From Draconibacterium aestuarii (GTDB lineage Bacteria > Bacteroidota > Bacteroidia > Bacteroidales > Prolixibacteraceae): a DNA stretch of 64,000 nt. How positions within the stretch are numbered: position 1 is the stretch's first letter; each line of letters starts with the position of its first letter. The notes below the pieces were generated by a model. It made no database searches, was not told the DNA's origin, and was given only the letters and a program-made list of their open reading frames with translations. Location: contig JAPOHD010000015.1 in NCBI GenBank assembly GCA_026671195.1, positions 62,001 through 126,000 on the forward strand. The letters run 5' to 3'. Positions 1-64,000 of this stretch are shown in pieces. Position numbers and translations under genes: made by a program.

Positions 1-738
1 ATGGATACTTCTGATCCGGTTTTTTCTTTCAACAAAGAAATAATTGATGCTACTGCAGAATTTACTGTGGCTTACAAACCCAACCTTGCTTTTTACGAGA
101 GCCTGGGATCGAGAGGTATTATTAGTCTGGAAAAAACAGTTTCATATTTGAAGTCGAAATATCCCAATATTTTCCTGATTGCCGATGCAAAACGAGGCGA
201 CATCGGGAATACTTCCAGTTTATACGCTCGGGCATTTTTCGATAAACAGGATTTTGATGCGGTAACTGTTGCCCCATACATGGGTGAAGATTCGGTAAAA
301 CCATTTATGACTTATCTTGACAAATGGGTAATTCTTTTGGCTTTAACATCGAATAAAGGAGCGTATGATTTTCAGTTTATCGAAGACAAAGAAAGTGGTG
401 AAAAACTTTTTGAAACGGTTCTAAAGAAATCACAGGAATGGGGAACCGATGAGAATATGATGTATGTGGTTGGTGCAACCAAAGCTGAAAAATTAAAAGA
501 AATCAGAGAGATTGTACCCAATCATTTTTTGTTGGTACCGGGTGTTGGTGCTCAGGGTGGAAGTCTTCAGGAAGTTGCCAAAAACGGAATGAATGCAAAA
601 TGTGGTTTGCTTGTAAACTCATCGCGCGGAATTATATATGCATCGAATGATGTGGATTATGCAGAAAAGGCAAGAGCTGCAGCAAAAGAAATTCAGCAGG
701 AAATGGAAGTGCTTTTAAAAGAAGGTGGCTTACTGTAG
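1..738 (+). CDS. pyrF: Orotidine 5'-phosphate decarboxylase, 5' partial
   Basis: This enzyme decarboxylates OMP to UMP in the last step of pyrimidine synthesis, in the cytosol. The catalytic segment DAKRGDIGN is at residues 62-70 of the visible part, and the phosphate-binding end (VPGVGAQGG, then [10 protein letters not shown]) is near the C-terminus. The pattern fits the longer type 2 OMP decarboxylases of about 270 residues. The visible protein starts with an ATG at base 1, but family members carry roughly 25-30 more residues before this point, including the first substrate-binding Asp. The true start is therefore probably outside the window and this ATG is internal. A strong terminator follows 24 bases after the stop. 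Confidence 0.93.
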
Positions 739-761
739 TTGCAACCTTTTACGAAATAAAA

Positions 762-797
762 ACGGGCAATAATCTTTTGATTGTTGCCCGTTTTTTT
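762..797 (+). terminator. Bidirectional rho-independent terminator after pyrF
   Basis: ACGGGCAA pairs with TTGCCCGT. The stem continues through a T-G pair into AATC/GATT around a TTTT loop and is followed by seven T. An A-rich stretch lies on the other side, so it can also end the convergent oxidoreductase gene on the minus strand. Confidence 0.85.
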
Positions 798-846
798 ATC
801 AGTCAGTTTGAACTTGTTTCAGAATCTTTCTTTGCAAATTTCTTGA

Positions 847-2322
847 TTAAATCTGTTCCCAACCTTTCCGATAATTATGCCTTATCCACTCTTCGGTCAT
901 GTGAAGTGCCGGCAGCGTGGTATAATCTTTTTTGAATTTAGGATCGCCATCCAACACCTCAAATTTATCTTGTGCCAATACTTTAATAGTATCGGAAGTA
1001 GAGATATTTTTAAATCGCATGTTTGGACCATCCCATTCAAGTTTGCGCTGTAAGCTTTGCAGACGCACGGCCAAAACTCCCATTACAACCGTTTCGTTTA
1101 ACGGTCCGGCGTAAGCAAAATTCGACGAAGCTTCTACCCTTGAACTCTTGCTTTCTTTACAAGCCCGAATCCAGTCCTGTTCGTGTCCGCCTTCCATGGC
1201 TGCCGATATTCTTCTAATTGATTTTTGAGGTTGCTCAAAGTTTGCCATTTCGCCTGTTGGAAGTAAAGTTGGATTTGCCGCATACGTGCCGCACATTATT
1301 TTGCCTTTTGTTCCATGGAAAATACAACCACCACTATCGTCTCCCATTTGTTCGCCATCTTTTAATTCATCGGGGCGCGGAGGCATAAAACCACCGTCGT
1401 ACCAATGAAGTGTAACTTCGGGCATAGCAACTTTGGGTAGGTTGTCCCTGCGTGGGAATTCATATTTTACAAACTCTGCATTCGGAGCCGATTCGTTATT
1501 AAATGGGGTGGAACTTGCCTGAACCGAAGACGGATATTGTAGGTTCAGAGCTTTAAACACCGGATCGATGATGTGACATCCCATGTCGCCTAGTGCGCCG
1601 GTTCCAAAATCCCACCAGCCCCGCCAGTTCCACGGATGATAAGTTGGATGATATTCACGCCATTGTGCCGGGCCAACAAATAAATCCCAATCCAGGTTTT
1701 TAGGAACACGTTTCCCTTTCTCTGGTTTCGATAAGCCTTGCGGCCAAATCGGACGGTTTGTCCAGGTATCAACATGGGTAACTTCTCCAATTGTTCCTGC
1801 CCAAATCCATTCGCAAATCTGCCGAATTCCTTCTGCTGAGTTTCCCTGGTTTCCCATTTGGGTGGCCACTCCATAGCGCTGTGCCGTTTCTGCCATTACC
1901 CTTGATTCGTATACAGAATGGGTGAGAGGTTTTTGGACAAAAGCATGCATCCCTTGTCGCATGGCCATTAAAGCGGGCAGTGCGTGTGTATGGTCCGGTG
2001 TTGCAATCATTACTGCATCAATGTCTTTTTGTTCGTCGAACATTACACGGAAATCCTTGTATTGTTTTGCCAGGTACCACCGTTTAAATGCATTTTTCCC
2101 TGCATAATCCCAATCAACATCGCAAAGAGCAACAATGTTTTCCGTTTCCATAAAACGAAGATTCGTATAGCCTTTCCCGCCAACTCCAATGCCGGCAATA
2201 TTTAATTTGTCGCTAGGTGCTTTATGCCCAAGTCCGGCAATAACATTGGATGGTAAAATGGTTGTACCGGCAATAGTTGCAGCAGTTGTTCCTATAAATT
2301 TTCTACGTGATAACTTACTCAT
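847..2322 (-). CDS. Tat-exported Gfo/Idh/MocA family oxidoreductase
   Basis: A predicted NAD(P)-dependent oxidoreductase acting on a sugar or sugar derivative. The N-terminus SRRKFIGTTAATIAG is a twin-arginine signal, so the protein is probably folded and loaded with cofactor in the cytosol and then exported. The Rossmann motif GIGVGGKG follows the signal. ATPDHTHA and VQKPLTHS match the cofactor and catalytic (EKP-like) region, here with Q in place of E. The remainder resembles the Bacteroidota secreted Gfo/Idh/MocA group with a DUF-type C-terminal region. An in-frame upstream start exists, but the ATG at 2322 directly precedes the Tat motif and is preferred. The substrate is unknown; the gene stands alone. 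Confidence 0.85.
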   Translation of the reverse strand: MSKLSRRKFIGTTAATIAGTTILPSNVIAGLGHKAPSDKLNIAGIGVGGKGYTNLRFMETENIVALCDVDWDYAGKNAFKRWYLAKQYKDFRVMFDEQKDIDAVMIATPDHTHALPALMAMRQGMHAFVQKPLTHSVYESRVMAETAQRYGVATQMGNQGNSAEGIRQICEWIWAGTIGEVTHVDTWTNRPIWPQGLSKPEKGKRVPKNLDWDLFVGPAQWREYHPTYHPWNWRGWWDFGTGALGDMGCHIIDPVFKALNLQYPSSVQASSTPFNNESAPNAEFVKYEFPRRDNLPKVAMPEVTLHWYDGGFMPPRPDELKDGEQMGDDSGGCIFHGTKGKIMCGTYAANPTLLPTGEMANFEQPQKSIRRISAAMEGGHEQDWIRACKESKSSRVEASSNFAYAGPLNETVVMGVLAVRLQSLQRKLEWDGPNMRFKNISTSDTIKVLAQDKFEVLDGDPKFKKDYTTLPALHMTEEWIRHNYRKGWEQI

Positions 2323-2880
2323 ATCAATGGTTTCGAAAAGAGGAAGCAAAATATAAAAAATATCAGGGTTAACCTACTTTTTTATTTTTTTGACTGCATA
2401 TTAACAGTTTTTAGTGAATTGAAATTTATAGGCAATCGGAAGAATGCAAAAATAAATAAAGACAATATAGTATATAAATGTAAATTGATGTAACTTGTGG
2501 TTGACAACAGAAAATTATTTCAAATGGAAAAGACTTTTTTATCTGAATTATCTGAAGAATAATTCAAAATGATTTTCGGAGATATAGGAAGGAAGATAGT
2601 ACGAATTGAAAAATGATAATTAGTGTTTGTTATGAGTGATGCTTCCAGTCCGGTGTAAACATCTTCGTGTAAAAAATAATTTAGGAACTGGAGTTTTTCC
2701 CCATTCCTGGTTGTAAAAGTTAGTGGGTGAACGTATAATGTTCACCCATTATTCTTATTTTATCCGATATAGTCAAAAACGTATGAGCTGTTCCTACTTA
2801 TTTTTAAGCGGCATTATTTCCATACACTAAGAAAGCGATGTAAAATAACCGCTTTCAAGTATTTTGTATGGCGTATTTTT
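2323..2880. other. Gene-free AT-rich gap with one hairpin
   Basis: No reading frame of useful length is seen on either strand. A perfect 9-bp inverted repeat, TGGGTGAAC and GTTCACCCA with a 7-base loop, lies at 2724-2748. It has no clear U-tract, so it is a weak candidate for the end of the FAS1 transcript. Nothing else stands out. Confidence 0.5.
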
Positions 2881-3558
2881 TTATAATTCTATGGGAAGAA
2901 TAACATTGTCAATAATATGAATAATACCGTTTGAAGCGGATACCGCATTCCCAGCAGTTATTGTTGCTTCATTGCCAATGGCCCATATCTTACCGTTATT
3001 ATCCACCGAGAATGATGCACCCAGGAGGGTTTCAATTGTTCGAATGTTATTTTTAGGAACCATGCTGTTGGCTGCACGACGACCATCGGTAACATGGTAC
3101 AAAAGTACGTCTTTAACGATTCCTACAGGTATGTCCATAATTCCGGTAACCGGGTACCCCAACAAACTTTCAAGAGCCTCATTGCCGTATAAGGCTTGAA
3201 ATGCTTCGTCGGTAGGAGCAAATACAGTGTATTGGTCGGTTTCATCAAAAAATGACACAAGGTCAAGACCCATTCCATTTTCATCTTCGTAGTATTCCGA
3301 AACGTACGAAAGAGCAGCAACCAGTTGTGTGAATTCAGCATTCTCCGCTGCTGTTGCCAGCGAAATTGCGACTTCAGTTATAGTGTTTCCACTCTTTTTT
3401 AAGGCTTTAGCTGATTTTGTTTCAACTTCGTTGGTAGTACTTGGGATGTAATCATCATTTTCTTTTTCGCAACTTACAAATGCAGTACTAAGCAGTAATA
3501 CTGCTACAATAATAAAACTTCTTAAGTTTACTTTCTTTTTCAAATTTACTGTTTTCAT
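2881..3558 (-). CDS. Fasciclin (FAS1) domain lipoprotein
   Basis: A surface or periplasmic lipoprotein with a single FAS1 domain, a fold used for adhesion or matrix binding. A lysine-rich start is followed by a hydrophobic signal and the lipobox STAFVSC, so the mature protein begins at Cys 30. A low-complexity linker precedes the FAS1 domain (about residues 60-225), which shows the family blocks YTVFAPTDEAFQ, LLYHV and the closing NGIIHIIDNVILP. The 225 residues fit signal plus linker plus one domain. The ATG start gives an intact signal. The gene is separate from its neighbours, and its ligand cannot be told from the sequence. Confidence 0.88.
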   Translation of the reverse strand: MKTVNLKKKVNLRSFIIVAVLLLSTAFVSCEKENDDYIPSTTNEVETKSAKALKKSGNTITEVAISLATAAENAEFTQLVAALSYVSEYYEDENGMGLDLVSFFDETDQYTVFAPTDEAFQALYGNEALESLLGYPVTGIMDIPVGIVKDVLLYHVTDGRRAANSMVPKNNIRTIETLLGASFSVDNNGKIWAIGNEATITAGNAVSASNGIIHIIDNVILPIEL

Positions 3559-3770
3559 CTTTTTCGCTTTTTAAAGTTTAAAATTCTTGAACTACTTGAA
3601 ATGATAACATCGAGACTTGCAATAATGTTTAATAATACACATTAAAGACTAAACAAAAAATAATAAATATGATCTTTAGGTTTTTGTAATGGTTGATGTG
3701 TAGGGGTTATAGGCAAAAGTTAAAAAAGGTTAAAATAGTTTAGGTGTTGGCTATTCGTAAAAATTAGATC

Positions 3771-3798
3771 AAAAAAAAAGGTGAACCAATGGTCCACC
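3771..3798 (-). terminator. Rho-independent terminator after clpX
   Basis: On the minus strand GGTGGACC pairs with GGTTCACC (one G-U pair) around a 3-base loop and is followed by nine T. It lies 23 bases past the clpX stop and ends the clpP-clpX unit. Confidence 0.85.
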
Positions 3799-3820
3799 CT
3801 TTTCTATTTTAATGTTTTAT

Positions 3821-5053
3821 TTAGCTTGCTTTTAATCTCTGGATTCCGGATCTGTTGAGTTGTTCTTCTGCGTATTCTTTTGTAATTAGCAGCTTTTCAA
3901 TTTCTTCCGAAGGTGAATCAAACATCGCATCGTTCATAATGTTTTCACAAATTGAGCGAAGCCCACGAGCACCTAGTTTAAATTCAATGGCTTTGTCAAC
4001 AATGTACTCAAAAGCTTCATCGTTGAACTCCAACTCAATGCCATCAATTTTAAATAGCTTTTTGTATTGTTTAATTACCGAGTTTTTTGGTTCTGTTAAT
4101 ATGCTACGCAATGTTTCTTTGTCCAACGGATTTAAATAAGTTAAAACCGGCAAACGACCAATAATTTCAGGAATCAATCCAAACGATTTCAAATCCTGTG
4201 GCGAAACATACTGTAAAAGGTTTTCGCGCTCAATGCGATCCACTTCTTTTGCGGCACTGTATCCAATAACTTTAGTGTTCAGGCGGTTAGCTATTTTGCG
4301 TTCAATTCCATCGAAAGCGCCACCACAAACAAATAAAATGTTTTTTGTATCCACCGGAATTAGTTTTTGTTCCGGATGTTTGCGACCACCTTGCGGAGGA
4401 ACATTGACTATGGATCCTTCCAAAAGTTTTAAAAGTCCTTGCTGAACGCCTTCGCCCGAAACATCACGTGTTATCGATGGGTTATCACTTTTGCGCGCAA
4501 TCTTATCAATTTCGTCAACAAATACAATTCCGCGTTCGGCAGCTTCAACATTGTAGTCGGCAGCTTGTAGAAGGCGCGTAAGTAAACTTTCTATGTCTTC
4601 ACCAACATAACCGGCTTCGGTTAAAACTGTGGCATCAACTATTGTGAAAGGTACGTGTAGCATTTTTGCTATTGTACGTGCTAACAATGTTTTGCCAGTA
4701 CCTGTTTCACCCACCAAAATAATGTTCGACTTTTCAATTTCAGTCTCATCATCATCCACTTTCTGGGTTAACCTTTTGTAGTGGTTGTATACCGAAACAG
4801 CCAGGATTTTTTTAGCCCGGTCTTGTCCGATTACATATTGGTCCAGAAATTCTTTTATCTCTTTGGGTTTCAACAATTGAATGCCGTCAAGCTCAAAAGT
4901 GTTTGCTGTTTTAACCTCTTCCTGAATAATAGAGTGTGCTTGTTCAGCACATCGATCACAGATATGTCCGTCGATCCCTGCAATCAGGAGATCTACTTCC
5001 TTCTTTTCCCTGCCGCAAAACGAACATTTATCCATCTTTTCTTTATTTGACAT
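3821..5053 (-). CDS. clpX: ATP-dependent Clp protease ATP-binding subunit ClpX
   Basis: The AAA+ unfoldase that feeds substrates to ClpP in the cytosol. The N-terminal zinc-binding domain has four cysteines (C10, C13, C32, C35). Walker A GETGTGKT is at 115-122, the pore loop GYVGED at 148-153, Walker B FVDEID at 178-183 and the RKH loop at 224-226. An IGY tripeptide in VIGYSA stands where the ClpP-docking IGF loop is expected. The length of 410 is normal. The start codon shares one base with the clpP stop (TAATG), so the two genes are translationally coupled, and a terminator follows. Confidence 0.98.
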
Positions 5054-5730
5054 TACTTGTTGGTTCTAACTAAAATTTCGTCAATCATACCGTAATCTAC
5101 TGCTTCCTGGGCAGTCATCCAGTAGTCGCGGTCGGAGTCTTTTTCAATCTGTTCGAAAGTTTGTCCGGAGTGTTCCGCAATAATTGAATACAATTCGGTT
5201 TTTATTTTTTTGATTTCGCGTGCTGTAATTTCAATGTCGGAAGCCTGTCCTTGTGCACCACCCATCGGCTGGTGAATCATAATGCGCGAGTGGGTTAAAG
5301 CTGAACGTTTGCCTTTGGCTCCGGCAGTCATTAAAACAGCTGCCATCGAGGCCGCCATTCCTGTACAAATGGTTGCTACATCGGCACTAATATATTGCAT
5401 AGTGTCGTAAATCCCCAGACCGGCATAAACCGAACCTCCCGGCGAATTAAAGTAAATTTGAATATCTTTTGACGGATCAGTTGACTCCAAAAATAAAAGC
5501 TGTGCCTGAATGATGTTGGCAACAGTATCGTCGATAGGTACACCCAGGAAAATAATCCTGTCCATCATTAAACGCGAGAACACGTCCATTGAGGCCACGT
5601 TTAGTTGACGTTCTTCAATAATGGTTGGTGATATATAGCTTCCATAGATAGAAGTGTACTTATCCATTGTCAAGCTGCTGATTCCGGCATGCTTGGTTGC
5701 ATATTTTTTAAATTCGTTGTGATTTCCCAT
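5053..5730 (-). CDS. clpP: ATP-dependent Clp protease proteolytic subunit ClpP
   Basis: The serine peptidase core of the Clp protease. Catalytic Ser 128 is in GMAAS, His 153 in MIHQPMGG and Asp 202 in [14 protein letters not shown] forms the substrate-binding strand. The protein starts at [14 protein letters not shown]; this longer N-terminus before the mature core is usual in Bacteroidota. A GTG further upstream would add 13 residues, but it lies close to the probable promoter, so the ATG at 5730 is chosen. The gene overlaps clpX by one base and follows tig, giving the common tig-clpP-clpX order. Confidence 0.97.
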
Positions 5731-5784
5731 TTTCTTAAATTTCCTATAAAAAAATAACTTTGTAAACACGTTTTTAACGATTCA

Positions 5785-5792
5785 CAAAGTTA
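5785..5792 (-). promoter_or_regulatory. Probable -7 element upstream of clpP
   Basis: TAACTTTG on the minus strand matches the Bacteroidota -7 consensus TAnnTTTG and lies 54 bases before the clpP start. No TTTG is found at the standard spacing, so this is only a partial match. It suggests clpPX can be transcribed apart from tig. Confidence 0.4.
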
Positions 5793-5857
5793 TAAAAAAG
5801 TTTATTGCTGAAACATTCAGCAAAATATATTTCGTTTAAACTGATTCAGCCTTTCAG

Positions 5858-7210
5858 CTATTTCATCATTTCGTTGAATTCTTCCTGAGAGATTTCTGTC
5901 TCTTCAATAGTAACTTTCTCTTTTACAACTTCTACAACTTTATCTTCGTGTAGTTTTTTGTAGATGCGTTCTTTTTCTTCTTGTTTTTCGAGCATCATAT
6001 TTGCAAAAGATTCCAGTTGTTCTTCAGGTACATCATGAATTCCGTACTGTTGGTATTGAGCCAATGCCATTTTTTTAGCAAATTCGATAGCCTCTTCAGG
6101 AGTTACCTGAATTTCGTTTTCTTTTGCAATTTCATCTTTAATTAATTGCCATTGCAAGTCTTTAATAAAGGCATCAAAATCGTTTTCGATTTGCTCAAGT
6201 GTTAATTCTTTGTTAACGGCAATTAACCAACGTTTTAAGAAAGCTTGTGGCAGCTCCATTTCGGTGCTCTCAACCAGCGCATCGCGGGTGTCGATAGTAA
6301 ACTTGTGGTCAGAAGAATAAACCAGGTTGTTTGCAATTTCTTCTTTAATTCTTGCACGGAAATCTTCGATGGTTTTCACCTCGGTTTCTTCGCCGTAAAG
6401 TTTTTTGAAAAGCTCTTCGTTTAATTCTGCGTTTTCAAACTGAAGAATTTCGGTTACTGTAAATCGGAACTCGCTCTCCAACGAGTCAACCTCTTCAGGT
6501 TTAATGTTTAACATGTGGCCAACTTCGGCACGGTTTTCGTAAGCTTTAACCGGATCAAAAATCACGATGTCGTCTTTTTTACAACCCACGAAAGAATTTT
6601 TAATTTCTTCGTCTTTGATCATGTCAACAGCAATTAAAACACCTTCAGGAGCAATTCCGCCTTCTACTTCGTTTCCTTCTGCATCAAGTTGTACAAAGTT
6701 TCCGCGAATTGTGCTATTGTCTTTAGCTTCTTCAACAGGAACATTTTGGCCCAACTGCGAAGCAGCCATTTGCTCCTGCTGTGCAACCATTTCATCAGAA
6801 ACAGCTATTTTGTAGTATTTGTATTTGTTGTCTTTGTCTAAACTAACTTTGATTTCGGGAGCCAGTGCAATATCGAAAGCGAATTCAAAATTTTCGTCTT
6901 TTTCCCAGTCAATATCTTTTTGCTTTTCTTCGTTTGGAAGCGGCTCGCCAAGAAGAGGAAGCTTTTCATCAACCATGAATTTTGACAAGTTTTGAGAAAT
7001 AAGTTTGTTTACTTCTTCAACTAACACGGCTGTTCCGAATTTTTTCTCAATAAGCCCTTTGGGAGCTTTTCCTGGTCTGAATCCCGGAATGTTTGCTTTT
7101 AGACGATAATCTTTTAAAACATCGGCTACTTGTTTTTCGTAGTCGGCTTTCTCAATGGTAAGGTTAATTACCGCATTTACATTATCGATGTTTTCCTTGT
7201 TAATTTGCAT
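5858..7210 (-). CDS. tig: Trigger factor
   Basis: The ribosome-bound chaperone that receives nascent chains and has a peptidyl-prolyl isomerase fold. The ribosome-docking signature GFRPGKAP is near residue 43, followed by the N-terminal domain, a central FKBP-like domain that has diverged strongly, and a helical C-terminal region rich in E and K. The length of 450 is typical. The ATG is the only sensible start. It lies 127 bases upstream of clpP, the usual partner order, and just downstream of tRNA-Leu on the same strand. Confidence 0.94.
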   Translation of the reverse strand: MQINKENIDNVNAVINLTIEKADYEKQVADVLKDYRLKANIPGFRPGKAPKGLIEKKFGTAVLVEEVNKLISQNLSKFMVDEKLPLLGEPLPNEEKQKDIDWEKDENFEFAFDIALAPEIKVSLDKDNKYKYYKIAVSDEMVAQQEQMAASQLGQNVPVEEAKDNSTIRGNFVQLDAEGNEVEGGIAPEGVLIAVDMIKDEEIKNSFVGCKKDDIVIFDPVKAYENRAEVGHMLNIKPEEVDSLESEFRFTVTEILQFENAELNEELFKKLYGEETEVKTIEDFRARIKEEIANNLVYSSDHKFTIDTRDALVESTEMELPQAFLKRWLIAVNKELTLEQIENDFDAFIKDLQWQLIKDEIAKENEIQVTPEEAIEFAKKMALAQYQQYGIHDVPEEQLESFANMMLEKQEEKERIYKKLHEDKVVEVVKEKVTIEETEISQEEFNEMMK

Positions 7211-7247
7211 GATGATAAAATTTAAATCAATAGCCCCAAATTGATAA

Positions 7248-7279
7248 CCGCCAACCTACCAATAAAGGAAGGTCGGCGG
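7248..7279. other. Hairpin between tRNA-Leu and tig
   Basis: CCGCC-a-ACCT pairs with AGGT-c-GGCGG around a 12-base loop. The T-rich side (ttgtctttttt) is on the plus strand, opposite to the flanking genes. On the minus strand it could act as a processing or attenuation structure between the tRNA and tig. Confidence 0.35.
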
Positions 7280-7291
7280 TTGTCTTTTTTG

Positions 7292-7373
7292 TGCGGATGA
7301 AGGGACTCGAACCCCCACGCCATAAGGCACTAGATCCTAAGTCTAGCGCGGCTACCAATTACGCCACATCCGC
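7292..7373 (-). tRNA. tRNA-Leu (UAG)
   Basis: A class II tRNA of 82 nt with a 7-bp acceptor stem GCGGATG/CATCCGC, an anticodon stem CTAGA/TCTAG and the loop CTTAGGA, giving anticodon UAG for the Leu codon CUA. The variable arm is long, as expected for Leu. CCA is not encoded: the bases after the discriminator A are C then A. Confidence 0.95.
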
Positions 7374-7384
7374 TAATTGCGGCG

Positions 7385-7415
7385 CAAAGATAAATAAAAA
7401 TATTTTGCTGCCAAG
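7385..7415 (-). promoter_or_regulatory. Probable promoter of tRNA-Leu
   Basis: On the minus strand CTTG, 19 bases and TATCTTTG match the Bacteroidota -33/-7 pattern with one mismatch in the -33 box. The -7 box ends 12 bases before the tRNA. Confidence 0.5.
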
Positions 7416-7529
7416 AGTTTTCTGAAAAAAATCGAAATACTTTGATTTCTTTTTGAAGAAAAACTGATTTGTGGATATTTCTTTGATAAGATATTCCTGA
7501 AAACTGTTTCTGATCGCTGAGGCAATCTT

Positions 7530-8471
7530 CTATCTCCATTCTACTATTGTGCCACGATTTTCGTCTTGTAATTCTTTAGGAATCGATTCTTTAATTTCTT
7601 TCCACAAAAGATTAATGAGTTTGTGTTTCGAAAAATGTCGTGAATAAACCAAACTAACCTCACGCAATGGTTTCATATTCGTGAAATTTTTAACGTTATA
7701 AGCACGTTTTTGCGACATGGTAGCTTTTGCCAGCTCCGGAATAAGTGTAATGCCTCCTTCGCGATCTACTATGTTCATCAATGTTTCGAGAGAACCGGCT
7801 TCGAAATGGAAGGGTAAATTGCTGTCGGCTGTTCCCATATACGAACAAAGATTAATTACCTGGTCGCGGAAACAATGTCCATCGCTAAGTAACCAGATTT
7901 CGGGAGTGGCAATATCCTGAACTGTAATTTTTTCCTGAGTATGTAGTTTGTGGCCGCTGTTGGCATAAATCAGCATTTCTTCGTAAAATACCGGCTTTTC
8001 AATTATTTTCTCATCGTGTAAAGGCGTTACCAAAATCCCCACATCAATAAGGTCTTTATTCAGAAGTTTTACAATATTATCGGTTGTGGCCTCAACTACC
8101 TTTATAAAAATATTGGGGTATTTCTTCTTGTAGTTTCCTACAAAAATGGGCAATAAATAAGGTGCCAATGTAGGAATTATACCAATTCTCAGCATTCCTG
8201 AGACCTGGTTTTTATGGTCTTTTACAATGTTGTTTATTTCGTCAGATTGTTTTAAAACCACTCGTGCTTGTTCAATAATACGAGTGCCAACATCAGTTGG
8301 GATAAGAGGTTGTTTGCTGCGGTCGAAGATAATAATCTCCAAATCTTCTTCAAGCTTTTTAATTTGCATTGAAAGAGTAGGCTGGGTAATAAAGCACGAC
8401 TCTGCTGCTTTTCCAAAGTGCCGATAAGTATCAACGGCAACAATGTACTCTAATTGGGTTAAGGTAATCAT
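7530..8471 (-). CDS. oxyR: LysR-type hydrogen peroxide regulator OxyR
   Basis: A LysR-type transcription regulator that senses peroxide. The N-terminal helix-turn-helix (about residues 1-60) contains FGKAAESCFITQPTLSMQIK. The effector domain carries DGHCFRDQ with Cys 200 and a second Cys 209, nearly the same positions and spacing as the redox pair of E. coli OxyR (C199 and C208). That pair is the basis for naming it OxyR rather than another LysR protein. The length of 313 is normal. No catalase or peroxidase gene lies beside it, so its targets are elsewhere. Confidence 0.9.
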   Translation of the reverse strand: MITLTQLEYIVAVDTYRHFGKAAESCFITQPTLSMQIKKLEEDLEIIIFDRSKQPLIPTDVGTRIIEQARVVLKQSDEINNIVKDHKNQVSGMLRIGIIPTLAPYLLPIFVGNYKKKYPNIFIKVVEATTDNIVKLLNKDLIDVGILVTPLHDEKIIEKPVFYEEMLIYANSGHKLHTQEKITVQDIATPEIWLLSDGHCFRDQVINLCSYMGTADSNLPFHFEAGSLETLMNIVDREGGITLIPELAKATMSQKRAYNVKNFTNMKPLREVSLVYSRHFSKHKLINLLWKEIKESIPKELQDENRGTIVEWR

Positions 8472-8620
8472 GGCGAAATTTGGTTTTTGTTTTAAAGATA
8501 GAAATAATCTATTATAAATTGCCTCATTGCGAAGTTAATTTGTTTTTGTAAAATTGAATGATTTAAACAGAGATAAAAACAAAAACAAAGCCCAAGGAAG
8601 AGTTAATTTGTTTGTGAAAG

Positions 8621-9136
8621 TTATGGCATTGTTTGTTGCCTATACCATTCAAAAGCTGCCACCGATAACGCATTTGAAATGTTAAGCGATTTGCAGCCTC
8701 CGGGCATTGGGATGTATATTTTGTGTTTGCTTAATTTTATGATGTTTTCGGGAATTCCGTGTGACTCGTTACCAGCCAGCAAAAGAATTTTTTTCGGAAG
8801 TTTTGTCGTGAATATATTTGTTGAACCATCGCAGGTTTCCAAAATAGCTAACTCATAACCGGAGTTTATTTTTTCGAGGAAATCACTTTCTGAAATAAAA
8901 TCCCAGTCCATTTGCTCGAATGAAAAACCTGCTGTTTTTTTTATTTTCGATTCGCGGTGCACTTGCTTGCTTTTAATAAAAAGCGCCTGCTTTGCATTGA
9001 GGTTGTGAGCCAGGCGGATGATTTTTCCAATATTTTCAGGATTGGAGAGTGTCCAGGCGGCAACTATAATTTCAGAATCGGCAGGCACAGACTCGTTTAA
9101 CTTCGATTTAAAAAACTTAACAGAATTTGTATTCAT
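8621..9136 (-). CDS. SpoU/TrmH-family RNA 2'-O-methyltransferase
   Basis: A SAM-dependent 2'-O-ribose methyltransferase of the SPOUT class, acting on tRNA or rRNA. The three family motifs are present: NPENIG near the N-terminus, LLLAGNESHGIPE in the middle and IPMPGGCKSLNISNALSVA at the C-terminal trefoil knot. At 171 residues it is the short form without an RNA-binding extension, so the modified site cannot be predicted. An upstream GTG could add three residues; the ATG at 9136 is preferred. It is divergent from the lipoprotein gene at 9196. Confidence 0.87.
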   Translation of the reverse strand: MNTNSVKFFKSKLNESVPADSEIIVAAWTLSNPENIGKIIRLAHNLNAKQALFIKSKQVHRESKIKKTAGFSFEQMDWDFISESDFLEKINSGYELAILETCDGSTNIFTTKLPKKILLLAGNESHGIPENIIKLSKHKIYIPMPGGCKSLNISNALSVAAFEWYRQQTMP

Positions 9137-9173
9137 GATACTCACTCGTTTTTCTTCGTTCTTTATAAAATGT

Positions 9174-9181
9174 TACTTTTG
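9174..9181 (+). promoter_or_regulatory. Probable -7 element of the lipoprotein gene at 9196
   Basis: TACTTTTG fits TAnnTTTG, with TTTC (one mismatch to TTTG) ending 19 bases upstream. It lies 14 bases before the start codon, implying a very short leader. Confidence 0.45.
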
Positions 9182-9195
9182 CAAAAAACACTAAG

Positions 9196-9990
9196 ATGAA
9201 GATTTCTGTTCAATACTTTGCAATATTACTGGCAATATTTTTTGTTGCATGCGGACCGTCGGAGGAGGATAAGGCACGTGTAAAACTTGATTTGGCTAAA
9301 AGTTTACTGTTAAAACACGATACAACAAATGCAGTTCTGCATCTCGACAGTATTCCAAAGTTATATCCGGAAGCGGTTTATTCTGTAAATGCCGCCACCA
9401 ATCTTGCGAAAGAAGTGCGGTTTGAAGTATTACAGCGTAAAGAAGCCGAATTGGATACGTTAAAACTTCGTATCGCAGAACTGGAAAAATCATTTGTAAA
9501 AGAAAAAACGGAGTTCGACCGATATACACAATACATTCATAAACGCCAAACATTTAAGCGGGCTTGGGACCGTTCGTATATACAGGTGCATTTGAATGAA
9601 CGGGGCGAAATTTACTTAAGCAGTAATTATCATGGTGAAAATTGGTTAGATCATACCGGTTTGCGCGTGTACGATAGCGGAGAGGATGCAAAAACCGATG
9701 AAATCCCTATTGGCACGGTTGATAATCACCGGAGCGATTTTATGGAAGCCAAGTGGGAAAAGGTTTCGTACCGAAATGGAAAGGACAACGGTGTAATTGA
9801 ATTTATTGCACAGCATGTCGATAGAAGATTGAAGGCGGTATTTTTGGGCAAAGAATATTATTATATTATTCTGGAAACCTACGATAAAGAAGCTGTTCGT
9901 GACGCATTGGCACTTTCCAGGGCGTTAAAAATGAGGCGAAGTCTTGAAAATGAAATAAAAAGCTTACATAAGAAGTTGAATATTAATTAG
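9196..9990 (+). CDS. Uncharacterised lipoprotein with coiled coil
   Basis: I do not recognise a family with a known function. The protein has a short signal and the lipobox FFVACG, so it is lipid-anchored at Cys 19. Residues 20-75 look like one helical hairpin (TPR-like wording such as AKSLLLKHDTTNAVLHLDSI). A coiled coil follows at about 75-110, then a mixed alpha/beta region to about 220, and a charged helix closes the C-terminus. The whole resembles Bacteroidota envelope proteins that accompany no fixed partner. A strong terminator follows, so it is a single-gene transcript. Confidence 0.75.
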   Translation: MKISVQYFAILLAIFFVACGPSEEDKARVKLDLAKSLLLKHDTTNAVLHLDSIPKLYPEAVYSVNAATNLAKEVRFEVLQRKEAELDTLKLRIAELEKSFVKEKTEFDRYTQYIHKRQTFKRAWDRSYIQVHLNERGEIYLSSNYHGENWLDHTGLRVYDSGEDAKTDEIPIGTVDNHRSDFMEAKWEKVSYRNGKDNGVIEFIAQHVDRRLKAVFLGKEYYYIILETYDKEAVRDALALSRALKMRRSLENEIKSLHKKLNIN

Positions 9991-10013
9991 TGAATATAAC
10001 TTCAACCATTTTA

Positions 10014-10043
10014 ATCCGAAAGAAGAATCTTTCGGATTTTTTT
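10014..10043 (+). terminator. Rho-independent terminator
   Basis: ATCCGAAAGA pairs perfectly with TCTTTCGGAT around an AGAA loop and is followed by a run of T. It ends the lipoprotein gene at 9196-9990. Confidence 0.88.
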
Positions 10044-10067
10044 ATCAAAAAGTTTCAAGAAGTTAGT

Positions 10068-10096
10068 TTTGTTGGGAAGGGCATTTTGTAAATTTG
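10068..10096 (+). promoter_or_regulatory. Promoter of the SIMPL-domain gene
   Basis: TTTG, 17 bases and TAAATTTG fit the Bacteroidota promoter pattern. The -7 box overlaps a possible TTG start at 10094, which argues that translation begins at the ATG at 10115. Confidence 0.6.
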
Positions 10097-10114
10097 AGTA
10101 AAAAAAATAATACT

Positions 10115-10816
10115 ATGAAGAATTCTGCAGCTGTTATTTTAGGAGCCTTTATTGTTGTTGCATTTAGTGTTTTAGGGTGGTATTTTAAAGAGTCGAAACG
10201 TTCACAGCAGAATGTAAAAGTGGTGGGTTATGCTATTGAAGAGTTCGAAAGTAACCTTGTAAAATGGTCCGTCGGATTATCGGAGCGTGTGCCCATGAAC
10301 GGGACACAAGAAGGATACCGAATTATGGCTAAGAAACTGGATGAGTTTGAACGAATTTGGAAACAAACCGGCATAAAAACGGATGAATTTAAGGTTTTTC
10401 CTATAAATTTAAACCGCGAATACGGCAATGGCGGACAGGTGGGTTATAATTTGACCCAACGAATTTATGTGGTTTCCAGCGATATTGGGGAAATTGAAAA
10501 ACTGGCAATTAATCCAAAAATATTTGTGGAGAAAGGAGTGATTTTTGATAATTCGCTTATGGAATTTTTTAGTACTGAATTGGAAGAGATAAAAAAGGAG
10601 TTGCTGGGCGCAGCTACTCAAAATGCGCGTGAAAGGGCTGATCTAATAGTATCAACCACCGATTTAAAAGTTGATAAATTACTTTCGGCACGATCGGGTG
10701 TATTTCAAATTACCGAACCTTATTCAACTGAAGTTGCAGGTTATGGAATTCACAATACAAGTTCTTCAACGAAAAATATAAAAGTTACAGTTTCTGCCGA
10801 GTTCTTGCTGCGTTAA
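10115..10816 (+). CDS. SIMPL (DUF541) domain membrane-anchored protein
   Basis: A single N-terminal membrane segment (AAVILGAFIVVAFSVLGWYF) is followed by a periplasmic SIMPL/DUF541 domain. Family features are the early strand VKVVGYAIEEFESNLVKWSV, the helix LLGAATQNARERADLI and the closing TKNIKVTVSAEFLL. SIMPL proteins are widespread in the envelope and their molecular role is not settled. The TTG at 10094 sits inside the -7 element, so the ATG at 10115 is used, giving 233 residues. The gene is convergent with the transglycosylase gene, with 3 bases between the stops. Confidence 0.85.
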   Translation: MKNSAAVILGAFIVVAFSVLGWYFKESKRSQQNVKVVGYAIEEFESNLVKWSVGLSERVPMNGTQEGYRIMAKKLDEFERIWKQTGIKTDEFKVFPINLNREYGNGGQVGYNLTQRIYVVSSDIGEIEKLAINPKIFVEKGVIFDNSLMEFFSTELEEIKKELLGAATQNARERADLIVSTTDLKVDKLLSARSGVFQITEPYSTEVAGYGIHNTSSSTKNIKVTVSAEFLLR

Positions 10817-10819
10817 AAT

Positions 10820-12427
10820 TTAACCTTTCCTTTTAATTTTTAGTTTTTGTCCGATATATAACCCACGGTCGTTTTTAAGATTGTTTAGCCTCATAATCTC
10901 ATCGGATGTGATTCCTGCATATTGTTTGGCAATTTCCCAAATTGTGTCACCTTTCCGAACGGTATGGTAAACGTAATTGGAATCAAGTGGTTTAACTTCT
11001 TCTTTTTTTGTTGGAGCCGCAGTTTTTCCAATTGATTCTTGTTTTTGGGCAAAACTCATCGAATTTATTTTGTCGTATTTGGCTTGGTCTTTTTCCGGTA
11101 CATAAATGGCTAATTTCTGGCCAATTCTGATTATGTCGCGGTTAATGTTGTTCCAGTACCTCAAATCAGAAGCGCGAACATGGAACCACGAGGATATAAA
11201 GCCAACATTATCGCCCGATTTTACCGTGTATATAACTTTGGCTTTCCCTTTAATGTCAACCGGTGTAAAATATGTGCTGTTACTTGTTGTTGGGTTTACA
11301 AGCGTGTTGTCGGGGAAATATTTATTACGTTCGAATGCAAAAATGGCAGTATCGGCATCAATAAATGCCATTATATTTTCCTGAGGCAAAACCAATGGGT
11401 ATGGTTTGCTCTTTTTTGCCGGAATTACATCGTGGCGGTACATTGGATTTAAAGCCCTGAGCTGTTTTTTTTCAATGGCTATTTTCGCGGTAATCTGGTT
11501 GAAATGAAGATAATCAGTTATCATTACAGTATCAACTGCCAGCGAAATTTCTGGGTATTGTGGAATTAGATTGTGTTCTTTGTGGTACTCAAAAGCATAG
11601 GTTGCGGCAATGAACGCCGGAACATAGCCCCGGGTTTCGCGAGGTAGTCGGTAGTAAATTTCCCAGTAATTTCTTTTCCCTCCCGACCGGCGAATGGCAC
11701 GATTTACATTTCCTGGGCCGCAGTTATATGCTGCAATTGCCAAATGCCAGTCGCCATACATATTGTACAAATTGGTTAAATAACGGGCAGCAGCATCGGT
11801 GGCTTTAATGGGATTGCGACGTTCGTCAACAAACGAGGTAATCTCAAGTTTCATATTTTTGGCTGTGCCGTACATAAACTGCCATAAACCGTTTGCTCCG
11901 GCCCTTGAACGTGCTATCGGATTTAAGGCTGATTCAATAATGGCAAGGTATTTAATCTCGAGAGGCATATCATACTTGTCGAGAGTTTCCTCGAAAATGG
12001 GGAAATAATAGGCCGAAAGCCCCAGCATTACCTCAACCTGTTCCCGGCGCTTTTCGGTATACATTTTGATGTAGTTGCGAACCACTTTGTTATACGATAA
12101 ATCGATTCGCTGCTCAATGTTCGACAGACGTTGAATATAAACCGAATCGGGTAGTTCTTTGGGAAAATTGTTCAGTCGCACCTCAGAGGTGTCGAAATTA
12201 AATTTGTTTTGTATTTCCCACGAATTAAGCAGACTGTCCATTTGATCTGAGAATATCATATTCAGATCATCATCGATATCGAGTACACTATTTTCGGTAG
12301 TATCGATTGCTGCAATTGTATCGGTTTCTGTTGTTTCAAAAAAAGTAGAATCGGAAGTTTGAGCTATTCCCTGAAAAGAAAACAGCAAAAACAGGTATAT
12401 AGAAAGATGTAAAATCTTGTTCTTCAT
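10820..12427 (-). CDS. mltD: MltD-like lytic transglycosylase with two LysM domains
   Basis: A secreted peptidoglycan-cleaving enzyme. A signal peptide (residues 1-22) is followed by an acidic linker and the GH23/SLT catalytic domain at about 140-320. The catalytic Glu 165 is in AIIESALNP, with the family blocks GANGLWQFM and AIAAYNCGPGNV. Two LysM repeats begin at YTVKSGDNVGFI and YHTVRKGDTIWEI and bind glycan strands. The order parA, parB, DUF5683, mltD on one strand is common in Bacteroidota. There is one base between this start and the stop of the DUF5683 gene, so they are cotranscribed. Confidence 0.92.
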   Translation of the reverse strand: MKNKILHLSIYLFLLFSFQGIAQTSDSTFFETTETDTIAAIDTTENSVLDIDDDLNMIFSDQMDSLLNSWEIQNKFNFDTSEVRLNNFPKELPDSVYIQRLSNIEQRIDLSYNKVVRNYIKMYTEKRREQVEVMLGLSAYYFPIFEETLDKYDMPLEIKYLAIIESALNPIARSRAGANGLWQFMYGTAKNMKLEITSFVDERRNPIKATDAAARYLTNLYNMYGDWHLAIAAYNCGPGNVNRAIRRSGGKRNYWEIYYRLPRETRGYVPAFIAATYAFEYHKEHNLIPQYPEISLAVDTVMITDYLHFNQITAKIAIEKKQLRALNPMYRHDVIPAKKSKPYPLVLPQENIMAFIDADTAIFAFERNKYFPDNTLVNPTTSNSTYFTPVDIKGKAKVIYTVKSGDNVGFISSWFHVRASDLRYWNNINRDIIRIGQKLAIYVPEKDQAKYDKINSMSFAQKQESIGKTAAPTKKEEVKPLDSNYVYHTVRKGDTIWEIAKQYAGITSDEIMRLNNLKNDRGLYIGQKLKIKRKG

Positions 12428-12428
12428 A

Positions 12429-13124
12429 TTAAAATGTAAAGGTACAGTTTACGCCTATAACGGGCTGGTATCTATCGTAATACATAATGGGCTGCCAGTT
12501 AAAGCTAAGATCTTCGCTAATGTTGAAATCAAAAAAGTGTGCATCAACACTCGCATCAATAATGTTTAAACCGTAAAATCCAATAATACTAATTACCAGC
12601 AAATCCCGGTTTCGGCGATAGTAAGTTTGCTGCCTGTTTAAATTTGTTTTAAAATTTTCGTAGTCTGTTGGATTCGTGAGATCGTAATAGTCGGCATATT
12701 TTAAGTCTAGATGCGAATTGGTATTTTCGTCGCCATCTGTAAGGTCGCTGTAGGCTTGCTTCATTATACCGTAATTATCGTTGTTCCAGTGAATGAAGTA
12801 TCCAATAGTTGCGAAACCCGCATAAACCAACGGAATTTTCCAGTATTTCTTGTTATAAGCTTGCCCCCATCCCGGAATAATTGCCGAATAAAGCGAAGCC
12901 TTGTGCGCCGAATGTTTCACTTCAGTTTGCATATTGGCTTCAACAATTCGGGTTGAATCGATATCAACAATCTGTCCGTTCGAATGTAATCCGAAAAAAA
13001 ACGGGAGTAAAATGAGTAATATTTTAGGAAAAATTCTGCCTGCAATCACACCAAAAATTTTGCGCAAAAATAGAAAATACCCTCGGCTTTTGTGTGTTTG
13101 TTGTGCTTTATTTTTGATTTTCAA
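12429..13124 (-). CDS. DUF5683 domain envelope protein
   Basis: A Bacteroidota-specific family of unknown function, seen between parB and a lytic transglycosylase. An N-terminal hydrophobic segment ending HSNGQ looks like a signal or anchor. The family core HKASLYSAIIPGWGQAYNKKYWKIP is near residues 75-98, with two further hydrophobic stretches and a beta-like C-terminus. No ATG is available near the N-terminus. The TTG at 13124 overlaps the parB end by 17 bases, and a later TTG before RKIFGVIAG would also give a good signal, so the start is uncertain. Confidence 0.82.
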   Translation of the reverse strand: MKIKNKAQQTHKSRGYFLFLRKIFGVIAGRIFPKILLILLPFFFGLHSNGQIVDIDSTRIVEANMQTEVKHSAHKASLYSAIIPGWGQAYNKKYWKIPLVYAGFATIGYFIHWNNDNYGIMKQAYSDLTDGDENTNSHLDLKYADYYDLTNPTDYENFKTNLNRQQTYYRRNRDLLVISIIGFYGLNIIDASVDAHFFDFNISEDLSFNWQPIMYYDRYQPVIGVNCTFTF

Positions 13125-13977
13125 TTATTTTAACAATTCTCTCCAGGTCTTTTTCCGATTTGAAAGGGATGGTGATTTTACCTTTCCCTTTTTCATTCAT
13201 CGCAAAATCAATACGGGTGTTAAAGATTTTGTCGAGCTCGGTTTTTATAATCTGATATTCTTTTGGAAATTTTGGTTTTGTCGATTTTTCAGACGTTTCA
13301 TTTTCTTCCGAATTCAAATCACGCACAACTTCTTCCACTTTACGAACCGAAAATCCGTGTTTGATTATTTGTTCAAAAATCATGATTTGAGTATCCGGAT
13401 CATCGATGTTGATTATTGCCCGCGCGTGCCCCATTGAAATTTGTTTTTCAATAAGTCCTTTTTGAATAACTGCTGGCAGTTTTAACAAACGAAGATAGTT
13501 GGCAATGGTTGAGCGCTTTTTCCCAACTCGTGAACTTAGTTCTTCCTGTGTATATTCCAACTCGTCCATTAAACGCTGGTAGCTAAGTGCAATCTCAATC
13601 GAGTCAAGATCCTCGCGTTGAATATTTTCAACCAGTGCCATTTCAAGCATGCCATCGTCTTTGGCTTTACGAACGTATGCCGGGATTTGGTTAAGCCCTG
13701 CAAGTTGGGAAGCTCTGAAACGACGCTCTCCGGCAATAATCTGGTATTTGTCGTCAGATATTTTGCGCAAGGTAATCGGCTGAATCAGACCAATTTCCTT
13801 TATCGATGCAGAAAGTTCGGCTAATGCTACTTGATCAAACTTTGAGCGGGGTTGAAAAGGATTGGCTTCAATTTTTCGTAATTCAATTTCGTTAATCCCG
13901 GCGCCTTGCTGCATTTTTTCAGCATCGTCGATTAGTGCGCCAAGTCCTCTTCCCAATGCATTCCTTTTAACCATCAT
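13108..13977 (-). CDS. parB: Chromosome-partitioning protein ParB
   Basis: A DNA-binding CTPase that loads at parS sites and spreads to organise the origin region. It starts with the typical NALGRGLGALIDD. The ParB/Srx CTP-binding part has NPFQPR and IIAGERRFRASQLAG. The central helix-turn-helix follows (EELSSRVGKKRSTIANYLRLL), and a basic C-terminal dimerisation region closes it. The 289 residues are normal. parA lies 7 bases upstream. I found no convincing parS palindrome inside the window. Confidence 0.96.
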   Translation of the reverse strand: MMVKRNALGRGLGALIDDAEKMQQGAGINEIELRKIEANPFQPRSKFDQVALAELSASIKEIGLIQPITLRKISDDKYQIIAGERRFRASQLAGLNQIPAYVRKAKDDGMLEMALVENIQREDLDSIEIALSYQRLMDELEYTQEELSSRVGKKRSTIANYLRLLKLPAVIQKGLIEKQISMGHARAIINIDDPDTQIMIFEQIIKHGFSVRKVEEVVRDLNSEENETSEKSTKPKFPKEYQIIKTELDKIFNTRIDFAMNEKGKGKITIPFKSEKDLERIVKIIENQK

Positions 13978-13984
13978 AGCTGTA

Positions 13985-14791
13985 CTAATTTATAACCACA
14001 TTATTTTTTTCTTTCGACATTTGAGTCATGTCGTTACGCTGTAAAATCTCACGTGCCAGATTCATGTGATTTATGGCTCCTTTTGAACTGGCATCATATA
14101 ATACGACCGGTTTTCCGTAACTTGGTGCTTCGCTAAGTTTTATGTTACGCTGGATAACCGTGTCGAACACCATTTCCTGAAAGTGGTGTTTCACTTCTTC
14201 GTAAACCTGATTTGAAAGGTTTAGCCGGCTGTCGTACATGGTTAGTAAAAAACCTTCAATTTCCAGTTCCGGATTCAATCGGTTCTGGATGATTTTAATG
14301 GTGTTTAAAAGTTTACCCAACCCTTCCAGTGCAAAGTATTCGCATTGTACCGGGATGATGATTGAATCGGCTGCTGTTAAGGCATTAACGGTAATTAATC
14401 CAAGCGACGGAGAGCAATCGATAAGAATAAAATCATAGTTATGTCTTATTCCTTCGAGTGCATTTTTTAGTGCTTTTTCACGGTTAGGTAAATTTAGCAT
14501 TTCAATTTCGGCACCCACTAAATCGATATGTGACGGAATTAAATCCAGATTTTCGATTTCGGTGTGTAATACTGCTTTCTCTGCTTCAACTTCATTTACA
14601 ATGCATTCGTAAATGCTTGCTTGAACGTTTTTCACATCGAATCCCAGACCGGATGTTGAATTGGCCTGTGGATCAGCGTCAATTATCAGAACTTTTTGTT
14701 CCAGAACAGCGAGGCTGGCGGCCAGGTTAATTGTTGTCGTTGTTTTACCAACTCCTCCCTTTTGGTTTGCTAAAGAAATAATTTTTCCCAT
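13985..14791 (-). CDS. parA: Chromosome-partitioning ATPase ParA (Soj)
   Basis: A deviant Walker-type ATPase that binds the nucleoid and drives ParB-marked DNA apart. The deviant Walker A KGGVGKTTT is at 11-19, DADPQANST at about 40-48 and the Walker B region LIDCSPSLGL near 127. The 268 residues and the lack of an N-terminal extension mark it as a chromosomal (Soj) type. It is the first gene of the parA-parB-DUF5683-mltD unit. A TAACTTTG element at 14822-14829 on the same strand is a possible -7 box. Confidence 0.95.
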   Translation of the reverse strand: MGKIISLANQKGGVGKTTTTINLAASLAVLEQKVLIIDADPQANSTSGLGFDVKNVQASIYECIVNEVEAEKAVLHTEIENLDLIPSHIDLVGAEIEMLNLPNREKALKNALEGIRHNYDFILIDCSPSLGLITVNALTAADSIIIPVQCEYFALEGLGKLLNTIKIIQNRLNPELEIEGFLLTMYDSRLNLSNQVYEEVKHHFQEMVFDTVIQRNIKLSEAPSYGKPVVLYDASSKGAINHMNLAREILQRNDMTQMSKEKNNVVIN

Positions 14792-14821
14792 CTATGCGTC
14801 GTAATTTTTATTGAGTGGATT

Positions 14822-14829
14822 CAAAGTTA
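14822..14829 (-). promoter_or_regulatory. Possible -7 element of parA
   Basis: TAACTTTG matches TAnnTTTG 31 bases before the parA start. No TTTG at the proper spacing was found. Confidence 0.35.
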
Positions 14830-14914
14830 ACATTTTACCATAAACCACATTCGTTTTTTTTCAACGGTATGTTATTGAAATTACTAAAAGCTTGTAATTG
14901 AATTTAAAAGGGTG

Positions 14915-15910
14915 CTAAAATTTTTGAGATTTCATTTCCTTTTTTAGTTGCTTCCTATCGACAGGTACAACTCCGGGTTTTTCGCAAACCAAACCTCCTG
15001 CCAAGTTTGACATTAAAGCCATTATTTTGGGTGAAAGCCCGGCTGCCAACGCCAAACTTGCAACACTAATAACCGTATCGCCGGCTCCCGAAACATCCGA
15101 AATGTCTCGAATGACTGCCGGATAATATTGGTCGCTGATTCCATTGCTTATAAAAACACCTAGTTCAGAGAGTGTAACGAAAATAAATGCAAGATTGTGT
15201 TTTTTTCTGAATCTGGCAGCGGCCTTCTTTATTCCTTCCAGGTCGTCTTTCAGTAGTGGCAAACCCGCGCCTTCAACAAACTCTTTAAAATTTGGTTTGA
15301 ATAATGAAACGTTTTTGTAAGTTTTGAAGTTTCTTTTTTTTGGATCAACAGCTGTAAAAATGCCTTTTTCTTTTGCAAGTGTATTAATCGTTTCAAACAA
15401 GGTTGGTGTAATAACACCTTTGTCGTAATCAACAAAAATAATTACATCAACCGGGTTGGTCGTTATTTCGTTGGAAATGGCATCGATCAGCCCTCTTTCA
15501 ATTTTGCCGGAAATATATTCAACCGATTCTTCATCAACACGGGCAATGTGTTTCCCATTACTGATGATTCGGTTTTTTACGGTTGTGTTTCGGGTCGAAT
15601 CAACATAGATACCATTTTTCTGAATTTTTCTTTTGTCCAGTAATTCCAAAAATATTTTTCCTTTCTCGTCGTCGCCAACTACTGAGAAAAGGATCGGTTC
15701 TGCACCAAGTGCCTGTAAATTAAGCGAAACATTTGCAGCACCTCCCATCCGGTTTTCGCGCTTGGTAACAGCTACAATGGGTACCGGAGCTTCAGGCGAT
15801 AGCCGTTCTACTTTTCCCCACAAATAGGTGTCAATCATCACGTCGCCGATAACGATAGCACGCATTGTACTGAACTTTTCGAATATTTGATTTACGTCTG
15901 TACTATTCAC
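14915..15910 (-). CDS. hldE1: D-glycero-beta-D-manno-heptose-7-phosphate kinase (RfaE1-type, PfkB family)
   Basis: A ribokinase-fold sugar kinase that makes heptose bisphosphate for ADP-heptose, used in lipopolysaccharide cores and glycan decoration. IGDVMIDTYLWG, LSPEAPVPIV and GGAANVSLNLQALGA are diagnostic of RfaE domain I. The catalytic base is in DVSGAGDTVISV. At 331 residues it has only the kinase half; the nucleotidyltransferase domain must be a separate gene. The start is GTG, and an ATG 15 codons later would remove part of the N-terminal helix. priA lies upstream on the same strand with a gap of 91 bases. Confidence 0.87.
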   Translation of the reverse strand: MNSTDVNQIFEKFSTMRAIVIGDVMIDTYLWGKVERLSPEAPVPIVAVTKRENRMGGAANVSLNLQALGAEPILFSVVGDDEKGKIFLELLDKRKIQKNGIYVDSTRNTTVKNRIISNGKHIARVDEESVEYISGKIERGLIDAISNEITTNPVDVIIFVDYDKGVITPTLFETINTLAKEKGIFTAVDPKKRNFKTYKNVSLFKPNFKEFVEGAGLPLLKDDLEGIKKAAARFRKKHNLAFIFVTLSELGVFISNGISDQYYPAVIRDISDVSGAGDTVISVASLALAAGLSPKIMALMSNLAGGLVCEKPGVVPVDRKQLKKEMKSQKF

Positions 15911-16001
15911 TTAATGGTATTTAAGCTGTAAAACTACAAAAAAATCGACGTGAGAAAATAGCTTCATTTGAAATAGATTTAATGAGTGGAAGAGAATTTT
16001 G

Positions 16002-18473
16002 TCAATAGGGATCTACGTCAATATTAATGATACAATTACTGTTTGACGGTTGTTGTTTTACATTTTTAACCGATATTTCAATAGTACTTTTTACGAGATC
16101 CAGGTTTAAGGATTTGTCGATTTTAATCCAGATTTCTTTTTGGTGCCACAGCTGAATTCGGCTGATAAGCGGGAATTCGGGCCCCATCACAATCAATTTG
16201 TTGTTTTTGCGAAGCAGGGTTGCCAGCACGTTTGCAGCGCGGTTTACAGTATCAATATTTTTATGCTTAACTACAATTTTTAAAAGTCGGAAAAAGGGCG
16301 GATACCGAAATAACTTTCTTTCTTCGAACTGAATGTGTAAGGCTTTTAAATAATCTTGTTGTTGAATCAGTTCGATTAAAGGGTGGTCGGGTTGCGAAGT
16401 TTGTATAACAACTTTGCCTCGTTTGTGTTTTCGGCCGGCGCGGCCACTTACCTGCGATATTAGTTGATAGGCGCGTTCGTGTGCTCTGAAATCCGGGAAG
16501 TTGATCAGGTTGTCGGCATTTAAAATACCTACCACGCTAACATGTTCAAAGTCGAGGCCTTTGGTTACCATTTGCGTGCCAATTAAAATATCGGTCTTCC
16601 GGTCTTCCAGTTTTTTTACGATTTTGGAAAAAGCATCTTTTGTTTGTGTGGTATCTAAATCCATTCGCGCAATCCGTGCATTTCGAAAAAGATGTTTTAT
16701 TTCATCTTCGATTTTTTCGGTACCAAAACCACGTGTTTTTATTTCGGGCGATCCACATTCATCACATTTGTCAGGTAGCTGGTAACTAAATCCGCAGTAA
16801 TGGCAGCTTAGCCTTCGTTTGTATTTATGGTAGGTTAAACTTACATCGCAATTGCTGCATTTGGGAATATGGCCGCAGGTAAAACACTCCACATAAGGCG
16901 AATAACCACGGCGGTTTTGAAAGAGGATGATCTGTTCGTTTTTTTCCAGCGCCGACTCCATTAATTCGTACAAATCAGGAGTAAGAATAGAGCGCATCTC
17001 TTTACGCTTGTAGGCCCGTTTCAGATCGGAAACAATAATTTCGGGCAATTCCATTTCCGAAAAGCGTTTCAACAGGTTTACCAAACCATATTTTCCGGCA
17101 AGTGCATTGTAATACGATTCGTAAGACGGTGTTGCCGATCCAAGCAAAACTTTTGCATTGTTTTGAATGCCCAGAATAACGGCCATGTCGCGGGCGTTGT
17201 AGCGCGGAGTCGGATCAAGCTGCTTAAAGGAATTTTCATGTTCTTCGTCAACTATTATTAATCCTAGTTTCGAAAAGGGCAAAAATACAGCTGAGCGTGT
17301 ACCTAAAACTACCTGGTATCCTTTTCCCGGTTCTTGCTGAAACTGCAGTGTCTTTTCCCAGATTTCCACACGTTCCTGGCTGTTCAGTCGCGAGTGGTAA
17401 ATTCCTACTTTATTCCCAAAAACATTTTTCAGACGGTGAATAATCTGGGTGGTCAGCGCAATTTCAGGTACCAGATACAGTGCCTGTTTTCCGGTTTTCA
17501 GAATTTCATCGATTAAATGAATATATACTTCGGTTTTGCCGCTGGCTGTAATTCCGTGAATTAAAGTTACCTGCTTCGATGCAAACTCTGTTTTTATTTC
17601 AGCAAGTGCTTTTTCCTGGTACTTGTTTAAAAGATTAATACTTACCTGATCGATTTTTTCTTCTTCAATACGCGAAACCTGTTTCCTGTATTCCTTTAAA
17701 ATTTTCTTTTTGTCCAGTTCTTTCACCATACCCGGCGAAAAACCTGTGCCGTGTAAAAGTTCTTTTTTCGATATTTCCAGAACCTGGTTGTTATCGAACG
17801 CATTGGTAGCAGAGCAAAAATGATACAACAGTTTTAGCTGCTTTTTTGCTCGTTTCAGGCTTTCTGCTTTTTCGTTTAAGGTTTGTTCTGAATCTATTTC
17901 AGGATGCAGCTTTACAAATGTTTCTGTTTTGGGTTTGTATTTGGCATTTACTTTTTCTTCAAGGTAAATGAGCTTCTTGCTCATTAACGATTTTAAGGCA
18001 GCGTATGAAAATTCACTGCCCAGTTTTCGTTCCAACTCGGCCAATAGTGAAACCTCCTGCTCCAGTTGTCGAATAATCAGATCTTCTTTGTCGGAGAGTT
18101 TAACTTCTGTTTCAATACCGGTTAAAAATACTTTCGATTTGCTTTCCAGTTTTAATCCGGTGGGCAAAGCGGCCCTGAAAACATCGCCCAGGGTGCAGCA
18201 ATAGTAGGTGGCAATCCAGTGCCATAGTTTAAAATTTTCGGGAAGTACAACCGGGTGTTCATCTAAGATTTGCTGCACTTCCTTCACTTCAATATCGTCG
18301 GGCTTATTGTTCGAAAGTGACAGAACCAGTGCTGCATATATTTTTTTTTTGCCAAACTGAACAATCACTCTTTTGCCGGGTGAAATATCTCGTTCCAACA
18401 ACGGCGGCACTTTATACGTGTAGGCATCGTGTAACGACAGAGGCAATATTACTTGTGCAAAAAGTTCAGGCAT
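16002..18473 (-). CDS. priA: Primosomal replication restart helicase PriA
   Basis: A 3'-5' superfamily 2 helicase that reloads the replisome at stalled forks. The N-terminal DNA-binding domain begins ELFAQVILPL. The helicase core has Walker A GITASGKTEV, the DEEH box and the C-terminal motif QVSGRAGRKHKRG. Eight cysteines between about residues 525 and 575 (CFTCGH, CSNCD, CHYCG, CDECG) form the two zinc sites. The length of 823 is normal. The ATG at 18473 is used; a TTG two codons earlier is less likely. It lies 68 bases downstream of ispH. Confidence 0.95.
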   Translation of the reverse strand: MPELFAQVILPLSLHDAYTYKVPPLLERDISPGKRVIVQFGKKKIYAALVLSLSNNKPDDIEVKEVQQILDEHPVVLPENFKLWHWIATYYCCTLGDVFRAALPTGLKLESKSKVFLTGIETEVKLSDKEDLIIRQLEQEVSLLAELERKLGSEFSYAALKSLMSKKLIYLEEKVNAKYKPKTETFVKLHPEIDSEQTLNEKAESLKRAKKQLKLLYHFCSATNAFDNNQVLEISKKELLHGTGFSPGMVKELDKKKILKEYRKQVSRIEEEKIDQVSINLLNKYQEKALAEIKTEFASKQVTLIHGITASGKTEVYIHLIDEILKTGKQALYLVPEIALTTQIIHRLKNVFGNKVGIYHSRLNSQERVEIWEKTLQFQQEPGKGYQVVLGTRSAVFLPFSKLGLIIVDEEHENSFKQLDPTPRYNARDMAVILGIQNNAKVLLGSATPSYESYYNALAGKYGLVNLLKRFSEMELPEIIVSDLKRAYKRKEMRSILTPDLYELMESALEKNEQIILFQNRRGYSPYVECFTCGHIPKCSNCDVSLTYHKYKRRLSCHYCGFSYQLPDKCDECGSPEIKTRGFGTEKIEDEIKHLFRNARIARMDLDTTQTKDAFSKIVKKLEDRKTDILIGTQMVTKGLDFEHVSVVGILNADNLINFPDFRAHERAYQLISQVSGRAGRKHKRGKVVIQTSQPDHPLIELIQQQDYLKALHIQFEERKLFRYPPFFRLLKIVVKHKNIDTVNRAANVLATLLRKNNKLIVMGPEFPLISRIQLWHQKEIWIKIDKSLNLDLVKSTIEISVKNVKQQPSNSNCIINIDVDPY

Positions 18474-18541
18474 ATACAAAGAAAAATTCTTCGCTTAAAA
18501 GTAGTGTAAAAATCGGAATTGAGTTGGATTTAAGAATGTGC

Positions 18542-19405
18542 TTACCCAATATTTGTTTTTACCCAATCGGCCACTTCTTCCATCAGCCAGTTTGGCGTTG
18601 ATGTAGCTCCGCAAATCCCAACCGATTCAACCCCGGCAAACCAGTCTTTGTTTATTTCGTTAACTTTTGAAATGCGGTAGGTGGCATCGTTTACTTCCTT
18701 GCAAATGGTGTATAAATATTTTCCGTTAGAGCTTTTTTGTCCGGCTACAAACAGAACCAGATCATATTTACTGGCGAAATTTTTAAGGTTGGGTACGCGG
18801 TTTGAAACCTGGCGGCAAATGGTGTCTTTAATTTCTACCGGAAGTCCGGGTTGTATTTTTTCTTTTACCAGTTTGGCAATTTCGTGGAAATCCTCAATAC
18901 GTTTTGTGGTTTGCGAATACAAGGCAACCGGGCGATTCATGTCGATTTTATTTACATCGTCGATACTCTCAATAATAATTGCATTGTGTTTGGTTTGCCC
19001 GTTCAGTCCAATTATTTCGGCGTGCCCTTTTTTTCCGTAAATTACAACTTGTCCGTCTTGTTGCATGTTGCGTTTGTACGATTGTTTTACTTTTTCCTGC
19101 AAGGTTAGTACAACAGGGCAAGTCGCATCAATCAATTCAATGTTGTTTTCTTCGGCGTACGAATACGTTTCGGGTGGTTCGCCGTGGGCACGAATGAGTA
19201 CTTTGCAGTTTTTTAGTGTAAAATATTCGTCATTCGATATTGATTTTAGCCCCATCTTTTCGAGGCGGCTTACTTCCATACCGTTGTGTACAATATCGCC
19301 TAAACAATATAACTGTTTTGATTCTTTTAATTCGTCTTCGGCTGCTTTTATGGCATTAATAACGCCAAAACAAAACCCCGATCGTTTGTCAATTTCAACA
19401 ATCAT
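18542..19405 (-). CDS. ispH: 4-hydroxy-3-methylbut-2-enyl diphosphate reductase
   Basis: An iron-sulfur enzyme that makes IPP and DMAPP in the last step of the MEP isoprenoid pathway. The three cluster cysteines lie in GFCFGV (Cys 12), DATCPVV and DTICRQVSNR. AHGEPPETY and the C-terminal GATSTPNWL are family-typical. The length of 287 is normal. Its start overlaps the cmk stop by four bases (ATGA type), so the two are translationally coupled. Confidence 0.96.
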   Translation of the reverse strand: MIVEIDKRSGFCFGVINAIKAAEDELKESKQLYCLGDIVHNGMEVSRLEKMGLKSISNDEYFTLKNCKVLIRAHGEPPETYSYAEENNIELIDATCPVVLTLQEKVKQSYKRNMQQDGQVVIYGKKGHAEIIGLNGQTKHNAIIIESIDDVNKIDMNRPVALYSQTTKRIEDFHEIAKLVKEKIQPGLPVEIKDTICRQVSNRVPNLKNFASKYDLVLFVAGQKSSNGKYLYTICKEVNDATYRISKVNEINKDWFAGVESVGICGATSTPNWLMEEVADWVKTNIG

Positions 19406-20100
19406 TTCTCCTCCGTTATTTCTCTCACTTTGTTAATTGTCCACTCCAGTTGTTGCTCGCGGTTCAGGTTACTGTTGTCAAGTATTAATGCGTCGTCGGC
19501 TTTTTTTAGCGGGCTTACGGCACGGTTCGAATCAATTTTGTCGCGTCCTTCCACATTGGCGAGAATTTCTTCGAAATTTACCTTGTCTCCTTTTTCAGTG
19601 AGTTCAAGATAACGTCGCTGCGCCCTGATTTCAGGAGAAGCCGTCATAAATATTTTTAATTCGGCATCGGGGAAAACCACTGTGCCAATATCGCGGCCAT
19701 CCATAACAATGCCTTTGTTTTTGCCGTTTTGGCGTTGCTGGCGAACCATTTCGTGGCGTACTTCGGCAATGGTACTTATGGGGCTTACATTTTCCGAAAC
19801 TTCCAGCTGGCGAATTTCATCTTCTACATTTTCGCCATTCAGAAAAGTGGTGTTTTTCCCCAGTTCTTCGTCCCATTTAAAGGTAATTTTTATGTCGGAA
19901 AGACCGGCAATTACTTTTTCTGTATCAGGAACTTTGTTAACGATCCAACCTTTTCGGAGTGCGACCAAGGTTACCACGCGGTACATTGCACCACTGTCGA
20001 TATATACGTAACCCAATTTTTTTGCCAACGATTTTGCCATGGTGCTTTTGCCACACGACGAGTGACCATCAATAGCGATAATTATTTTTTTCTCATTCAT
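19402..20100 (-). CDS. cmk: Cytidylate kinase
   Basis: A P-loop kinase that phosphorylates CMP and dCMP. The P-loop GHSSCGKST is the Bacteroidota variant, followed by YIDSGAMYR and VVMDGRDIGTVVFPDAELKIF. The length of 232 from the ATG at 20100 is normal; a TTG four codons earlier is not needed. The gene sits between porQ (48 bases upstream) and ispH (4-base overlap), an order seen in other Bacteroidota. Confidence 0.95.
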   Translation of the reverse strand: MNEKKIIIAIDGHSSCGKSTMAKSLAKKLGYVYIDSGAMYRVVTLVALRKGWIVNKVPDTEKVIAGLSDIKITFKWDEELGKNTTFLNGENVEDEIRQLEVSENVSPISTIAEVRHEMVRQQRQNGKNKGIVMDGRDIGTVVFPDAELKIFMTASPEIRAQRRYLELTEKGDKVNFEEILANVEGRDKIDSNRAVSPLKKADDALILDNSNLNREQQLEWTINKVREITEEK

Positions 20101-20148
20101 AACCGGGAACAAAGATGGGGAAATTATTTAAGAGGCTATTGTCTTTAT

Positions 20149-21177
20149 TTAAAAATTATTGTTAAGATTGATAGCCACCGAAAACAGGTTTGACGAACCC
20201 GCCAAATGAAATCGGGAAATGCCGTAATCGATGTGGAAGCGTTTAATGTGTATTCCAAAACCTGCCGAAAAGCCTACGGTTGATCCTTTCTCGTCGAACA
20301 TTAACTCCTGGCGGCGCTGGTAATTATAACCGGCACGCAACACAAAATTTTCAGAAGGCAACAGTTCAATTCCCAAAACTGCATGGCGCATGGTTTGTTT
20401 CAGGAAACTTTCTTTACGGTTGTAAATTGTTTCGGTACCAAATTCAGGGTCTTCTTCGGGTGCTGCAAGGTCCCAGTGGCTCAGGTGCTGCATGGTTAAC
20501 GACAAAACTACAGGTGCGTGTTTTAGTCGCTGGCTGATTCCTGCCTGTAAATTAAACGGGATACTTTCGCGGTTTCCATCTTCGTAATACGTAGTGATTT
20601 GCGATCCCACATTTCGGGCAACAAGGGCAACCGTTGTAAAACCGCCTTTGCTGGTAAAATTCAGACCGAAGTCGGCTGCAATTCCTACCGACTGGTAACT
20701 TTCGAACGAAGAAAGTATAGGTTTTAGGTTCACCCCGTAATTTAACCATTTGTAACTGTTGGAATAGATGAGGTTTAAGGCGTACTCGGCAGCGTTAAAA
20801 GTGGCTCCGGTTAACTCGCCCGCTTCGGTTGCTTCATCAAATTTCCCGTAATTAATGTAGTGCATTCCCACTGCAAAATTGCCAATTCCCTCGTACGATT
20901 TTGCATACGACACATAGCCGTAATTGATATCGGTAAGGTAATTTACATAGTTGACCAGAATTTTGTTGGCCATATCCTGATGAAGTAAGGAGGGATTGTT
21001 GTACGAAAGATTTAAATCGCTGGAGTCGGAAATAGCAATTTGAGTGCCGCCCAAAGCTGCAATACGGGCCGAGTTGGTGAGCTCCAGAAACTGGTAGGTG
21101 CTTTCGCCCCCGATTTGCGCCTTTGCGGCTAGAACCATAAACGTAAAAAGAAAAACAAAGTAGATTTTTCGATTCAT
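20149..21177 (-). CDS. porQ: Type IX secretion system protein PorQ
   Basis: A predicted outer-membrane beta-barrel of the PorV family, described as part of the type IX secretion machinery that exports and attaches proteins at the cell surface. A signal peptide ends at AKAQ. The N-terminal block FLELTNSARIAALGGTQIAISD is characteristic, with SYNNPSLL shortly after. Alternating strands continue to the C-terminal FSVAINLNNNF. The ATG at 21177 is chosen because the upstream TTG lies inside the promoter -7 box. Neighbouring cmk supports the assignment. Confidence 0.88.
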   Translation of the reverse strand: MNRKIYFVFLFTFMVLAAKAQIGGESTYQFLELTNSARIAALGGTQIAISDSSDLNLSYNNPSLLHQDMANKILVNYVNYLTDINYGYVSYAKSYEGIGNFAVGMHYINYGKFDEATEAGELTGATFNAAEYALNLIYSNSYKWLNYGVNLKPILSSFESYQSVGIAADFGLNFTSKGGFTTVALVARNVGSQITTYYEDGNRESIPFNLQAGISQRLKHAPVVLSLTMQHLSHWDLAAPEEDPEFGTETIYNRKESFLKQTMRHAVLGIELLPSENFVLRAGYNYQRRQELMFDEKGSTVGFSAGFGIHIKRFHIDYGISRFHLAGSSNLFSVAINLNNNF

Positions 21178-21204
21178 GCGCACATGCAATTTTTTATAAA
21201 ACGC

Positions 21205-21235
21205 CAAAGGTATTTAATTATTATTACAGGGGAAA
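21205..21235 (-). promoter_or_regulatory. Probable promoter of porQ-cmk-ispH
   Basis: On the minus strand TTTC, 19 bases and TACCTTTG match the Bacteroidota pattern with one mismatch. The box ends 27 bases before the porQ ATG and overlaps the alternative TTG start. Confidence 0.5.
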
Positions 21236-21822
21236 CAGATTCGTGAAAATCTGGAAGAATCGTTACTGTTTGTGGTTGGTTTTATTTAGTCATTAAGGTT
21301 TTTAAAACTTTGAAGGTTTGGTTTTCGCGTGGTGGCCTATTGTCGCTCAAGGGGGATTAACGTTTTATCGTTGTTGATAAGGCACAAATAATGGAAAATG
21401 TAGTTTGACGCTGGAACTTTCGGTTTGTGTTTATGGGTTTTCGATGTGATTTGTGGCAGCTGAGACTATATCGTGTGGGAAGTCGGAAAAACGGAATAGA
21501 AATGCAAAAAACCAGTGGGAAATGCAACACAACCACGTCGTGTTGCATTTCTGTCCCGTTTTTAGCATTTCTGACTGGAAATTTTTATTTCCCGGCGGTA
21601 TTTCCCATTTCTACGTGGTTGTGTATGGTTTCCGGCTGGTCGTGTCCCATTTCTGTGCGGTTTTTCTCGTTTCCGGCTGGTTTTTCTCATTTCTGCCGGA
21701 TACATGCCAAACTCTGTGTCAAAATGGCTTCAGCTGTTACTATTTCCTTTTGGAGGCTATTAGGTTGGCTAATCATTTTCAGAGGGCCAAACTTTGAAAA
21801 AGGTAATAGGCGGGATTTGACC
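21236..21822. other. Gene-free region enclosing the 20-bp repeat array
   Basis: Open frames on the plus strand here (for example 21427-21840) have no recognisable protein, no plausible codon use and repeat in all three frames, so I do not call them. The content of interest is the repeat array at 21485-21707. The flanks show nothing else. Confidence 0.6.
21485..21707. repeat. Degenerate 20-bp tandem repeats arranged as an inverted array
   Basis: Eight plus-oriented units start at 21546, 21566, 21586, 21606, 21626 (22 bp), 21648, 21668 and 21688. The consensus is close to CATTTCTGnnCGGTTTTTCT, and GTTTCCGGCTGG recurs 40 bp apart. Two units in the opposite orientation occupy 21485-21504 and 21505-21524. 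The two arms meet at 21525-21545, where GAAATGCAACAC is answered by GTGTTGCATTTC. A second perfect inverted pair, ACACAACCACGT and ACGTGGTTGTGT, links the centre to the unit at 21606. There are no unique spacers as in CRISPR and no open frame that respects the period. The function is unknown. Confidence 0.8.
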
Positions 21823-22320
21823 TTAAAATTTATTCTTTAATTGTTCCATCACTTCACTAACTATCGGGCAGGTTTCGCAGTTTTTATGCGAAAGATCGAG
21901 AATTTGATAAAAGCGTTTCCGGTCGGTGTGCGGGTATTCGCGGCAGGCTTTTGGGCGGCTTTCGTACACAATACAATAATTGTCGGGCAGCAGAAAAGGG
22001 CAGGGGTGATCTTTAAAAATAGAATCGCCGTCTTCGTCGGTTTTTATATACTGCTGCATAAAATCAACCGTTTTCATTTTTAGGTGTTTGGCCAGTCGTT
22101 CAATGTCTTTGTCGAACAAACGCGGACCAATGGTAAGGCAACAGTTGGCACAATCCAAACAATCAAATTCATCAAAAGCTTCGTGGTGCAATTCATGAAC
22201 AACATCGTCCAGTTTTTTGGGCTTTTTCTTTTTTAACTTTTTCAGAAAAGCATTGGTTTCCAAACGCGTTTTGTCGGTTAGGAGTTTGAGCTCTTCGGGT
22301 GTTTTATATGATATTTTCAT
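21823..22320 (-). CDS. YkgJ family cysteine-cluster protein
   Basis: A small cytosolic protein of the YkgJ/UPF0153 family, predicted to bind zinc or an iron-sulfur cluster. The conserved cysteines are in CLDCANCC, CPFLLPDNYC, RPKACREYP and CETCP. The N-terminal 50 residues are lysine-rich and helical. The biochemical role of the family is not established. The ATG start is unambiguous. The gap to the upstream EamA gene is 53 bases and both run on the minus strand, so they may be cotranscribed. Confidence 0.85.
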   Translation of the reverse strand: MKISYKTPEELKLLTDKTRLETNAFLKKLKKKKPKKLDDVVHELHHEAFDEFDCLDCANCCLTIGPRLFDKDIERLAKHLKMKTVDFMQQYIKTDEDGDSIFKDHPCPFLLPDNYCIVYESRPKACREYPHTDRKRFYQILDLSHKNCETCPIVSEVMEQLKNKF

Positions 22321-22373
22321 TTTCTTATACTTGATATTGATTTTACTGCCTCCTGCAATTGCTCACTAAAAAC

Positions 22374-23297
22374 TTATTTCCGGTGTACTTCAACAGCAAC
22401 ATTCTTCCCGTTACCATTTCGCTTTTTTAATTGCGACAAAAATAATCCTGTTACAACTACCAAAATGCCAATTATTTTTTGCATTCCCAATTCGTCTTTT
22501 AACAGAATATAAGCAAGAATGGCCACAAAAACAGGGATTAAATTAATGTATGTATTTGCCTTTGTAACTCCCATTTGACGTACACTTTGCGTGAAAAAAA
22601 CAAAAGCCAGTGTTGACGAAAAAACAGCCAGTAATAGAATTGCCCTGAATGCCTGCGGATGAAAGGGGGTATGTATAAAATCGTTAAAATCGAGCACCAG
22701 CCAAATGGGAAGAAACAAAATCATTCCGATAACATTCTGGTAGGCAATAATGGTTAGCGTATTGTAGCGTGAGGCCAGACTTTTTAAAACAATGGCGTAG
22801 GCAATTGCAGCAAAAACAGCCACAAATTCGAGCCCGACACCAAGCGGGGAGGCATCAAATTGAAATTTTCCGTTAAGCACAACCAGGCCAACACCCACAA
22901 ACGAAAAGATCAGTCCGGCTACATTCATCCGGTTTACTTTTTCTTTATGAAAATACCAGGCAGCAATTGGAGAGAGCAGCGGAATGGTTGCTACAATAAC
23001 AGCAGCAACGGTTGACGAAACATATTTTAATCCGTAGCTCTCGCCCAAAAAATAGATGAAGGGTTCGAAAAAGGCCATCAGTAAAAAAAGTCTCAAATCT
23101 TTACGGGTAGGTTTTTGCAGGCGTTTTAAACTCCATGCAATTACGGTGATCAGCACTGCCGATATGGCCAGCCTGAAAAGAACTACCGTAATGGGTTTAT
23201 AGGCCAGGAAAGCAATTTTAAACCATACAAACGAGAAGCTCCAAAAAAATGCTGCCCCAAGTGCTGAGCCGATTGCCAGAAAGTCTTTATTCTTCAT
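22374..23297 (-). CDS. EamA/DMT family transporter
   Basis: An inner-membrane transporter of the drug/metabolite superfamily with ten predicted membrane segments in two five-helix EamA repeats (about residues 8-140 and 150-290). Typical segments are GAAFFWSFSFVWFK in repeat one and ILKDELGMQKIIGILVVVTGLFL in repeat two. The C-terminus is short and basic. The substrate cannot be predicted; metabolite or amino-acid export is common in the family. The length of 307 is normal. Confidence 0.88.
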   Translation of the reverse strand: MKNKDFLAIGSALGAAFFWSFSFVWFKIAFLAYKPITVVLFRLAISAVLITVIAWSLKRLQKPTRKDLRLFLLMAFFEPFIYFLGESYGLKYVSSTVAAVIVATIPLLSPIAAWYFHKEKVNRMNVAGLIFSFVGVGLVVLNGKFQFDASPLGVGLEFVAVFAAIAYAIVLKSLASRYNTLTIIAYQNVIGMILFLPIWLVLDFNDFIHTPFHPQAFRAILLLAVFSSTLAFVFFTQSVRQMGVTKANTYINLIPVFVAILAYILLKDELGMQKIIGILVVVTGLFLSQLKKRNGNGKNVAVEVHRK

Positions 23298-23367
23298 ACG
23301 AATTATTAAGCAGGCAAAATTAAGTTTTTAAACCAAACGGAACAGATTGTCTCTAATATTCAACATC

Positions 23368-23385
23368 CTTTTTAATGCATATTGC
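23368..23385 (+). repeat. 18-bp motif shared with 26822-26839
   Basis: CTTTTTAATGCATATTGC occurs here and again, base for base, at 26822-26839. A shorter version, TTATTAATGCATATTG, ends at 62383. All three lie in non-coding gaps and contain the palindrome ATGCAT. The role is unknown. Confidence 0.5.
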
Positions 23386-23513
23386 TGGTTGAATGTGGAT
23401 CGTTATAATGGTTATGGATAAATTGTGTCAGAAAATATTCTGTTTCGAAGAAAAACGTCATATTTGTAACCCGTACAACAAGAGTATACTTAAATTATCT
23501 AAAACTAAAAAAA

Positions 23514-24425
23514 ATGATCTCAAAAAAAATCAGTTTAAATCTTTTGGTAATAGCTGCATTTGTTTTTGCTATCCAGGGATTTACGGCGTGTAATTCGACG
23601 CCCAAAAAAGCAACGGAGGAAACAAAAGTGGAAAAATCAGCAGAAATTTTTATCGGACTGCAGTTGTGGTCGGTAAAAGACGATATGAATAAAGATGTAG
23701 CCGGCACACTTGCAGCCGTTGGAGAAATGGGCTATAAATTTGTGGAAACTGCCGGTTATGGCGATGGTAAAATTTATGGACTTGATCCGCTAGAGTTTAA
23801 AAGTTTGTGTGAGAAAAATGGTCTTAAGTTTTTGGGAGCACATACCGGACAGGCAGTTCCTGCAAAAGAAAATTGGGATGAAACCATGGCGTGGTGGGAC
23901 ACCTGTATTGCTGCACACAAAGCTGCCGGAGTAAAATGGATTGTTCAGCCATTTATGGACAAGGTAGGATACGAAAGCCTGGAGGGTATAAAACGTTACA
24001 GCGAATATTTTAATGCCGTTGGCGAAAAATGTAATGCTGCCGGTATTCGTTTTGGTTACCACAATCACGACGCTGAATTTACAACCGAGTTTGACGGCAA
24101 ACCGGTTTACGACTGGATGTTGGAATTAACCGATCCTGAAAAGGTTATGTTTCAGCTTGATTTGTACTGGATTGACCACGGCGGGAAAGTTGCTACAGAT
24201 TATTTCGCAAAGTATCCCGGAAGGTTCGAACTTTACCATATAAAAGATGAAAAAGAATTGGGTGAAAGCGGTAAAATGGATTTCAAACCGGCATTTGAGC
24301 AACGTGCAAAATCGGGTGCCGAATACGGTATTGTTGAAGTTGAACGTTACAACTTTGAGCCAATAGAAAGCTGCAAAAAAAGTCTGGAGTATTTAAAAAC
24401 TCAGGATTACGTAGATTTCTATTAA
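23514..24425 (+). CDS. Sugar phosphate isomerase/epimerase-like TIM-barrel lipoprotein
   Basis: A secreted member of the xylose isomerase-like TIM-barrel family. The lipobox FTACN puts the lipidated Cys at residue 26. The barrel runs from about residue 45 (IGLQLWSVKDDM) through VETAGYGDG, GYHNHDAEF and MFQLDLYWIDHGG, to IVEVERYNFEP. The metal ligands expected in this fold (Glu, Asp, His, Glu) have candidates in these blocks. Bacteroidota often carry such lipoproteins beside sugar-degrading genes; here it stands alone. The substrate is unknown. A strong terminator follows. Confidence 0.85.
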   Translation: MISKKISLNLLVIAAFVFAIQGFTACNSTPKKATEETKVEKSAEIFIGLQLWSVKDDMNKDVAGTLAAVGEMGYKFVETAGYGDGKIYGLDPLEFKSLCEKNGLKFLGAHTGQAVPAKENWDETMAWWDTCIAAHKAAGVKWIVQPFMDKVGYESLEGIKRYSEYFNAVGEKCNAAGIRFGYHNHDAEFTTEFDGKPVYDWMLELTDPEKVMFQLDLYWIDHGGKVATDYFAKYPGRFELYHIKDEKELGESGKMDFKPAFEQRAKSGAEYGIVEVERYNFEPIESCKKSLEYLKTQDYVDFY

Positions 24426-24450
24426 TGCGAAAGTTCATAATGAATGAAAA

Positions 24451-24481
24451 TGCCGAAACAGTTGCTGTTTCGGCATTTTTT
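24451..24481 (+). terminator. Rho-independent terminator
   Basis: TGCCGAAACAG pairs with CTGTTTCGGCA around a 3-base loop, followed by six T and preceded by AAAA. It can serve the TIM-barrel gene and, in reverse, the convergent gene ending at 24508. Confidence 0.88.
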
Positions 24482-24507
24482 ATTTGTGATTAAGCGGATT
24501 ATGGCTG

Positions 24508-25158
24508 CTAAAACTTTCCGAATTTAAAAGTTGCTCCAAAATTAAATCCTCTTAAAACATCGTTTTCAGTTTCGTATAATTTGATATTTGATGTAAAGCG
24601 GTAGCTGGCATACAATGCCGTTCTGAAAAACCGAGCCAGGTTAAATTCCAGTTCAACCGCCGGTTCAACCACAAAAAACAGGTCGTGGTCGTATTCATAT
24701 CCCGAATGGTAGGGATCGATATCCCAGTCCCAACCCCAGCCATAATTGTCGACCAGGGCAACGCCTCCCATCCCGAGCAAAATAGGGAAGGAGAGGTGTA
24801 CCGGTTTTGTTCCCGCTAAAATGGGTTCTACAAATATTCCACCGTAACCTCCGGCCAGCATAAATTTCTCTTCGGGGTTAATTTGGTTGTAGCTGTGGTA
24901 ATCGAGGTTGTTTACAAAGCCATACCCGCCAAGGCCAATGGCAAACGAATGGTCGAAAATAAAGGCTCCGCGTGCCCCTGAAACCAGGGCATCGCGCCCT
25001 CCGATTTGAGAATAGGCCATTGAGAATGCTCCGTAACCTCCATTGCTTTTGCTTTTCGAAAAAATGGTTTGTACCTCGTCGTTGTAATATTCATCTTGCG
25101 CTTTTACCAAACCTGCGGCCATAATTAGCGCTACCAAAAGTGTTAATTGTTTCATCAT
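24508..25158 (-). CDS. Uncharacterised secreted beta-barrel-like protein
   Basis: I recognise no named family. A signal peptide ends at LVKAQ. The rest is rich in Gly and aromatic residues in alternating strands (for example GAFIFDHSFAIGLGGYGF and RTALYASYRFTS) and ends GFNFGATFKFGKF with a terminal Phe, which is typical of small outer-membrane beta-barrels. It is the last of three minus-strand genes, 44 bases after the 163-residue barrel protein, so the three likely form an operon with the head-GIN lipoprotein. Confidence 0.7.
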   Translation of the reverse strand: MMKQLTLLVALIMAAGLVKAQDEYYNDEVQTIFSKSKSNGGYGAFSMAYSQIGGRDALVSGARGAFIFDHSFAIGLGGYGFVNNLDYHSYNQINPEEKFMLAGGYGGIFVEPILAGTKPVHLSFPILLGMGGVALVDNYGWGWDWDIDPYHSGYEYDHDLFFVVEPAVELEFNLARFFRTALYASYRFTSNIKLYETENDVLRGFNFGATFKFGKF

Positions 25159-25202
25159 GATTAGTATTGTTTTTGTTTTCTGAAAAATGATTTGTTCAGG
25201 AT

Positions 25203-25694
25203 TTAGAAATGATATTTTAGTGTAAATGCGAAATCGAAAAGTTCGATGTTGAACATTTCGCGACCTAAAACATCGAAATAAGGTTTCACTTCGAGTCCGA
25301 TGGATAAAGGGACTTCGTAGAATAAATATTCTACGCCAGCTAATCCATCGAGTCCGGCTAACAAAGCTGTCCTGTCTTCGTACCAGCTGGTATTATCGTG
25401 CACAAAATATTTGTCCCATTGTTCGTACCCAAAATGAACGCCTACACCATAAAAGAAAATAAGCTGATCGGTAAAATTGAACATATCGAACTGATGGAAT
25501 TCCTTAAATGCATGCAACTGAACTCCGTTGTCGCGGGTGGCTAAAAGGAATTTGTAGGAGTTGGCATCGTCGGTGTAAAAACGGTATTCAATGCCGGAAC
25601 TTAAGCCGCCTCTTATTCCAATGGCTTTGTCAAAAGTTTGAGCAAATAAGGTGGCCGGAAGTAACAGAACCAGTAATGTAAATAAATGTTTCAT
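25203..25694 (-). CDS. Small outer-membrane beta-barrel-like protein
   Basis: A 163-residue protein with a signal peptide ending LFAQ and a strand-rich mature part that starts AIGIRGGLSSGIEYRF and ends FDFAFTLKYHF. The pattern fits an eight-stranded outer-membrane barrel. No specific family or ligand can be named. It sits 18 bases after the head-GIN lipoprotein gene and 44 bases before the next barrel-like gene on the same strand. Confidence 0.7.
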   Translation of the reverse strand: MKHLFTLLVLLLPATLFAQTFDKAIGIRGGLSSGIEYRFYTDDANSYKFLLATRDNGVQLHAFKEFHQFDMFNFTDQLIFFYGVGVHFGYEQWDKYFVHDNTSWYEDRTALLAGLDGLAGVEYLFYEVPLSIGLEVKPYFDVLGREMFNIELFDFAFTLKYHF

Positions 25695-25712
25695 AGTGCA
25701 AATAGTTATACA

Positions 25713-26429
25713 TTAGTTGTTGTCGATAACGTTGCCCGATCCCGAAATATGCGTTTCAAGGTTGGGTTGGCCGTAATAAAATACATTTCCGCTTCCCGAA
25801 ATATTTACTTTAAGCTGGTGGTCAACTGAAATCCACATGTCGCCCGATCCGGAAGTGGCGGTGTGGCAATCGATGCTGGCTAAATCAATGGCATCAATTT
25901 TTCCCGATCCGCTGATGGCAAAATCTGCCTCGCTGGTGGTGCCCGAAATGGTAATTGTCCCTGAACCGGAAACCACCGATTTTACTTCGTTGGTGTTGCA
26001 GGCTGTTCTGATTTTACCAGATCCGGAAAGTAGAATGTCCATTTTTTTACCACTAAAATAGTCGGTAGTAATAGTCCCTGAGCCACTAAGAATAATCCCT
26101 TCAAGTGACGGAGTTGTTATAAAAACCTCCATTGGAATTCTGTTTCTGATTGTTGTGAGGTTGTCGCTGTCGATGTGTAAAATCCCATTCGAAACACGGG
26201 TTTCAATGTATGGGATTACATTTTCTTCGGCAATAACAATAACTTCATAGTTATCTCCATGGGTGATATGAACTTCAAAATCACCTGAAGATTTTACTTT
26301 ATCGAAATTAGCTGCAATGCGTCCTTCTGAAGTAACAATTCCATTCCCCTCAATTGTGTCGGTAACACAGCTTGTTGCACCTGCTAAAAGTACTATGGTG
26401 CTCACAAAAAATAGTTTAACTGTTTTCAT
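25713..26429 (-). CDS. Head-GIN/DUF2807 domain lipoprotein
   Basis: A lipoprotein (lipobox GATSCV) with a DUF2807 'head GIN' domain, a right-handed beta-helix-like fold described as a putative autotransporter adhesin head. The repeated SGSG turns (ILSGSGTITTDYF, LLSGSGKI, VVSGSGTITI, AISGSGKI, NISGSGNV, HISGSGNV) are the family hallmark. The mature protein begins at Cys 21. The role in adhesion is inferred from the family name only. It leads the three-gene minus-strand operon ending at 24508. A DUF4097-like relative is encoded 0.6 kb upstream. Confidence 0.87.
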   Translation of the reverse strand: MKTVKLFFVSTIVLLAGATSCVTDTIEGNGIVTSEGRIAANFDKVKSSGDFEVHITHGDNYEVIVIAEENVIPYIETRVSNGILHIDSDNLTTIRNRIPMEVFITTPSLEGIILSGSGTITTDYFSGKKMDILLSGSGKIRTACNTNEVKSVVSGSGTITISGTTSEADFAISGSGKIDAIDLASIDCHTATSGSGDMWISVDHQLKVNISGSGNVFYYGQPNLETHISGSGNVIDNN

Positions 26430-27016
26430 CTCTTTTAAATTGTTAGTTTGTACTTGTTATAAGGCGGGCAATTTGCAGCTAACATTGGCTAATTGTTTTC
26501 ATGGCTGGCAGTTGGCCCTCAACTTGTATTAATTGTTTGTTTTCTTGTACGTTATTAATGACAGGCATTTTTTTTGAAGGTTGCAAAAGGTGAGAAAAAA
26601 ATGATTTTAATACAAAATTGAAACTACCCGCAGCAAGCTATCGAGGTATCTCCGGTACATTTTTACATATTATTACGGAAGAAACGAGCATGTAAAATAA
26701 GTACACCCAAGAGGATGATTAAATCCGGATTATGTATTAAGGAGTTGTTATGAGCATTGAAAGTACAATAAAGCAAGTGAGTGAAACGCCTTGTTTTGAA
26801 GTAGTTTCAATGCGCAATAGACTTTTTAATGCATATTGCGGGTTTAAACATTGCAAGTAATCTACTATAGAGTTGAAAACAAACAATTTAAAACACATGA
26901 GAATACGTGGAATCTGACGGCCGTCAGGCAAGTTAAAACCGAAGAGATTTCTTTACTGTCATTTGGGGTCGGCTGGTTAAAATGATTCCGAAAGCCAAAA
27001 TCATAGTCTCGCTGAT
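26430..27016. other. Gene-free gap
   Basis: No credible gene. It contains the second copy of the 18-bp motif CTTTTTAATGCATATTGC at 26822-26839. No terminator or complete promoter was recognised. Confidence 0.5.
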
Positions 27017-28114
27017 TTAATTTGACCGGAGATTAATAGTTCCTGAATTGGCTTTAATAAGCAGCTTTGGAGTGCTTTCTGATTTTTCTTTGAAATATCC
27101 TTTTACTATTGTGGTAATGTCTTTGTCGCCGAATGTTTCCGTGTCAACAATCTCAAAATTACTGCTGTAATCGAAATTTGCTTTGGTATTGGTAATTTCG
27201 AAATTAAAACTTGTTTCAGGTTCAAAGTAAATGTTTATATCCATCGATTTCGACTCGATGTTCATACTGTTGAAACCAGGAGCAACTTTGTCGATATCAA
27301 TATCGCCGTATTCTGACCGTAAATTTATCTTGTCAGTAATGTCGTTAATTCTGAAGCTGGAAAAGCTACTTCTTACTTCTACATTATCAGCATGCCGAAT
27401 TCTGAATCTGTCGCGTCGTGAATCGGCATCCAGATTTTGTATCTCTGCAAATTCAAATTCAGTAGATTTGCTGGTTATCCGAAGTGTTTCAGCATTTCGA
27501 ATAAACAACTCACTGAAATTACAATCCAGACGGCCCTTTTTTATGGAGTTTAAACTGGCATTGGCAAAATTCAGGGTCATATTTAGTTGGCTTTCAAAAT
27601 TGTGAGCCTTCAGGTTTCCGTTCGAAAGGTTAATGTCAGTTTCTCCTTTATAGTCGCCAATGTAAATATCGCCAAATTTGTTTTCTATTTTCAGGCGGTT
27701 CGATTCGGGCATCCAAACCAAATAATCAACCTGAATATTTCCGTCTGATTTTAAAAGTGTTTCTTTAAACCGGTTAAATTCTTTGCTGAGGCTGCTTTTG
27801 TTTTTCGCGACATCGGTTCGTACAATTAAGTAGTGGTCGCTATTGGTAATATCAAAATCAATACCTCGTATTGATTCTTCGAGTTTCGAGAGTTTTTTCT
27901 CCTCAACCCTTATTTTTATATTAAAAGTTACCGAATCTTTGTCCCATGTTTTTATTTCAATTTTGCCATATTTATTCAAAATCTCAATTTGAGTTTCCGG
28001 CAAAACTGCATAGGTTTTATAAATTTCTTTTGTGTCGGTAAACTGTGCAGTTGCTAATAGTGGCATTATAAACGCCGCCAAAATAAAATATCGTATCAGT
28101 CTTAATTTTTTCAT
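27017..28114 (-). CDS. DUF4097-like secreted beta-helix protein
   Basis: A secreted protein (signal ending LATAQ) whose body is a long series of short strands, such as IEILNKYGKIEIKTWDKDSV, LKIENKFGDIYIGDY and INLRSEYGDIDIDKV. This is the style of DUF4097/DUF2807 proteins. The 365 residues from the ATG at 28114 start with a clean signal; an upstream ATG-like start would overlap the anti-sigma gene. It is the third gene of the sigma/anti-sigma operon, 14 bases after the anti-sigma stop, so it is likely an envelope protein made under ECF control. Confidence 0.75.
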   Translation of the reverse strand: MKKLRLIRYFILAAFIMPLLATAQFTDTKEIYKTYAVLPETQIEILNKYGKIEIKTWDKDSVTFNIKIRVEEKKLSKLEESIRGIDFDITNSDHYLIVRTDVAKNKSSLSKEFNRFKETLLKSDGNIQVDYLVWMPESNRLKIENKFGDIYIGDYKGETDINLSNGNLKAHNFESQLNMTLNFANASLNSIKKGRLDCNFSELFIRNAETLRITSKSTEFEFAEIQNLDADSRRDRFRIRHADNVEVRSSFSSFRINDITDKINLRSEYGDIDIDKVAPGFNSMNIESKSMDINIYFEPETSFNFEITNTKANFDYSSNFEIVDTETFGDKDITTIVKGYFKEKSESTPKLLIKANSGTINLRSN

Positions 28115-28128
28115 TGTTTTCCCTTCTG

Positions 28129-28647
28129 CTAACAATTAATTTGCTCCAAAACGTTGTTGCAAAGTTTCAGTCTAAACCGGTTGTTTTCAATCATCGCCTC
28201 TATTACGCTCTTGTTCGAGATATTATCCTTTAAGTCGCTTTTTAGAACTTTGTACATTTCTTCCAGCTCTGTTAAGTCGGTTTCAACTTCGCCTTTCAGA
28301 TCGGGAAAAGTGTAGTAGCATTTTTGTAATTCTTTTAGTTTCTGATCTACCTGGTGCGAATAAAAAGCTTCGGCTTCCAGTAATTCCATCATTTCAGGAT
28401 CTTTTGTGTTGTCGGCTAAATTATTGGTTGAAAGCATTCCTGATTGCCACACCAAAACAGAGCTGACTGCCATCACTGCCACCACTGCCGCCACCCTGAG
28501 AAAATAATTTCGTATAGGCAGTACTTTGGGCTTTTCCGATTCAATCGATATCTTGTCCCACACACCTGGCGATGGTTCTCTGAAATCGAATTCATCGCGA
28601 TTGGCTCTTACAAATTTTTCCAATGGGTCAGTTTGCATAACGTCCAT
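28129..28647 (-). CDS. Putative membrane anti-sigma factor
   Basis: A 172-residue protein with a soluble N-terminal part (about 1-48, containing PSPGVWDKI), one membrane segment (VAAVVAVMAVSSVLVW, about 52-67) and an extracytoplasmic helical domain. Position directly after an ECF sigma gene with a 20-base overlap, single-pass topology and size make an anti-sigma role likely. No ZAS-type HxxxCxxC motif is seen, so it belongs to a different or diverged class. The function is inferred mainly from context. Confidence 0.7.
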   Translation of the reverse strand: MDVMQTDPLEKFVRANRDEFDFREPSPGVWDKISIESEKPKVLPIRNYFLRVAAVVAVMAVSSVLVWQSGMLSTNNLADNTKDPEMMELLEAEAFYSHQVDQKLKELQKCYYTFPDLKGEVETDLTELEEMYKVLKSDLKDNISNKSVIEAMIENNRFRLKLCNNVLEQINC

Positions 28648-29203
28648 TTTTTTGTTCTGTTAAAATCTCAACTATGCGTCGTTTTGCGCGCATAAACTGG
28701 CTTTTCGAAGTCGACTCGGTAATTCCCAAAATCTGTGAAATTTCAATATGGTCGTAACCTTCGAGTAAATACAGCGAAAATACCATCCGTCCACCCTCCG
28801 GGAGTTGCTCCATTGCTTTGGTAACATTGGCAACCGTAAATTCCGGTTGATTTTCCTGGCTTTCTACCGCCTGGTCATGATGGTAAATTTCTTCACAATA
28901 TGTCAGTTCAACTTTTCTTTTATTTATCGCATTTATGCAGGTGTTTACCACAATACGTTTTAACCACGAGCCAAAATTCGATTCGTACCGGAACGAATTC
29001 AATTTCATAAAAGCCTGTGTAAAGGCTTCCTGCAGCATATCTTCCGCTTCTTCGTGGTTGTTCATCATACGATAACTTACGTTAAACATTGCTTTCGAGT
29101 ACAATTGGTACAACTCAAACCTGGCCTTTTCGTTTCCGTTTTTACAGGCCTCAATAATCTTTTTATGTATGTGTTCTTTTTGTCCCAATTGTTCGACTTT
29201 CAA
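28628..29203 (-). CDS. ECF-type RNA polymerase sigma factor
   Basis: A group 4 sigma factor. Sigma region 2 spans about residues 25-90 (FELYQLYSKAMFNVSYRM, EEAEDMLQEAFTQAF, FGSWLKRIVVN). Region 4 spans about 125-180 (MEQLPEGGRMVFSLYLLEGYDHIEISQILGI is the -35 recognition helix-turn-helix region). The 191-residue frame has no early ATG, so the start is a TTG at 29203 or the TTG five codons later. It heads an operon with the anti-sigma and DUF4097-like genes, which suggests envelope stress or surface regulation. Confidence 0.88.
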   Translation of the reverse strand: MKVEQLGQKEHIHKKIIEACKNGNEKARFELYQLYSKAMFNVSYRMMNNHEEAEDMLQEAFTQAFMKLNSFRYESNFGSWLKRIVVNTCINAINKRKVELTYCEEIYHHDQAVESQENQPEFTVANVTKAMEQLPEGGRMVFSLYLLEGYDHIEISQILGITESTSKSQFMRAKRRIVEILTEQKNGRYAN

Positions 29204-29386
29204 TATTACTGACAGGAAAATGGTGAAGGGGTTGCAAAGTTTTATCTAAGATTTCCTTTTTATTTTTCTATGTCTTTCCCCAAAGAAAAGTTGACTCTGA
29301 TTGTGTAATTTTTTCTCAAAAATAGTGAATTGCGAAATGTATTCCGATTTTTTTACATTTTTACATTTTTGAAAAGAATAAAATAT

Positions 29387-29394
29387 TATATTTG
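29387..29394 (+). promoter_or_regulatory. Probable -7 element of tRNA-His
   Basis: TATATTTG matches TAnnTTTG 17 bases before the tRNA. A TTTG lies upstream at 29368-29371, but the spacing of 15 is short. Confidence 0.5.
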
Positions 29395-29411
29395 CCACCG
29401 CAAAAACAAAT

Positions 29412-29486
29412 GGTGGTTGTAGTTCAGTTGGTTAGAACGCCGGATTGTGGTTCCGGAGGTCGTGGGTTCAAATCCCATCATCCACC
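29412..29486 (+). tRNA. tRNA-His (GUG)
   Basis: The anticodon stem CCGGA/TCCGG encloses TTGTGGT, giving anticodon GUG. The extra G at -1 that marks tRNA-His is encoded at 29412 and faces discriminator C. The acceptor stem GTGGTTG/CATCCAC has a U-U mismatch at pair 5-68. CCA is not fully encoded (CA then G follow the discriminator). Confidence 0.94.
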
Positions 29487-29494
29487 CAGTAAAA

Positions 29495-29523
29495 ACCTTC
29501 CTTCGAAAGATGGGAGGTTTTTT
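29495..29523 (+). terminator. Rho-independent terminator after tRNA-His
   Basis: ACCTTCC pairs with GGGAGGT (one G-U pair) around a 10-base loop, flanked by A and T runs. Confidence 0.82.
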
Positions 29524-29939
29524 GTTAGCTTTTTGAAGATGAAGCATAACATTTGCAGGCCTCGAAGTAATTCGGGGCTTTTTCATTAAAGGATCTCCTG
29601 TTTGTTTCGTTTCTGTTTTTTGTCTTCGCATCTCCTGATTTAGGGTACTACTCCTCTGTTAATTAATGAGTATCGCTAATTTTGTTGAACTGGCAGATAT
29701 TTCAGATTCCTACTTGTTTTACCCAAATATCCACCTATTTTATTTAATACTCCACCTGTTTTATATCTTTGAAATCAATCTTTGCTTTAAGGAATTGAAT
29801 CTACTGTTCGAAATGATGTATGGGCGATAACTTATTGCAAGCGACCGCAGTTTTTTTAAAAAAGGTCGTATTCAAATTTCAAACAAGGTATAGATTGCTC
29901 CGTTATTTTAAATAGATAAAATATCTTTATAATCAACCT
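29524..29939. other. Upstream region of the GPH symporter gene
   Basis: No gene is seen. A -7-like TATCTTTG lies at 29764-29771, without a matching TTTG at the proper spacing. CCACCTATTTT and CCACCTGTTTT recur about 25 bases apart just before it and could be regulator half-sites; this is weak. Confidence 0.35.
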
Positions 29940-31274
29940 ATGAAATCTCAAAAATTAAGCGTACTTGAAAAAATTGGCTATGGATCAGGAGACGCAGCCG
30001 TAAATGTCGTTATCTCCTCCATGTTTCTTATTATAACATTTTTTTATACTGATATATTTGGTATTAAACCTAAAGATGTAGCTCTTTTATTTTTATTGGT
30101 GAGGTTTATCGATGCAATTACCGATCCGCTTATGGGGCTTTTAACTGATAAGGTAAAAACACGATGGGGGCGTTATCGGCATTATTTCCTTTTTCTGTCG
30201 GTACCTTTTGGGATTTCGGTTTTCCTTACCTTTACAACACCTGGTTTTGATTACGCCGGTAAATTGATTTATGCTTACATTACATACATTTTTGTAACCA
30301 TCATGTTTACCTCTGTAACGATTCCTTACATTTCCCTTATTGGCGTGCTGACCAGCGACCCGAAGGAACGTCTTTCGGCAAACGGATACCGGCTTTTCTT
30401 TGCAAAAGTTGCAGCTTTTCTTGTTTCGATAGTTGTTCCAATTATGGCAGAAGCATTAGGTAAAGATGATATAGGCAAAGGCTACCAGCTGGCAATGGGA
30501 ACAATGGCACTTCTGGGTACCTTGCTCTTTTTGTTTAGCTTCTTAACAACGCGGGAACGTGTAGAGCATATTGTAGATCAAACATCACTGTTTAAACAAT
30601 TTAAAATACTTTTAAAAAACGGCCAGTGGACCCTTTTGTTTGGTGTTTGTTTTTTCGGAACAGTGGGCTATGTAATACGTAATTCTGTTGCCATCTTCTA
30701 TGCCAAGTATTTCCTTGGTGGCGATGCCGGAGTACAATCTTCTTTTATGGCAACGGGTGTTGTGGCAGCGATTCTGGCTATGCCTGTTTCAACATATATT
30801 ACAAAACGTTATTGTAAAGTGAAACTCTTCAAGTGGTCGCAACTTGCTGTGGGGGTGATTAGCATGATAATGCTTCTGGTAGTTAGACCGGGAAATATGC
30901 TTCTGGCATACCCGCTTTATTTTATACTTTCCTTTGTTGTTGATTTGCATGCGCCGGTATTTTGGTCTGCTATTGCGGAAGCAGTCGATTACGGACATGT
31001 AAAATCCGGACAACGCGTTTCTGGTTTGGCTTTTGGAGGTATTTCGTTTGCACAGAAAGCGGGTATGGGAGTAGCCGGTGCAGCTGTGGGGTATTTGCTC
31101 GACTTTTTTGGTTACATCCCAGATGGAACACAGAGTGAATTTGCTCTTATGGGAATTGCCCTGATGTTAACCGTTATTCCCGGCGTATTTCACACTATTA
31201 TGGGAAGCATGATGTTTCGCTACAAGATTACGGATGAGTATTATAATAAATTAAAAACCAAAATATCATTATAG
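29940..31274 (+). CDS. GPH family sugar:cation symporter
   Basis: A twelve-helix inner-membrane symporter of the glycoside-pentoside-hexuronide (MelB-like) family. The family signature is in the first helices: GDAAVNVV, RFIDAITDPLMGLLTDKVKTRWGRYR. The loop between helices 5 and 6 is short (GKDDIGKG), unlike the paralogue at 60522. The length of 444 is normal. The GH43 gene begins one base after the stop, so the substrate is probably an arabinose- or xylose-containing oligosaccharide taken up intact. Substrate and coupling ion are inferred. Confidence 0.88.
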   Translation: MKSQKLSVLEKIGYGSGDAAVNVVISSMFLIITFFYTDIFGIKPKDVALLFLLVRFIDAITDPLMGLLTDKVKTRWGRYRHYFLFLSVPFGISVFLTFTTPGFDYAGKLIYAYITYIFVTIMFTSVTIPYISLIGVLTSDPKERLSANGYRLFFAKVAAFLVSIVVPIMAEALGKDDIGKGYQLAMGTMALLGTLLFLFSFLTTRERVEHIVDQTSLFKQFKILLKNGQWTLLFGVCFFGTVGYVIRNSVAIFYAKYFLGGDAGVQSSFMATGVVAAILAMPVSTYITKRYCKVKLFKWSQLAVGVISMIMLLVVRPGNMLLAYPLYFILSFVVDLHAPVFWSAIAEAVDYGHVKSGQRVSGLAFGGISFAQKAGMGVAGAAVGYLLDFFGYIPDGTQSEFALMGIALMLTVIPGVFHTIMGSMMFRYKITDEYYNKLKTKISL

Positions 31275-31275
31275 A

Positions 31276-32223
31276 ATGGATACAACAGGAAAAAATACAC
31301 CGCTGATTGAACAGCGAGCCGATCCGTTTATCTACAAACATACAGATGGTTATTATTATTTTACCGGATCAGTGCCTTCGTACAACTGCATAGAGTTAAG
31401 GAAATCTGAAACAATAAATGGATTAAAGAATGCAGAAACATTTAATGTATGGTATAAGCACGAAACGGGACCAATGAGCCAGCATATATGGGCGCCTGAA
31501 ATTCATTATCTTGATGGGAAATGGTATGTCTATTTTGCAGGCAGTGAAGTTGACGATATTTGGAAATTGAGACCTTATGTGCTTGAATGTAAAGGGCAGG
31601 ATCCATTAAAAGATGAATGGATTGAACTTGGACAAATGCAGGCAGCAGAAGGCGATGAGAAAACATTCATTGACTTTTCGCTGGATGGAACTGTCTTCGA
31701 AAATAAAGAGAAGAGATATTTTTGCTGGGCGGAAAAAACAGGAGGACAGTTTGCGGCTTCAAATCTTTATATAGCTGAAATGGAATCACCGGTTAAGCTA
31801 AAAACAGCCCAGTTTATGCTTACAACGCCCGATTATGACTGGGAACGAATTGGTTTCTGGGTGAATGAAGGACCAGCTGTAATAAAAAGCAGGGGTAAAA
31901 TTTATATTACATTTTCAGCAAGCGCAACAGGTGCTTGTTATTGTATGGGTATGATGGAAGCCGATGAAGAATCTGATTTGCTGGATCGGAATTCATGGAA
32001 AAAATCAAGATATCCGGTACTGGAGACCGATTATGAAAAGAAAATATTTGGCCCGGGACATAACAGTTTTACGGTTGCAGAAGATGGAGTAACACCTTTA
32101 AGTGTATATCATGCCAGGGATTATGAAGAAATTGTTGGTGATCCTTTATACGACCCAAACCGACATGCACGAGTTATGGAAGTAAAATTTGATAAAGACG
32201 GAAAACCTGTTTTTAAATTTTAA
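31276..32223 (+). CDS. Glycoside hydrolase family 43 protein
   Basis: A five-bladed beta-propeller glycosidase of the GH43 type (alpha-arabinofuranosidase or beta-xylosidase activities). The catalytic base Asp 16 is in RADPFIYKH, the pKa-modulating Asp in DFSLDGTVF and the catalytic acid Glu in WVNEGPAV. There is no signal peptide, so it acts in the cytosol on oligosaccharides brought in by the symporter encoded one base upstream. At 315 residues it is a single-domain enzyme without a carbohydrate-binding module. The exact specificity is not decidable here. Confidence 0.88.
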   Translation: MDTTGKNTPLIEQRADPFIYKHTDGYYYFTGSVPSYNCIELRKSETINGLKNAETFNVWYKHETGPMSQHIWAPEIHYLDGKWYVYFAGSEVDDIWKLRPYVLECKGQDPLKDEWIELGQMQAAEGDEKTFIDFSLDGTVFENKEKRYFCWAEKTGGQFAASNLYIAEMESPVKLKTAQFMLTTPDYDWERIGFWVNEGPAVIKSRGKIYITFSASATGACYCMGMMEADEESDLLDRNSWKKSRYPVLETDYEKKIFGPGHNSFTVAEDGVTPLSVYHARDYEEIVGDPLYDPNRHARVMEVKFDKDGKPVFKF

Positions 32224-32270
32224 ATGATCGAAATCCTTTAGAATCAAAGAATATATATTGGTATAAAAAC

Positions 32271-32300
32271 AAAAGCCTGCATAAATTTGCAGGCTTTTTT
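32271..32300. terminator. Bidirectional terminator between the GH43 gene and tRNA-Gln
   Basis: AAAAGCCTGCA pairs with TGCAGGCTTTT, and six T end the plus strand. It serves the GH43 operon and, in reverse, tRNA-Gln, whose encoded CCA reaches base 32300 inside the T run. Confidence 0.85.
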
Positions 32301-32375
32301 GGTTGACCCGCCAGGGCTCGAACCTGGACTCTTCTGGACCAAAACCAGACGTGTTGCCAATTACACCACGGGTCA
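32300..32375 (-). tRNA. tRNA-Gln (UUG)
   Basis: The acceptor stem is TGACCCG/CGGGTCA. The anticodon stem TCTGG/CCAGA encloses TTTTGGT, giving anticodon UUG. The 3' discriminator A is followed by an encoded CCA (32302-32300), unlike tRNA-Leu and tRNA-His in this window. Confidence 0.94.
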
Positions 32376-32405
32376 TTACCTTGTGTCTTTTTTCTAAAGA
32401 CGGTG

Positions 32406-32435
32406 CAAAAGTATAAATTTTTTTTATTCTGCAAA
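32406..32435 (-). promoter_or_regulatory. Promoter of tRNA-Gln
   Basis: On the minus strand TTTG, 18 bases and TACTTTTG match the Bacteroidota consensus fully. The -7 box ends 30 bases before the tRNA. Confidence 0.65.
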
Positions 32436-32520
32436 TACTGGAATAATTTTTTTTCAAATATTTCTAAAAATCATTTATTCATTTAACGATTTCAATATTC
32501 GTCATTCCTGACTAAAAGCT

Positions 32521-32528
32521 TATATTTG
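32521..32528 (+). promoter_or_regulatory. Probable -7 element of the DUF2723 gene
   Basis: TATATTTG matches TAnnTTTG 22 bases before the ATG. No -33 TTTG is seen at the standard spacing. Confidence 0.42.
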
Positions 32529-32550
32529 CCTCTGTTACAAAAAAACAATT

Positions 32551-35500
32551 ATGCAACACACCAAATTAATTAACAATATTCTTGGCTGGACTGTATTTTT
32601 AATCGCTGCGCTAACTTACCTTTTAACAATGGAACCAACAGCAAGTTGGTGGGATTGTGGAGAGTTTATTACCAGTTGTTTTAAGTTAGAAGTTGGTCAT
32701 CCACCTGGTGCACCAACTTTTATGATTTTGGGGCGGTTTTTTACCATGTTTGCACCCGATGAAACCAAAGCCGCTGTTATGGTAAATTCGATGTCGGCAC
32801 TGGTAAGCGCAGGTACAATTATGCTACTTTACTGGAGTATTGTTCATTTGGCAAAGAAACTTTTTCCTTCTGAAAAACTTTCTCCGGGCGAACAGATTGC
32901 AGTATGGGGTAGTGGTTTGGTTGGTGCACTGGCATTTACATTTACCGATTCATTTTGGTTTTCGGCAGTTGAAGGTGAAGTTTATGCTATGTCGTCGTTT
33001 TTTACTGCCATTGTATTTTGGGCTATCCTAAAATGGGAAGATGTGGCAGAAGAGAAACATTCGGGGCGTTGGTTGGTGCTGATTGCCTATCTGGTAGGTT
33101 TATCAATCGGAGTTCACTTGCTGAATTTATTGGCAATTCCGGCAATTGGCTTGGTATATTATTTTAAAAAGTACGAATTCTCGTGGAAGGGATTTATTTA
33201 TGCCATGGCAGCTTCCATGGCTATCTTACTTGGAATTCAGTATGGAATTATTCCGGGAGTACCACGCATAGCATTTGTTTTCGACCGTATTTTTGTGAAT
33301 AGTTTCGGTTTGCCCTTTAACTCCGGAATTTTGTTTATGGGGGCATTGTTAATTGCTGCTGCAGTGTGGGTTATCCGTTATACTCGCCAAAGAAATATGG
33401 TAGTTTGGAATTATGCAGTTACCATGGTGGTTGTAATATTAATCGGATATTCGTCGTTTGCTTTGATTATAATTCGGGCATCGGCCAATCCTCCAATGAA
33501 CCAAAATCATCCAGATAACGCATTTGCGCTGGTTCGTTACCTGAATCGTGAACAATACGGCGATCGTCCGTTGTTTTCAGGACCATATTACAATGCCCCG
33601 CGTATTCAAACAAAAGCGCCAAAGGAGCAATACAACAAGGTGGATGGAAGATATAAAATGACAGGTGAAATGCCGGGAGGTTCGATATATGAACCCAAAA
33701 TGGAAACTGTTTTTCCTCGTATGTACAGCGATAATGCTAATCATGTACAAGCCTATAAAGACTGGGGGAAAGTAAAGGGAACACCCGTACGAATACGCGA
33801 ACGTGGAGAAGTGAAAACCCTTATGAAACCAACGTTTGGCGAAAATCTACGGTTTTTTGTTACCTACCAACTTGGCCACATGTATATGCGCTATTTTATG
33901 TGGAACTTTGTTGGCCGACAAAACGATTTACAAGGTCATGGTAGTTTCTCAAACGGGAATTGGGTAAGTGGAATTGATTTTATTGACAAAGGGAAAGTAG
34001 GCCCACGCGAAAATATGCCCGATTTTATGAAAAACGATCCAAGCAGGAATGTGTATTACTTTTTGCCCTTGTTGTATGGCTTAATCGGAATGTTTTATCA
34101 ATACAACCAAGGGAAAAAGGGAAAAGAAACTTTTGCCGTAACCATGATGCTTTTTGTGCTTACCGGAATTGCTATCGTGGTTTACCTAAATCAAACGCCT
34201 TATCAACCGCGTGAGCGCGATTACGCATATGCCGGTTCGTTTTATGCGTTTGCCATTTGGATAGGATTGGCTGTTCCTGCCCTGTATTCTGTTGTCCAAA
34301 AGATTATAAAAGGAGCTCCGGGGGCAATTTTGGTCACAGTGTTGTCGATTGCAGTGGTTCCCGGAATTTTGGCCGCCGAAAACTGGGACGACCATGACCG
34401 CTCAGGAAAATACATGACCCGGGATTATGCCAAAAATTATCTTGAATCGTGCGCTCCCAATGCAATCTTATTTACGTATGGTGATAACGACACTTTCCCT
34501 CTTTGGTATGTGCAGGAAGTGGAAGGAGTGCGCCCCGATATTAAAATTATAAATATTAGTTATTTGGGAATGGATTGGTACATTTCGCAGCAAAAATTTA
34601 AAACCAACGATGCAGATCCGATTCCATTTACCTTCTCGAACGACAAATATTACATGGGGCGCATGGATGCGGTCCTTTTTCAGGACAGGATAAAAGGATC
34701 GGTGGAATTGAGCCAGGCCATGGAGTTTCTGGGAAGCGACGATGTACGTTCGAAAGTAAAAGTAACCAGTGGAGCCATGATGGATTTTCTCCCCTCGCGC
34801 GAATTTCATATAACGGTTGATAAACAAAAGGCACTGCAAAGTGGTACGGTTAAACCAGAAAATGCAGATTTAATTGTAGATAGAGTTTCCTTCAAAATCA
34901 CCAAAAGTATGATTACCAAAAGTGAAATGGCCGTGTTAAACCTAATGGCGGCCAATAATTGGGAACGGCCAATTTATATCGATCACAGTTTAGTATATAC
35001 CGGAAACATTCATTTCCTTGACTATCTTCAGTTCGAGGGTCTTGCTTATCGTTTTGTTCCTATCAGAACACCAAAACAAGGAATGCTGGCCGGCAGAATC
35101 GATACCGATATTCTTTACGACAATGTGATGAATAAATTTGTTTGGGGAAATGTGAATAGCCTTGATATTCACATGGATGAATACAATCGCAAACAAATTA
35201 GCATTATGCAGGCACGGTACATGTTTGCGCGTTTGGCAGAGGCATTAATTAATGAAAGTGCGGCAGAAAACGACGAGAGTAAAAAACAAAAGGCCATTGA
35301 GGTGTTGGATAAAATGTTTGAGGTGTTTCCGGATGAGATAATACCATTAAGTTACGATTCGTTTCAGGCAGTGGAGCAATACTACAGAGCTGGAGCTACC
35401 GAAAAGGCAAGCAACATTATTCGGATAATGGCAAACAATAGTTTTGATTTGCTGGATTATTATACCTCGTTACCCGAAGAATTTGCAATTGTGAATGAAA

Positions 35501-35640
35501 ACGAGCAAAACAGGGAAATGTCGCATTTGCGAAATCTGGTGATTATTACAAGGAACTATAAACAGGAAGAACTAAATAACGAATTGGATGAAAAACTGCA
35601 GGCTTTGATTCAAAAACTTTCAAATGAAAGGGGTTCTTAG
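32551..35640 (+). CDS. DUF2723 family membrane protein (GT-C-like)
   Basis: A large inner-membrane protein with a DUF2723 N-terminal half. About twelve hydrophobic segments lie between residues 10 and 620, followed by a soluble C-terminal region of about 400 residues ending in helices. Family blocks are PTASWWDCGEFITS, GHPPGAPTF and the loop NPPMNQNHPDNAFALVRYLNREQYGDRP. The fold and acidic motif resemble GT-C glycosyltransferases using lipid-linked sugars, so protein or lipid glycosylation is a reasonable inference but not shown. The length of 1029 is typical of Bacteroidota members. The stop overlaps the convergent gene's stop by four bases. Confidence 0.85.
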   Translation: MQHTKLINNILGWTVFLIAALTYLLTMEPTASWWDCGEFITSCFKLEVGHPPGAPTFMILGRFFTMFAPDETKAAVMVNSMSALVSAGTIMLLYWSIVHLAKKLFPSEKLSPGEQIAVWGSGLVGALAFTFTDSFWFSAVEGEVYAMSSFFTAIVFWAILKWEDVAEEKHSGRWLVLIAYLVGLSIGVHLLNLLAIPAIGLVYYFKKYEFSWKGFIYAMAASMAILLGIQYGIIPGVPRIAFVFDRIFVNSFGLPFNSGILFMGALLIAAAVWVIRYTRQRNMVVWNYAVTMVVVILIGYSSFALIIIRASANPPMNQNHPDNAFALVRYLNREQYGDRPLFSGPYYNAPRIQTKAPKEQYNKVDGRYKMTGEMPGGSIYEPKMETVFPRMYSDNANHVQAYKDWGKVKGTPVRIRERGEVKTLMKPTFGENLRFFVTYQLGHMYMRYFMWNFVGRQNDLQGHGSFSNGNWVSGIDFIDKGKVGPRENMPDFMKNDPSRNVYYFLPLLYGLIGMFYQYNQGKKGKETFAVTMMLFVLTGIAIVVYLNQTPYQPRERDYAYAGSFYAFAIWIGLAVPALYSVVQKIIKGAPGAILVTVLSIAVVPGILAAENWDDHDRSGKYMTRDYAKNYLESCAPNAILFTYGDNDTFPLWYVQEVEGVRPDIKIINISYLGMDWYISQQKFKTNDADPIPFTFSNDKYYMGRMDAVLFQDRIKGSVELSQAMEFLGSDDVRSKVKVTSGAMMDFLPSREFHITVDKQKALQSGTVKPENADLIVDRVSFKITKSMITKSEMAVLNLMAANNWERPIYIDHSLVYTGNIHFLDYLQFEGLAYRFVPIRTPKQGMLAGRIDTDILYDNVMNKFVWGNVNSLDIHMDEYNRKQISIMQARYMFARLAEALINESAAENDESKKQKAIEVLDKMFEVFPDEIIPLSYDSFQAVEQYYRAGATEKASNIIRIMANNSFDLLDYYTSLPEEFAIVNENEQNREMSHLRNLVIITRNYKQEELNNELDEKLQALIQKLSNERGS

Positions 35641-36176
35641 CGAATGTGTTTTTGCTGAATTTGTTCACTCAGTTTTTGGGTTAATTTTCTTCCACGCGAG
35701 CGAATTCCGGCACTGGGGTGCTGTTCCATTTCGTTTTTAATAATTTCAAGTACTTCAGGCTTAAAATCAGGTTCGGTTTCTGAAATATTATACAGTATTT
35801 GCATGGCATGTACACGAACAGCAACAGCTTCTTTACCCGATGTAAAAGTCTCAATACAGTAATCAAAAAGAAAACTCATGTAGGTTTCTTCGATCTTGTT
35901 CATGCTGATTAATTTTAACCAATGGCGCTTTTTGCTCGCATTATTTTCTGTTTCTAACTTTTTAATAATAGCGTGTAAATAAGGTTGCAGACACTCCGGA
36001 TAATCGTCATGAATTTTATCGGCCAGATAGGCAGCACGCCAGCTTCGCTGTTCGGGATGAGAAAGGGCAATATTCATTAGAACATCAAAGTCTTTAGGAT
36101 TTTGACTGAGTTGCCGGGCAATAATTTCAATATTTTCCCACGAATCCAAAAGTTCGGAAAGTTCTTTATCATTCAT
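35637..36176 (-). CDS. Uncharacterised helical-repeat protein
   Basis: I do not recognise a named family. From the ATG at 36176 the protein has 179 residues, is almost entirely helical and has no signal. Segments such as WENIEIIARQLSQNPKDFDVLMNIAL and AVAVRVHAMQILYNISETEPDFKPEVLEIIKNEM suggest HEAT/ARM-like repeats, a fold used in protein contacts. The longer frame reaching 36266 would run over the start of the Nudix gene and is not preferred. It is divergent from the Nudix gene, with 68 bases between the starts. Confidence 0.65.
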   Translation of the reverse strand: MNDKELSELLDSWENIEIIARQLSQNPKDFDVLMNIALSHPEQRSWRAAYLADKIHDDYPECLQPYLHAIIKKLETENNASKKRHWLKLISMNKIEETYMSFLFDYCIETFTSGKEAVAVRVHAMQILYNISETEPDFKPEVLEIIKNEMEQHPSAGIRSRGRKLTQKLSEQIQQKHIR

Positions 36177-36244
36177 CGTCTGTTTGTTTGAAACAAAGAT
36201 AAAACAATCGTAAAATTGAAGTGGAACTTTTTTATTTTTAGAGC

Positions 36245-36652
36245 ATGATACAAGTAGCCTGTGCATTAATTATTCATGATGGAAAAGTATTGCTTGCTCA
36301 AAACGGAAGTAATTCAGATCATCATTTACAGTGGGAATTTCCGGGAGGTAAAATAAAGCCAGATGAGACAGAAGAACAATGTATTCGACGAGAAATAAGG
36401 GAAGAGCTTGAGCTGGAAATTGAAATTGTTGATTCGTTGAAGGCAGTAGTTCACGATTATAACATAAAAAAGATTCGCTTGATTCCTTTTATTTGTAAGT
36501 TGAACGGGGGGAACTTAAAACTCAATGATCATATTAACGCAGAATGGGTAGAATTGAACGACTTGTTTGAATACGATCTTTCAGAAGCAGATAAAAAACT
36601 GATTGAAATTCACCGAAACCAGAAAATTCTAAAGAAATATATTTGGAAATAA
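36245..36652 (+). CDS. Nudix hydrolase (MutT-like)
   Basis: A small pyrophosphohydrolase, probably cleaving an oxidised or non-canonical (d)NTP. The Nudix box runs from GGKIKPDETEEQ through RREIREELEL at about residues 37-60. All catalytic Glu and Arg positions are kept, but the usual Gly two positions after the EE pair is Glu (EELEL instead of EELGL). The 135 residues and the pairing FPGGK fit MutT/CTP-pyrophosphohydrolase types. The final 24 bases overlap the 3' end of the convergent membrane-protein gene. Confidence 0.88.
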   Translation: MIQVACALIIHDGKVLLAQNGSNSDHHLQWEFPGGKIKPDETEEQCIRREIREELELEIEIVDSLKAVVHDYNIKKIRLIPFICKLNGGNLKLNDHINAEWVELNDLFEYDLSEADKKLIEIHRNQKILKKYIWK

Positions 36653-37135
36653 ATGCACAAGTCCGGACAAAACTCCGGCCCAGCCCATAATCGACAAAAT
36701 CATATACAGAACTATGTGTTTTTGATGGGAGTAGTATTTGCTGGCTAAAAAAGCACCCAGCGGGATGGTTAAAAGCACCGGTGTGGCAATTATTATTCCC
36801 CATAGTCCGTATGATTGTTTAAAATGTACAATCCGGCGACTTCTTTTTGAGAAGATTCTTTTTACTTTCGAATTCTTCTTTTTTTTTCGGAAAAGTGAAT
36901 TGAATCTGTTTTTAAAACCTGAAGGAATGGCTTTACACAAGCGAGGCCAAATACATTTAATTTCAAAAATTACGCCTTTGCTCAGGTAGAAAAAAAACAG
37001 AAATCCACCTATGCCTCCAGCTAAAACGGCAAGAATAGCGTACTTGTATTCCATTCCAATCATCATGGCATAAGGCAAAGTAACAATGTATTTTACCGAA
37101 GCCAACAAAACGATATGTGCTATTTTTACAATCAC
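36629..37135 (-). CDS. Small uncharacterised membrane protein
   Basis: A 168-residue protein with about four hydrophobic segments: IVLLASVKYIVTLPYAMMIG, YAILAVLAGGIGGFLFFFYL, WGIIIATPVLLTIPLGAFLAS and IVLYMILSIMGWAGVLSGLVHLF. A strongly basic cytosolic loop sits in the middle (FRKKKKNSKVKRIFSKRSRRIV). No family is recognised. The start is a GTG; the next ATG would remove the first membrane segment. Its end overlaps the Nudix gene by 24 bases in convergent orientation. Confidence 0.6.
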   Translation of the reverse strand: MIVKIAHIVLLASVKYIVTLPYAMMIGMEYKYAILAVLAGGIGGFLFFFYLSKGVIFEIKCIWPRLCKAIPSGFKNRFNSLFRKKKKNSKVKRIFSKRSRRIVHFKQSYGLWGIIIATPVLLTIPLGAFLASKYYSHQKHIVLYMILSIMGWAGVLSGLVHLFPNIFL

Positions 37136-37274
37136 AATTTACCCACTACCAAACTTATCATGAAACGAATTAGTGCCATAAATTGTTTCAGCTATACTCT
37201 TGTTTATAGTTTCTTAACGATTGCCAAATGTTTCATGAAAGACCTTATATTTATATCGTTAAAAAGGACCAATT

Positions 37275-38171
37275 ATGCTTGAAAAGATTCCAATTTATGA
37301 ATTACCATTCAAGGGGAACGAAAAACTTGAATTTAAAATATATCGGGTAAAAGGTGTTGAGATTCAACGAAAAGACTACCCTCATAAAACAGAGTTGCCT
37401 CATAAACACAACTATTTTGAGGTTTGTTTTTTTACCGGAGGAAGTGGCAAACACGAAATTGATTTTAAAACGCATAAAATTAAGGCGCCTTCTATTCATT
37501 TTTTGCGCCCCGGGCAAGTGCATGTTATTTACCGCGAAAAGGAATATCGGGGCTATTTACTGGTATTTTCTGAAGAGTTTTTTAACCTTAATTTTCAAAA
37601 TCTGGAAGTAATCCCTGGGTATCCATTAATCACTCAGCTTGAAAACGGGCCTATATTAAATTTGGGACAGGTACAATACGACGAATTTAACCAGCTTATT
37701 CAGAGTGTTATAACTGAACTTAAGAGCCGCGATGACGATTCGGATGAGATAATTGTCTCGTTCCTTAAAATTTTCTTTTTAAAACTCAGGCAGAACTTCT
37801 CGAAACTGGTGACTACAAAAAACGAAACAACATCGTCAATGAGGGCTTTGGTATATCGTTTTAACCAACTGGTGGAGGAGAATTACAGCCAAATTCATCA
37901 TGTAAAAGAATATGCCGAAGTGTTGGGCGAATCACCTATTAATCTGAATCGGGCCATAAAATCGGTAACCGAAAAAACGGCCAGCGAAATTATAATCGAC
38001 CGTTTAATGCTTGAAGCCAAACGATTATTGATCTATTCTAATTTAAGCAACAAAGAGGTGGCCTATAAATTAAACTACGAAGACCCCTCGTATTTTACTC
38101 GTATTTTTAGGAAAAAGACCGGCTTAACACCCAGTGCATTTCGAACCCAAATGAGTGAACAATATCGTTAA
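37275..38171 (+). CDS. AraC family transcriptional regulator
   Basis: A one-component regulator with an N-terminal cupin-like sensor (about 1-140, with HKHNYFEVCFFTGGSG and IHFLRPGQVH) and a C-terminal AraC double helix-turn-helix (about 190-295, with VKEYAEVLGESPINLNRAIKSVT and SNKEVAYKLNYEDPSYFTRIFRKKTGLTPSAFR). The length of 298 is standard. Its targets are unknown; the convergent dehydrogenase shares the stop region (GTTAAC) but is not an obvious target. Confidence 0.9.
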   Translation: MLEKIPIYELPFKGNEKLEFKIYRVKGVEIQRKDYPHKTELPHKHNYFEVCFFTGGSGKHEIDFKTHKIKAPSIHFLRPGQVHVIYREKEYRGYLLVFSEEFFNLNFQNLEVIPGYPLITQLENGPILNLGQVQYDEFNQLIQSVITELKSRDDDSDEIIVSFLKIFFLKLRQNFSKLVTTKNETTSSMRALVYRFNQLVEENYSQIHHVKEYAEVLGESPINLNRAIKSVTEKTASEIIIDRLMLEAKRLLIYSNLSNKEVAYKLNYEDPSYFTRIFRKKTGLTPSAFRTQMSEQYR

Positions 38172-39118
38172 CTCACTACATTTATTGGTTTCCCGTTAAT
38201 AAATGCTTCCAGGTTATCTCCGGCAATTTGCATTAAACGTTGGCGGGCTTCAAGGGTTGCCCAAGCAATATGTGGTGTTATGTAGCAGTTTTTAGCTTTT
38301 GGCAGCGGATTATTTTCTGTGGCAGGTTCAACCGATAAAACATCGAGACCAGCACCTGCAATCCTGCCTGCGTTTAATGCATCGGCCAAATCCTGTTCGT
38401 TAATTAACGGGCCACGTCCGGTGTTGATTAAAAAGGCTGAGGTTTTCATTTTCCCAATGGTTTCTGTATTTATGAATCCCTGGTTCGACTCGTTTAAAGG
38501 ACAGTTGATACTGATAAAGTCACTTTCTGCCAGAAGTGTATTCAAATCAACCTGTGTGGCATCTAAATCCGTATTTTTTTTGCTTCGGTTATTGAAAATG
38601 ATTTTCATACCAAATGCAAATCCGATTTTAGCAACTGCCTGACCAATTTGTCCAAATCCAATAATACCCATTGTTTTGCCGGCAAGTTCGGTTTGTGGTG
38701 TAAGCCAATAGGCAAAATCGATGCTTTTGGCCCACTTGCCAGAAGCAACCGACACGGCATGTTCCGAAATATTTTGTGCAAAATGAAGTATGTGTGAGAA
38801 TACCATTTGCGCTACTGAAGATGTGCTGTAGGCCGGAATATTACAAACTGTTATTCCTCCTTTTTGGGCAGCTTCAGTATCAACTACATTATAGCCGGTG
38901 GCAAGTACCCCGATAAATTTTAGTTTTGGTAGTTGCTCAATAATTTCTTTGTTCAGAACTACTTTATTGGTAAATACAGCCTCCGCGTCAAGTGCCCGCT
39001 CCAAAGTAAGTGCGGGTTGTGTGCGATCGAAAACAGTACATGCACCAAAATTTTCAATTCTGTTCCAGGTTAAATCTCCAGGATTTAAAGTATAGCCATC
39101 AAGTACAACAATCTTCAT
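38168..39118 (-). CDS. D-2-hydroxyacid dehydrogenase (glycerate dehydrogenase-like)
   Basis: An NAD-dependent D-isomer 2-hydroxyacid dehydrogenase. The Rossmann motif GIIGFGQIGQ is near residue 152. The catalytic Arg lies in NTGRGPLINEQDL, the Glu in LDVLSVEP and the His in ITPHIAWAT. The first residues MKIVVLDGYTLNPGDL and the length of 316 resemble HprA-type glycerate dehydrogenases. Two ATGs are possible (39136 and 39118); the later one starts directly at the core strand. No pathway partner is adjacent. Confidence 0.85.
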   Translation of the reverse strand: MKIVVLDGYTLNPGDLTWNRIENFGACTVFDRTQPALTLERALDAEAVFTNKVVLNKEIIEQLPKLKFIGVLATGYNVVDTEAAQKGGITVCNIPAYSTSSVAQMVFSHILHFAQNISEHAVSVASGKWAKSIDFAYWLTPQTELAGKTMGIIGFGQIGQAVAKIGFAFGMKIIFNNRSKKNTDLDATQVDLNTLLAESDFISINCPLNESNQGFINTETIGKMKTSAFLINTGRGPLINEQDLADALNAGRIAGAGLDVLSVEPATENNPLPKAKNCYITPHIAWATLEARQRLMQIAGDNLEAFINGKPINVVS

Positions 39119-39155
39119 TTTATATGGATTTTGCATTTAGAAATTTCAAAAATAG

Positions 39156-39181
39156 TCAAATAGAATAATCAAATAGAATAA
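39156..39181. repeat. 13-bp tandem duplication
   Basis: TCAAATAGAATAA occurs twice with no spacer in the gap upstream of the dehydrogenase. It looks like replication slippage in AT-rich DNA; no function is apparent. Confidence 0.6.
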
Positions 39182-39397
39182 TTTTTAACTGATAATTATA
39201 GTATTCTGATTAATCCCTACATGGTCAGTAGCGAGAGGGCAAGCGTGTAATCTTTTGAACGTTAGTCAAAATTTAATGTTACTCAGCAGTTAATAAGTTA
39301 AGGCGTAGTGCTTGATTTTTCAAATCCTTGTATTAACTTGCGAAGTAGAAGTATTTGAAGAGGGAGTTGCTGTTAAACCCAATTATAGATAAACCCA

Positions 39398-39766
39398 ATG
39401 ACTAAATTAAAAATCCTTGTTGCAGAGGATGATGCAATAAACAGAAAGTTGTTTTCATACATTTTAAAAGATATTTCCAGAGATTTACTCATGGCGTCGA
39501 ATGGTGTTGAAGCAATAAACATCTACAAAGAGCATAAGGATATTGATTTGATATTGATGGATATCAGAATGCCGGAAATGGATGGTTATGAAGCCACACA
39601 TCGTATCCGGCAGATGAATAAGGATATTAAAATTCTTGCTTTGTCGGCCTTTTCGTTGTCAAGCGAAGGAGGTAAAGCTGTTCGAAACGGATTTGATGAT
39701 TATGTGGCAAAACCGGTCTTCAAAGATGTTTTGATGAAGACCATCGCAAAGTATTTTGAAATTTAA
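39398..39766 (+). CDS. Stand-alone response regulator receiver protein
   Basis: A CheY-like receiver with no output domain. The acidic pair D11/D12, phospho-acceptor D55 (LILMDIRMPEMDG), the SAF segment at about 82-85 and the invariant Lys in YVAKPVF are all present. At 122 residues it consists of one domain only. The sequence style (DAINRKLFSYIL, MPEMDGYEA) is that of receivers found in hybrid histidine kinases, so it may take phosphate from a distant hybrid kinase. No kinase gene is adjacent. Confidence 0.9.
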   Translation: MTKLKILVAEDDAINRKLFSYILKDISRDLLMASNGVEAINIYKEHKDIDLILMDIRMPEMDGYEATHRIRQMNKDIKILALSAFSLSSEGGKAVRNGFDDYVAKPVFKDVLMKTIAKYFEI

Positions 39767-39905
39767 TGAATCGGAAATAACGGTTCCTGTTTTCTTCGAA
39801 AGATCTCAAGAAAGAACCCTTTAATTCAACAACTCTTGAAAATAGCTCCTGTCTTTTATTCAATTTGAAGAACAGCTATATTTTTGATTTGAAATAATAT
39901 AAAGT

Positions 39906-39939
39906 AAAAAACTTCCATTATTTAGAATAGAAGTTTTTT
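39906..39939. terminator. Bidirectional terminator between the receiver and PspC genes
   Basis: ACTTCCATT and AATAGAAGT form a 9-bp stem (fully paired with a G-U on the minus strand), with A5 before and T6 after. It ends the PspC operon on the minus strand and possibly the receiver gene on the plus strand. Confidence 0.65.
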
Positions 39940-39975
39940 GGGTGCATTTTACGGTTCGTTATCAATGATTTTCAA

Positions 39976-40611
39976 CTATGTTTGACTTTCCCGTTTTTTA
40001 GAAAAGAAACCCGATTTTCGGAATTTATTATAGCTCTCTTTTACTGAGTTCACTTCATCTTTAATAAACTTTTCGATATTCTTTACCGTGACTTCTTCTC
40101 CTCTCATTTCAAGGCGTTGCGATGTGTTAACTGCTTTCGGAACAGCTATCCACAGAATTATATATGCCAGCAATGCTCCTCCTGAAGTAACAAAGAACAA
40201 CAGCACAACTATGAGTCGTAAAATAGCAATGTCCATGTTAAAGTATGCTGCTAATCCACTGCAAACGCCACCTAAAACACTTTGTTCCGGATCGCGATAC
40301 AGTCTTCTTTTGCGTTTTGTTTGTTCTTGAGCAGGTGCTTCACTATCTTCATCAGTATAATCTTCGAAAGTACCCATTGTTTCAATCACTTTGTTTACCC
40401 ACTCCAGCGTAACTACGTTTTTTTCATTTGTCGATCGTTCTATAAATAACTCTGCAATTCGGGCCTCAATATCAGCTGTAATCTCTTTTCCTTCTTCGCT
40501 GTTCCCAAAATGCTGTTTTAATTTCATCATGTATTTCTGTAGTACTTCGTAAGCATCTTCTTCAATGTGAAATACACTGCCGCTAATGTTTATGGTGAAT
40601 GTTTTTTTCAT
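39976..40611 (-). CDS. PspC domain membrane protein
   Basis: The N-terminal soluble part (1-95) starts KTFTINISGSVFHIEEDAYEVLQKYM, seen in Bacteroidota PspC proteins. A PspC domain follows at about 105-165 (LYRDPEQSVLGGVCSGLAAYFNMD) with one or two membrane segments (LRLIVVLLFFVTSGGALLAYIILWIAVP), and a basic tail ends the protein. PspC proteins take part in envelope stress responses; the N-terminal domain is specific to this phylum. It is the last gene of the operon secreted repeat protein-PadR-PspC, 32 bases after padR. Confidence 0.88.
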   Translation of the reverse strand: MKKTFTINISGSVFHIEEDAYEVLQKYMMKLKQHFGNSEEGKEITADIEARIAELFIERSTNEKNVVTLEWVNKVIETMGTFEDYTDEDSEAPAQEQTKRKRRLYRDPEQSVLGGVCSGLAAYFNMDIAILRLIVVLLFFVTSGGALLAYIILWIAVPKAVNTSQRLEMRGEEVTVKNIEKFIKDEVNSVKESYNKFRKSGFFSKKRESQT

Positions 40612-40643
40612 CGTATTGTTCTTTATAATTTATAATTGTCTAT

Positions 40644-40976
40644 TTAGGCCCGGTTTGTTTTTACTTTCTCGACTGCATCTACCAGATCGCTCCACGAAAT
40701 TTCAAGTTCTTTCAGAAATTTTCTGCCGGCATCGGTCAGCTCATAATATTTACGAGGTGGTCCCTGATTCGATTCTTCCCAACGATAGGTCAGTAACCCG
40801 GCATTTTTCAGTCGTGTTAACAGTGGATAAAGCGTTCCTTCAACCACAATCATCTTTGCTTTTTTTAATCCTTCAATTATATTAATTGCATAGAGTGGCT
40901 TTTCGCTTAGAACGATTAGGATACAATACTCGAGAACTCCTTTCCTCATTTGTGCTTTTGCGTTTTCTATTTTCAT
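40644..40976 (-). CDS. PadR family transcriptional regulator
   Basis: A 110-residue winged-helix regulator. It shows the PadR pattern QMRKGVLEYCILIVL, then EGTLYPLLTRLKNAGLLTYRW for the recognition helix, the wing GPPRKYYELTDAGRKFL, and a short C-terminal dimerisation helix. PadR proteins of this short type often repress the operon they sit in. Here that would be the secreted four-repeat protein (57 bases upstream) and the PspC protein downstream. Confidence 0.9.
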   Translation of the reverse strand: MKIENAKAQMRKGVLEYCILIVLSEKPLYAINIIEGLKKAKMIVVEGTLYPLLTRLKNAGLLTYRWEESNQGPPRKYYELTDAGRKFLKELEISWSDLVDAVEKVKTNRA

Positions 40977-41033
40977 TTCAACTGATTTTAAAGTTTTTCT
41001 GTCATTCTCGTTTCATCCCCGGAACAGTGTTGC

Positions 41034-41537
41034 TTAAACATTCCAAACTTTATCCGAAATCATCCAGCTTTCTAATTTCAAGGGTTGTTCATCTTCTCCG
41101 GTTGCATTAAATAAATTCTCATTTAGCATCCAGTCTTCAATCTCCAGTTCACTTTCCGTTTCCTCAAGAAACATCTCAGTTGCGTAATTAAAATAACTTT
41201 CATTGGTCATCCAGTTTTCCAATACCATTGGGCTTTCACTTTCAACTTCAAAAGAAATGAATGTTCCGAAGCTATCTTCATTCATCATCCAGTTTTCTAT
41301 TTCCAAAGTCTCTTCATTTTCTTCGGCATAGTACGAAGTTAGATCTGCATGGCTCGAAACAGTTGCAGGTTTAGCTTTTGTTTCATTCATTGCAATTGCG
41401 ATGTCTTTAAAACCGTTATTTTCGTAAACCGATTTCCAAAAATCCTGAGCATTTACAGTTGTACTTAATATTACAACACTAAATATAACTGCCATTGATT
41501 TTAAAATTGTTTGCTGAACATTGTTTTTTGTTTTCAT
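41034..41537 (-). CDS. Secreted protein with four LEIEnWMxNE repeats
   Basis: No named family. The protein has a signal peptide (to TVNAQ). The C-terminal two-thirds contain four imperfect repeats about 25-30 residues apart: LEIENWMMNEDSF, MVLENWMTNESYF, LEIEDWMLNENLF and LKLESWMISDKVW. The WM pair is invariant and the segments between are acidic. The repeats end exactly at the C-terminus. It is the first gene of an operon with PadR and PspC regulators and has its own promoter 145 bases upstream. An envelope-stress or metal/ligand-binding role can only be guessed. Confidence 0.72.
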   Translation of the reverse strand: MKTKNNVQQTILKSMAVIFSVVILSTTVNAQDFWKSVYENNGFKDIAIAMNETKAKPATVSSHADLTSYYAEENEETLEIENWMMNEDSFGTFISFEVESESPMVLENWMTNESYFNYATEMFLEETESELEIEDWMLNENLFNATGEDEQPLKLESWMISDKVWNV

Positions 41538-41985
41538 GACTTATCCTCCTGTTTTGTTTTTGTTTTATTGAAATTGTTTTGTCTTGTTTTCGCTATTAAG
41601 ACGTTGTTTTTTTTGATTCGTTACACTTTATATAGAACTTTATTTAAACTGCTACTGTATTTTAGATAGTAAAATGTAAAGCAAATATATGGATAAAAAA
41701 TGGTACCATGCAAAACATAGTAGATGTTTTTTTGAATTATTTTTTATTGAAATGACGTAAAAGGCAGAATAACAGAGCTTTGTGTGTTTTGCTTGATTTT
41801 GGAATAAATTGTTTTAATAGACGAAATAATTGAGGTTTGATTCATTTTAGTATTGAATTTTGTTTTCAAAAAAAATGCAAAAAATGAGTAATACAGGTGA
41901 AAAAATATTTTTCAGAGGCAATTTGGATGACGATTGAATTAAAAATCAGAGGTGAGAAATTGCATACTTTTTTTACTTTTACCCC
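41538..41985. other. Divergent upstream region of the repeat-protein operon and mobA
   Basis: No gene is seen. It contains the promoter for the minus-strand operon at 41682-41714. On the mobA side TACTTTTA just before the ATG is an imperfect -7 box. The rest is AT-rich, with no terminator or RNA recognised. Confidence 0.45.
41682..41714 (-). promoter_or_regulatory. Promoter of the repeat protein-PadR-PspC operon
   Basis: On the minus strand TTTG, 21 bases and TATATTTG match the Bacteroidota consensus. Transcription would start near 41675, giving a leader of about 140 bases. The imperfect dyad CTACTGTATTTTAGATAGTA at 41652-41671, inside the leader, could be a PadR operator. Confidence 0.55.
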
Positions 41986-42537
41986 ATGCAAACAACAGCC
42001 ATAATTTTAGCCGGAGGTAAAAGCAAACGAATGGGAACCGACAAAGCTTTGTTAAAAGTCGGCGGGACAGCATTGCTCGAAAAGTCGGTTGCACTTTGCA
42101 AAACTGTATGCAACCATATTATAATCAGTTCGAACAACACGGAACATGATAAATACGGATATCCGCTGGTTGCCGATGAAATTGAAAATTGCGGCCCGAT
42201 GGGAGGTATTTATTCATCGCTGAAGAAATCAGAAACAGAATGGAATTTTATAATCAGCGTTGATTCCGCTTATGTAGAACCGGAGTTTGTATCATTTTTG
42301 TTTTCACAAGCCGGCGATTTTGATGCCATCGTACCTTTTTCTTCAAACGGAAGAGAACCTTTAATTGCTTTGTACAATAAGCAGAGTTTGCCTGTAATTG
42401 AAGAAAACTTGAATACAGGTAATTTTCGCGTAAATAACCTTTTGAATGCAATAAATACAAAATGGATTGATGCTGAAAGCTGGATAGAAAAGTATCCGAA
42501 GTTATTTTATAACCTAAACCGGCCGGAGGATTTGTAA
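41986..42537 (+). CDS. mobA: Molybdenum cofactor guanylyltransferase
   Basis: Adds GMP to molybdopterin to form the bis-MGD cofactor used by DMSO-reductase-family enzymes. The nucleotide-binding start ILAGGKSKRMGTDKALLKVGG is diagnostic, with GPMGGIYSSL and the metal-binding VDSAYV where many homologues have CDMP. The 183 residues are slightly short but complete. The gene lies at the edge of the sulfur island that encodes a bis-MGD molybdoenzyme (49872-52127), which explains its position. Confidence 0.9.
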   Translation: MQTTAIILAGGKSKRMGTDKALLKVGGTALLEKSVALCKTVCNHIIISSNNTEHDKYGYPLVADEIENCGPMGGIYSSLKKSETEWNFIISVDSAYVEPEFVSFLFSQAGDFDAIVPFSSNGREPLIALYNKQSLPVIEENLNTGNFRVNNLLNAINTKWIDAESWIEKYPKLFYNLNRPEDL

Positions 42538-42573
42538 TTCCTGATAATTGCGACTGTGACCGAAAACTAACTT

Positions 42574-43263
42574 CTATCCAAAATCCGAAATATTTTGCAG
42601 CCTTTTTTTATCCGATATCAAAATGTCTTTCCCAAAAATTTTAATGATTTTGTCTTTTCTGAATTCTGAGAGTGTTCGAATTACATTTTCCGTAGTCATA
42701 CCGATGTACTCGGCAATTTCGCGGCGCGAGATAGGAAGTTCAAACTCGTCGTTCTTATAAATATAGTCTGAAAAATACAGCAAAACATGTGCGATTCTGC
42801 CTTTTAAATGTTTGCGTTTTATAGCCAGGTTGTCCAGAAGAATTTTATCAGTGGCTTCGCTGATGCGCGCCATTAAATCCATGGCAAACAATGCGTTTTC
42901 CTGTGCATGATTTTTTACAACATCCAGGTCGAGTATGCACACGGTAGTATCTTCAATAGCGGTAACCGAGTATTTATAAGTCTTTGATGAAAAAACGGAG
43001 AGAAGACTGACAAAATCAAAAGGTTTTGAAAAGCTTATTATTTGATCTTTTCCATCAGTGCCTGTTTTTGATAGTTTAACCAATCCTTCTTTCATGTATA
43101 TAAATTCCCTGATTGGTTCGCCTTCGGTTGTAATAATTTCTCCTTTCGAATATTGCTTTTCTACTTTAATGTCGCAAATATTACTCATTTCACTTGCATC
43201 AACATGCGAGAAGAAAAGGCTTTTTAACTGACATTTTTCGCAACTGCAATTCGTTTTTCCCAT
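42574..43263 (-). CDS. Crp/Fnr family regulator with N-terminal cysteine cluster
   Basis: A cyclic-nucleotide-binding-fold regulator (cNMP domain about 25-145) with a C-terminal Crp-type helix-turn-helix (ISRREIAEYIGMTTENVIRTLSEFRKD). From the ATG at 43263 the N-terminus reads MGKTNCSCEKCQLK. Cysteines 6, 8 and 11, plus Cys 31, could hold an iron-sulfur cluster as in FNR, although the spacing differs from E. coli FNR. Homologous proteins control anaerobic respiration. It is divergent from the SQR-DUF1641-DsrC-DsrE operon, with a perfect palindrome between them, and is the best candidate regulator of this island. Confidence 0.85.
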   Translation of the reverse strand: MGKTNCSCEKCQLKSLFFSHVDASEMSNICDIKVEKQYSKGEIITTEGEPIREFIYMKEGLVKLSKTGTDGKDQIISFSKPFDFVSLLSVFSSKTYKYSVTAIEDTTVCILDLDVVKNHAQENALFAMDLMARISEATDKILLDNLAIKRKHLKGRIAHVLLYFSDYIYKNDEFELPISRREIAEYIGMTTENVIRTLSEFRKDKIIKIFGKDILISDKKRLQNISDFG

Positions 43264-43377
43264 ATTGTTGTTTATCGTCTTACTAAGATTCTGCAATGTA
43301 CCAAATTCTTATGATATTTATTATACGCTGTTAATTATCATAACGCGCTCAAAATCATCAATGTTCAGGTTCACTAA

Positions 43378-43395
43378 ATTTAAATGCATTTAAAT
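43378..43395. promoter_or_regulatory. 18-bp perfect palindrome before the SQR-like gene
   Basis: ATTTAAATG directly followed by CATTTAAAT lies 18 bases before the start codon at 43414, in the divergent region with the Crp/Fnr gene. A -7-like TAAATTTA overlaps its left half. Operator function is inferred from symmetry and position. Confidence 0.5.
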
Positions 43396-43413
43396 CAATA
43401 GAACTAAACGAAT

Positions 43414-44649
43414 ATGAAGAAACTTGTAATACTGGGTGCCGGTACAGCCGGAACCATGATGGCGAACAAACTCAGAGGAGCTTTAGACAGGGAAGAGTGG
43501 AGCATTACAATTGTCGACCAGTTTAAAACACATTATTACCAACCCGGATTTTTGTTTATCCCCTTTGGTATTTATAACAGTCATGATGTGATTAAACCAA
43601 AATCCGATTTTATCCCGACGGGTGTGAATATGATTTATTCGGCAATCGACAGGGTGGAAGCCGAATCGAATAAAGTGCATCTGGAAGGTGGAAAGATTTT
43701 GAACTACGATTACCTGATTATTGCCACCGGAACAAAAACATTTCCTGACGAAACGCCCGGATTACAAGATAAACTCTGGCACAAAGAGATTTTCGACTTT
43801 TATACCATTGAAGGAGCCTGTGCCTTGCAGCGGTTTTTCAAAGGCTGGGAAGGTGGTAAATTGGTAATGGCCATTACCGAACTGCCGTATAAATGCCCGG
43901 TAGCTCCGCTTGAGTTTGTGTTTTTGGCAGACGCTTATTTTACTCAAATTGGCATCCGCGACAAAGTGGATATAAGTTATGTGACGCCAATGCCAGGTGC
44001 TTTTACAAAACCTGTGGCTACAAAAATGCTGTCGGAGTTGCTGGCAGAAAAAAATATTACGGTCATCCCCGATTTTTATATCGAACGTGTGGATAATGAT
44101 TCGAAGAAATTGATTTCTTACGACGAAAGGGAAGTTGAATTTGATGTGCTTACAGTGGTGCCTGTTAATATGGGCGACGAAATGATTGAGCGCAGCGGTT
44201 TGGGCGACGACATGAATTTTGTTCCAACCGATAAAGAAACTTTACAATCGAAAAAGCACGAAAATATTTTTGTGTTGGGCGATGCTTCAAATATTCCTAC
44301 TTCGAAAGCCGGATCGGTGGCGCACTTTGCTGCTGAAATTCTTTTCGAAAACTTAATGAGTGCGATAGAAGGACGCCCCTTGCATGCTAAATTCGATGGA
44401 CATGCAAATTGTTACATCGAAACCGGATTTGGCAAAGGAGCACTTATCGATTTTAATTACGACACCGAACCGCTTCCCGGAACTTTCCCGCTACCGGGCC
44501 TTGGTCCGTTTGGCTTACTCGAGAATACAAAAATCAATCATTACGGAAAGGTAATGTTTCGCTGGATTTACTGGCACATTCTTTTAAAAGGAAAGGAATT
44601 GCCGGTTGAACCGCTGATGACAATGGCCGGGAAAAAGAAGGTGAATTAA
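43414..44649 (+). CDS. sqr: Sulfide:quinone oxidoreductase-like flavoprotein
   Basis: A FAD enzyme of the SQR/flavocytochrome c sulfide dehydrogenase family, expected to oxidise sulfide to polysulfide or a persulfide and pass electrons to quinone. The FAD-binding motif GAGTAGTMMANKL is at 8-20, ATGTKTFPDETPG at about 104-116 and FVLGDASNIPTSKAGSVAHF at 286-305. Cys 161 (YKCPVAP) and Cys 333 (HANCYIETG) match the two redox cysteines of SQR, and Cys 136 may match the third. The C-terminal WIYWHILLKGKELP looks like a membrane-binding helix. It leads an operon with DUF1641, DsrC and DsrE genes. Confidence 0.85.
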   Translation: MKKLVILGAGTAGTMMANKLRGALDREEWSITIVDQFKTHYYQPGFLFIPFGIYNSHDVIKPKSDFIPTGVNMIYSAIDRVEAESNKVHLEGGKILNYDYLIIATGTKTFPDETPGLQDKLWHKEIFDFYTIEGACALQRFFKGWEGGKLVMAITELPYKCPVAPLEFVFLADAYFTQIGIRDKVDISYVTPMPGAFTKPVATKMLSELLAEKNITVIPDFYIERVDNDSKKLISYDEREVEFDVLTVVPVNMGDEMIERSGLGDDMNFVPTDKETLQSKKHENIFVLGDASNIPTSKAGSVAHFAAEILFENLMSAIEGRPLHAKFDGHANCYIETGFGKGALIDFNYDTEPLPGTFPLPGLGPFGLLENTKINHYGKVMFRWIYWHILLKGKELPVEPLMTMAGKKKVN

Positions 44650-44665
44650 TTGAAAGGAACCTGAA

Positions 44666-45343
44666 ATGGAAGAAAAAGTATTGCAAGCGCAAATAACGGA
44701 ATTAAATCAAAAAGTTGATTTATTGCTGGAATATGTAAATCAGCAGCGGTTAAAAACCAATGAGCTGGAAGACCTTCTGGCCGACGTGTCGATTGTTGGA
44801 AAAGATATGTACGACACGGCGGTGGAAGAGCTGGATAACCGGATGGTGCATCTCGATTTGGATGATGTGAAAGGACTTATGCTTCGCGTTCTGAGGAATA
44901 TTGATAACATGAATAAGTTTCTGGAACTCTTCGAAAGTATGAACGATTTTATAAAGGATGCATCGCCAATATTTAATGAGGTAGTGATTGATTTCAGCAA
45001 AAAATTGCACGAGTTTGACCAAAAAGGATACTTCGAATTTTTTGCCGAAACAGGAAAAATATTCGATAATATAATTGCACACTATAAGCCGGAAGACGTT
45101 CGAGAACTGGCAGATAATGTGGTAACCATAATGGAAACGGTTCGTTCGGCAACACAGCCGGAAATGATGGCAGCACTTCACAACGGAATGAAAGTATACG
45201 GCAGCATGGAAGTCGACAATATTCCTGAATACTCAATCTTTAAAGTGTTGCGCGAAATGAACCAACCCGAGATGAAAAGGGCTTTGGGATTCTTTGTAAC
45301 CTTTATGAAGAACATGGCATCAGAAACAAATACAAATCAATAA
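44666..45343 (+). CDS. DUF1641 domain protein
   Basis: A soluble, helical 225-residue protein. The DUF1641 block is near residues 150-185 (LADNVVTIMETVRSATQPEMMAALHNG). The N-terminal 35 residues form a coiled coil. DUF1641 proteins are repeatedly found beside SQR-like flavoproteins and sulfur-carrier proteins, but their function is unknown. Here it lies 16 bases after the SQR-like gene and 20 bases before the DsrC-like gene. A role as an adaptor between flavoprotein and carrier is a guess from this context. Confidence 0.85.
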   Translation: MEEKVLQAQITELNQKVDLLLEYVNQQRLKTNELEDLLADVSIVGKDMYDTAVEELDNRMVHLDLDDVKGLMLRVLRNIDNMNKFLELFESMNDFIKDASPIFNEVVIDFSKKLHEFDQKGYFEFFAETGKIFDNIIAHYKPEDVRELADNVVTIMETVRSATQPEMMAALHNGMKVYGSMEVDNIPEYSIFKVLREMNQPEMKRALGFFVTFMKNMASETNTNQ

Positions 45344-45363
45344 AACAATTTAAAATTAAAATT

Positions 45364-45675
45364 ATGGCTGAAAAAACGTTAGCAGGAAAAACAGTTGAAG
45401 TAAACGACGAGGGGTATTTATTAAACCGGGATGACTGGGATAAGGATTTGGCTGCTGAAATGGCAAAAGAGGATGGTATTGAATTGACCGATAAACACTA
45501 CGAAGTACTTGAATACCTGAGAGAAAAAGAGGCTGCAGGCGAGTCGTTAACGATCCGTAAAGTTGGGAAGTCGGGGATTACCGATATTAAAGGATTGTAC
45601 CAGCTTTTTCCCGGTGGCCCGTTAAAGTTGTCATCCAAATATGCAGGCATTGCGAAACCCGCAAGTTGTGTTTAA
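45364..45675 (+). CDS. DsrC/TusE family sulfur carrier with a single C-terminal cysteine
   Basis: A small sulfur-carrier protein of the DsrC/TusE family. It has the family start VEVNDEGYLLNRDDWDKDLA, the TIRKVGKSG helix and the C-terminal arm ending PASCV. The penultimate Cys 102 (Cys A) is present. Eleven positions earlier, where dissimilatory DsrC has its second cysteine (Cys B), this protein has Ser 91. That single-cysteine pattern is the one known for TusE-like carriers, yet the neighbours are SQR and DsrE rather than tRNA-thiolation genes. It probably carries a persulfide within this pathway. Confidence 0.9.
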   Translation: MAEKTLAGKTVEVNDEGYLLNRDDWDKDLAAEMAKEDGIELTDKHYEVLEYLREKEAAGESLTIRKVGKSGITDIKGLYQLFPGGPLKLSSKYAGIAKPASCV

Positions 45676-45693
45676 TAACTAAAACCTAAAATT

Positions 45694-46197
45694 ATGACTG
45701 AAGCAAAAGAAAGGCCTTTAAAAAAGGTAATGATAATTGTGGCTAAAGCCAGTATAGAGGATGTTTACGCAGGTTTAATTATGGCGAATGGTGCGGTAAT
45801 GGAAGGAATAGAAGCAAAACTCTTTTTTACCTTTTTCGGGCTCGATGCAATTACTAAAAAGCAAATGAATAAGTTACACACCGGTGTGGTTGGAAACCCG
45901 GGAATGCGAATGCCGGGAGGTTTACCATTCCCAACTCTGTTAGGAGTTATTCCCGGAGTTGAAGCAGGTGTGTCGGCAATGATGAAAAAACAAATGGATG
46001 CTTTGGATGTGCCGCCGGTTGATGAATTTCTGGATATGATTACAGCAGGAGGGGGAGAAATATATGCCTGTAAAATGGCGGCTGATATGTTTAAACTTAC
46101 CAAGGATGATTTAAGCGACCATGTAAAAGCGATTATTACTGTTGGCGATTTGTATGCCATGTCGGGAGGCGATGGTACACAAATTATTTTTACCTGA
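45694..46197 (+). CDS. DsrE/DsrF-like (DsrE2) sulfur-transfer protein
   Basis: A 167-residue sulfur-transfer protein of the DsrE2/DrsE-peroxiredoxin-like type. It begins KKVMIIVAKASIEDVYAGLIMANGAVMEG, has the long glycine-proline insert GMRMPGGLPFPTLLGVIPGVE and ends VGDLYAMSGGDGTQIIF. The active Cys 126 is in IYACKMA. Such proteins bind a persulfide and pass it to DsrC- or TusA-type carriers. It lies 18 bases after the DsrC-like gene and is the last gene of this operon, before a strong terminator. Confidence 0.88.
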   Translation: MTEAKERPLKKVMIIVAKASIEDVYAGLIMANGAVMEGIEAKLFFTFFGLDAITKKQMNKLHTGVVGNPGMRMPGGLPFPTLLGVIPGVEAGVSAMMKKQMDALDVPPVDEFLDMITAGGGEIYACKMAADMFKLTKDDLSDHVKAIITVGDLYAMSGGDGTQIIFT

Positions 46198-46221
46198 CAG
46201 TATTTTGGAGTTAGGAGGATG

Positions 46222-46263
46222 CGTCATCGTCCGTCGTCTGACGGATGGTGGCGTTTTTTTTTT
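46222..46263 (+). terminator. Strong terminator after the SQR-DsrE operon
   Basis: A 14-bp stem with three G-U pairs (CGTCATCGTCCGTC with GACGGATGGTGGCG) and a GTCT loop is followed by ten T. It separates the plus-strand operon from the convergent cytochrome genes. Confidence 0.9.
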
Positions 46264-46297
46264 GTCCATGTCAGAATTTGTATGGCGATATTTTGAG

Positions 46298-49027
46298 TTA
46301 TTCCCATTCAGGTAAAACACATTTACTACTCCGGTTTCCCAGTTGCTTCTCAAAATCGTCAAGGCCCGATAACATTACTTTGGAATCCTCTTCGTGGCAG
46401 GTTAAGCAAGCACCTGTAGTAAGTATTGCTTTTTGTTGTTCAATGGTAAACGGAAAAACATCGCTTCGGGTTGAAACGGCTCCGCTACGGTTTTGGAGAA
46501 ATCCTGTCCAGGCATCGGCCGGCAGATTATCGTGTTTGTCATTTTCGTAGAAGGCATCGAATTCCCACTTCCCTTTATCTTCATCGATAGTGTAAGTTAG
46601 TTCGCCTTCACCAAAACCAAGCGCCACCGGATCGTTGTGGCAGCTTTTGCAACTTCTGCCTTTCGACGAAGTTGTGTGTGGTGCACTGGGTGCATACAAG
46701 CGGTGAAAGATAGCCGGGTCATTCTCGTTCCCGGTATAGGATTGTTTATCGATGGTAAGAATCATTCCCGGAACAACAGGTATTATCTCGTCTTTGTCAT
46801 CCGATTTTCGTACGCCGAGCGTTGGAGGTTTTGCCAGATACTCTCCAATTAATTCTACCCAGCCTCCTTTTTGTTCTTCATTTTTGATCATGTTGTAGCT
46901 GGGCTCTTCCGAATCGTATAAATTATGACAGCCAATACAAGTGGGCGCCCAGGCGGTGTGGCAACTCGAACAGGAAAGGTTGGAGTGCGCATTGTTGCGA
47001 ACGCAAATGCTTGCCGGTGCGGTAAGCGCTATTTTTTCGCCTGTATTCTTTTTCAGAAAATAGATGGAATCACTTTCAACAGAAGTATTAATTAGTGCGC
47101 GTTTGTGTTTTTGAGTAACCAGAAACTCCCTGCCGGCAACATTGTTAAAACGTAGCGCTGCAATTAAGGCCGATTCATTATCCAGGTTTTCGGCTGAAAT
47201 TGTATTTGGTTTTTCATAAACATGACAGTCGGCACACGAAACATCCTGCTGATTTTCCTGGTGGGCGTAAAGATTTCCATCTCCCATAACTTCGTATGAA
47301 TGATGGCAATCCACACATTCCAGTCCAAGCTGATGATGTACATCCTCCTGTTTTTTTGTGAAAACACGAAATCCCTCCACCAGACGATAATTGCTGCTAT
47401 CAGGCATTTCTTCCTTTTCAAGTGTAGTTTCGTGCCAGCCTTCGTAATTGGTTGAGATACGACCTGATCGGCTGTGGCATCCAAAACAATGGTTGTTTGA
47501 TATCTGGAGGTCTATCGATGGATGAGCTTTTACTTTTGCATTATGACTAAATGCCAGTGCTTTTTCGGCTTCCGGGCTGTAATTTAAATGACAGGCCAGA
47601 CAACCTCCTCCGCGGCTCGATTCGTTGACGGGGCCAAATTCTGTTTTTGGATTTCCAAGATGACAACGCACGCACAAATTTCGAAGGTGCTCGTCGGCCG
47701 GCGTGTTTCCAAGTTGGTGTACATTGGTTAAAATATCAGGATTGTCCTGTTCATTAAAAACAAAACGGTCAACACTGATCATTCCGCTTAACGTCGACAT
47801 CAAACCTGTGGGTACACGTTCAACAATCTCCGGATGACATTCTGTGGTTCCGCAACTTTGAGGTGCCGTTGCCAGGTTTCCCGGGATTAAAACCATATTT
47901 CGGTGCGACTCGTTTTTGTGGGTTGTAAACGGATTTCCACCGTGACAGGAGGCACATCCAATGGCATCGGGATCATGCGAAGTGCTAAATCCTGTGGTTC
48001 CGGTGTGGCAGGCCAGGCAGCTTTCTTTTCGCCCTTGAATTATTGCGGCGTTGGTAGCTTCAGCTATTTCAAACTCGGGATTTAAGTTAACCCGTGTAGT
48101 TTTAAAATTATGAAGTACGCTATACGTATAACCCGGTTGGCCCGGATAAGTCCATGCCCAGCGTTCTCCTCTAAAAAACAATCCGATTATTGTCAGAATT
48201 AAATAGAATCCGGTAAAAACCAACAATCCACGTTTGGTGATAAATGAAATTCTTTTTTTCGCCGAGTTTACCAGGTAGATGAGGACGATTAGAATAAGGA
48301 ACAGGAGTAACGACCACTCGGGATGTTTTAACCAGTGTAGAATTTCCTGGAAGCCCACAAAATACCACGGGCCTTTTACGGTTGGATTCAGATTGTCGTG
48401 TAACGGAGCGCTAAATAAAAAGCTAACGATAAAAGTTGCTGCAAACGAAACAATAAAATCAAGGTATCGGGGCCAGATTATTTTACTGTGTTCAACAATT
48501 ATAATACCCATAAAAACAGTAAATGTAGCGATGTGATGTACATATATTAATTGGTAACTGTCTGATGCGCCGATTAGCGAAAAGGCCAGTGCTTTTCCAA
48601 TCAGCGGAACACGTTCTGCCAGCGTTTCTAAAATCTGTCGGGCTTGTTCACTGTCAGAGTCTCCCTTCAGCAGAAACCCCGTAATCATTGCCAGAAAAAT
48701 GATCAGCACACCGATACTCAATCGGAAAGCAATTCCTTTTTTGAGTCCGATTCTTTTTTTGTAATGAAAATGATCGTACAAATGAATAAGGCTCAGAATC
48801 AGGAAAAACTGCGAACTCCAGTAATGTAAATTCCGAATTAATGATGCCCACGGATTACTGATCATCATGGTGCTGACACTTAAATAGGGATCCTCAACAT
48901 CGAAAGGGATGGCCAGAAAAATACCGGAAACAATCACCAGCCAGAACAAGGCAATCGCATAGGTTCCAAAAGTGGTTTTTCCCTTTCTTTTTCTGTTTTT
49001 AACTCCCGATTTCAATGTTTTGTCCAT
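46298..49027 (-). CDS. Cytochrome b / dodecaheme cytochrome c fusion protein
   Basis: A 909-residue fusion. Residues about 20-310 are membrane-embedded and resemble the bc1/b6 cytochrome b N-terminal half: the histidine pair in NLHYWSSQFFLILSLIHL is 14 apart, and the second pair in VHHIATFTVFMGIIIVEH is 15 apart, as in b6-type proteins. KGPWYFVGFQEILHW and HPEW follow, then two more helices. The periplasmic remainder has eleven CXXCH motifs and one CX4CH (SCGTTECH), so about twelve c hemes. The ATG at 49027 lies inside the Rieske gene (29-base overlap). Quinol or quinone chemistry linked to a multiheme wire is the likely role. Confidence 0.85.
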   Translation of the reverse strand: MDKTLKSGVKNRKRKGKTTFGTYAIALFWLVIVSGIFLAIPFDVEDPYLSVSTMMISNPWASLIRNLHYWSSQFFLILSLIHLYDHFHYKKRIGLKKGIAFRLSIGVLIIFLAMITGFLLKGDSDSEQARQILETLAERVPLIGKALAFSLIGASDSYQLIYVHHIATFTVFMGIIIVEHSKIIWPRYLDFIVSFAATFIVSFLFSAPLHDNLNPTVKGPWYFVGFQEILHWLKHPEWSLLLFLILIVLIYLVNSAKKRISFITKRGLLVFTGFYLILTIIGLFFRGERWAWTYPGQPGYTYSVLHNFKTTRVNLNPEFEIAEATNAAIIQGRKESCLACHTGTTGFSTSHDPDAIGCASCHGGNPFTTHKNESHRNMVLIPGNLATAPQSCGTTECHPEIVERVPTGLMSTLSGMISVDRFVFNEQDNPDILTNVHQLGNTPADEHLRNLCVRCHLGNPKTEFGPVNESSRGGGCLACHLNYSPEAEKALAFSHNAKVKAHPSIDLQISNNHCFGCHSRSGRISTNYEGWHETTLEKEEMPDSSNYRLVEGFRVFTKKQEDVHHQLGLECVDCHHSYEVMGDGNLYAHQENQQDVSCADCHVYEKPNTISAENLDNESALIAALRFNNVAGREFLVTQKHKRALINTSVESDSIYFLKKNTGEKIALTAPASICVRNNAHSNLSCSSCHTAWAPTCIGCHNLYDSEEPSYNMIKNEEQKGGWVELIGEYLAKPPTLGVRKSDDKDEIIPVVPGMILTIDKQSYTGNENDPAIFHRLYAPSAPHTTSSKGRSCKSCHNDPVALGFGEGELTYTIDEDKGKWEFDAFYENDKHDNLPADAWTGFLQNRSGAVSTRSDVFPFTIEQQKAILTTGACLTCHEEDSKVMLSGLDDFEKQLGNRSSKCVLPEWE

Positions 49028-49391
49028 TCTCCGTAATTTTCGATGGAATAATTTCAAGGTTTTTATAGGCCGGCCCCTTTAGTATTTTCCCGGTTAAATC
49101 ATACTCCGATCCGTGACAAGGGCACACCAGTTTTCCGTTTTCCGCATTGTTTATAGTGCAGCCCAAATGTGAACATTTTGAGCTGAGTACAGTGGTTGTA
49201 CCTTCATTATTCACAACAATGTAATTGTCGATAAATGAAACCGTTTTGTTTTTATTGAAAGGGAAAACGCTTTTTGATTGTTGGCTTGTGGCAAGGTGGT
49301 TTACTATGAGTTTGTTCCACAAAAACACAAAAATAGCGGCAATTCCTGCTGCGGCAATCTTTAAAAATGTTCTCCTTGTATTTGTTGCCAT
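48999..49391 (-). CDS. Rieske 2Fe-2S protein
   Basis: A 130-residue membrane-anchored Rieske protein. The N-terminus NTRRTFLKIAAAGIAAIFVFLW is a twin-arginine signal-anchor. The cluster ligands lie in CSHLGC and CPCHGS, including the two extra cysteines that make the usual disulfide. It is short, with only the cluster-binding domain. It overlaps the cytochrome b/multiheme gene by 29 bases, so the two must be made together and probably form one quinol-oxidising complex in place of a standard bc complex. Confidence 0.93.
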   Translation of the reverse strand: MATNTRRTFLKIAAAGIAAIFVFLWNKLIVNHLATSQQSKSVFPFNKNKTVSFIDNYIVVNNEGTTTVLSSKCSHLGCTINNAENGKLVCPCHGSEYDLTGKILKGPAYKNLEIIPSKITENGQNIEIGS

Positions 49392-49730
49392 TTGTTAGTT
49401 TAAAAAAGCAAATGTAATAAATTGATGATAGCAAAGAAATCGAATCATTTTGAATTGTAGTAAGAAGCAGTAGTCGTTAGTTCATACAATTTTAAAAAAC
49501 GTGTGTGTAGTATTTTTTAGAAAAAAAATATGAGGCCACTGTTATGTAACATAAGTTGCAATTAATAATGATTAAAATATATGCTAATTTTAAGAGACAA
49601 TTATTCTTTAAAATAAAGGGAACTCAAGTTTTGTATTGAACATTGGATTTAAAATAATGGGTCAGTCAATTTTCTTATTTTTAACGGTTTCAAATTGGTT
49701 TTGTAACTTACAATTTACAGTTATACTTTC

Positions 49731-49738
49731 TATATTTG
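49731..49738 (+). promoter_or_regulatory. Probable -7 element of the psrABC operon
   Basis: TATATTTG followed by CC, the same core as upstream of tRNA-His and the DUF2723 gene. A TTTG at 49700 is 27 bases away, which is too far. The leader to the ATG would be about 125 bases. Confidence 0.45.
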
Positions 49739-49746
49739 CCACCTGA

Positions 49747-49774
49747 ATATCTAAATCTATAAATATTTAGATAT
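49747..49774. promoter_or_regulatory. 28-bp dyad in the psrABC leader
   Basis: ATATCTAAAT, 8 bases and ATTTAGATAT form a perfect inverted repeat starting about 9 bases after the -7 box. It could be an operator overlapping the transcription start or an RNA hairpin in the leader. Confidence 0.5.
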
Positions 49775-49871
49775 GATAATTTTGTTGTGTGATGAAATTT
49801 AACCTTTCAGTATTTTGAGTACAAATCGAATTTGTAAAATAAATAAAGGTTAAGTCAAATATTTTATAATA

Positions 49872-52127
49872 ATGAAGACAAGACGGGATTTTATCAAGAT
49901 TTCAACTGTTGGAGTTGGTGCTGCAGCCATAAGTTATAAGGCTCTGGGATCAAAAGGTTTTGGGTTGTTTGAGTCGAAATTGGAGGGACCAGTGAGCGAC
50001 GAAGACCTTACACCGTATCCAACCTACTGCGAAGTGTGTTTCTGGAAATGCGCCGCATGGGCCTATGTCGATAAAAAAGGTCGTATCCGTAAGGTTTTGG
50101 GAAATAAAAACGATCCGCATTGCAATGGCCGTTTGTGTCCGAGAGGTACTGGTGGTGTTGGAATGACGTATGACGAAGATCGTTTAAAAACTCCACTGAT
50201 CAGAGAAACTCGTAACGACGGTACGCAATACTTTAGAGAAGCCTCATGGGATGAAGCACTTAATAAAGTGGCGGATAAAATGAAGGAGGTAAAAGAAAAA
50301 CACGGACCGGAAGCTTTTGGTTTGTTTAATCACGGTACTCCCGGCGGACAATTTCATCATCTTTTACGTGCCTACGGTTCTGAGAGTAATGCTGAACCGG
50401 CTTTTGCCAATTGTCGCGGGCCACGTATGTCGGCTTATTTTTCCACTTTTGGTGCTTATGTTGGCTCACCGGAAAGTACGGATATACGCGATACAAAATG
50501 TTTGGTATTAATAGGATCGCACATTGGCGAAAATATGCACAATTCGCAGGTGCAGGAAATGTCGGAAGCGATCGACAATGGCGCTACAATTATTACGGTT
50601 GATCCGCGATTTTCAACTGCCGCTGCACATTCCAGTTTTTGGTTGCCGATAAAACCGGCTACCGATATTGCCCTGATAATGGCCTGGATTCATGTGCTGA
50701 TATATGAAGAGCTTTTTGACAAAGATTTTGTTGAACGATATACTTTTGGTTTTGATCAGCTAAAAGAACACGTTAAAAATATGACTCCGGAATGGGCTTA
50801 CGGAATTACAGATATTGAGCCCGAGCAAATACGGAGAACGGCCAAAGAAATGGCCGGAGCTGCACCTGCAGTTGTTATTCATCCCGGACGCCATTTGGTT
50901 TGGTACGGCGACGACACACAGCGTGCACGTGCAATGGCAATTTTATCGGCTTTACTTGGTGCCTGGGGTAAACGAGGCAGTTTGTATTTTGCCGAAGGAA
51001 TTAAAATTCCGGAATATCCACAACCTCATTATCCGGAAACGAAATGGGGATGGAGAGATTGGAATGGCGATAAGTATCCGTTGGCAACAATGGGAATTAC
51101 CACTGAATTGCTAAAGGCTTCAATTCCAAGATTAAATTACGAACATCAGGTAAAAGCCTGGTTGATTGCCGGAACAAACCTTCCGCTTGCAATGCCCGAT
51201 AAACCACTGTTTAAGGAGGCGGCAGCAGCTGTTGAGTTTATTGCAGTGATGGATACTATGCCAATGGAAGTAACCGGTTACGCCGATGTTGTTTTTCCTG
51301 AAGCCACTTATTTGGAGCGTTACGATGTAATCAGATCGGCCGCGAACCGTGAACCAAACATTGCGTTACGCATGCCGGCAATCGAACCAAAATACGATTC
51401 AAAACCGGGGTGGTGGATTGCCAAACAATTGGGCGAACGTTTGGGCTTGCACGACTATTTTAATTACGATGATTATGCGGAAGTAATTGACTGGCAACTT
51501 AAAAAATTGGGAACTTCGCTGGAAGAGATGAAAAAAATCGGCGTTAAAAAATTCCCAAGGAAAAGTGGCCCGTTATACATGGGTGAAGGTGAGGATTTTG
51601 AATTCAATACAAATACGGGTAAAATCGAATTGTATTCTGTTGATTTTGCAGATCATGGATTTGATCCTATCCCAAAATATACAAAACACCCGGAACCGCC
51701 TGCCAATTTCTATCGATTAATATACGGACGTGCTCCAATGCATACTTTTAGCCGAACCATTAACAATCCAAACTTATCGGACTTAATGAGTGAGAACAGT
51801 GTTTGGGTAAATCCAAAAGTAGCCGATTTGTGGGGATTGAAAAAAGGACAGGAAGTATGGTTGAAAAACCAGGATGGAGCCATAACAACATTCCCGGTTA
51901 AAATTCGTGTAACGGAAAGAATCAGATGGGATTCGGTGTACATGGTTCATGGTTTTGGACATGCCAATAAAAAATTATCGCGGGCATTTGGTCGCGGTGC
52001 GGCTGATACCGAAATGATAACAAATGTGATGGTTGACCCGATAATGGGAGGAACCGGAATGAGAGGAAACTTTATAACGTTTTTAAAAGAAGACCCGGCT
52101 TTGAATAGAAAGGAGGCTAAAGCATGA
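49872..52127 (+). CDS. psrA: Molybdopterin oxidoreductase, polysulfide/thiosulfate reductase-like catalytic subunit
   Basis: A bis-MGD enzyme of the DMSO reductase family, closest in style to PsrA/PhsA. The Tat signal is TRRDFIKIS. The 4Fe-4S cysteines are C53, C56, C60 and C89 (CEVCFWKC and LCPRG). Cys 181 (FANCRGP) is a candidate Mo ligand. MopB blocks follow, such as LVLIGSHIGENMHNS and VDPRFSTAAAHSSFWLPIKPATD. A C-terminal molydopterin-binding domain includes SENSVWVNPKVADLWGLKKGQEVWLKN. The substrate could be polysulfide, thiosulfate or another sulfur oxyanion; arsenate or tetrathionate cannot be excluded. It is the first of seven genes and overlaps psrB by 4 bases. Confidence 0.85.
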   Translation: MKTRRDFIKISTVGVGAAAISYKALGSKGFGLFESKLEGPVSDEDLTPYPTYCEVCFWKCAAWAYVDKKGRIRKVLGNKNDPHCNGRLCPRGTGGVGMTYDEDRLKTPLIRETRNDGTQYFREASWDEALNKVADKMKEVKEKHGPEAFGLFNHGTPGGQFHHLLRAYGSESNAEPAFANCRGPRMSAYFSTFGAYVGSPESTDIRDTKCLVLIGSHIGENMHNSQVQEMSEAIDNGATIITVDPRFSTAAAHSSFWLPIKPATDIALIMAWIHVLIYEELFDKDFVERYTFGFDQLKEHVKNMTPEWAYGITDIEPEQIRRTAKEMAGAAPAVVIHPGRHLVWYGDDTQRARAMAILSALLGAWGKRGSLYFAEGIKIPEYPQPHYPETKWGWRDWNGDKYPLATMGITTELLKASIPRLNYEHQVKAWLIAGTNLPLAMPDKPLFKEAAAAVEFIAVMDTMPMEVTGYADVVFPEATYLERYDVIRSAANREPNIALRMPAIEPKYDSKPGWWIAKQLGERLGLHDYFNYDDYAEVIDWQLKKLGTSLEEMKKIGVKKFPRKSGPLYMGEGEDFEFNTNTGKIELYSVDFADHGFDPIPKYTKHPEPPANFYRLIYGRAPMHTFSRTINNPNLSDLMSENSVWVNPKVADLWGLKKGQEVWLKNQDGAITTFPVKIRVTERIRWDSVYMVHGFGHANKKLSRAFGRGAADTEMITNVMVDPIMGGTGMRGNFITFLKEDPALNRKEAKA

Positions 52128-52657
52128 GATATGCAATGGCAATAGACACAAAAAAATGTGTCGGATGTGGCGACTGTGTAGTTGCCTGCCAAACAGAGAA
52201 TAATGTTCCGCACGGCTACTGCCGTGACTGGATTGTGGAGAGAGTAGATGGAACGTATCCAAGTCTGAGTCTGGAGTTTCGTTCTGAGCGTTGTAACCAT
52301 TGCGACAATTCGCCTTGTGTGCGCTGCTGCCCAACAGGAGCAAGTCACATTGTTGATGGCGGAGTTGTTTTGGTAACGCCTCATAAATGTATCGGCTGCG
52401 GAGCCTGTATTGAGTCGTGCCCTTACGATGCACGTTATCCACATCCTGAAGGACACGTTGATAAATGTACTTTTTGTATTCATCGCGTTGAAAAAGGACA
52501 AAACCCTGCCTGCGTAGATGTTTGTCCAACAAACTGTTTGCATTTTGGCGATTTGGACGATCCAAACAGTGCAGTTTCATTGGCGTTGAAAGATCGCAAA
52601 TGGAAAGTCCTGGCACCAGAAGCCGGTACAAAACCACAACTATATTTTCTTACCTAA
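52124..52657 (+). CDS. psrB: 4Fe-4S electron-transfer subunit (PsrB/NrfC-like)
   Basis: The electron-transfer subunit of the complex, with four 4Fe-4S sites: CVGCGDCVVAC, CNHCDNSPCVRCCP, CIGCGACIESCP and CTFCIHRVEKGQNPACVDVCP. At 177 residues it matches PsrB/DmsB. There is no signal, as expected for a subunit exported with its Tat partner. The start overlaps psrA by four bases and psrC follows after 17 bases. Confidence 0.93.
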   Translation: MRYAMAIDTKKCVGCGDCVVACQTENNVPHGYCRDWIVERVDGTYPSLSLEFRSERCNHCDNSPCVRCCPTGASHIVDGGVVLVTPHKCIGCGACIESCPYDARYPHPEGHVDKCTFCIHRVEKGQNPACVDVCPTNCLHFGDLDDPNSAVSLALKDRKWKVLAPEAGTKPQLYFLT

Positions 52658-52674
52658 AAATAAACTAGAACAAA

Positions 52675-53616
52675 ATGAAAGAAGAATTATTTGTTAGTGG
52701 ACGAAATATACCGAATATTGATCCATTCTTAAAAATCTGGCATTGGCAAATTCCCCTTTATTTATTCTTAGGAGGATTGGCAGCAGGCATTCTGTTTTTT
52801 GCCGGTTATTTTGTAGTTAGAGGTAAGGAAAAAGAAATGCAGACTGCCGTAAAGTGGGCGCCGTTATTGGCTCCAATTGCACTCGTACTTGGTTTGGGTG
52901 CTTTGTTCTGGGATTTAAAGCATAAACTCTATTTCTGGCAGTTGTATACAACCATTCGTTTGGAATCTCCAATGGGATGGGGGGCCTGGACTTTGATGAT
53001 CATTACTCCTTTGTCGTTGATTTGGGTAGCCAGTTATATGAAAGAGATTTTTCCCTGGTGGGACTGGAAATTTAAATTACTGGATAAGTTTGAGGCATTT
53101 GTAATAAAATACCGTGTTCCGTTAGCGTGGGTAATGATGATTTATGCGATTATTCTCGGAGTATATACCGGAATTCTGCTTTCTGCATTTAATGCCCGCC
53201 CACTTTGGAACACATCCATACTTGGGCCTCTGTTCCTGGTTTCAGGATTTTCAACGGGGTTGGCGGCAACCATCTGGATGAGTAAAGACGCCGCAGAACG
53301 TAAAGTATTAAGCCAAATCGATTTGGTTTTTATTTTTGTTGAGATTTTCCTGATTATCCACTTATTTATGGGATTTTTGGCCGGATCAGAAACCAGTATC
53401 GAAGCTGCAAACCTGTTTTTAGGTGGTCCTTTTACCGTAAGTTTTTGGGTATTTGTAGTTTTATTGGGGCTTGTATTTCCTGCTGTTCTGGAAACTTTGG
53501 AAATTTGGGGTTTTCATGTTCCAAAATGGTTACCTGCAGTACTTATTTTGTTTGGCGGATTAATGTTCCGTTTTATTATGGTTGAAGCCGGACAGATAAC
53601 CAGATATTTATATTAA
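52675..53616 (+). CDS. psrC: NrfD/PsrC membrane subunit
   Basis: The quinone-binding membrane anchor of the reductase, with about eight membrane helices. The first has the NrfD-type WHWQIPLYLFLGGLAAGILFFAGYF. RLESPMGWGAWTLM and PLWNTSILGPLFLVSGFSTGLAA are further family blocks, and the protein ends in a helix with FRFIMVEAGQ. The 313 residues are typical of PsrC. It has no heme histidine pattern, in line with the NrfD family, and would pass electrons between quinol and PsrB. Confidence 0.92.
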   Translation: MKEELFVSGRNIPNIDPFLKIWHWQIPLYLFLGGLAAGILFFAGYFVVRGKEKEMQTAVKWAPLLAPIALVLGLGALFWDLKHKLYFWQLYTTIRLESPMGWGAWTLMIITPLSLIWVASYMKEIFPWWDWKFKLLDKFEAFVIKYRVPLAWVMMIYAIILGVYTGILLSAFNARPLWNTSILGPLFLVSGFSTGLAATIWMSKDAAERKVLSQIDLVFIFVEIFLIIHLFMGFLAGSETSIEAANLFLGGPFTVSFWVFVVLLGLVFPAVLETLEIWGFHVPKWLPAVLILFGGLMFRFIMVEAGQITRYLY

Positions 53617-53635
53617 TTCCGTAAAATTCAATAAA

Positions 53636-54172
53636 ATGAATATGAATAATACTATCATCGATCAGCCAAAATATATAAATCCATATCTGGGAGGTGTTTT
53701 GCTTGGTTTGCTGATTTTAGCAACAGTTTACATTACCGGACGCGGATTAGGGGCAAGTGGTTCCATTAAAAGCGCAGTAGTTACAACTTCAAATACAATT
53801 GCACCGGAAGCAACCAAAGCCAATTCTTATATGGGCAAATTTGTTAGCGACGATCATTCGCCGATGTATACCTGGTTAGTTTTCGAATCATTGGGTGTAC
53901 TGCTTGGAGGTTTGTTATCGGGTATCATTTTTGGGAGAACCAAAAAATTCCGTACCGATCATGGTCCAAAAATCACCAGTAAAAGAAGGTGGATTTATGC
54001 CACAATTGGTGGAGCTCTTTTTGGTATTGGCAGTCAGTTTGGACGTGGTTGTACCAGTGGAGCCGCATTAAGTGGAACAGCCACTTTTGCATTGGGAGGA
54101 GTTATTGTAATGTTTGCCATTTTTGGTACTGGATACGTAATCTCCTATTTTTTCAGAAAAATGTGGATTTAG
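53636..54172 (+). CDS. YeeE/YedE family half-transporter (first of two)
   Basis: A half-length member of the YeeE/YedE (TsuA-like) family that imports thiosulfate or related sulfur species. About four to five membrane helices are seen. The conserved sulfur-pathway cysteine is in SQFGRGCTSGAALSGTATFALGG near the C-terminus. A loop of about 60 residues after the first helix (ASGSIKSAVVTTSNTIAPEA onwards) is also seen in two-gene forms. It lies 19 bases after psrC and 25 bases before the second half. The two halves together equal one full YeeE protein. Confidence 0.88.
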   Translation: MNMNNTIIDQPKYINPYLGGVLLGLLILATVYITGRGLGASGSIKSAVVTTSNTIAPEATKANSYMGKFVSDDHSPMYTWLVFESLGVLLGGLLSGIIFGRTKKFRTDHGPKITSKRRWIYATIGGALFGIGSQFGRGCTSGAALSGTATFALGGVIVMFAIFGTGYVISYFFRKMWI

Positions 54173-54197
54173 TTTTAAATATTAAAAAATTATAAGA

Positions 54198-54800
54198 ATG
54201 GGACCTTTAATTCCTAACGGTATAATAGGTGGAGGCTGGGATTTTGTAATCGCTATTTTAATTGGAGTAGCCTTTGGATTTATTCTGGAAGCTTCCGGCT
54301 TTTCATCATCAAGAAATCTAGCAGGTGTTTTTTACGGATACAACTTTGTTGTTCTTCGTGTATTTTTTACTGCCTTAATTGTTGCAATGGTCGGCATAAT
54401 ATACTTCGATTTTCTGGGCTGGCTCGACTTATCAAAAATATTTATACTTCCAACTTTTCTAACTCCTATGATTGTAGGAGGTGTAATTATGGGATTTGGA
54501 TTTATTATTGGAGGATATTGTCCGGGTACCAGTTTTACCGGAATTGCAATTGGTAAACTGGATGCTGTATTTTTTACAGTTGGTTTGTATCTTGGAATCT
54601 TTGCTTTCTCGCTGGCATATCCATTGTTTGAAGGATTTTTTACCAGTGGTGCATTGGGAAATGTAACGCTTACCGACGTAACCGGTATTCCGGCACATTG
54701 GTTTGCACTTGCCTTTACAGTAGTGGCTTTGGCAGCTTTCTGGGGTACAATGTTTATCGAAAAACGCGTGAGAAAGAATATGAAACAGTATAAATTTTAG
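54198..54800 (+). CDS. YeeE/YedE family half-transporter (second of two)
   Basis: The second half-transporter, 200 residues with about six membrane helices. The start contains GFILEASGFSSSRNLAGVFYG, and the conserved motif is GGYCPGTSFTGIAIGKLDAVFF with its cysteine. The partner at 53636 has the GRGCTSG motif, so the two chains supply the two pseudo-symmetric cysteine motifs of a complete transporter. The gene is four bases from the first rhodanese-like gene, which suggests direct handover of sulfur on the periplasmic or cytosolic face. Confidence 0.88.
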   Translation: MGPLIPNGIIGGGWDFVIAILIGVAFGFILEASGFSSSRNLAGVFYGYNFVVLRVFFTALIVAMVGIIYFDFLGWLDLSKIFILPTFLTPMIVGGVIMGFGFIIGGYCPGTSFTGIAIGKLDAVFFTVGLYLGIFAFSLAYPLFEGFFTSGALGNVTLTDVTGIPAHWFALAFTVVALAAFWGTMFIEKRVRKNMKQYKF

Positions 54801-54804
54801 TAAG

Positions 54805-55413
54805 ATGAATAAAAACTATATTATACTTACGATACTCATGCTTGTTCTGGCTGTCGGAACCATCTTTTTGAACAGGGAAGAAGAACCTAAACAAATTGAG
54901 CCAAGCAAATTATTGCAGGAAATTATTCAGCCAACAAGATATGTTACTACCGATCAGGTTGCTAAAATGATTATAAAAGGAGACCCTGGTTTGATGTTGG
55001 TTGATGTTCGCAGCAATTCTGAATTTGAGGAATTTTCGCTTCCAAATTCAGTAAATATTCCGCTCGACAGTCTTTTAACCGGCGATAATCTTTCCTATTT
55101 TGGAATACCGGGAACACAGGTGGTTTTTATATCTGACGATGCAATTAAGGCAGACCAGTGCTGGGTGTTAACCAAACGATTGGGATTGAATAGCACCTAT
55201 GTTATGCTGGGTGGCTTAAATAAATGGATGGAAACAATCATTGATCCGCAACAACCGTCTGATGACGAGCCTTACACCGTACACGAAACGTATTCATTTA
55301 GAAAAGGGGCTCAAATGTATTTTACAGGAGCCGAAGCAGAAGTTGGTGGATCGAAAGTAAAAGTAGAAGTTCGCAGAAAAGAGAAAACTACAGTGGCTGC
55401 CGGTGGCTGTTAA
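54805..55413 (+). CDS. Membrane-anchored rhodanese-like protein without active-site Cys, C-terminal AAGGC
   Basis: A 202-residue protein with an N-terminal anchor (NYIILTILMLVLAVGTIFL) and a rhodanese fold at about 45-145 (LMLVDVRSNSEFEEFSLPNSVNIPL; VMLGGLNKWM). The residue that should be the catalytic cysteine, after VVFIS, is Asp 111. Another cysteine, C119, is in the following helix. The C-terminal 35 residues form a basic tail (VKVEVRRKEKTTVAAGGC) that ends in Cys 202. The downstream neighbour has the same tail. A tail cysteine acting as the sulfur acceptor is inferred from conservation and context. Confidence 0.82.
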   Translation: MNKNYIILTILMLVLAVGTIFLNREEEPKQIEPSKLLQEIIQPTRYVTTDQVAKMIIKGDPGLMLVDVRSNSEFEEFSLPNSVNIPLDSLLTGDNLSYFGIPGTQVVFISDDAIKADQCWVLTKRLGLNSTYVMLGGLNKWMETIIDPQQPSDDEPYTVHETYSFRKGAQMYFTGAEAEVGGSKVKVEVRRKEKTTVAAGGC

Positions 55414-55440
55414 TTCATAATCAATCAAAAAAATCAAACA

Positions 55441-56079
55441 ATGCATATACATGAATTAAATCCATGGAGAACATTAATAGCACTCTCGGTGTTTGTGGTT
55501 CTCCTGATTGTGGGCTTTTTAACCATGAAGAAACCTTTGATGTCGTATCAGTTAAATATGACGCAAAGTGTAGAGGAACTTACAGAGTCGGAAGCATATT
55601 TTTTTCCATGGGAATTGGAAGGAGTAATCAACAAGGAAACAACAGATGTTGTTCTGTTCGATATTCGCAATAATTTTGTTTTTGGACAGGGGCACATTCC
55701 TGGAGCGGAAAATATTTCAGCCAATAATTTAAGTAGCGAAGAAAATATTGCACGCCTGGAAGAGCTTAAAAAGATGAACGTTACCGTGGTGCTTTATGGC
55801 GATGATGAGTTGCATGCAAATGGTCCCTGGATGTTATTTCGACAGGTCGGATATGATAATGTAAAGCTACTTTTGGGTGGTTACAAGTATTACTTTGAGC
55901 ATAAAGAAGATTTGGCGGCAACGATTGATGATGACGGGTATTATATCGGTTTCCCAAGGCATAATTATGCTGAAATGGCGGCTCCTAAAGATGGATCAGC
56001 GGCTGGTACATCGAACGAAAGACAAGAGGTTCAGGTACAACGCAGAAAGAAGACGGTAGTGGCTGCCGGAGGTTGTTAA
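55441..56079 (+). CDS. Second membrane-anchored rhodanese-like protein, sole Cys in C-terminal AAGGC
   Basis: A 212-residue relative of the preceding protein. An anchor helix (TLIALSVFVVLLIVGFLTM) is followed by a rhodanese-like domain at about 55-155 (VVLFDIRNNFVFGQGHIPGAENI; VKLLLGGYKYYF). The active-site position after VVLYG is Asp 121. The only cysteine in the whole protein is the last residue, in the tail VQVQRRKKTVVAAGGC. The domain sequences of the pair have diverged while the tails stayed almost the same, which points to function in the tail. It is the last gene of the psr operon. Confidence 0.82.
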   Translation: MHIHELNPWRTLIALSVFVVLLIVGFLTMKKPLMSYQLNMTQSVEELTESEAYFFPWELEGVINKETTDVVLFDIRNNFVFGQGHIPGAENISANNLSSEENIARLEELKKMNVTVVLYGDDELHANGPWMLFRQVGYDNVKLLLGGYKYYFEHKEDLAATIDDDGYYIGFPRHNYAEMAAPKDGSAAGTSNERQEVQVQRRKKTVVAAGGC

Positions 56080-56135
56080 CGTTTGTGAGTAAAAAATCTC
56101 AGATAATTTTTCTTTTAATTGAATAAAATAAAAAA

Positions 56136-56166
56136 ATCCCGAAGATTTATTTCTTCGGGATTTTTT
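56136..56166. terminator. Terminator after the psr-yeeE-rhodanese operon
   Basis: ATCCCGAAGA pairs with TCTTCGGGAT around a 6-base loop, with A6 before and T6 after. It works in both directions and also serves the convergent GH9 gene. Confidence 0.9.
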
Positions 56167-56193
56167 GTAGTTATTGGTTGAAGTGATTGATTA

Positions 56194-57900
56194 TTATTCG
56201 AGACCAGACACTAAAAATACCAGTGGGGCATTCCAGTTAATTGCTGTTTCGTTGGTTGAATAACTACATTCAGTATCGGTGTATGATTTTGCCGGGAACA
56301 GGCTTCTTTCCACATTGTGTGCTGCACAGTCATCTAATACAACAGTATTCGGACCACCTGCCAAATAGCCAGGTACCGGTTCTTCAATCCCGTCGGCAGA
56401 TGAAATTCGGTTGTGAATATGCATTGGTGTTTTATGTCCAAATGCGGTAACAAACGAATACCCGGTAGCATTTCTGCCTAAAATATAATCCAAATCGTTT
56501 TGTGCGGATGCAATGTATTTCTGGTCATTGGTTAAATGGTATGCAATTAATTTTAACATGCCATCGTTGGCAATATCCGAGTTACTTCCCCAGGCAAATT
56601 CGTTGGTGCTTATCAGGTATGGAGATTCTTTTTCAATGGCCAGCATATTGTCTGCATATCCAATAAAGTCTTTTTCAAAGTCTTCAAATTCGACTCGTTT
56701 GTCGGAAGTAAGCAGGGAAATAATCCCGAGCGTATTTACAACATTCCATTTCGGAGTTACCGGTTTTTCGTAATTTGCTACTATCTTTTCTTTGTAGCTG
56801 TTATCTCCTGTTAACAGGTACATTTCAGCAGCAGCCCAAAACCATTCATCCTTCAGCTGGTTGTCCCCATATCCACCTGTTGAAATATCTTTTGGCTGAT
56901 TGTACAAAACATCCGGATTTTTTGTAGCCCACTGCCAGGCTTTCTCAGCACTTATTTTCATGTCATTGGCAAGGTTGGGCATATTGTATTGCTCAAAAGT
57001 GCGTGATGCATAGGCCATTGTTGCTGCAAAATCGAGTGTTGCCGATGTACTTTTTTGAACCACGTAACGTTGTTCGTTTGTTTGTGACGGAAGAACAAAT
57101 CCAACAAAATATTTAGTGCTGAGTTTGTGATATAAACCGCCATCGTTGGGATCTTGCATACTTAACATCCACTTTAAATTAACCAGGCTTTCATTCAAAA
57201 TATCGGGAAGATTGTTGCCCGATTCAGGAATATTTAAGTTTTGCAGTTCATGAAATGTTTTATTCATCCTTTCGCTTAATAAAAGCGTATAAGTTGAAAT
57301 ACCACTGTTAACAATGTATTTGCCAAAATCGCCGGCATCATACCAACCACCGGGCGAAGAAATGGATGTACATTCTGGCCTTTTTTTGTCAGCTGCTGAG
57401 GCATGAATCAATACGTTCGTATCCGGATGACCCGTCTTCCAGTTCCATTTTCCTCCGTACTGCTCGGTAATATCAACGCCACATCGGGCGTAATAATATG
57501 ATTTCAGAACGGCATCGGCCAACCTGTTGAACGGATTTTCGTTGATTACAAAAGGGGAGGAAAACTCGGTACCATTAATGCAAATATGATATTCGCCGGA
57601 TGAGGTGAAAGTAGAGAAGTCGGCCAAACGAACAGAGTCGCCTGAAAGCTCCCAATAGCTGAAATTGCCGGCAGGAGCCTCAAAAACTACTTTCCCTTTT
57701 TTATCTACTAATTCGAATACATCAACATCGGCTCTAATTAATGCTTTTTTTTCTGCATTTGTTTTATACCCCAGCTGGTTAATTAAAATGTTTTCAGAAT
57801 ACGATTCGTTTATTGTTCGTGTTGTGGGAGTACACCACGAAATAAGAATTACAAGGCTTACCAGCAAGTAAATGGGCAATTTGTTTCGAATTGGTTTCAT
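56194..57900 (-). CDS. Glycoside hydrolase family 9 lipoprotein (endoglucanase-type)
   Basis: A secreted lipoprotein (lipobox near LISWC) that cleaves beta-1,4-glucans. An Ig-like CelD-N domain (about 35-125, starting ILINQLGYKTNAEKKALI) precedes the (alpha/alpha)6 catalytic domain. The catalytic Asp pair is in GGWYDAGDFGKY and the catalytic Glu in YSTNETAINWNAPLVF at the C-terminus. HIHNRISSADG is the substrate-cleft block. There is no dockerin, CBM or type IX tail. With the GH94 and GPH genes upstream on the same strand it forms a cellodextrin pathway. Confidence 0.92.
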   Translation of the reverse strand: MKPIRNKLPIYLLVSLVILISWCTPTTRTINESYSENILINQLGYKTNAEKKALIRADVDVFELVDKKGKVVFEAPAGNFSYWELSGDSVRLADFSTFTSSGEYHICINGTEFSSPFVINENPFNRLADAVLKSYYYARCGVDITEQYGGKWNWKTGHPDTNVLIHASAADKKRPECTSISSPGGWYDAGDFGKYIVNSGISTYTLLLSERMNKTFHELQNLNIPESGNNLPDILNESLVNLKWMLSMQDPNDGGLYHKLSTKYFVGFVLPSQTNEQRYVVQKSTSATLDFAATMAYASRTFEQYNMPNLANDMKISAEKAWQWATKNPDVLYNQPKDISTGGYGDNQLKDEWFWAAAEMYLLTGDNSYKEKIVANYEKPVTPKWNVVNTLGIISLLTSDKRVEFEDFEKDFIGYADNMLAIEKESPYLISTNEFAWGSNSDIANDGMLKLIAYHLTNDQKYIASAQNDLDYILGRNATGYSFVTAFGHKTPMHIHNRISSADGIEEPVPGYLAGGPNTVVLDDCAAHNVERSLFPAKSYTDTECSYSTNETAINWNAPLVFLVSGLE

Positions 57901-58002
57901 TGGTTTAAATTTAAAGTTACTGTTTAATCGAAGTATAATTCAAAAGAAAAAATAATCTTAATGTTATAGGTAGCCGTTAAACGGGTTTAAGATTTCTTAA
58001 TT

Positions 58003-58034
58003 TATTCTTGCCTGCTTTTAAGCAGGCAAGAATA
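58003..58034. terminator. Long perfect hairpin downstream of the GH94 gene
   Basis: TATTCTTGCCTGCTT and AAGCAGGCAAGAATA form a 15-bp perfect inverted repeat with a 2-base loop, 21 bases after the GH94 stop. No U-tract follows, so it may stabilise the 3' end or reduce readthrough into the GH9 gene rather than stop transcription fully. Confidence 0.5.
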
Positions 58035-58055
58035 TAAACTTTGCAACATGTCAGG

Positions 58056-60491
58056 TTAAATCATTTCAACTTTAACTGTATAAGTACCTTCGGGCATTAC
58101 TGGAATTAAATTGCCTTCAATGGGTTTATCGTCCAGCGTAATTTGTTTTACACCTTTACTTGAACCATTCGGGTTGATCACCTCAATTTTATAGGTGGCT
58201 CCCCTGAATTTGCGTGATACTTTGTACTCTTTCCAATCGTGCGGAATACACGGATCAACTTCTAATCCATTATAACTTGGCCGCACACCAAGAATGTACT
58301 GACTGATGGTGTAGAAATTCCAGGCTGCAGTTCCGGTTAACCACGAGTTTTTAGCTTCACCCGGTTTAAAGGCATCTTTACCTGCAATCATTTGTGAATA
58401 AACGTAAGGCTCGGTTTTGTGCAGTTCGCTTTTGTCTTCCAAATAAGCCGGACATATTTTTTTGAAATATTCCCAGGCGCGGTCTCCTCTTCCAATCACC
58501 GTTTCTCCAAGCATAATCCATGGATTGTTGTGGCAAAAAATTCCGGCGTTTTCTTTGTATCCTTCAGGGTAACTTGAAATCTCACCGTATTCGATATAGT
58601 ATTTTGTAAAAGCAGGATTATTAAGTACAATTCCATGTTCGCAATCCAAACGTTCTTTTACCGAATCGAGTGCTTTTTCAACCATACCTTCTTCTTTCCC
58701 AATTCCGGCCATACTGCACCAGCCGTTCGATTCGATAAATATTTTACCTTCTTCGTTTTCGTTGCTTCCAATTTTATTCCCGAAGTAGTCATAGGCACGT
58801 AAAAACCAATCGCCGTCCCAACCGCTTGTCTTAACGGCTTCAACCATATTGTTCACATGTTTTTGGGCGCGTGCTGCTTCTTCTGTTTTTCCAAGAACAG
58901 TACACAATTCCACATAATCACGACCGTAAACAACAAACAAACCGGCAATCATTAACGATTCAGCTTTTGAGCCTTCCGATTTATTTTCAGTGGTTTGGAA
59001 AGATTCGTTTGGATCGTTCGAAAAACAATTCAGGTTTAAACAGTCGTTCCAGTCAGCTCTTCCAATTAAAGGAAGCCCGTGTGGACCTAAATTATTGATT
59101 ACAAAATCAAATGAAATTGTAAGGTGATCGAATAGGGTTTTGGCAACACTCATGTCGTTGTCAAAGGGGACCATTTCATCTAAAATTGCGAAGTCGCCTG
59201 TTTCTTTGATATAACTGATGGTTCCTAAAACCAGCCACATCGGATCGTCGTTAAATCCACCTCCAATTTCGTTATTCCCTCGTTTGGTAAGTGGTTGGTA
59301 TTGGTGGTAACAAGCTCCGTTGTGGAGCTGAGTAGATGCGATATCAATAATTCGCTCGCGTGCACGTTCCGGAATCTGATGTACGAAACCAATTAAATCC
59401 TGGTTTGAATCACGGAAACCCATTCCGCGGCCAATTCCACTTTCAAAGAATGAGGCCGAACGTGAAAAACAGAAGGTAATCATACATTGATACTGGTTCC
59501 AGATATTTACCATTCTGTCCAGCTTCTCATCTTCTGAATCAACATTATAAATTTGCAGCAGATCATCCCAGTACTGGTTTAATTCTGCAAAAGCAGCATC
59601 AACTTTTTTGCTCGTATCGAATTTCGAAATTAGCGCTTTGGCCTTTGTTTTATTGATTATACCTTTTGCTTCCCATTTCTGATCTTCTTCGTTTTCAATG
59701 TATCCCAGTACAAATACAAAGTCTTTTGATTCGCCGGGTTGAAGTTCAACCTGGATAGAATGCGATGCGATGGGTGACCAACCGTGAGCAACGCTCATTT
59801 CCGATTCACCATCCAACACAACTTTTGGTTCGTCGAAACCGTTGTACAAGCCCATAAACGATTCACGATCGGTATCGAAACCTGCAATTTCGGTATTTAC
59901 CGAATAAAAAGCATAGTGGTTTCTACGCTCACGATATTCAGTTTTGTGATATAGTGTTGAACCATCGATTTCAACTTCTCCTGTAGAAAAATTACGTTGG
60001 AAATTTTCCATATCAGTGGCAGCATTCCACAATGCCCACTCCGTAAATGAGAATAGTTTTAGCTTTTTTACTTTGTCGCTGCTGTTTGTTAAAGTAAGTT
60101 TCTGTATTTCGGCATGTGTATTCTGAGGAACAAAAAATAGTACGTCAGCAGTAACTCCATTTTTTACACCTTTAATTTTAGTGTAATTCATACCATGGCG
60201 GCACTCGTAATCGTCGAGTTTGGTTTTGCAAGGTTTCCATCCCGGCGACCATATTGTATCTTCGTCCTTTATATAAAAATAGCGGCCACCCGAGTCCATG
60301 GGGACATTGTTGTATCTGTATCGTGTCAGCCTGCGAAATTTCGCGTCTTTGTAGAAAGAATAACCCCCTGCCGTATTCGAAATTAGTGAGAAAAAATCTT
60401 TGTTTCCCAGATAGTTGATCCAAGGCCAGGGAGTCTGTGGATCGGTAATTACATACTCCTTATTTTTGTCGTCAAAAAATCCAAATTTCAT
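58056..60491 (-). CDS. Cellobiose/cellodextrin phosphorylase (GH94)
   Basis: An intracellular enzyme that phosphorolyses beta-1,4-glucosyl oligomers to glucose-1-phosphate. The N-terminal beta-sandwich begins [29 protein letters not shown], with [20 protein letters not shown] for the substrate site. The (alpha/alpha)6 barrel contains [10 protein letters not shown] and the catalytic Asp in [14 protein letters not shown]. The C-terminal jelly roll includes [12 protein letters not shown]. At 811 residues and without a signal it matches cellobiose phosphorylase. The GPH symporter is encoded 30 bases upstream on the same strand. Confidence 0.94.
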
Positions 60492-60521
60492 TTTATGTGT
60501 TTTTTATTAGAAATCTAATCG

Positions 60522-62135
60522 TTAGTTGATAGAAAGTTCGTTTGCTCTTCTGCTGTTTAGTTCAATAGTTATCTGGTCCATTTTAGTTTGGTTAAGCGGG
60601 TACATGAACATTACAGCAGCAGCAATAGCTGCTATTACTGCCGGAATCCAGCTCATCAGCATTATAATTCCGGGAATTGCCCCTTGAATGGCAACATGGT
60701 CTTGACCGCTGTAATTGAAAGCTGCTAGCACAAAACCAATAATTATTCCGGCTATACCACCGCCAAACTTGGTTGCAAACGAACCGGCTGAGTAGATGAG
60801 GCCGGTAGCCCTTCTTCCGTTTTTAAATTCTGAATAATCAGCCGCATCGCCGAGCATGGCAAAGAATAAAGTTGGTGAAATGGCCGCTGCAAGTTCCGAA
60901 ACAATTCCGATTGCAAAAATTCCATATACATCTCCGGGGCCACAGAAAACAAGCAAAGCGTTTACGGCGCCCGAGAATAGAATGGCGTAAATAAAAAGCA
61001 TTTTCTTGCCAATTTTCTTACTAATTGATGAAGTAATCATTGCGCCTGCTATTGATGCAAGCATTAACGCCACCAAATAGGAAGCTGACAATAGTTGATT
61101 ATTTAAATAATGAGTGAAATAGATTACTGTGATCCCTTGTTTTATTGAGTTGTATGTATTGAAAATCAATCCAATAGAAAGTAGAATAACCCAGGGTTTG
61201 TTGCGAATTAAGTCTTTAAAATCGGCTTTTAAATTACTCTTTTGTGCTTTTGGTGGTTTAACCCGTTCTTTTGTACTCAAAAAAGTGAGGACCATAAAAA
61301 TGGCAAGAAATACCGACAATAAGTACATGGAATCGCGATATCCCTTTTTTTGATTGATTAAAGAAATACTTTCAGCAGTAATATCGGTTTCGCCGGCAGC
61401 AACAAAGGAATATTCTTTGTTGGCTTCCATTGCAAAACTGATACTTTTTGCCGGTTCTGTATCAGTAGTGTTTGTTCCTTCCCAAACAAAAGTGGCAATG
61501 CCATTCACGGTTTTAATATTTGCGTTGGCAACATCAATTTCAGAAGAAACGGTAACCCTGTATTGTTTCTGACCAATTTGAGCGATGGTAATTGCAGGAT
61601 TTACATTTCCAAAATGTGCCACAAGGAATAGCATGGCACCTTGTACCAACATCCCTCCTGCAAAGGCCCCAACCATTCTGAACGAACCAAGGCTGGTCCT
61701 TTCTTTGTCATCGCCGGTCATTACTGCCATTAATGCACCGTATGGAATATTGTTTGCTGTGTATAAGAGCGTAAAAATTATATAGGTTGTATAGGCATAA
61801 ATGATTTTGCCGGTTGGACCTAAATTCGGGGTTGTAAATAATAACGACAAAGTTGCGGCCAATGGAACTGCAGTCCACAAGATCCATGGGCGAAATTTGC
61901 CGTATTTTGAATTCGTTCTGTCACCAACAATGCCCATTAAAATATCACTAAGACCGTCGCTAGAGCGTGCTATCAACATGAGTAGTCCTACTGAAGCCGG
62001 ATTCAAACCATAAACATCTGTGTAAAATATAAATAGAAATGTTGCAACGCCACGCCAGGCAATGTTGGCAGCTCCATCTCCAAGAGCATATCCCACCTTT
62101 TCAAGTACAGATAATTTGTGTTTTTTTAAGTTCAT
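60522..62135 (-). CDS. GPH family symporter with inserted periplasmic domain
   Basis: A MelB-like sugar:cation symporter that probably imports cellobiose or cellodextrins for the adjacent phosphorylase. The core motifs are normal: GDGAANIAWRG, RSSDGLSDILMGIVGDRTNSKYGKFRPW. Compared with the 444-residue paralogue at 29940, this protein has about 90 extra residues between helices 5 and 6 (about 175-262). By the usual topology that loop is periplasmic. The insert is strand-rich (QKQYRVTVSSEI, NGIATFVWEG, KSISFAMEANKEYSFVAAGE), polar and lacks hydrophobic helices. It is the first gene of the GPH-GH94 unit and has a consensus promoter. Confidence 0.88.
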   Translation of the reverse strand: MNLKKHKLSVLEKVGYALGDGAANIAWRGVATFLFIFYTDVYGLNPASVGLLMLIARSSDGLSDILMGIVGDRTNSKYGKFRPWILWTAVPLAATLSLLFTTPNLGPTGKIIYAYTTYIIFTLLYTANNIPYGALMAVMTGDDKERTSLGSFRMVGAFAGGMLVQGAMLFLVAHFGNVNPAITIAQIGQKQYRVTVSSEIDVANANIKTVNGIATFVWEGTNTTDTEPAKSISFAMEANKEYSFVAAGETDITAESISLINQKKGYRDSMYLLSVFLAIFMVLTFLSTKERVKPPKAQKSNLKADFKDLIRNKPWVILLSIGLIFNTYNSIKQGITVIYFTHYLNNQLLSASYLVALMLASIAGAMITSSISKKIGKKMLFIYAILFSGAVNALLVFCGPGDVYGIFAIGIVSELAAAISPTLFFAMLGDAADYSEFKNGRRATGLIYSAGSFATKFGGGIAGIIIGFVLAAFNYSGQDHVAIQGAIPGIIMLMSWIPAVIAAIAAAVMFMYPLNQTKMDQITIELNSRRANELSIN

Positions 62136-62313
62136 ATTTATTTGATTGTTTTATCGTTTTTCCCAGAAGCCAATGCTTAGCGATGGCTTTCTTCAGGTGT
62201 TATTTCTATCGGGCGATTTCATCTCGAATACTTAGTGTTCTTCTCATCAGTTAATTAGTTAGTTCATATTTCAATAATCATCATAATGTAAAAAAGACAA
62301 TAACTAATGAAGG

Positions 62314-62344
62314 CAAAAATATGTATTATTACTATATCACCAAA
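62314..62344 (-). promoter_or_regulatory. Promoter of the GPH-GH94 operon
   Basis: On the minus strand TTTG, 19 bases and TATTTTTG match the Bacteroidota consensus exactly. Transcription would begin near 62307, giving a leader of about 170 bases. Confidence 0.68.
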
Positions 62345-62539
62345 TATTTTTATCAGTTCAATGGGGTTTATTAATGCATATTGTACATTATACAGCAATA
62401 AAGATGGTGTTATGTAAAGATTCTAACTATCAGTATGTTCTTGAACATGACTTGAGTTTTGTGGTTTTACAAAATGGTATGATTAAGTCACGATTCGTAA
62501 TATTTTGAATATTTCATGCGAATTTGTTTTTGTTGGAAC

Positions 62540-62547
62540 TATTTTTG
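62540..62547 (+). promoter_or_regulatory. -7 element of the NtrC-like gene
   Basis: TATTTTTG fits TAnnTTTG about 50 bases before the ATG. It sits between GTTGGAAC and GTTCCTAAC, which form an imperfect dyad around it and may be a regulator site. Confidence 0.45.
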
Positions 62548-62596
62548 TATGTTCCTAACCAACGCTATTTTTACATCTTAAAGAGAAAACAAAATT

Positions 62597-63760
62597 ATGT
62601 CAAGAATACTGGTAATAGACGACGAAAGAAGCATCCGAAATACGCTGAAAGATATTTTAGAATACGAAAAATATGAAGTTGATCTGGCAGAAGACGGAAA
62701 TAAAGGGTTGGAAAGAATTCGTTCGGCAGAATACGATGTTGTGTTATGCGATATTAAAATGCCCGGGTTGGATGGAATTGAAGTTTTAGAGCGCATGGTG
62801 GTTTTAGCTCCTGATACACCAGTAGTTATGATTTCGGGGCACGGTAATATCGATACTGCTGTTGATTCGATAAAAAAGGGAGCTTTTGATTACATCGAAA
62901 AACCATTGGATTTAAATCGTTTGCTGATTACCATTCGTAATGCAATGGATAAATCGAATTTGGTTACCGAAACCAAAATCCTGAAAAAGAAAGTCAATAA
63001 AAAATATGAAATCATTGGCGAATCGAAAGCGATTAGCGAGATTATTGACATGGCCGACCGCGTTGCACCTACTGATGCACGTATTCTGATTACGGGGCCA
63101 AATGGCTCAGGGAAAGAGTTGGTTGCACGCAGAGTGCATGATCACAGTAGCCGTGCTTCGGGGCCATTTGTGGAAGTAAACTGTGCTGCAATTCCATCTG
63201 AGTTGATTGAAAGTGAGTTGTTCGGACACGAAAAAGGCGCATTTACATCGGCCGTAAAACAGCGAAAGGGAAAATTTGAGCAAGCCAACGGAGGAACTTT
63301 GTTTCTGGATGAGATTGGAGACATGAGTCTTTCTGCACAAGCCAAGGTTTTGCGTGCGTTACAAGAAAGTATTATTAGCCGGGTAGGAGGCGACAAGCAT
63401 ATTAAAGTTGATGTGCGTGTGGTGGCAGCTACCAATAAGAATCTTTCGGCAGAAATTGATAATAATAATTTCCGCGAAGATTTATACCACCGTTTAAGTG
63501 TTATACTTATTAAAGTACCGTCATTAAACGAAAGGATCGATGATGTACCGTTACTTACCAATCATTTTCTTAAACAGATTTGTAACGAATACGGAATGCC
63601 CGAAAAAACGATTACAGAGAAGGCCATTGAAGAACTTCAAAAAATAAACTGGACAGGTAACATTCGTGAATTTCGAAATGTGATTGAAAGGCTTATTATT
63701 CTATGTGATACAGAGATTAATGATGCCGATGTTTTGAAATTTGCTGCACCGCTAAAATAA
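62597..63760 (+). CDS. NtrC-like response regulator (receiver + AAA+) lacking a DNA-binding domain
   Basis: A two-domain regulator. The receiver (1-120) has D8/D9, phospho-acceptor D52 (VVLCDIKMPGLDG) and the invariant Lys in YIEKPLD. The sigma-54 AAA+ domain has Walker A GPNGSGKE, the sigma-54 contact loop GAFTSA, Walker B GGTLFLDEIGD, the arginine-finger region FREDLYHRL and WTGNIREFRNVIERL. It ends at residue 387, about 15 residues after the AAA+ lid, where NtrC proteins carry a Fis-type helix-turn-helix of 50-60 residues. The stop is followed by a long hairpin, so the gene appears complete. It may act without specific DNA binding. Confidence 0.88.
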   Translation: MSRILVIDDERSIRNTLKDILEYEKYEVDLAEDGNKGLERIRSAEYDVVLCDIKMPGLDGIEVLERMVVLAPDTPVVMISGHGNIDTAVDSIKKGAFDYIEKPLDLNRLLITIRNAMDKSNLVTETKILKKKVNKKYEIIGESKAISEIIDMADRVAPTDARILITGPNGSGKELVARRVHDHSSRASGPFVEVNCAAIPSELIESELFGHEKGAFTSAVKQRKGKFEQANGGTLFLDEIGDMSLSAQAKVLRALQESIISRVGGDKHIKVDVRVVAATNKNLSAEIDNNNFREDLYHRLSVILIKVPSLNERIDDVPLLTNHFLKQICNEYGMPEKTITEKAIEELQKINWTGNIREFRNVIERLIILCDTEINDADVLKFAAPLK

Positions 63761-64000
63761 TTGCAACAATTAGCCTGACAGAAAATGTCGTATATAACCA
63801 AGTTATGTACGGCATTTTCCGTTTTGTAAGTAAAAAATTTCAATTTATTTTCTGATTCAAAAACATCTTTCCCAATTTGTTGTTTACTAATTTACAAATA
63901 CTTCTTGTCAAGGTATTTGTATCGTATAATAAAATATTAGCCTCTGGTTTCGGGAGTCGATTTGTCATGGCGTATTATTAATCTTTCCCTCGGGAAAATA
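63761..64000. other. Non-coding 3' edge of the window with a long hairpin
   Basis: AAAATGTCGTATATAAC and GTTATGTACGGCATTTT (63782-63818) form a 17-bp stem with two G-U pairs and a CAA loop, 21 bases after the NtrC-like stop. It lacks a strict U-tract but is a likely transcript end. Nothing else is recognised to the window edge. Confidence 0.5.

Follow-up and report, generated by a model that had tools for sequence, protein, structure and literature searches.

Candidate sulfur carriers on a degenerate rhodanese scaffold: terminal-cysteine tails beside the split YeeE transporter of the Bacteroidota

The split YeeE transporter of the Bacteroidota is coupled, near-absolutely in our sample of this phylum, to a rhodanese-like protein that ends in a cysteine-tipped tail. 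In the window analysed here, a stretch of 64,000 nucleotides from Draconibacterium aestuarii, two such proteins, P1 and P2, are encoded beside the two halves of the transporter. Comparison with their relatives indicates that the tail cysteine is conserved while the active-site cysteine is lost, that the rhodanese is linked or fused to YeeE2, and that the tails of the twins have evolved jointly with no sign of gene conversion. Hence, P1 and P2 are probably periplasmic, membrane-tethered sulfur carriers that would serve the split YeeE channel (YeeE1 together with YeeE2) by means of a mobile terminal cysteine.

The twin proteins and their catalytic position

The genes follow one another on a single strand in the order PsrA-like, PsrB-like, PsrC-like, YeeE1, YeeE2, P1 and P2 (table 1). 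The first-pass annotation of this DNA had described P1 and P2 as two rhodanese-like membrane proteins, and both are indeed exact open reading frames (ORFs) with one N-terminal hydrophobic helix and one rhodanese domain each (PF00581; 46.0 bits for P1 and 55.3 bits for P2, against a cut-off of 22.2). Its reading of the ends was equally correct: both translations close with VAAGGC, and the last residue of P2 is its only cysteine; P1 has two (C119 and C202). The AlphaFold models have a mean pLDDT of 84.7 (P1) and 84.1 (P2), and their best PDB matches in Foldseek reach E values of 4.8e-7 and 1.4e-5, respectively, and solved rhodaneses are numerous among the hits of each protein. Confidence falls below 50 at residues 178-189 and 195-202 of P1 and is low (blocks of 44-55) from residue 181 of P2 onward, so that the last 25-30 residues of both proteins are consistent with predicted disordered tails. 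Neither P1 nor P2 matched a named NCBIfam family above its cut-off, and there was no SoxY or DsrC domain among their Pfam and NCBIfam matches.

Table 1. Features of the window discussed in the text (positions are counted from its first nucleotide)
Feature	Positions	Strand	Description
PsrA/PhsA-like molybdopterin reductase	49872..52127	+	Pfam Molybdopterin 128.9 bits; RR signal, periplasmic by inference
PsrB-like ferredoxin subunit	52124..52657	+	Pfam Fer4_11 84 bits
PsrC/NrfD-like membrane subunit	52675..53616	+	Pfam NrfD 153.6 bits
YeeE1	53636..54172	+	C-terminal half of split YeeE/YedE; PF04143 (Sulf_transp) 67.5 bits, profile 176-308 of 310; GRGCTSG
YeeE2	54198..54800	+	N-terminal half of split YeeE; PF04143 48.6 bits, profile 4-159; GGYCPGTS
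P1	54805..55413	+	202 aa; membrane-anchored degenerate rhodanese with terminal-Cys tail
P1 membrane helix, aa 4-22	54814..54870	+	hydropathy; N-terminus inside by charge
P1 rhodanese domain, aa 48-143	54946..55233	+	Pfam; catalytic-Cys position is Ser110, codon 55132-55134
P1 tail, aa 178-202	55336..55410	+	predicted disordered, basic, ends AAGGC; Cys202 codon 55408-55410
P2	55441..56079	+	212 aa; membrane-anchored degenerate rhodanese paralogue with matching tail
P2 membrane helix, aa 11-29	55471..55527	+	hydropathy; side ambiguous by charge for window P2
P2 rhodanese domain, aa 66-151	55636..55893	+	Pfam; catalytic-Cys position is Gly120, codon 55798-55800
P2 tail, aa 186-212	55996..56076	+	ends RRKKTVVAAGGC; Cys212 codon 56074-56076

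On one point the annotation was off by one residue, since it had placed an aspartate (D111 in P1, D121 in P2) at the position of the active-site cysteine. Profile alignment to solved rhodaneses of the PDB sets the catalytic cysteine opposite Ser110 of P1, and profile alignment of P1 to P2 sets Ser110 opposite Gly120. The predicted structures agree: at the site there is a strand, a loop and a helix, Ser110 and Gly120 are the first residue of the loop, and Asp111 and Asp121 come next, so that aspartate as a stand-in for the catalytic cysteine can be discarded. Both proteins therefore have the rhodanese domain and fold, and neither has the cysteine after the fourth strand by which an active sulfurtransferase is recognized. 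The same holds for nearly all of their relatives. Among 97 aligned P1 rows, which include the window and locus L001 with the same protein, the catalytic position is Ser in 90, Ala in 3, Gly in 3 and Cys in 1; among 87 aligned P2 rows it is Gly in 58, Ala in 16, His in 6, Tyr in 4, Asp in 1 and Cys in 1. The 53 domains linked to YeeE2 have Ser in 20, Ala in 17, Gly in 13, Asp in 1 and Cys in 2, and the last two count against a reading of these proteins as carriers.

Conservation and joint evolution of the tails

Relatives were drawn from 296 genomes of the phylum (Bacteroidota), 295 genomes of the order and a named genome collection, the last represented by the best 80 of 302 confirmed loci as ranked by whole-length similarity. 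A terminal or penultimate cysteine is present in 115 of 115 P1-type and 103 of 105 P2-type proteins (complete ORFs of at least 60 bits). This count takes one P2 per locus, omits L002 (identical to L001), treats L118 apart since a contig end cuts it, and excludes the fused proteins whose best relative in the window is YeeE2; it also sets aside eight matches of 30-60 bits, namely five P1-like proteins, all ending in Cys, and three generic rhodaneses, none of which does. The two P2 exceptions come from one and the same DNA (L036 and L101), which shows no tail in any frame of the ~200 bases downstream. In the non-redundant sets, the exact ending GGC closes 88 of 96 P1 and 84 of 86 P2 proteins, the cysteine is penultimate in 4 of the 96 P1, and it is the sole cysteine of 46 of 96 P1 and 37 of 86 P2. 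All 97 aligned P1 rows and 86 of the 87 aligned P2 rows have the tail cysteine, which forms the only conserved cysteine column, its invariance in alignments A1 and A2 being by construction because their input was filtered for sequences ending in C or Cx (alignment A4 omits loci whose local match stops short and A5 omits the tail-less L101). The main tail counts come from the surveys of ORFs and of YeeE2 sites. The remainder of the tail varies widely in composition (KKKK, EEEE, GGGG) and seems free apart from its end.

By this comparison, the conservation of the tail exceeds chance, and the supposition of the first-pass annotation that selection acts on the tail is supported: the tail cysteine is near-universal in relatives of P1 and P2, the catalytic cysteine is mostly gone and, as shown below, the twin tails evolve jointly. 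The annotation had also stated that homologues without the terminal cysteine, or with the classic one, would speak against its interpretation. Some of these do occur. A tail-less P2-like paralogue without any cysteine (L159:5277-5744; at 19.7 bits it stands outside the count of 115 and 105) is found in the same genome, in the YeeE cluster of contig C13; together with the tail-less lineage of L036 and L101, it implies that the cysteine of P2 is dispensable somewhere.

Rhodaneses that combine the tail with an intact catalytic cysteine are the other such case, and they reveal that the tail is modular. Within the 80 named loci, 165 of 3013 complete ORFs of at least 80 aa end in GGC or GGCx and every one of them is rhodanese-like; by nearest query, 80 are P1, 76 are P2, 3 are of the lipoprotein type and 6 are unassigned. 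Ten of the 165 are not P1/P2 twins but, by eye, tandem rhodaneses with a signal peptide, single-domain lipoproteins and one two-domain lipoprotein, and these ten keep an intact catalytic motif (e.g., CNTG, CKKG and CYTG, also by eye). Pfam was run on eight of them and all eight are rhodaneses; the two others, L105 and L106, closely resemble L103 and L107 from that run. Of the 12 rhodanese ORFs of this genome 4 have the tail, namely the twins and two ORFs at separate sites of contig C13. The tail thus occurs on proteins that are assigned to the outside of the cytoplasm by their signal peptides or lipoboxes (by eye).

Could such an ending be a processing or sorting signal instead, a basic tail with GGC that is cleaved, that anchors the protein, or that is activated at the Gly-Gly after loss of the cysteine? 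Tails of the ThiS/QbsE kind are activated at a Gly-Gly in this way after loss of the end residue, and the presence of a modular tail on several periplasmic-looking proteins, with its Gly-Gly near the end, would suit this idea. A general export or sorting tag is nonetheless ruled out by the restriction of the tail to rhodanese-like ORFs in the 80 loci, and the proteins have an anchor in any case, whether a helix, a lipobox (by eye) or the YeeE part of a fusion. No hydrophobic helix comes after the motif, at most one residue follows the cysteine in complete tailed P1 and P2, and neither protein matched a CTERM or other sorting model in Pfam or NCBIfam. Moreover, a residue destined for cleavage should drift, but the end stays Cys, at times with one residue more. 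We consider this explanation very unlikely.

The tails of P1 and P2 do not evolve independently. In 83 loci where both tails are present, P1 and P2 agree on average at 6.76 of the 9 positions that precede GGC, compared with 3.80 ± 0.13 after shuffling of the loci (never above 4.27 in 2000 rounds). As shuffling leaves the relatedness between loci in place, the comparison with orthologues carries more weight: pairs of P1 whose domains are 60-75% identical (68 of 600 sampled) have only 5.24 of 9 tail residues in common, whereas the domains of P1 and P2 from the same locus are 25.4% identical (79 pairs). The likeness of these short disordered ends, maintained at the protein level while the domains have drifted to 25% identity, is striking. 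In two loci the likeness extends to three proteins, with EEEEGGC in L048 and a run of Gly before GGC in L058. Recent gene conversion does not explain the matching tails, since identical residues use identical codons no more often than is expected from codon use (349 of 787 versus 359.3; z = -0.8), and the P2 sequences group in a separate clade (85 of 85, support 0.896); the duplication that gave rise to P1 and P2 is, to judge from these sequences, old. The simplest reason for twin tails to stay alike would be one shared receiver that has to fit both.

Coupling to the split YeeE transporter and its neighbors

In the window the two halves of the Sulf_transp domain are on separate genes, each with a cysteine. 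Because queries with P1 or P2 could favor tailed proteins, the phylum sample was searched with YeeE2 alone. This gave 57 matches in 50 of the 296 Bacteroidota genomes, 54 of them strong (>100 bits) and 3 weak (46-60 bits), and all 57 sites were examined. At 53 of the 54 strong sites there is a rhodanese-like partner whose last or last but one residue is Cys, 28 of these partners being adjacent and 25 fused at the C-terminus of YeeE2. At the remaining one (genome G294, L205), the rhodanese frame is broken and a stretch that would end in KKKKREGC is found downstream in another frame. The sites of the three weak matches have no tailed rhodanese partner. The residues before the cysteine vary at the YeeE2 sites (GGC, EGC, MGC and DGC, with one FQC in L012 and one GGLCS). 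A restriction of this conservation to one lineage is ruled out by the YeeE-first search across the phylum and also by a plasmid of Gemmatirosa (Gemmatimonadota), the one record that a plasmid search found, in which the same order is seen by eye: a tandem rhodanese, YeeE1, YeeE2 and a degenerate rhodanese that ends in RLRRRGC.

The fusions argue that YeeE2 and the rhodanese work as one unit. Twenty-three of them, placed in a tree, group with a single non-fused relative in one clade (support 0.942), so that fusion may have been a single event; the deep splits of this tree are weak (0.093 and 0.548), and L008 and L010 are absent from it. The last 215 residues of the fusions, the rhodanese part, contain a single cysteine in 19 of 25 cases, and hence one point mutant would test the idea of a carrier. 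While the link to the adjacent YeeE that had been proposed from the window alone was thus strengthened, the twins as an essential pair could not be upheld: a second tailed paralogue is present at only 2 of the 54 strong sites (in stretches reaching ~1.5 kb), and single as well as fused relatives of P1 occur.

These observations bear on the possibility that the terminal cysteine is structural, i.e., that it forms a disulfide (P1 with P2, P1 with P1, or with YeeE or a lipoprotein partner) or ligates a metal, and holds a complex together with no sulfur being carried. The twin tails, which match each other, do look like a shared docking element, and P2 directly follows P1 in 72 of 80 loci. The cysteine is kept, however, in relatives of P1 that are single or fused to YeeE, the neighboring glycines fit a mobile arm, and the same ending on rhodaneses with an intact catalytic cysteine points to sulfur chemistry. 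A purely structural cysteine is in our opinion unlikely.

The wider neighborhood of the window is conserved as well. In the 80 named loci, where some contigs are cut, YeeE2 is present in 78, YeeE1 in 77, P2 in 76 and, in a linkage to Psr like that of Sud, PsrC in 72, PsrB in 69 and PsrA in 66; SQR-like genes occur in 22 and DsrE-like genes in 17. The PhsA- or PsrA-like label is given by similarity (444.6 bits to the NCBIfam PhsA model, below its cut-off of 694). Of the bridge from YeeE to the Psr reductase that the first-pass annotation had drawn, the gene linkage to Psr is seen in the operon of the window's relatives; the near-absolute link of the phylum sample is that of the tailed rhodanese to YeeE2.

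Many of the related loci contain a match to the Crp-type regulator gene of the window, which would suit a redox or regulatory role, in which the terminal cysteine senses, or resolves by reducing mixed disulfides or by opening and closing YeeE, and delivers no sulfur. There are precedents in Hyphomicrobium, where the YeeE-like SoxT1B has a signalling role and soxT1A lies next to the gene for a periplasmic DsbA-like protein whose extreme C-terminus bears a CxxC (PMC11582611, excerpt). Set against this, proteins whose tail cysteine is their only one have no internal dithiol, and both the rhodanese scaffold and the clustering with rhodaneses of intact cysteine favor sulfur transfer. Such a role seems to us quite unlikely.

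A proposed carrier arm and its known counterparts

The membrane side can be judged from the charges that flank the helix. In P1 the N-terminal flank is the more positive one in 82 of 96 proteins, the less positive in 4 and equal in 10 (mean +2.6 before the helix and -0.6 after it); in P2 the corresponding numbers are 58, 12 and 16 of 86. The flanks in the fusions average +2.6 and -0.7, and place the domain outside in 24 of 26 rows (one of which, L019 = L180, is a duplicate). A hand count for P2 of the window gives ~+1 before and +2 after, which points to the opposite orientation. Taken together with the tails on relatives that have signal peptides, this charge rule suggests that the rhodanese domains and their tails are on the periplasmic side.

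A cysteine-tipped flexible arm, usually with a glycine hinge, a domain that has lost its own cysteine, a channel proposed to work as a cysteine relay, and clusters with Psr-like and, in part, SQR- and DsrE-like genes can together be read as a sulfane-sulfur carrier arm at YeeE; the sulfur chemistry, partner contacts, membrane side and direction of flow of this arm are what we infer. The rhodanese domain, with its catalytic cysteine lost, would remain in use as a scaffold or for docking, and the reactive group would have shifted to the tip of a tail of ~25 residues, disordered and for the most part basic, that is usually closed by -(G/E/M)-G-Cys-COOH. As a swinging arm, the tail would take up sulfane sulfur as a persulfide, or as an S-thiosulfonate if the substrate is thiosulfate, from periplasmic donors that may be the Psr/Phs site, polysulfide or rhodaneses of the same cluster with intact cysteine, some of which have the same tail. 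The arm would then exchange sulfur with the cysteine-lined entrance of YeeE, at its periplasmic mouth. Import of sulfane sulfur seems the likelier direction, the alternative being an exchange between Psr and the cytoplasm. A broader interpretation, which we put forward tentatively as a serious possibility, is that these proteins constitute the entry-side module of split YeeE, in which the catalytic cysteine was traded for a swinging tail with a terminal cysteine and which is often fused to the channel; the tail would act as a modular tag for sulfur transfer, borne by periplasmic rhodaneses of different kinds, with or without a catalytic cysteine, all with one shared receiver, and for that reason the carrier tails within a genome would evolve together.

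Arms with a C-terminal cysteine are known from sulfur trafficking in DsrC and TusE, which are cytoplasmic and of unrelated fold. The first-pass annotation had named DsrC as a parallel, but SoxY is nearer. SoxY is not a rhodanese; it is soluble and paired with SoxZ. It is a periplasmic carrier that binds its substrate by the cysteine of a C-terminal GGCGG (PMC6067878, excerpt), and the passage of sulfur from this cysteine to those of the YeeE-like SoxT1 has been called conceivable, with doubts about the spacing of the cysteines (PMC11582611, excerpt). The GGC ends counted above supply the same glycine-flanked cysteine near the C-terminus, with a periplasmic side that is putative, and what P1 and P2 have in common with SoxY is a resemblance of the arm and not membership of its family: their arm ends at the cysteine, and it is borne by a membrane-anchored rhodanese fold beside YeeE or fused to it.

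The known rhodanese partner of Psr is Sud of Wolinella, whose single cysteine is that of the catalytic loop and which is not known to be tethered to the membrane. The P1 profile matches its structure (1qxn) with an E value of 5.4e-5. In Wolinella succinogenes, Sud binds polysulfide sulfur and hands it to polysulfide reductase, and, according to a reference title in the same source, it depends on its single cysteine (PMC2754497, excerpt). In P1 and P2, on the contrary, the catalytic loop has Ser or Gly in place of a cysteine that could bind sulfur, and the cysteine is at the tail.

A YeeE made of two half-size proteins is known as PmpA/PmpB (YedE1E2), with halves of ~130 aa and, in the excerpts concerned, no mention of a tailed rhodanese partner (PMC11582611, PMC10812762). 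Excerpts of two further papers mention YeeE/YedE together with TusA and DsrE, as well as periplasmic rhodaneses, and make no mention of a tailed one (PMC13047784, PMC12998232), and among the titles and openings of abstracts surveyed, with few subscription papers among them, there was no description of a rhodanese with a terminal-cysteine arm or of such a YeeE-rhodanese fusion. Swinging-arm carriers themselves are known; the candidate novelty here is one on a rhodanese scaffold that is coupled to YeeE. It would have a practical consequence for annotation, as a rhodanese encoded next to YeeE and ending in -GC should probably be labelled a carrier and not an enzyme. It also concerns how sulfane sulfur is presented from outside to the YeeE/SoxT channels, for which SoxY, the DsbA-like protein and SoxS have been discussed as donors to SoxT without the matter being settled (PMC11582611, excerpt): the natural fusions join one half of the channel to a candidate donor. 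On the other side of the membrane, transport by YeeE (TsuA) has been proposed to be a relay between cysteine residues, in which its small cysteine partner YeeD (TsuB), sometimes part of the same polypeptide, would provide the "fourth cysteine" (PMC11073785, excerpt). YeeD is TusA-like and on the cytoplasmic side, whereas the extra helix of rhodaneses of the P1/P2 type should place their fold in the periplasm, so that the tailed rhodanese would be the entry-side counterpart of YeeD.

Redox genes and a conserved stretch near the twin rhodaneses

The product of the SQR-like gene scores 659.3 bits against the NCBIfam model SQR_III_seleno, exceeding its cut-off of 525; an SQR-DUF1641-DsrE set comes after P2, the second of the twin membrane-anchored rhodaneses, at related loci, for example L076, L085 and L090. 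Relatives of the cytochrome-b/multihaem protein and of the Rieske-type protein occur in 25 and 21, respectively, of the 80 related loci (the best 80 of 302 confirmed), and these two proteins could possibly form a quinone-linked redox partner. Many P2 proteins begin with MH(V/I)HE(L)NP(K/W), which contains two His and precedes the membrane helix.

Features in the window (bare coordinates) and at related loci
Feature	Location	Strand	Remark
Type III SQR-like, DUF1641-like and DsrE-like genes	43414-46197		upstream; SQR by NCBIfam
Cytochrome-b/multihaem and Rieske-type protein genes	46298-49391	minus	opposite direction to PsrABC (reductase genes)
Short conserved stretch before P2 membrane helix	55441-55476		also in P2 relatives
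Second Psr cluster with row of several rhodaneses	L158:4930-14913		contig C13, D. aestuarii
YeeE1, YeeE2 (split-transporter halves), P1-like, P2-like set	L159:5277-7539		contig C13, D. aestuarii
Tandem rhodanese, YeeE1, YeeE2, tailed rhodanese	L211		Gemmatirosa kalamazoonensis plasmid, 1.1 Mb

Further sets in the same genome

In the second Psr cluster, a row of several rhodaneses of periplasmic appearance precedes the PsrABC paralogues; the order is a secreted single-domain rhodanese, a lipoprotein, a two-domain lipoprotein, a porin-like protein, a tandem rhodanese and the paralogues. The first of the two lipoproteins in this order ends in AAAGGC with CRTG intact. In the further YeeE set, the P1-like protein ends in DGGCE, and the P2-like protein, which lacks both the tail and any Cys, is a natural counter-example and merits study.

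A plasmid-borne set

The Gemmatirosa set lies on a plasmid in a phylum other than that of the window, and its transfer between phyla is therefore possible.
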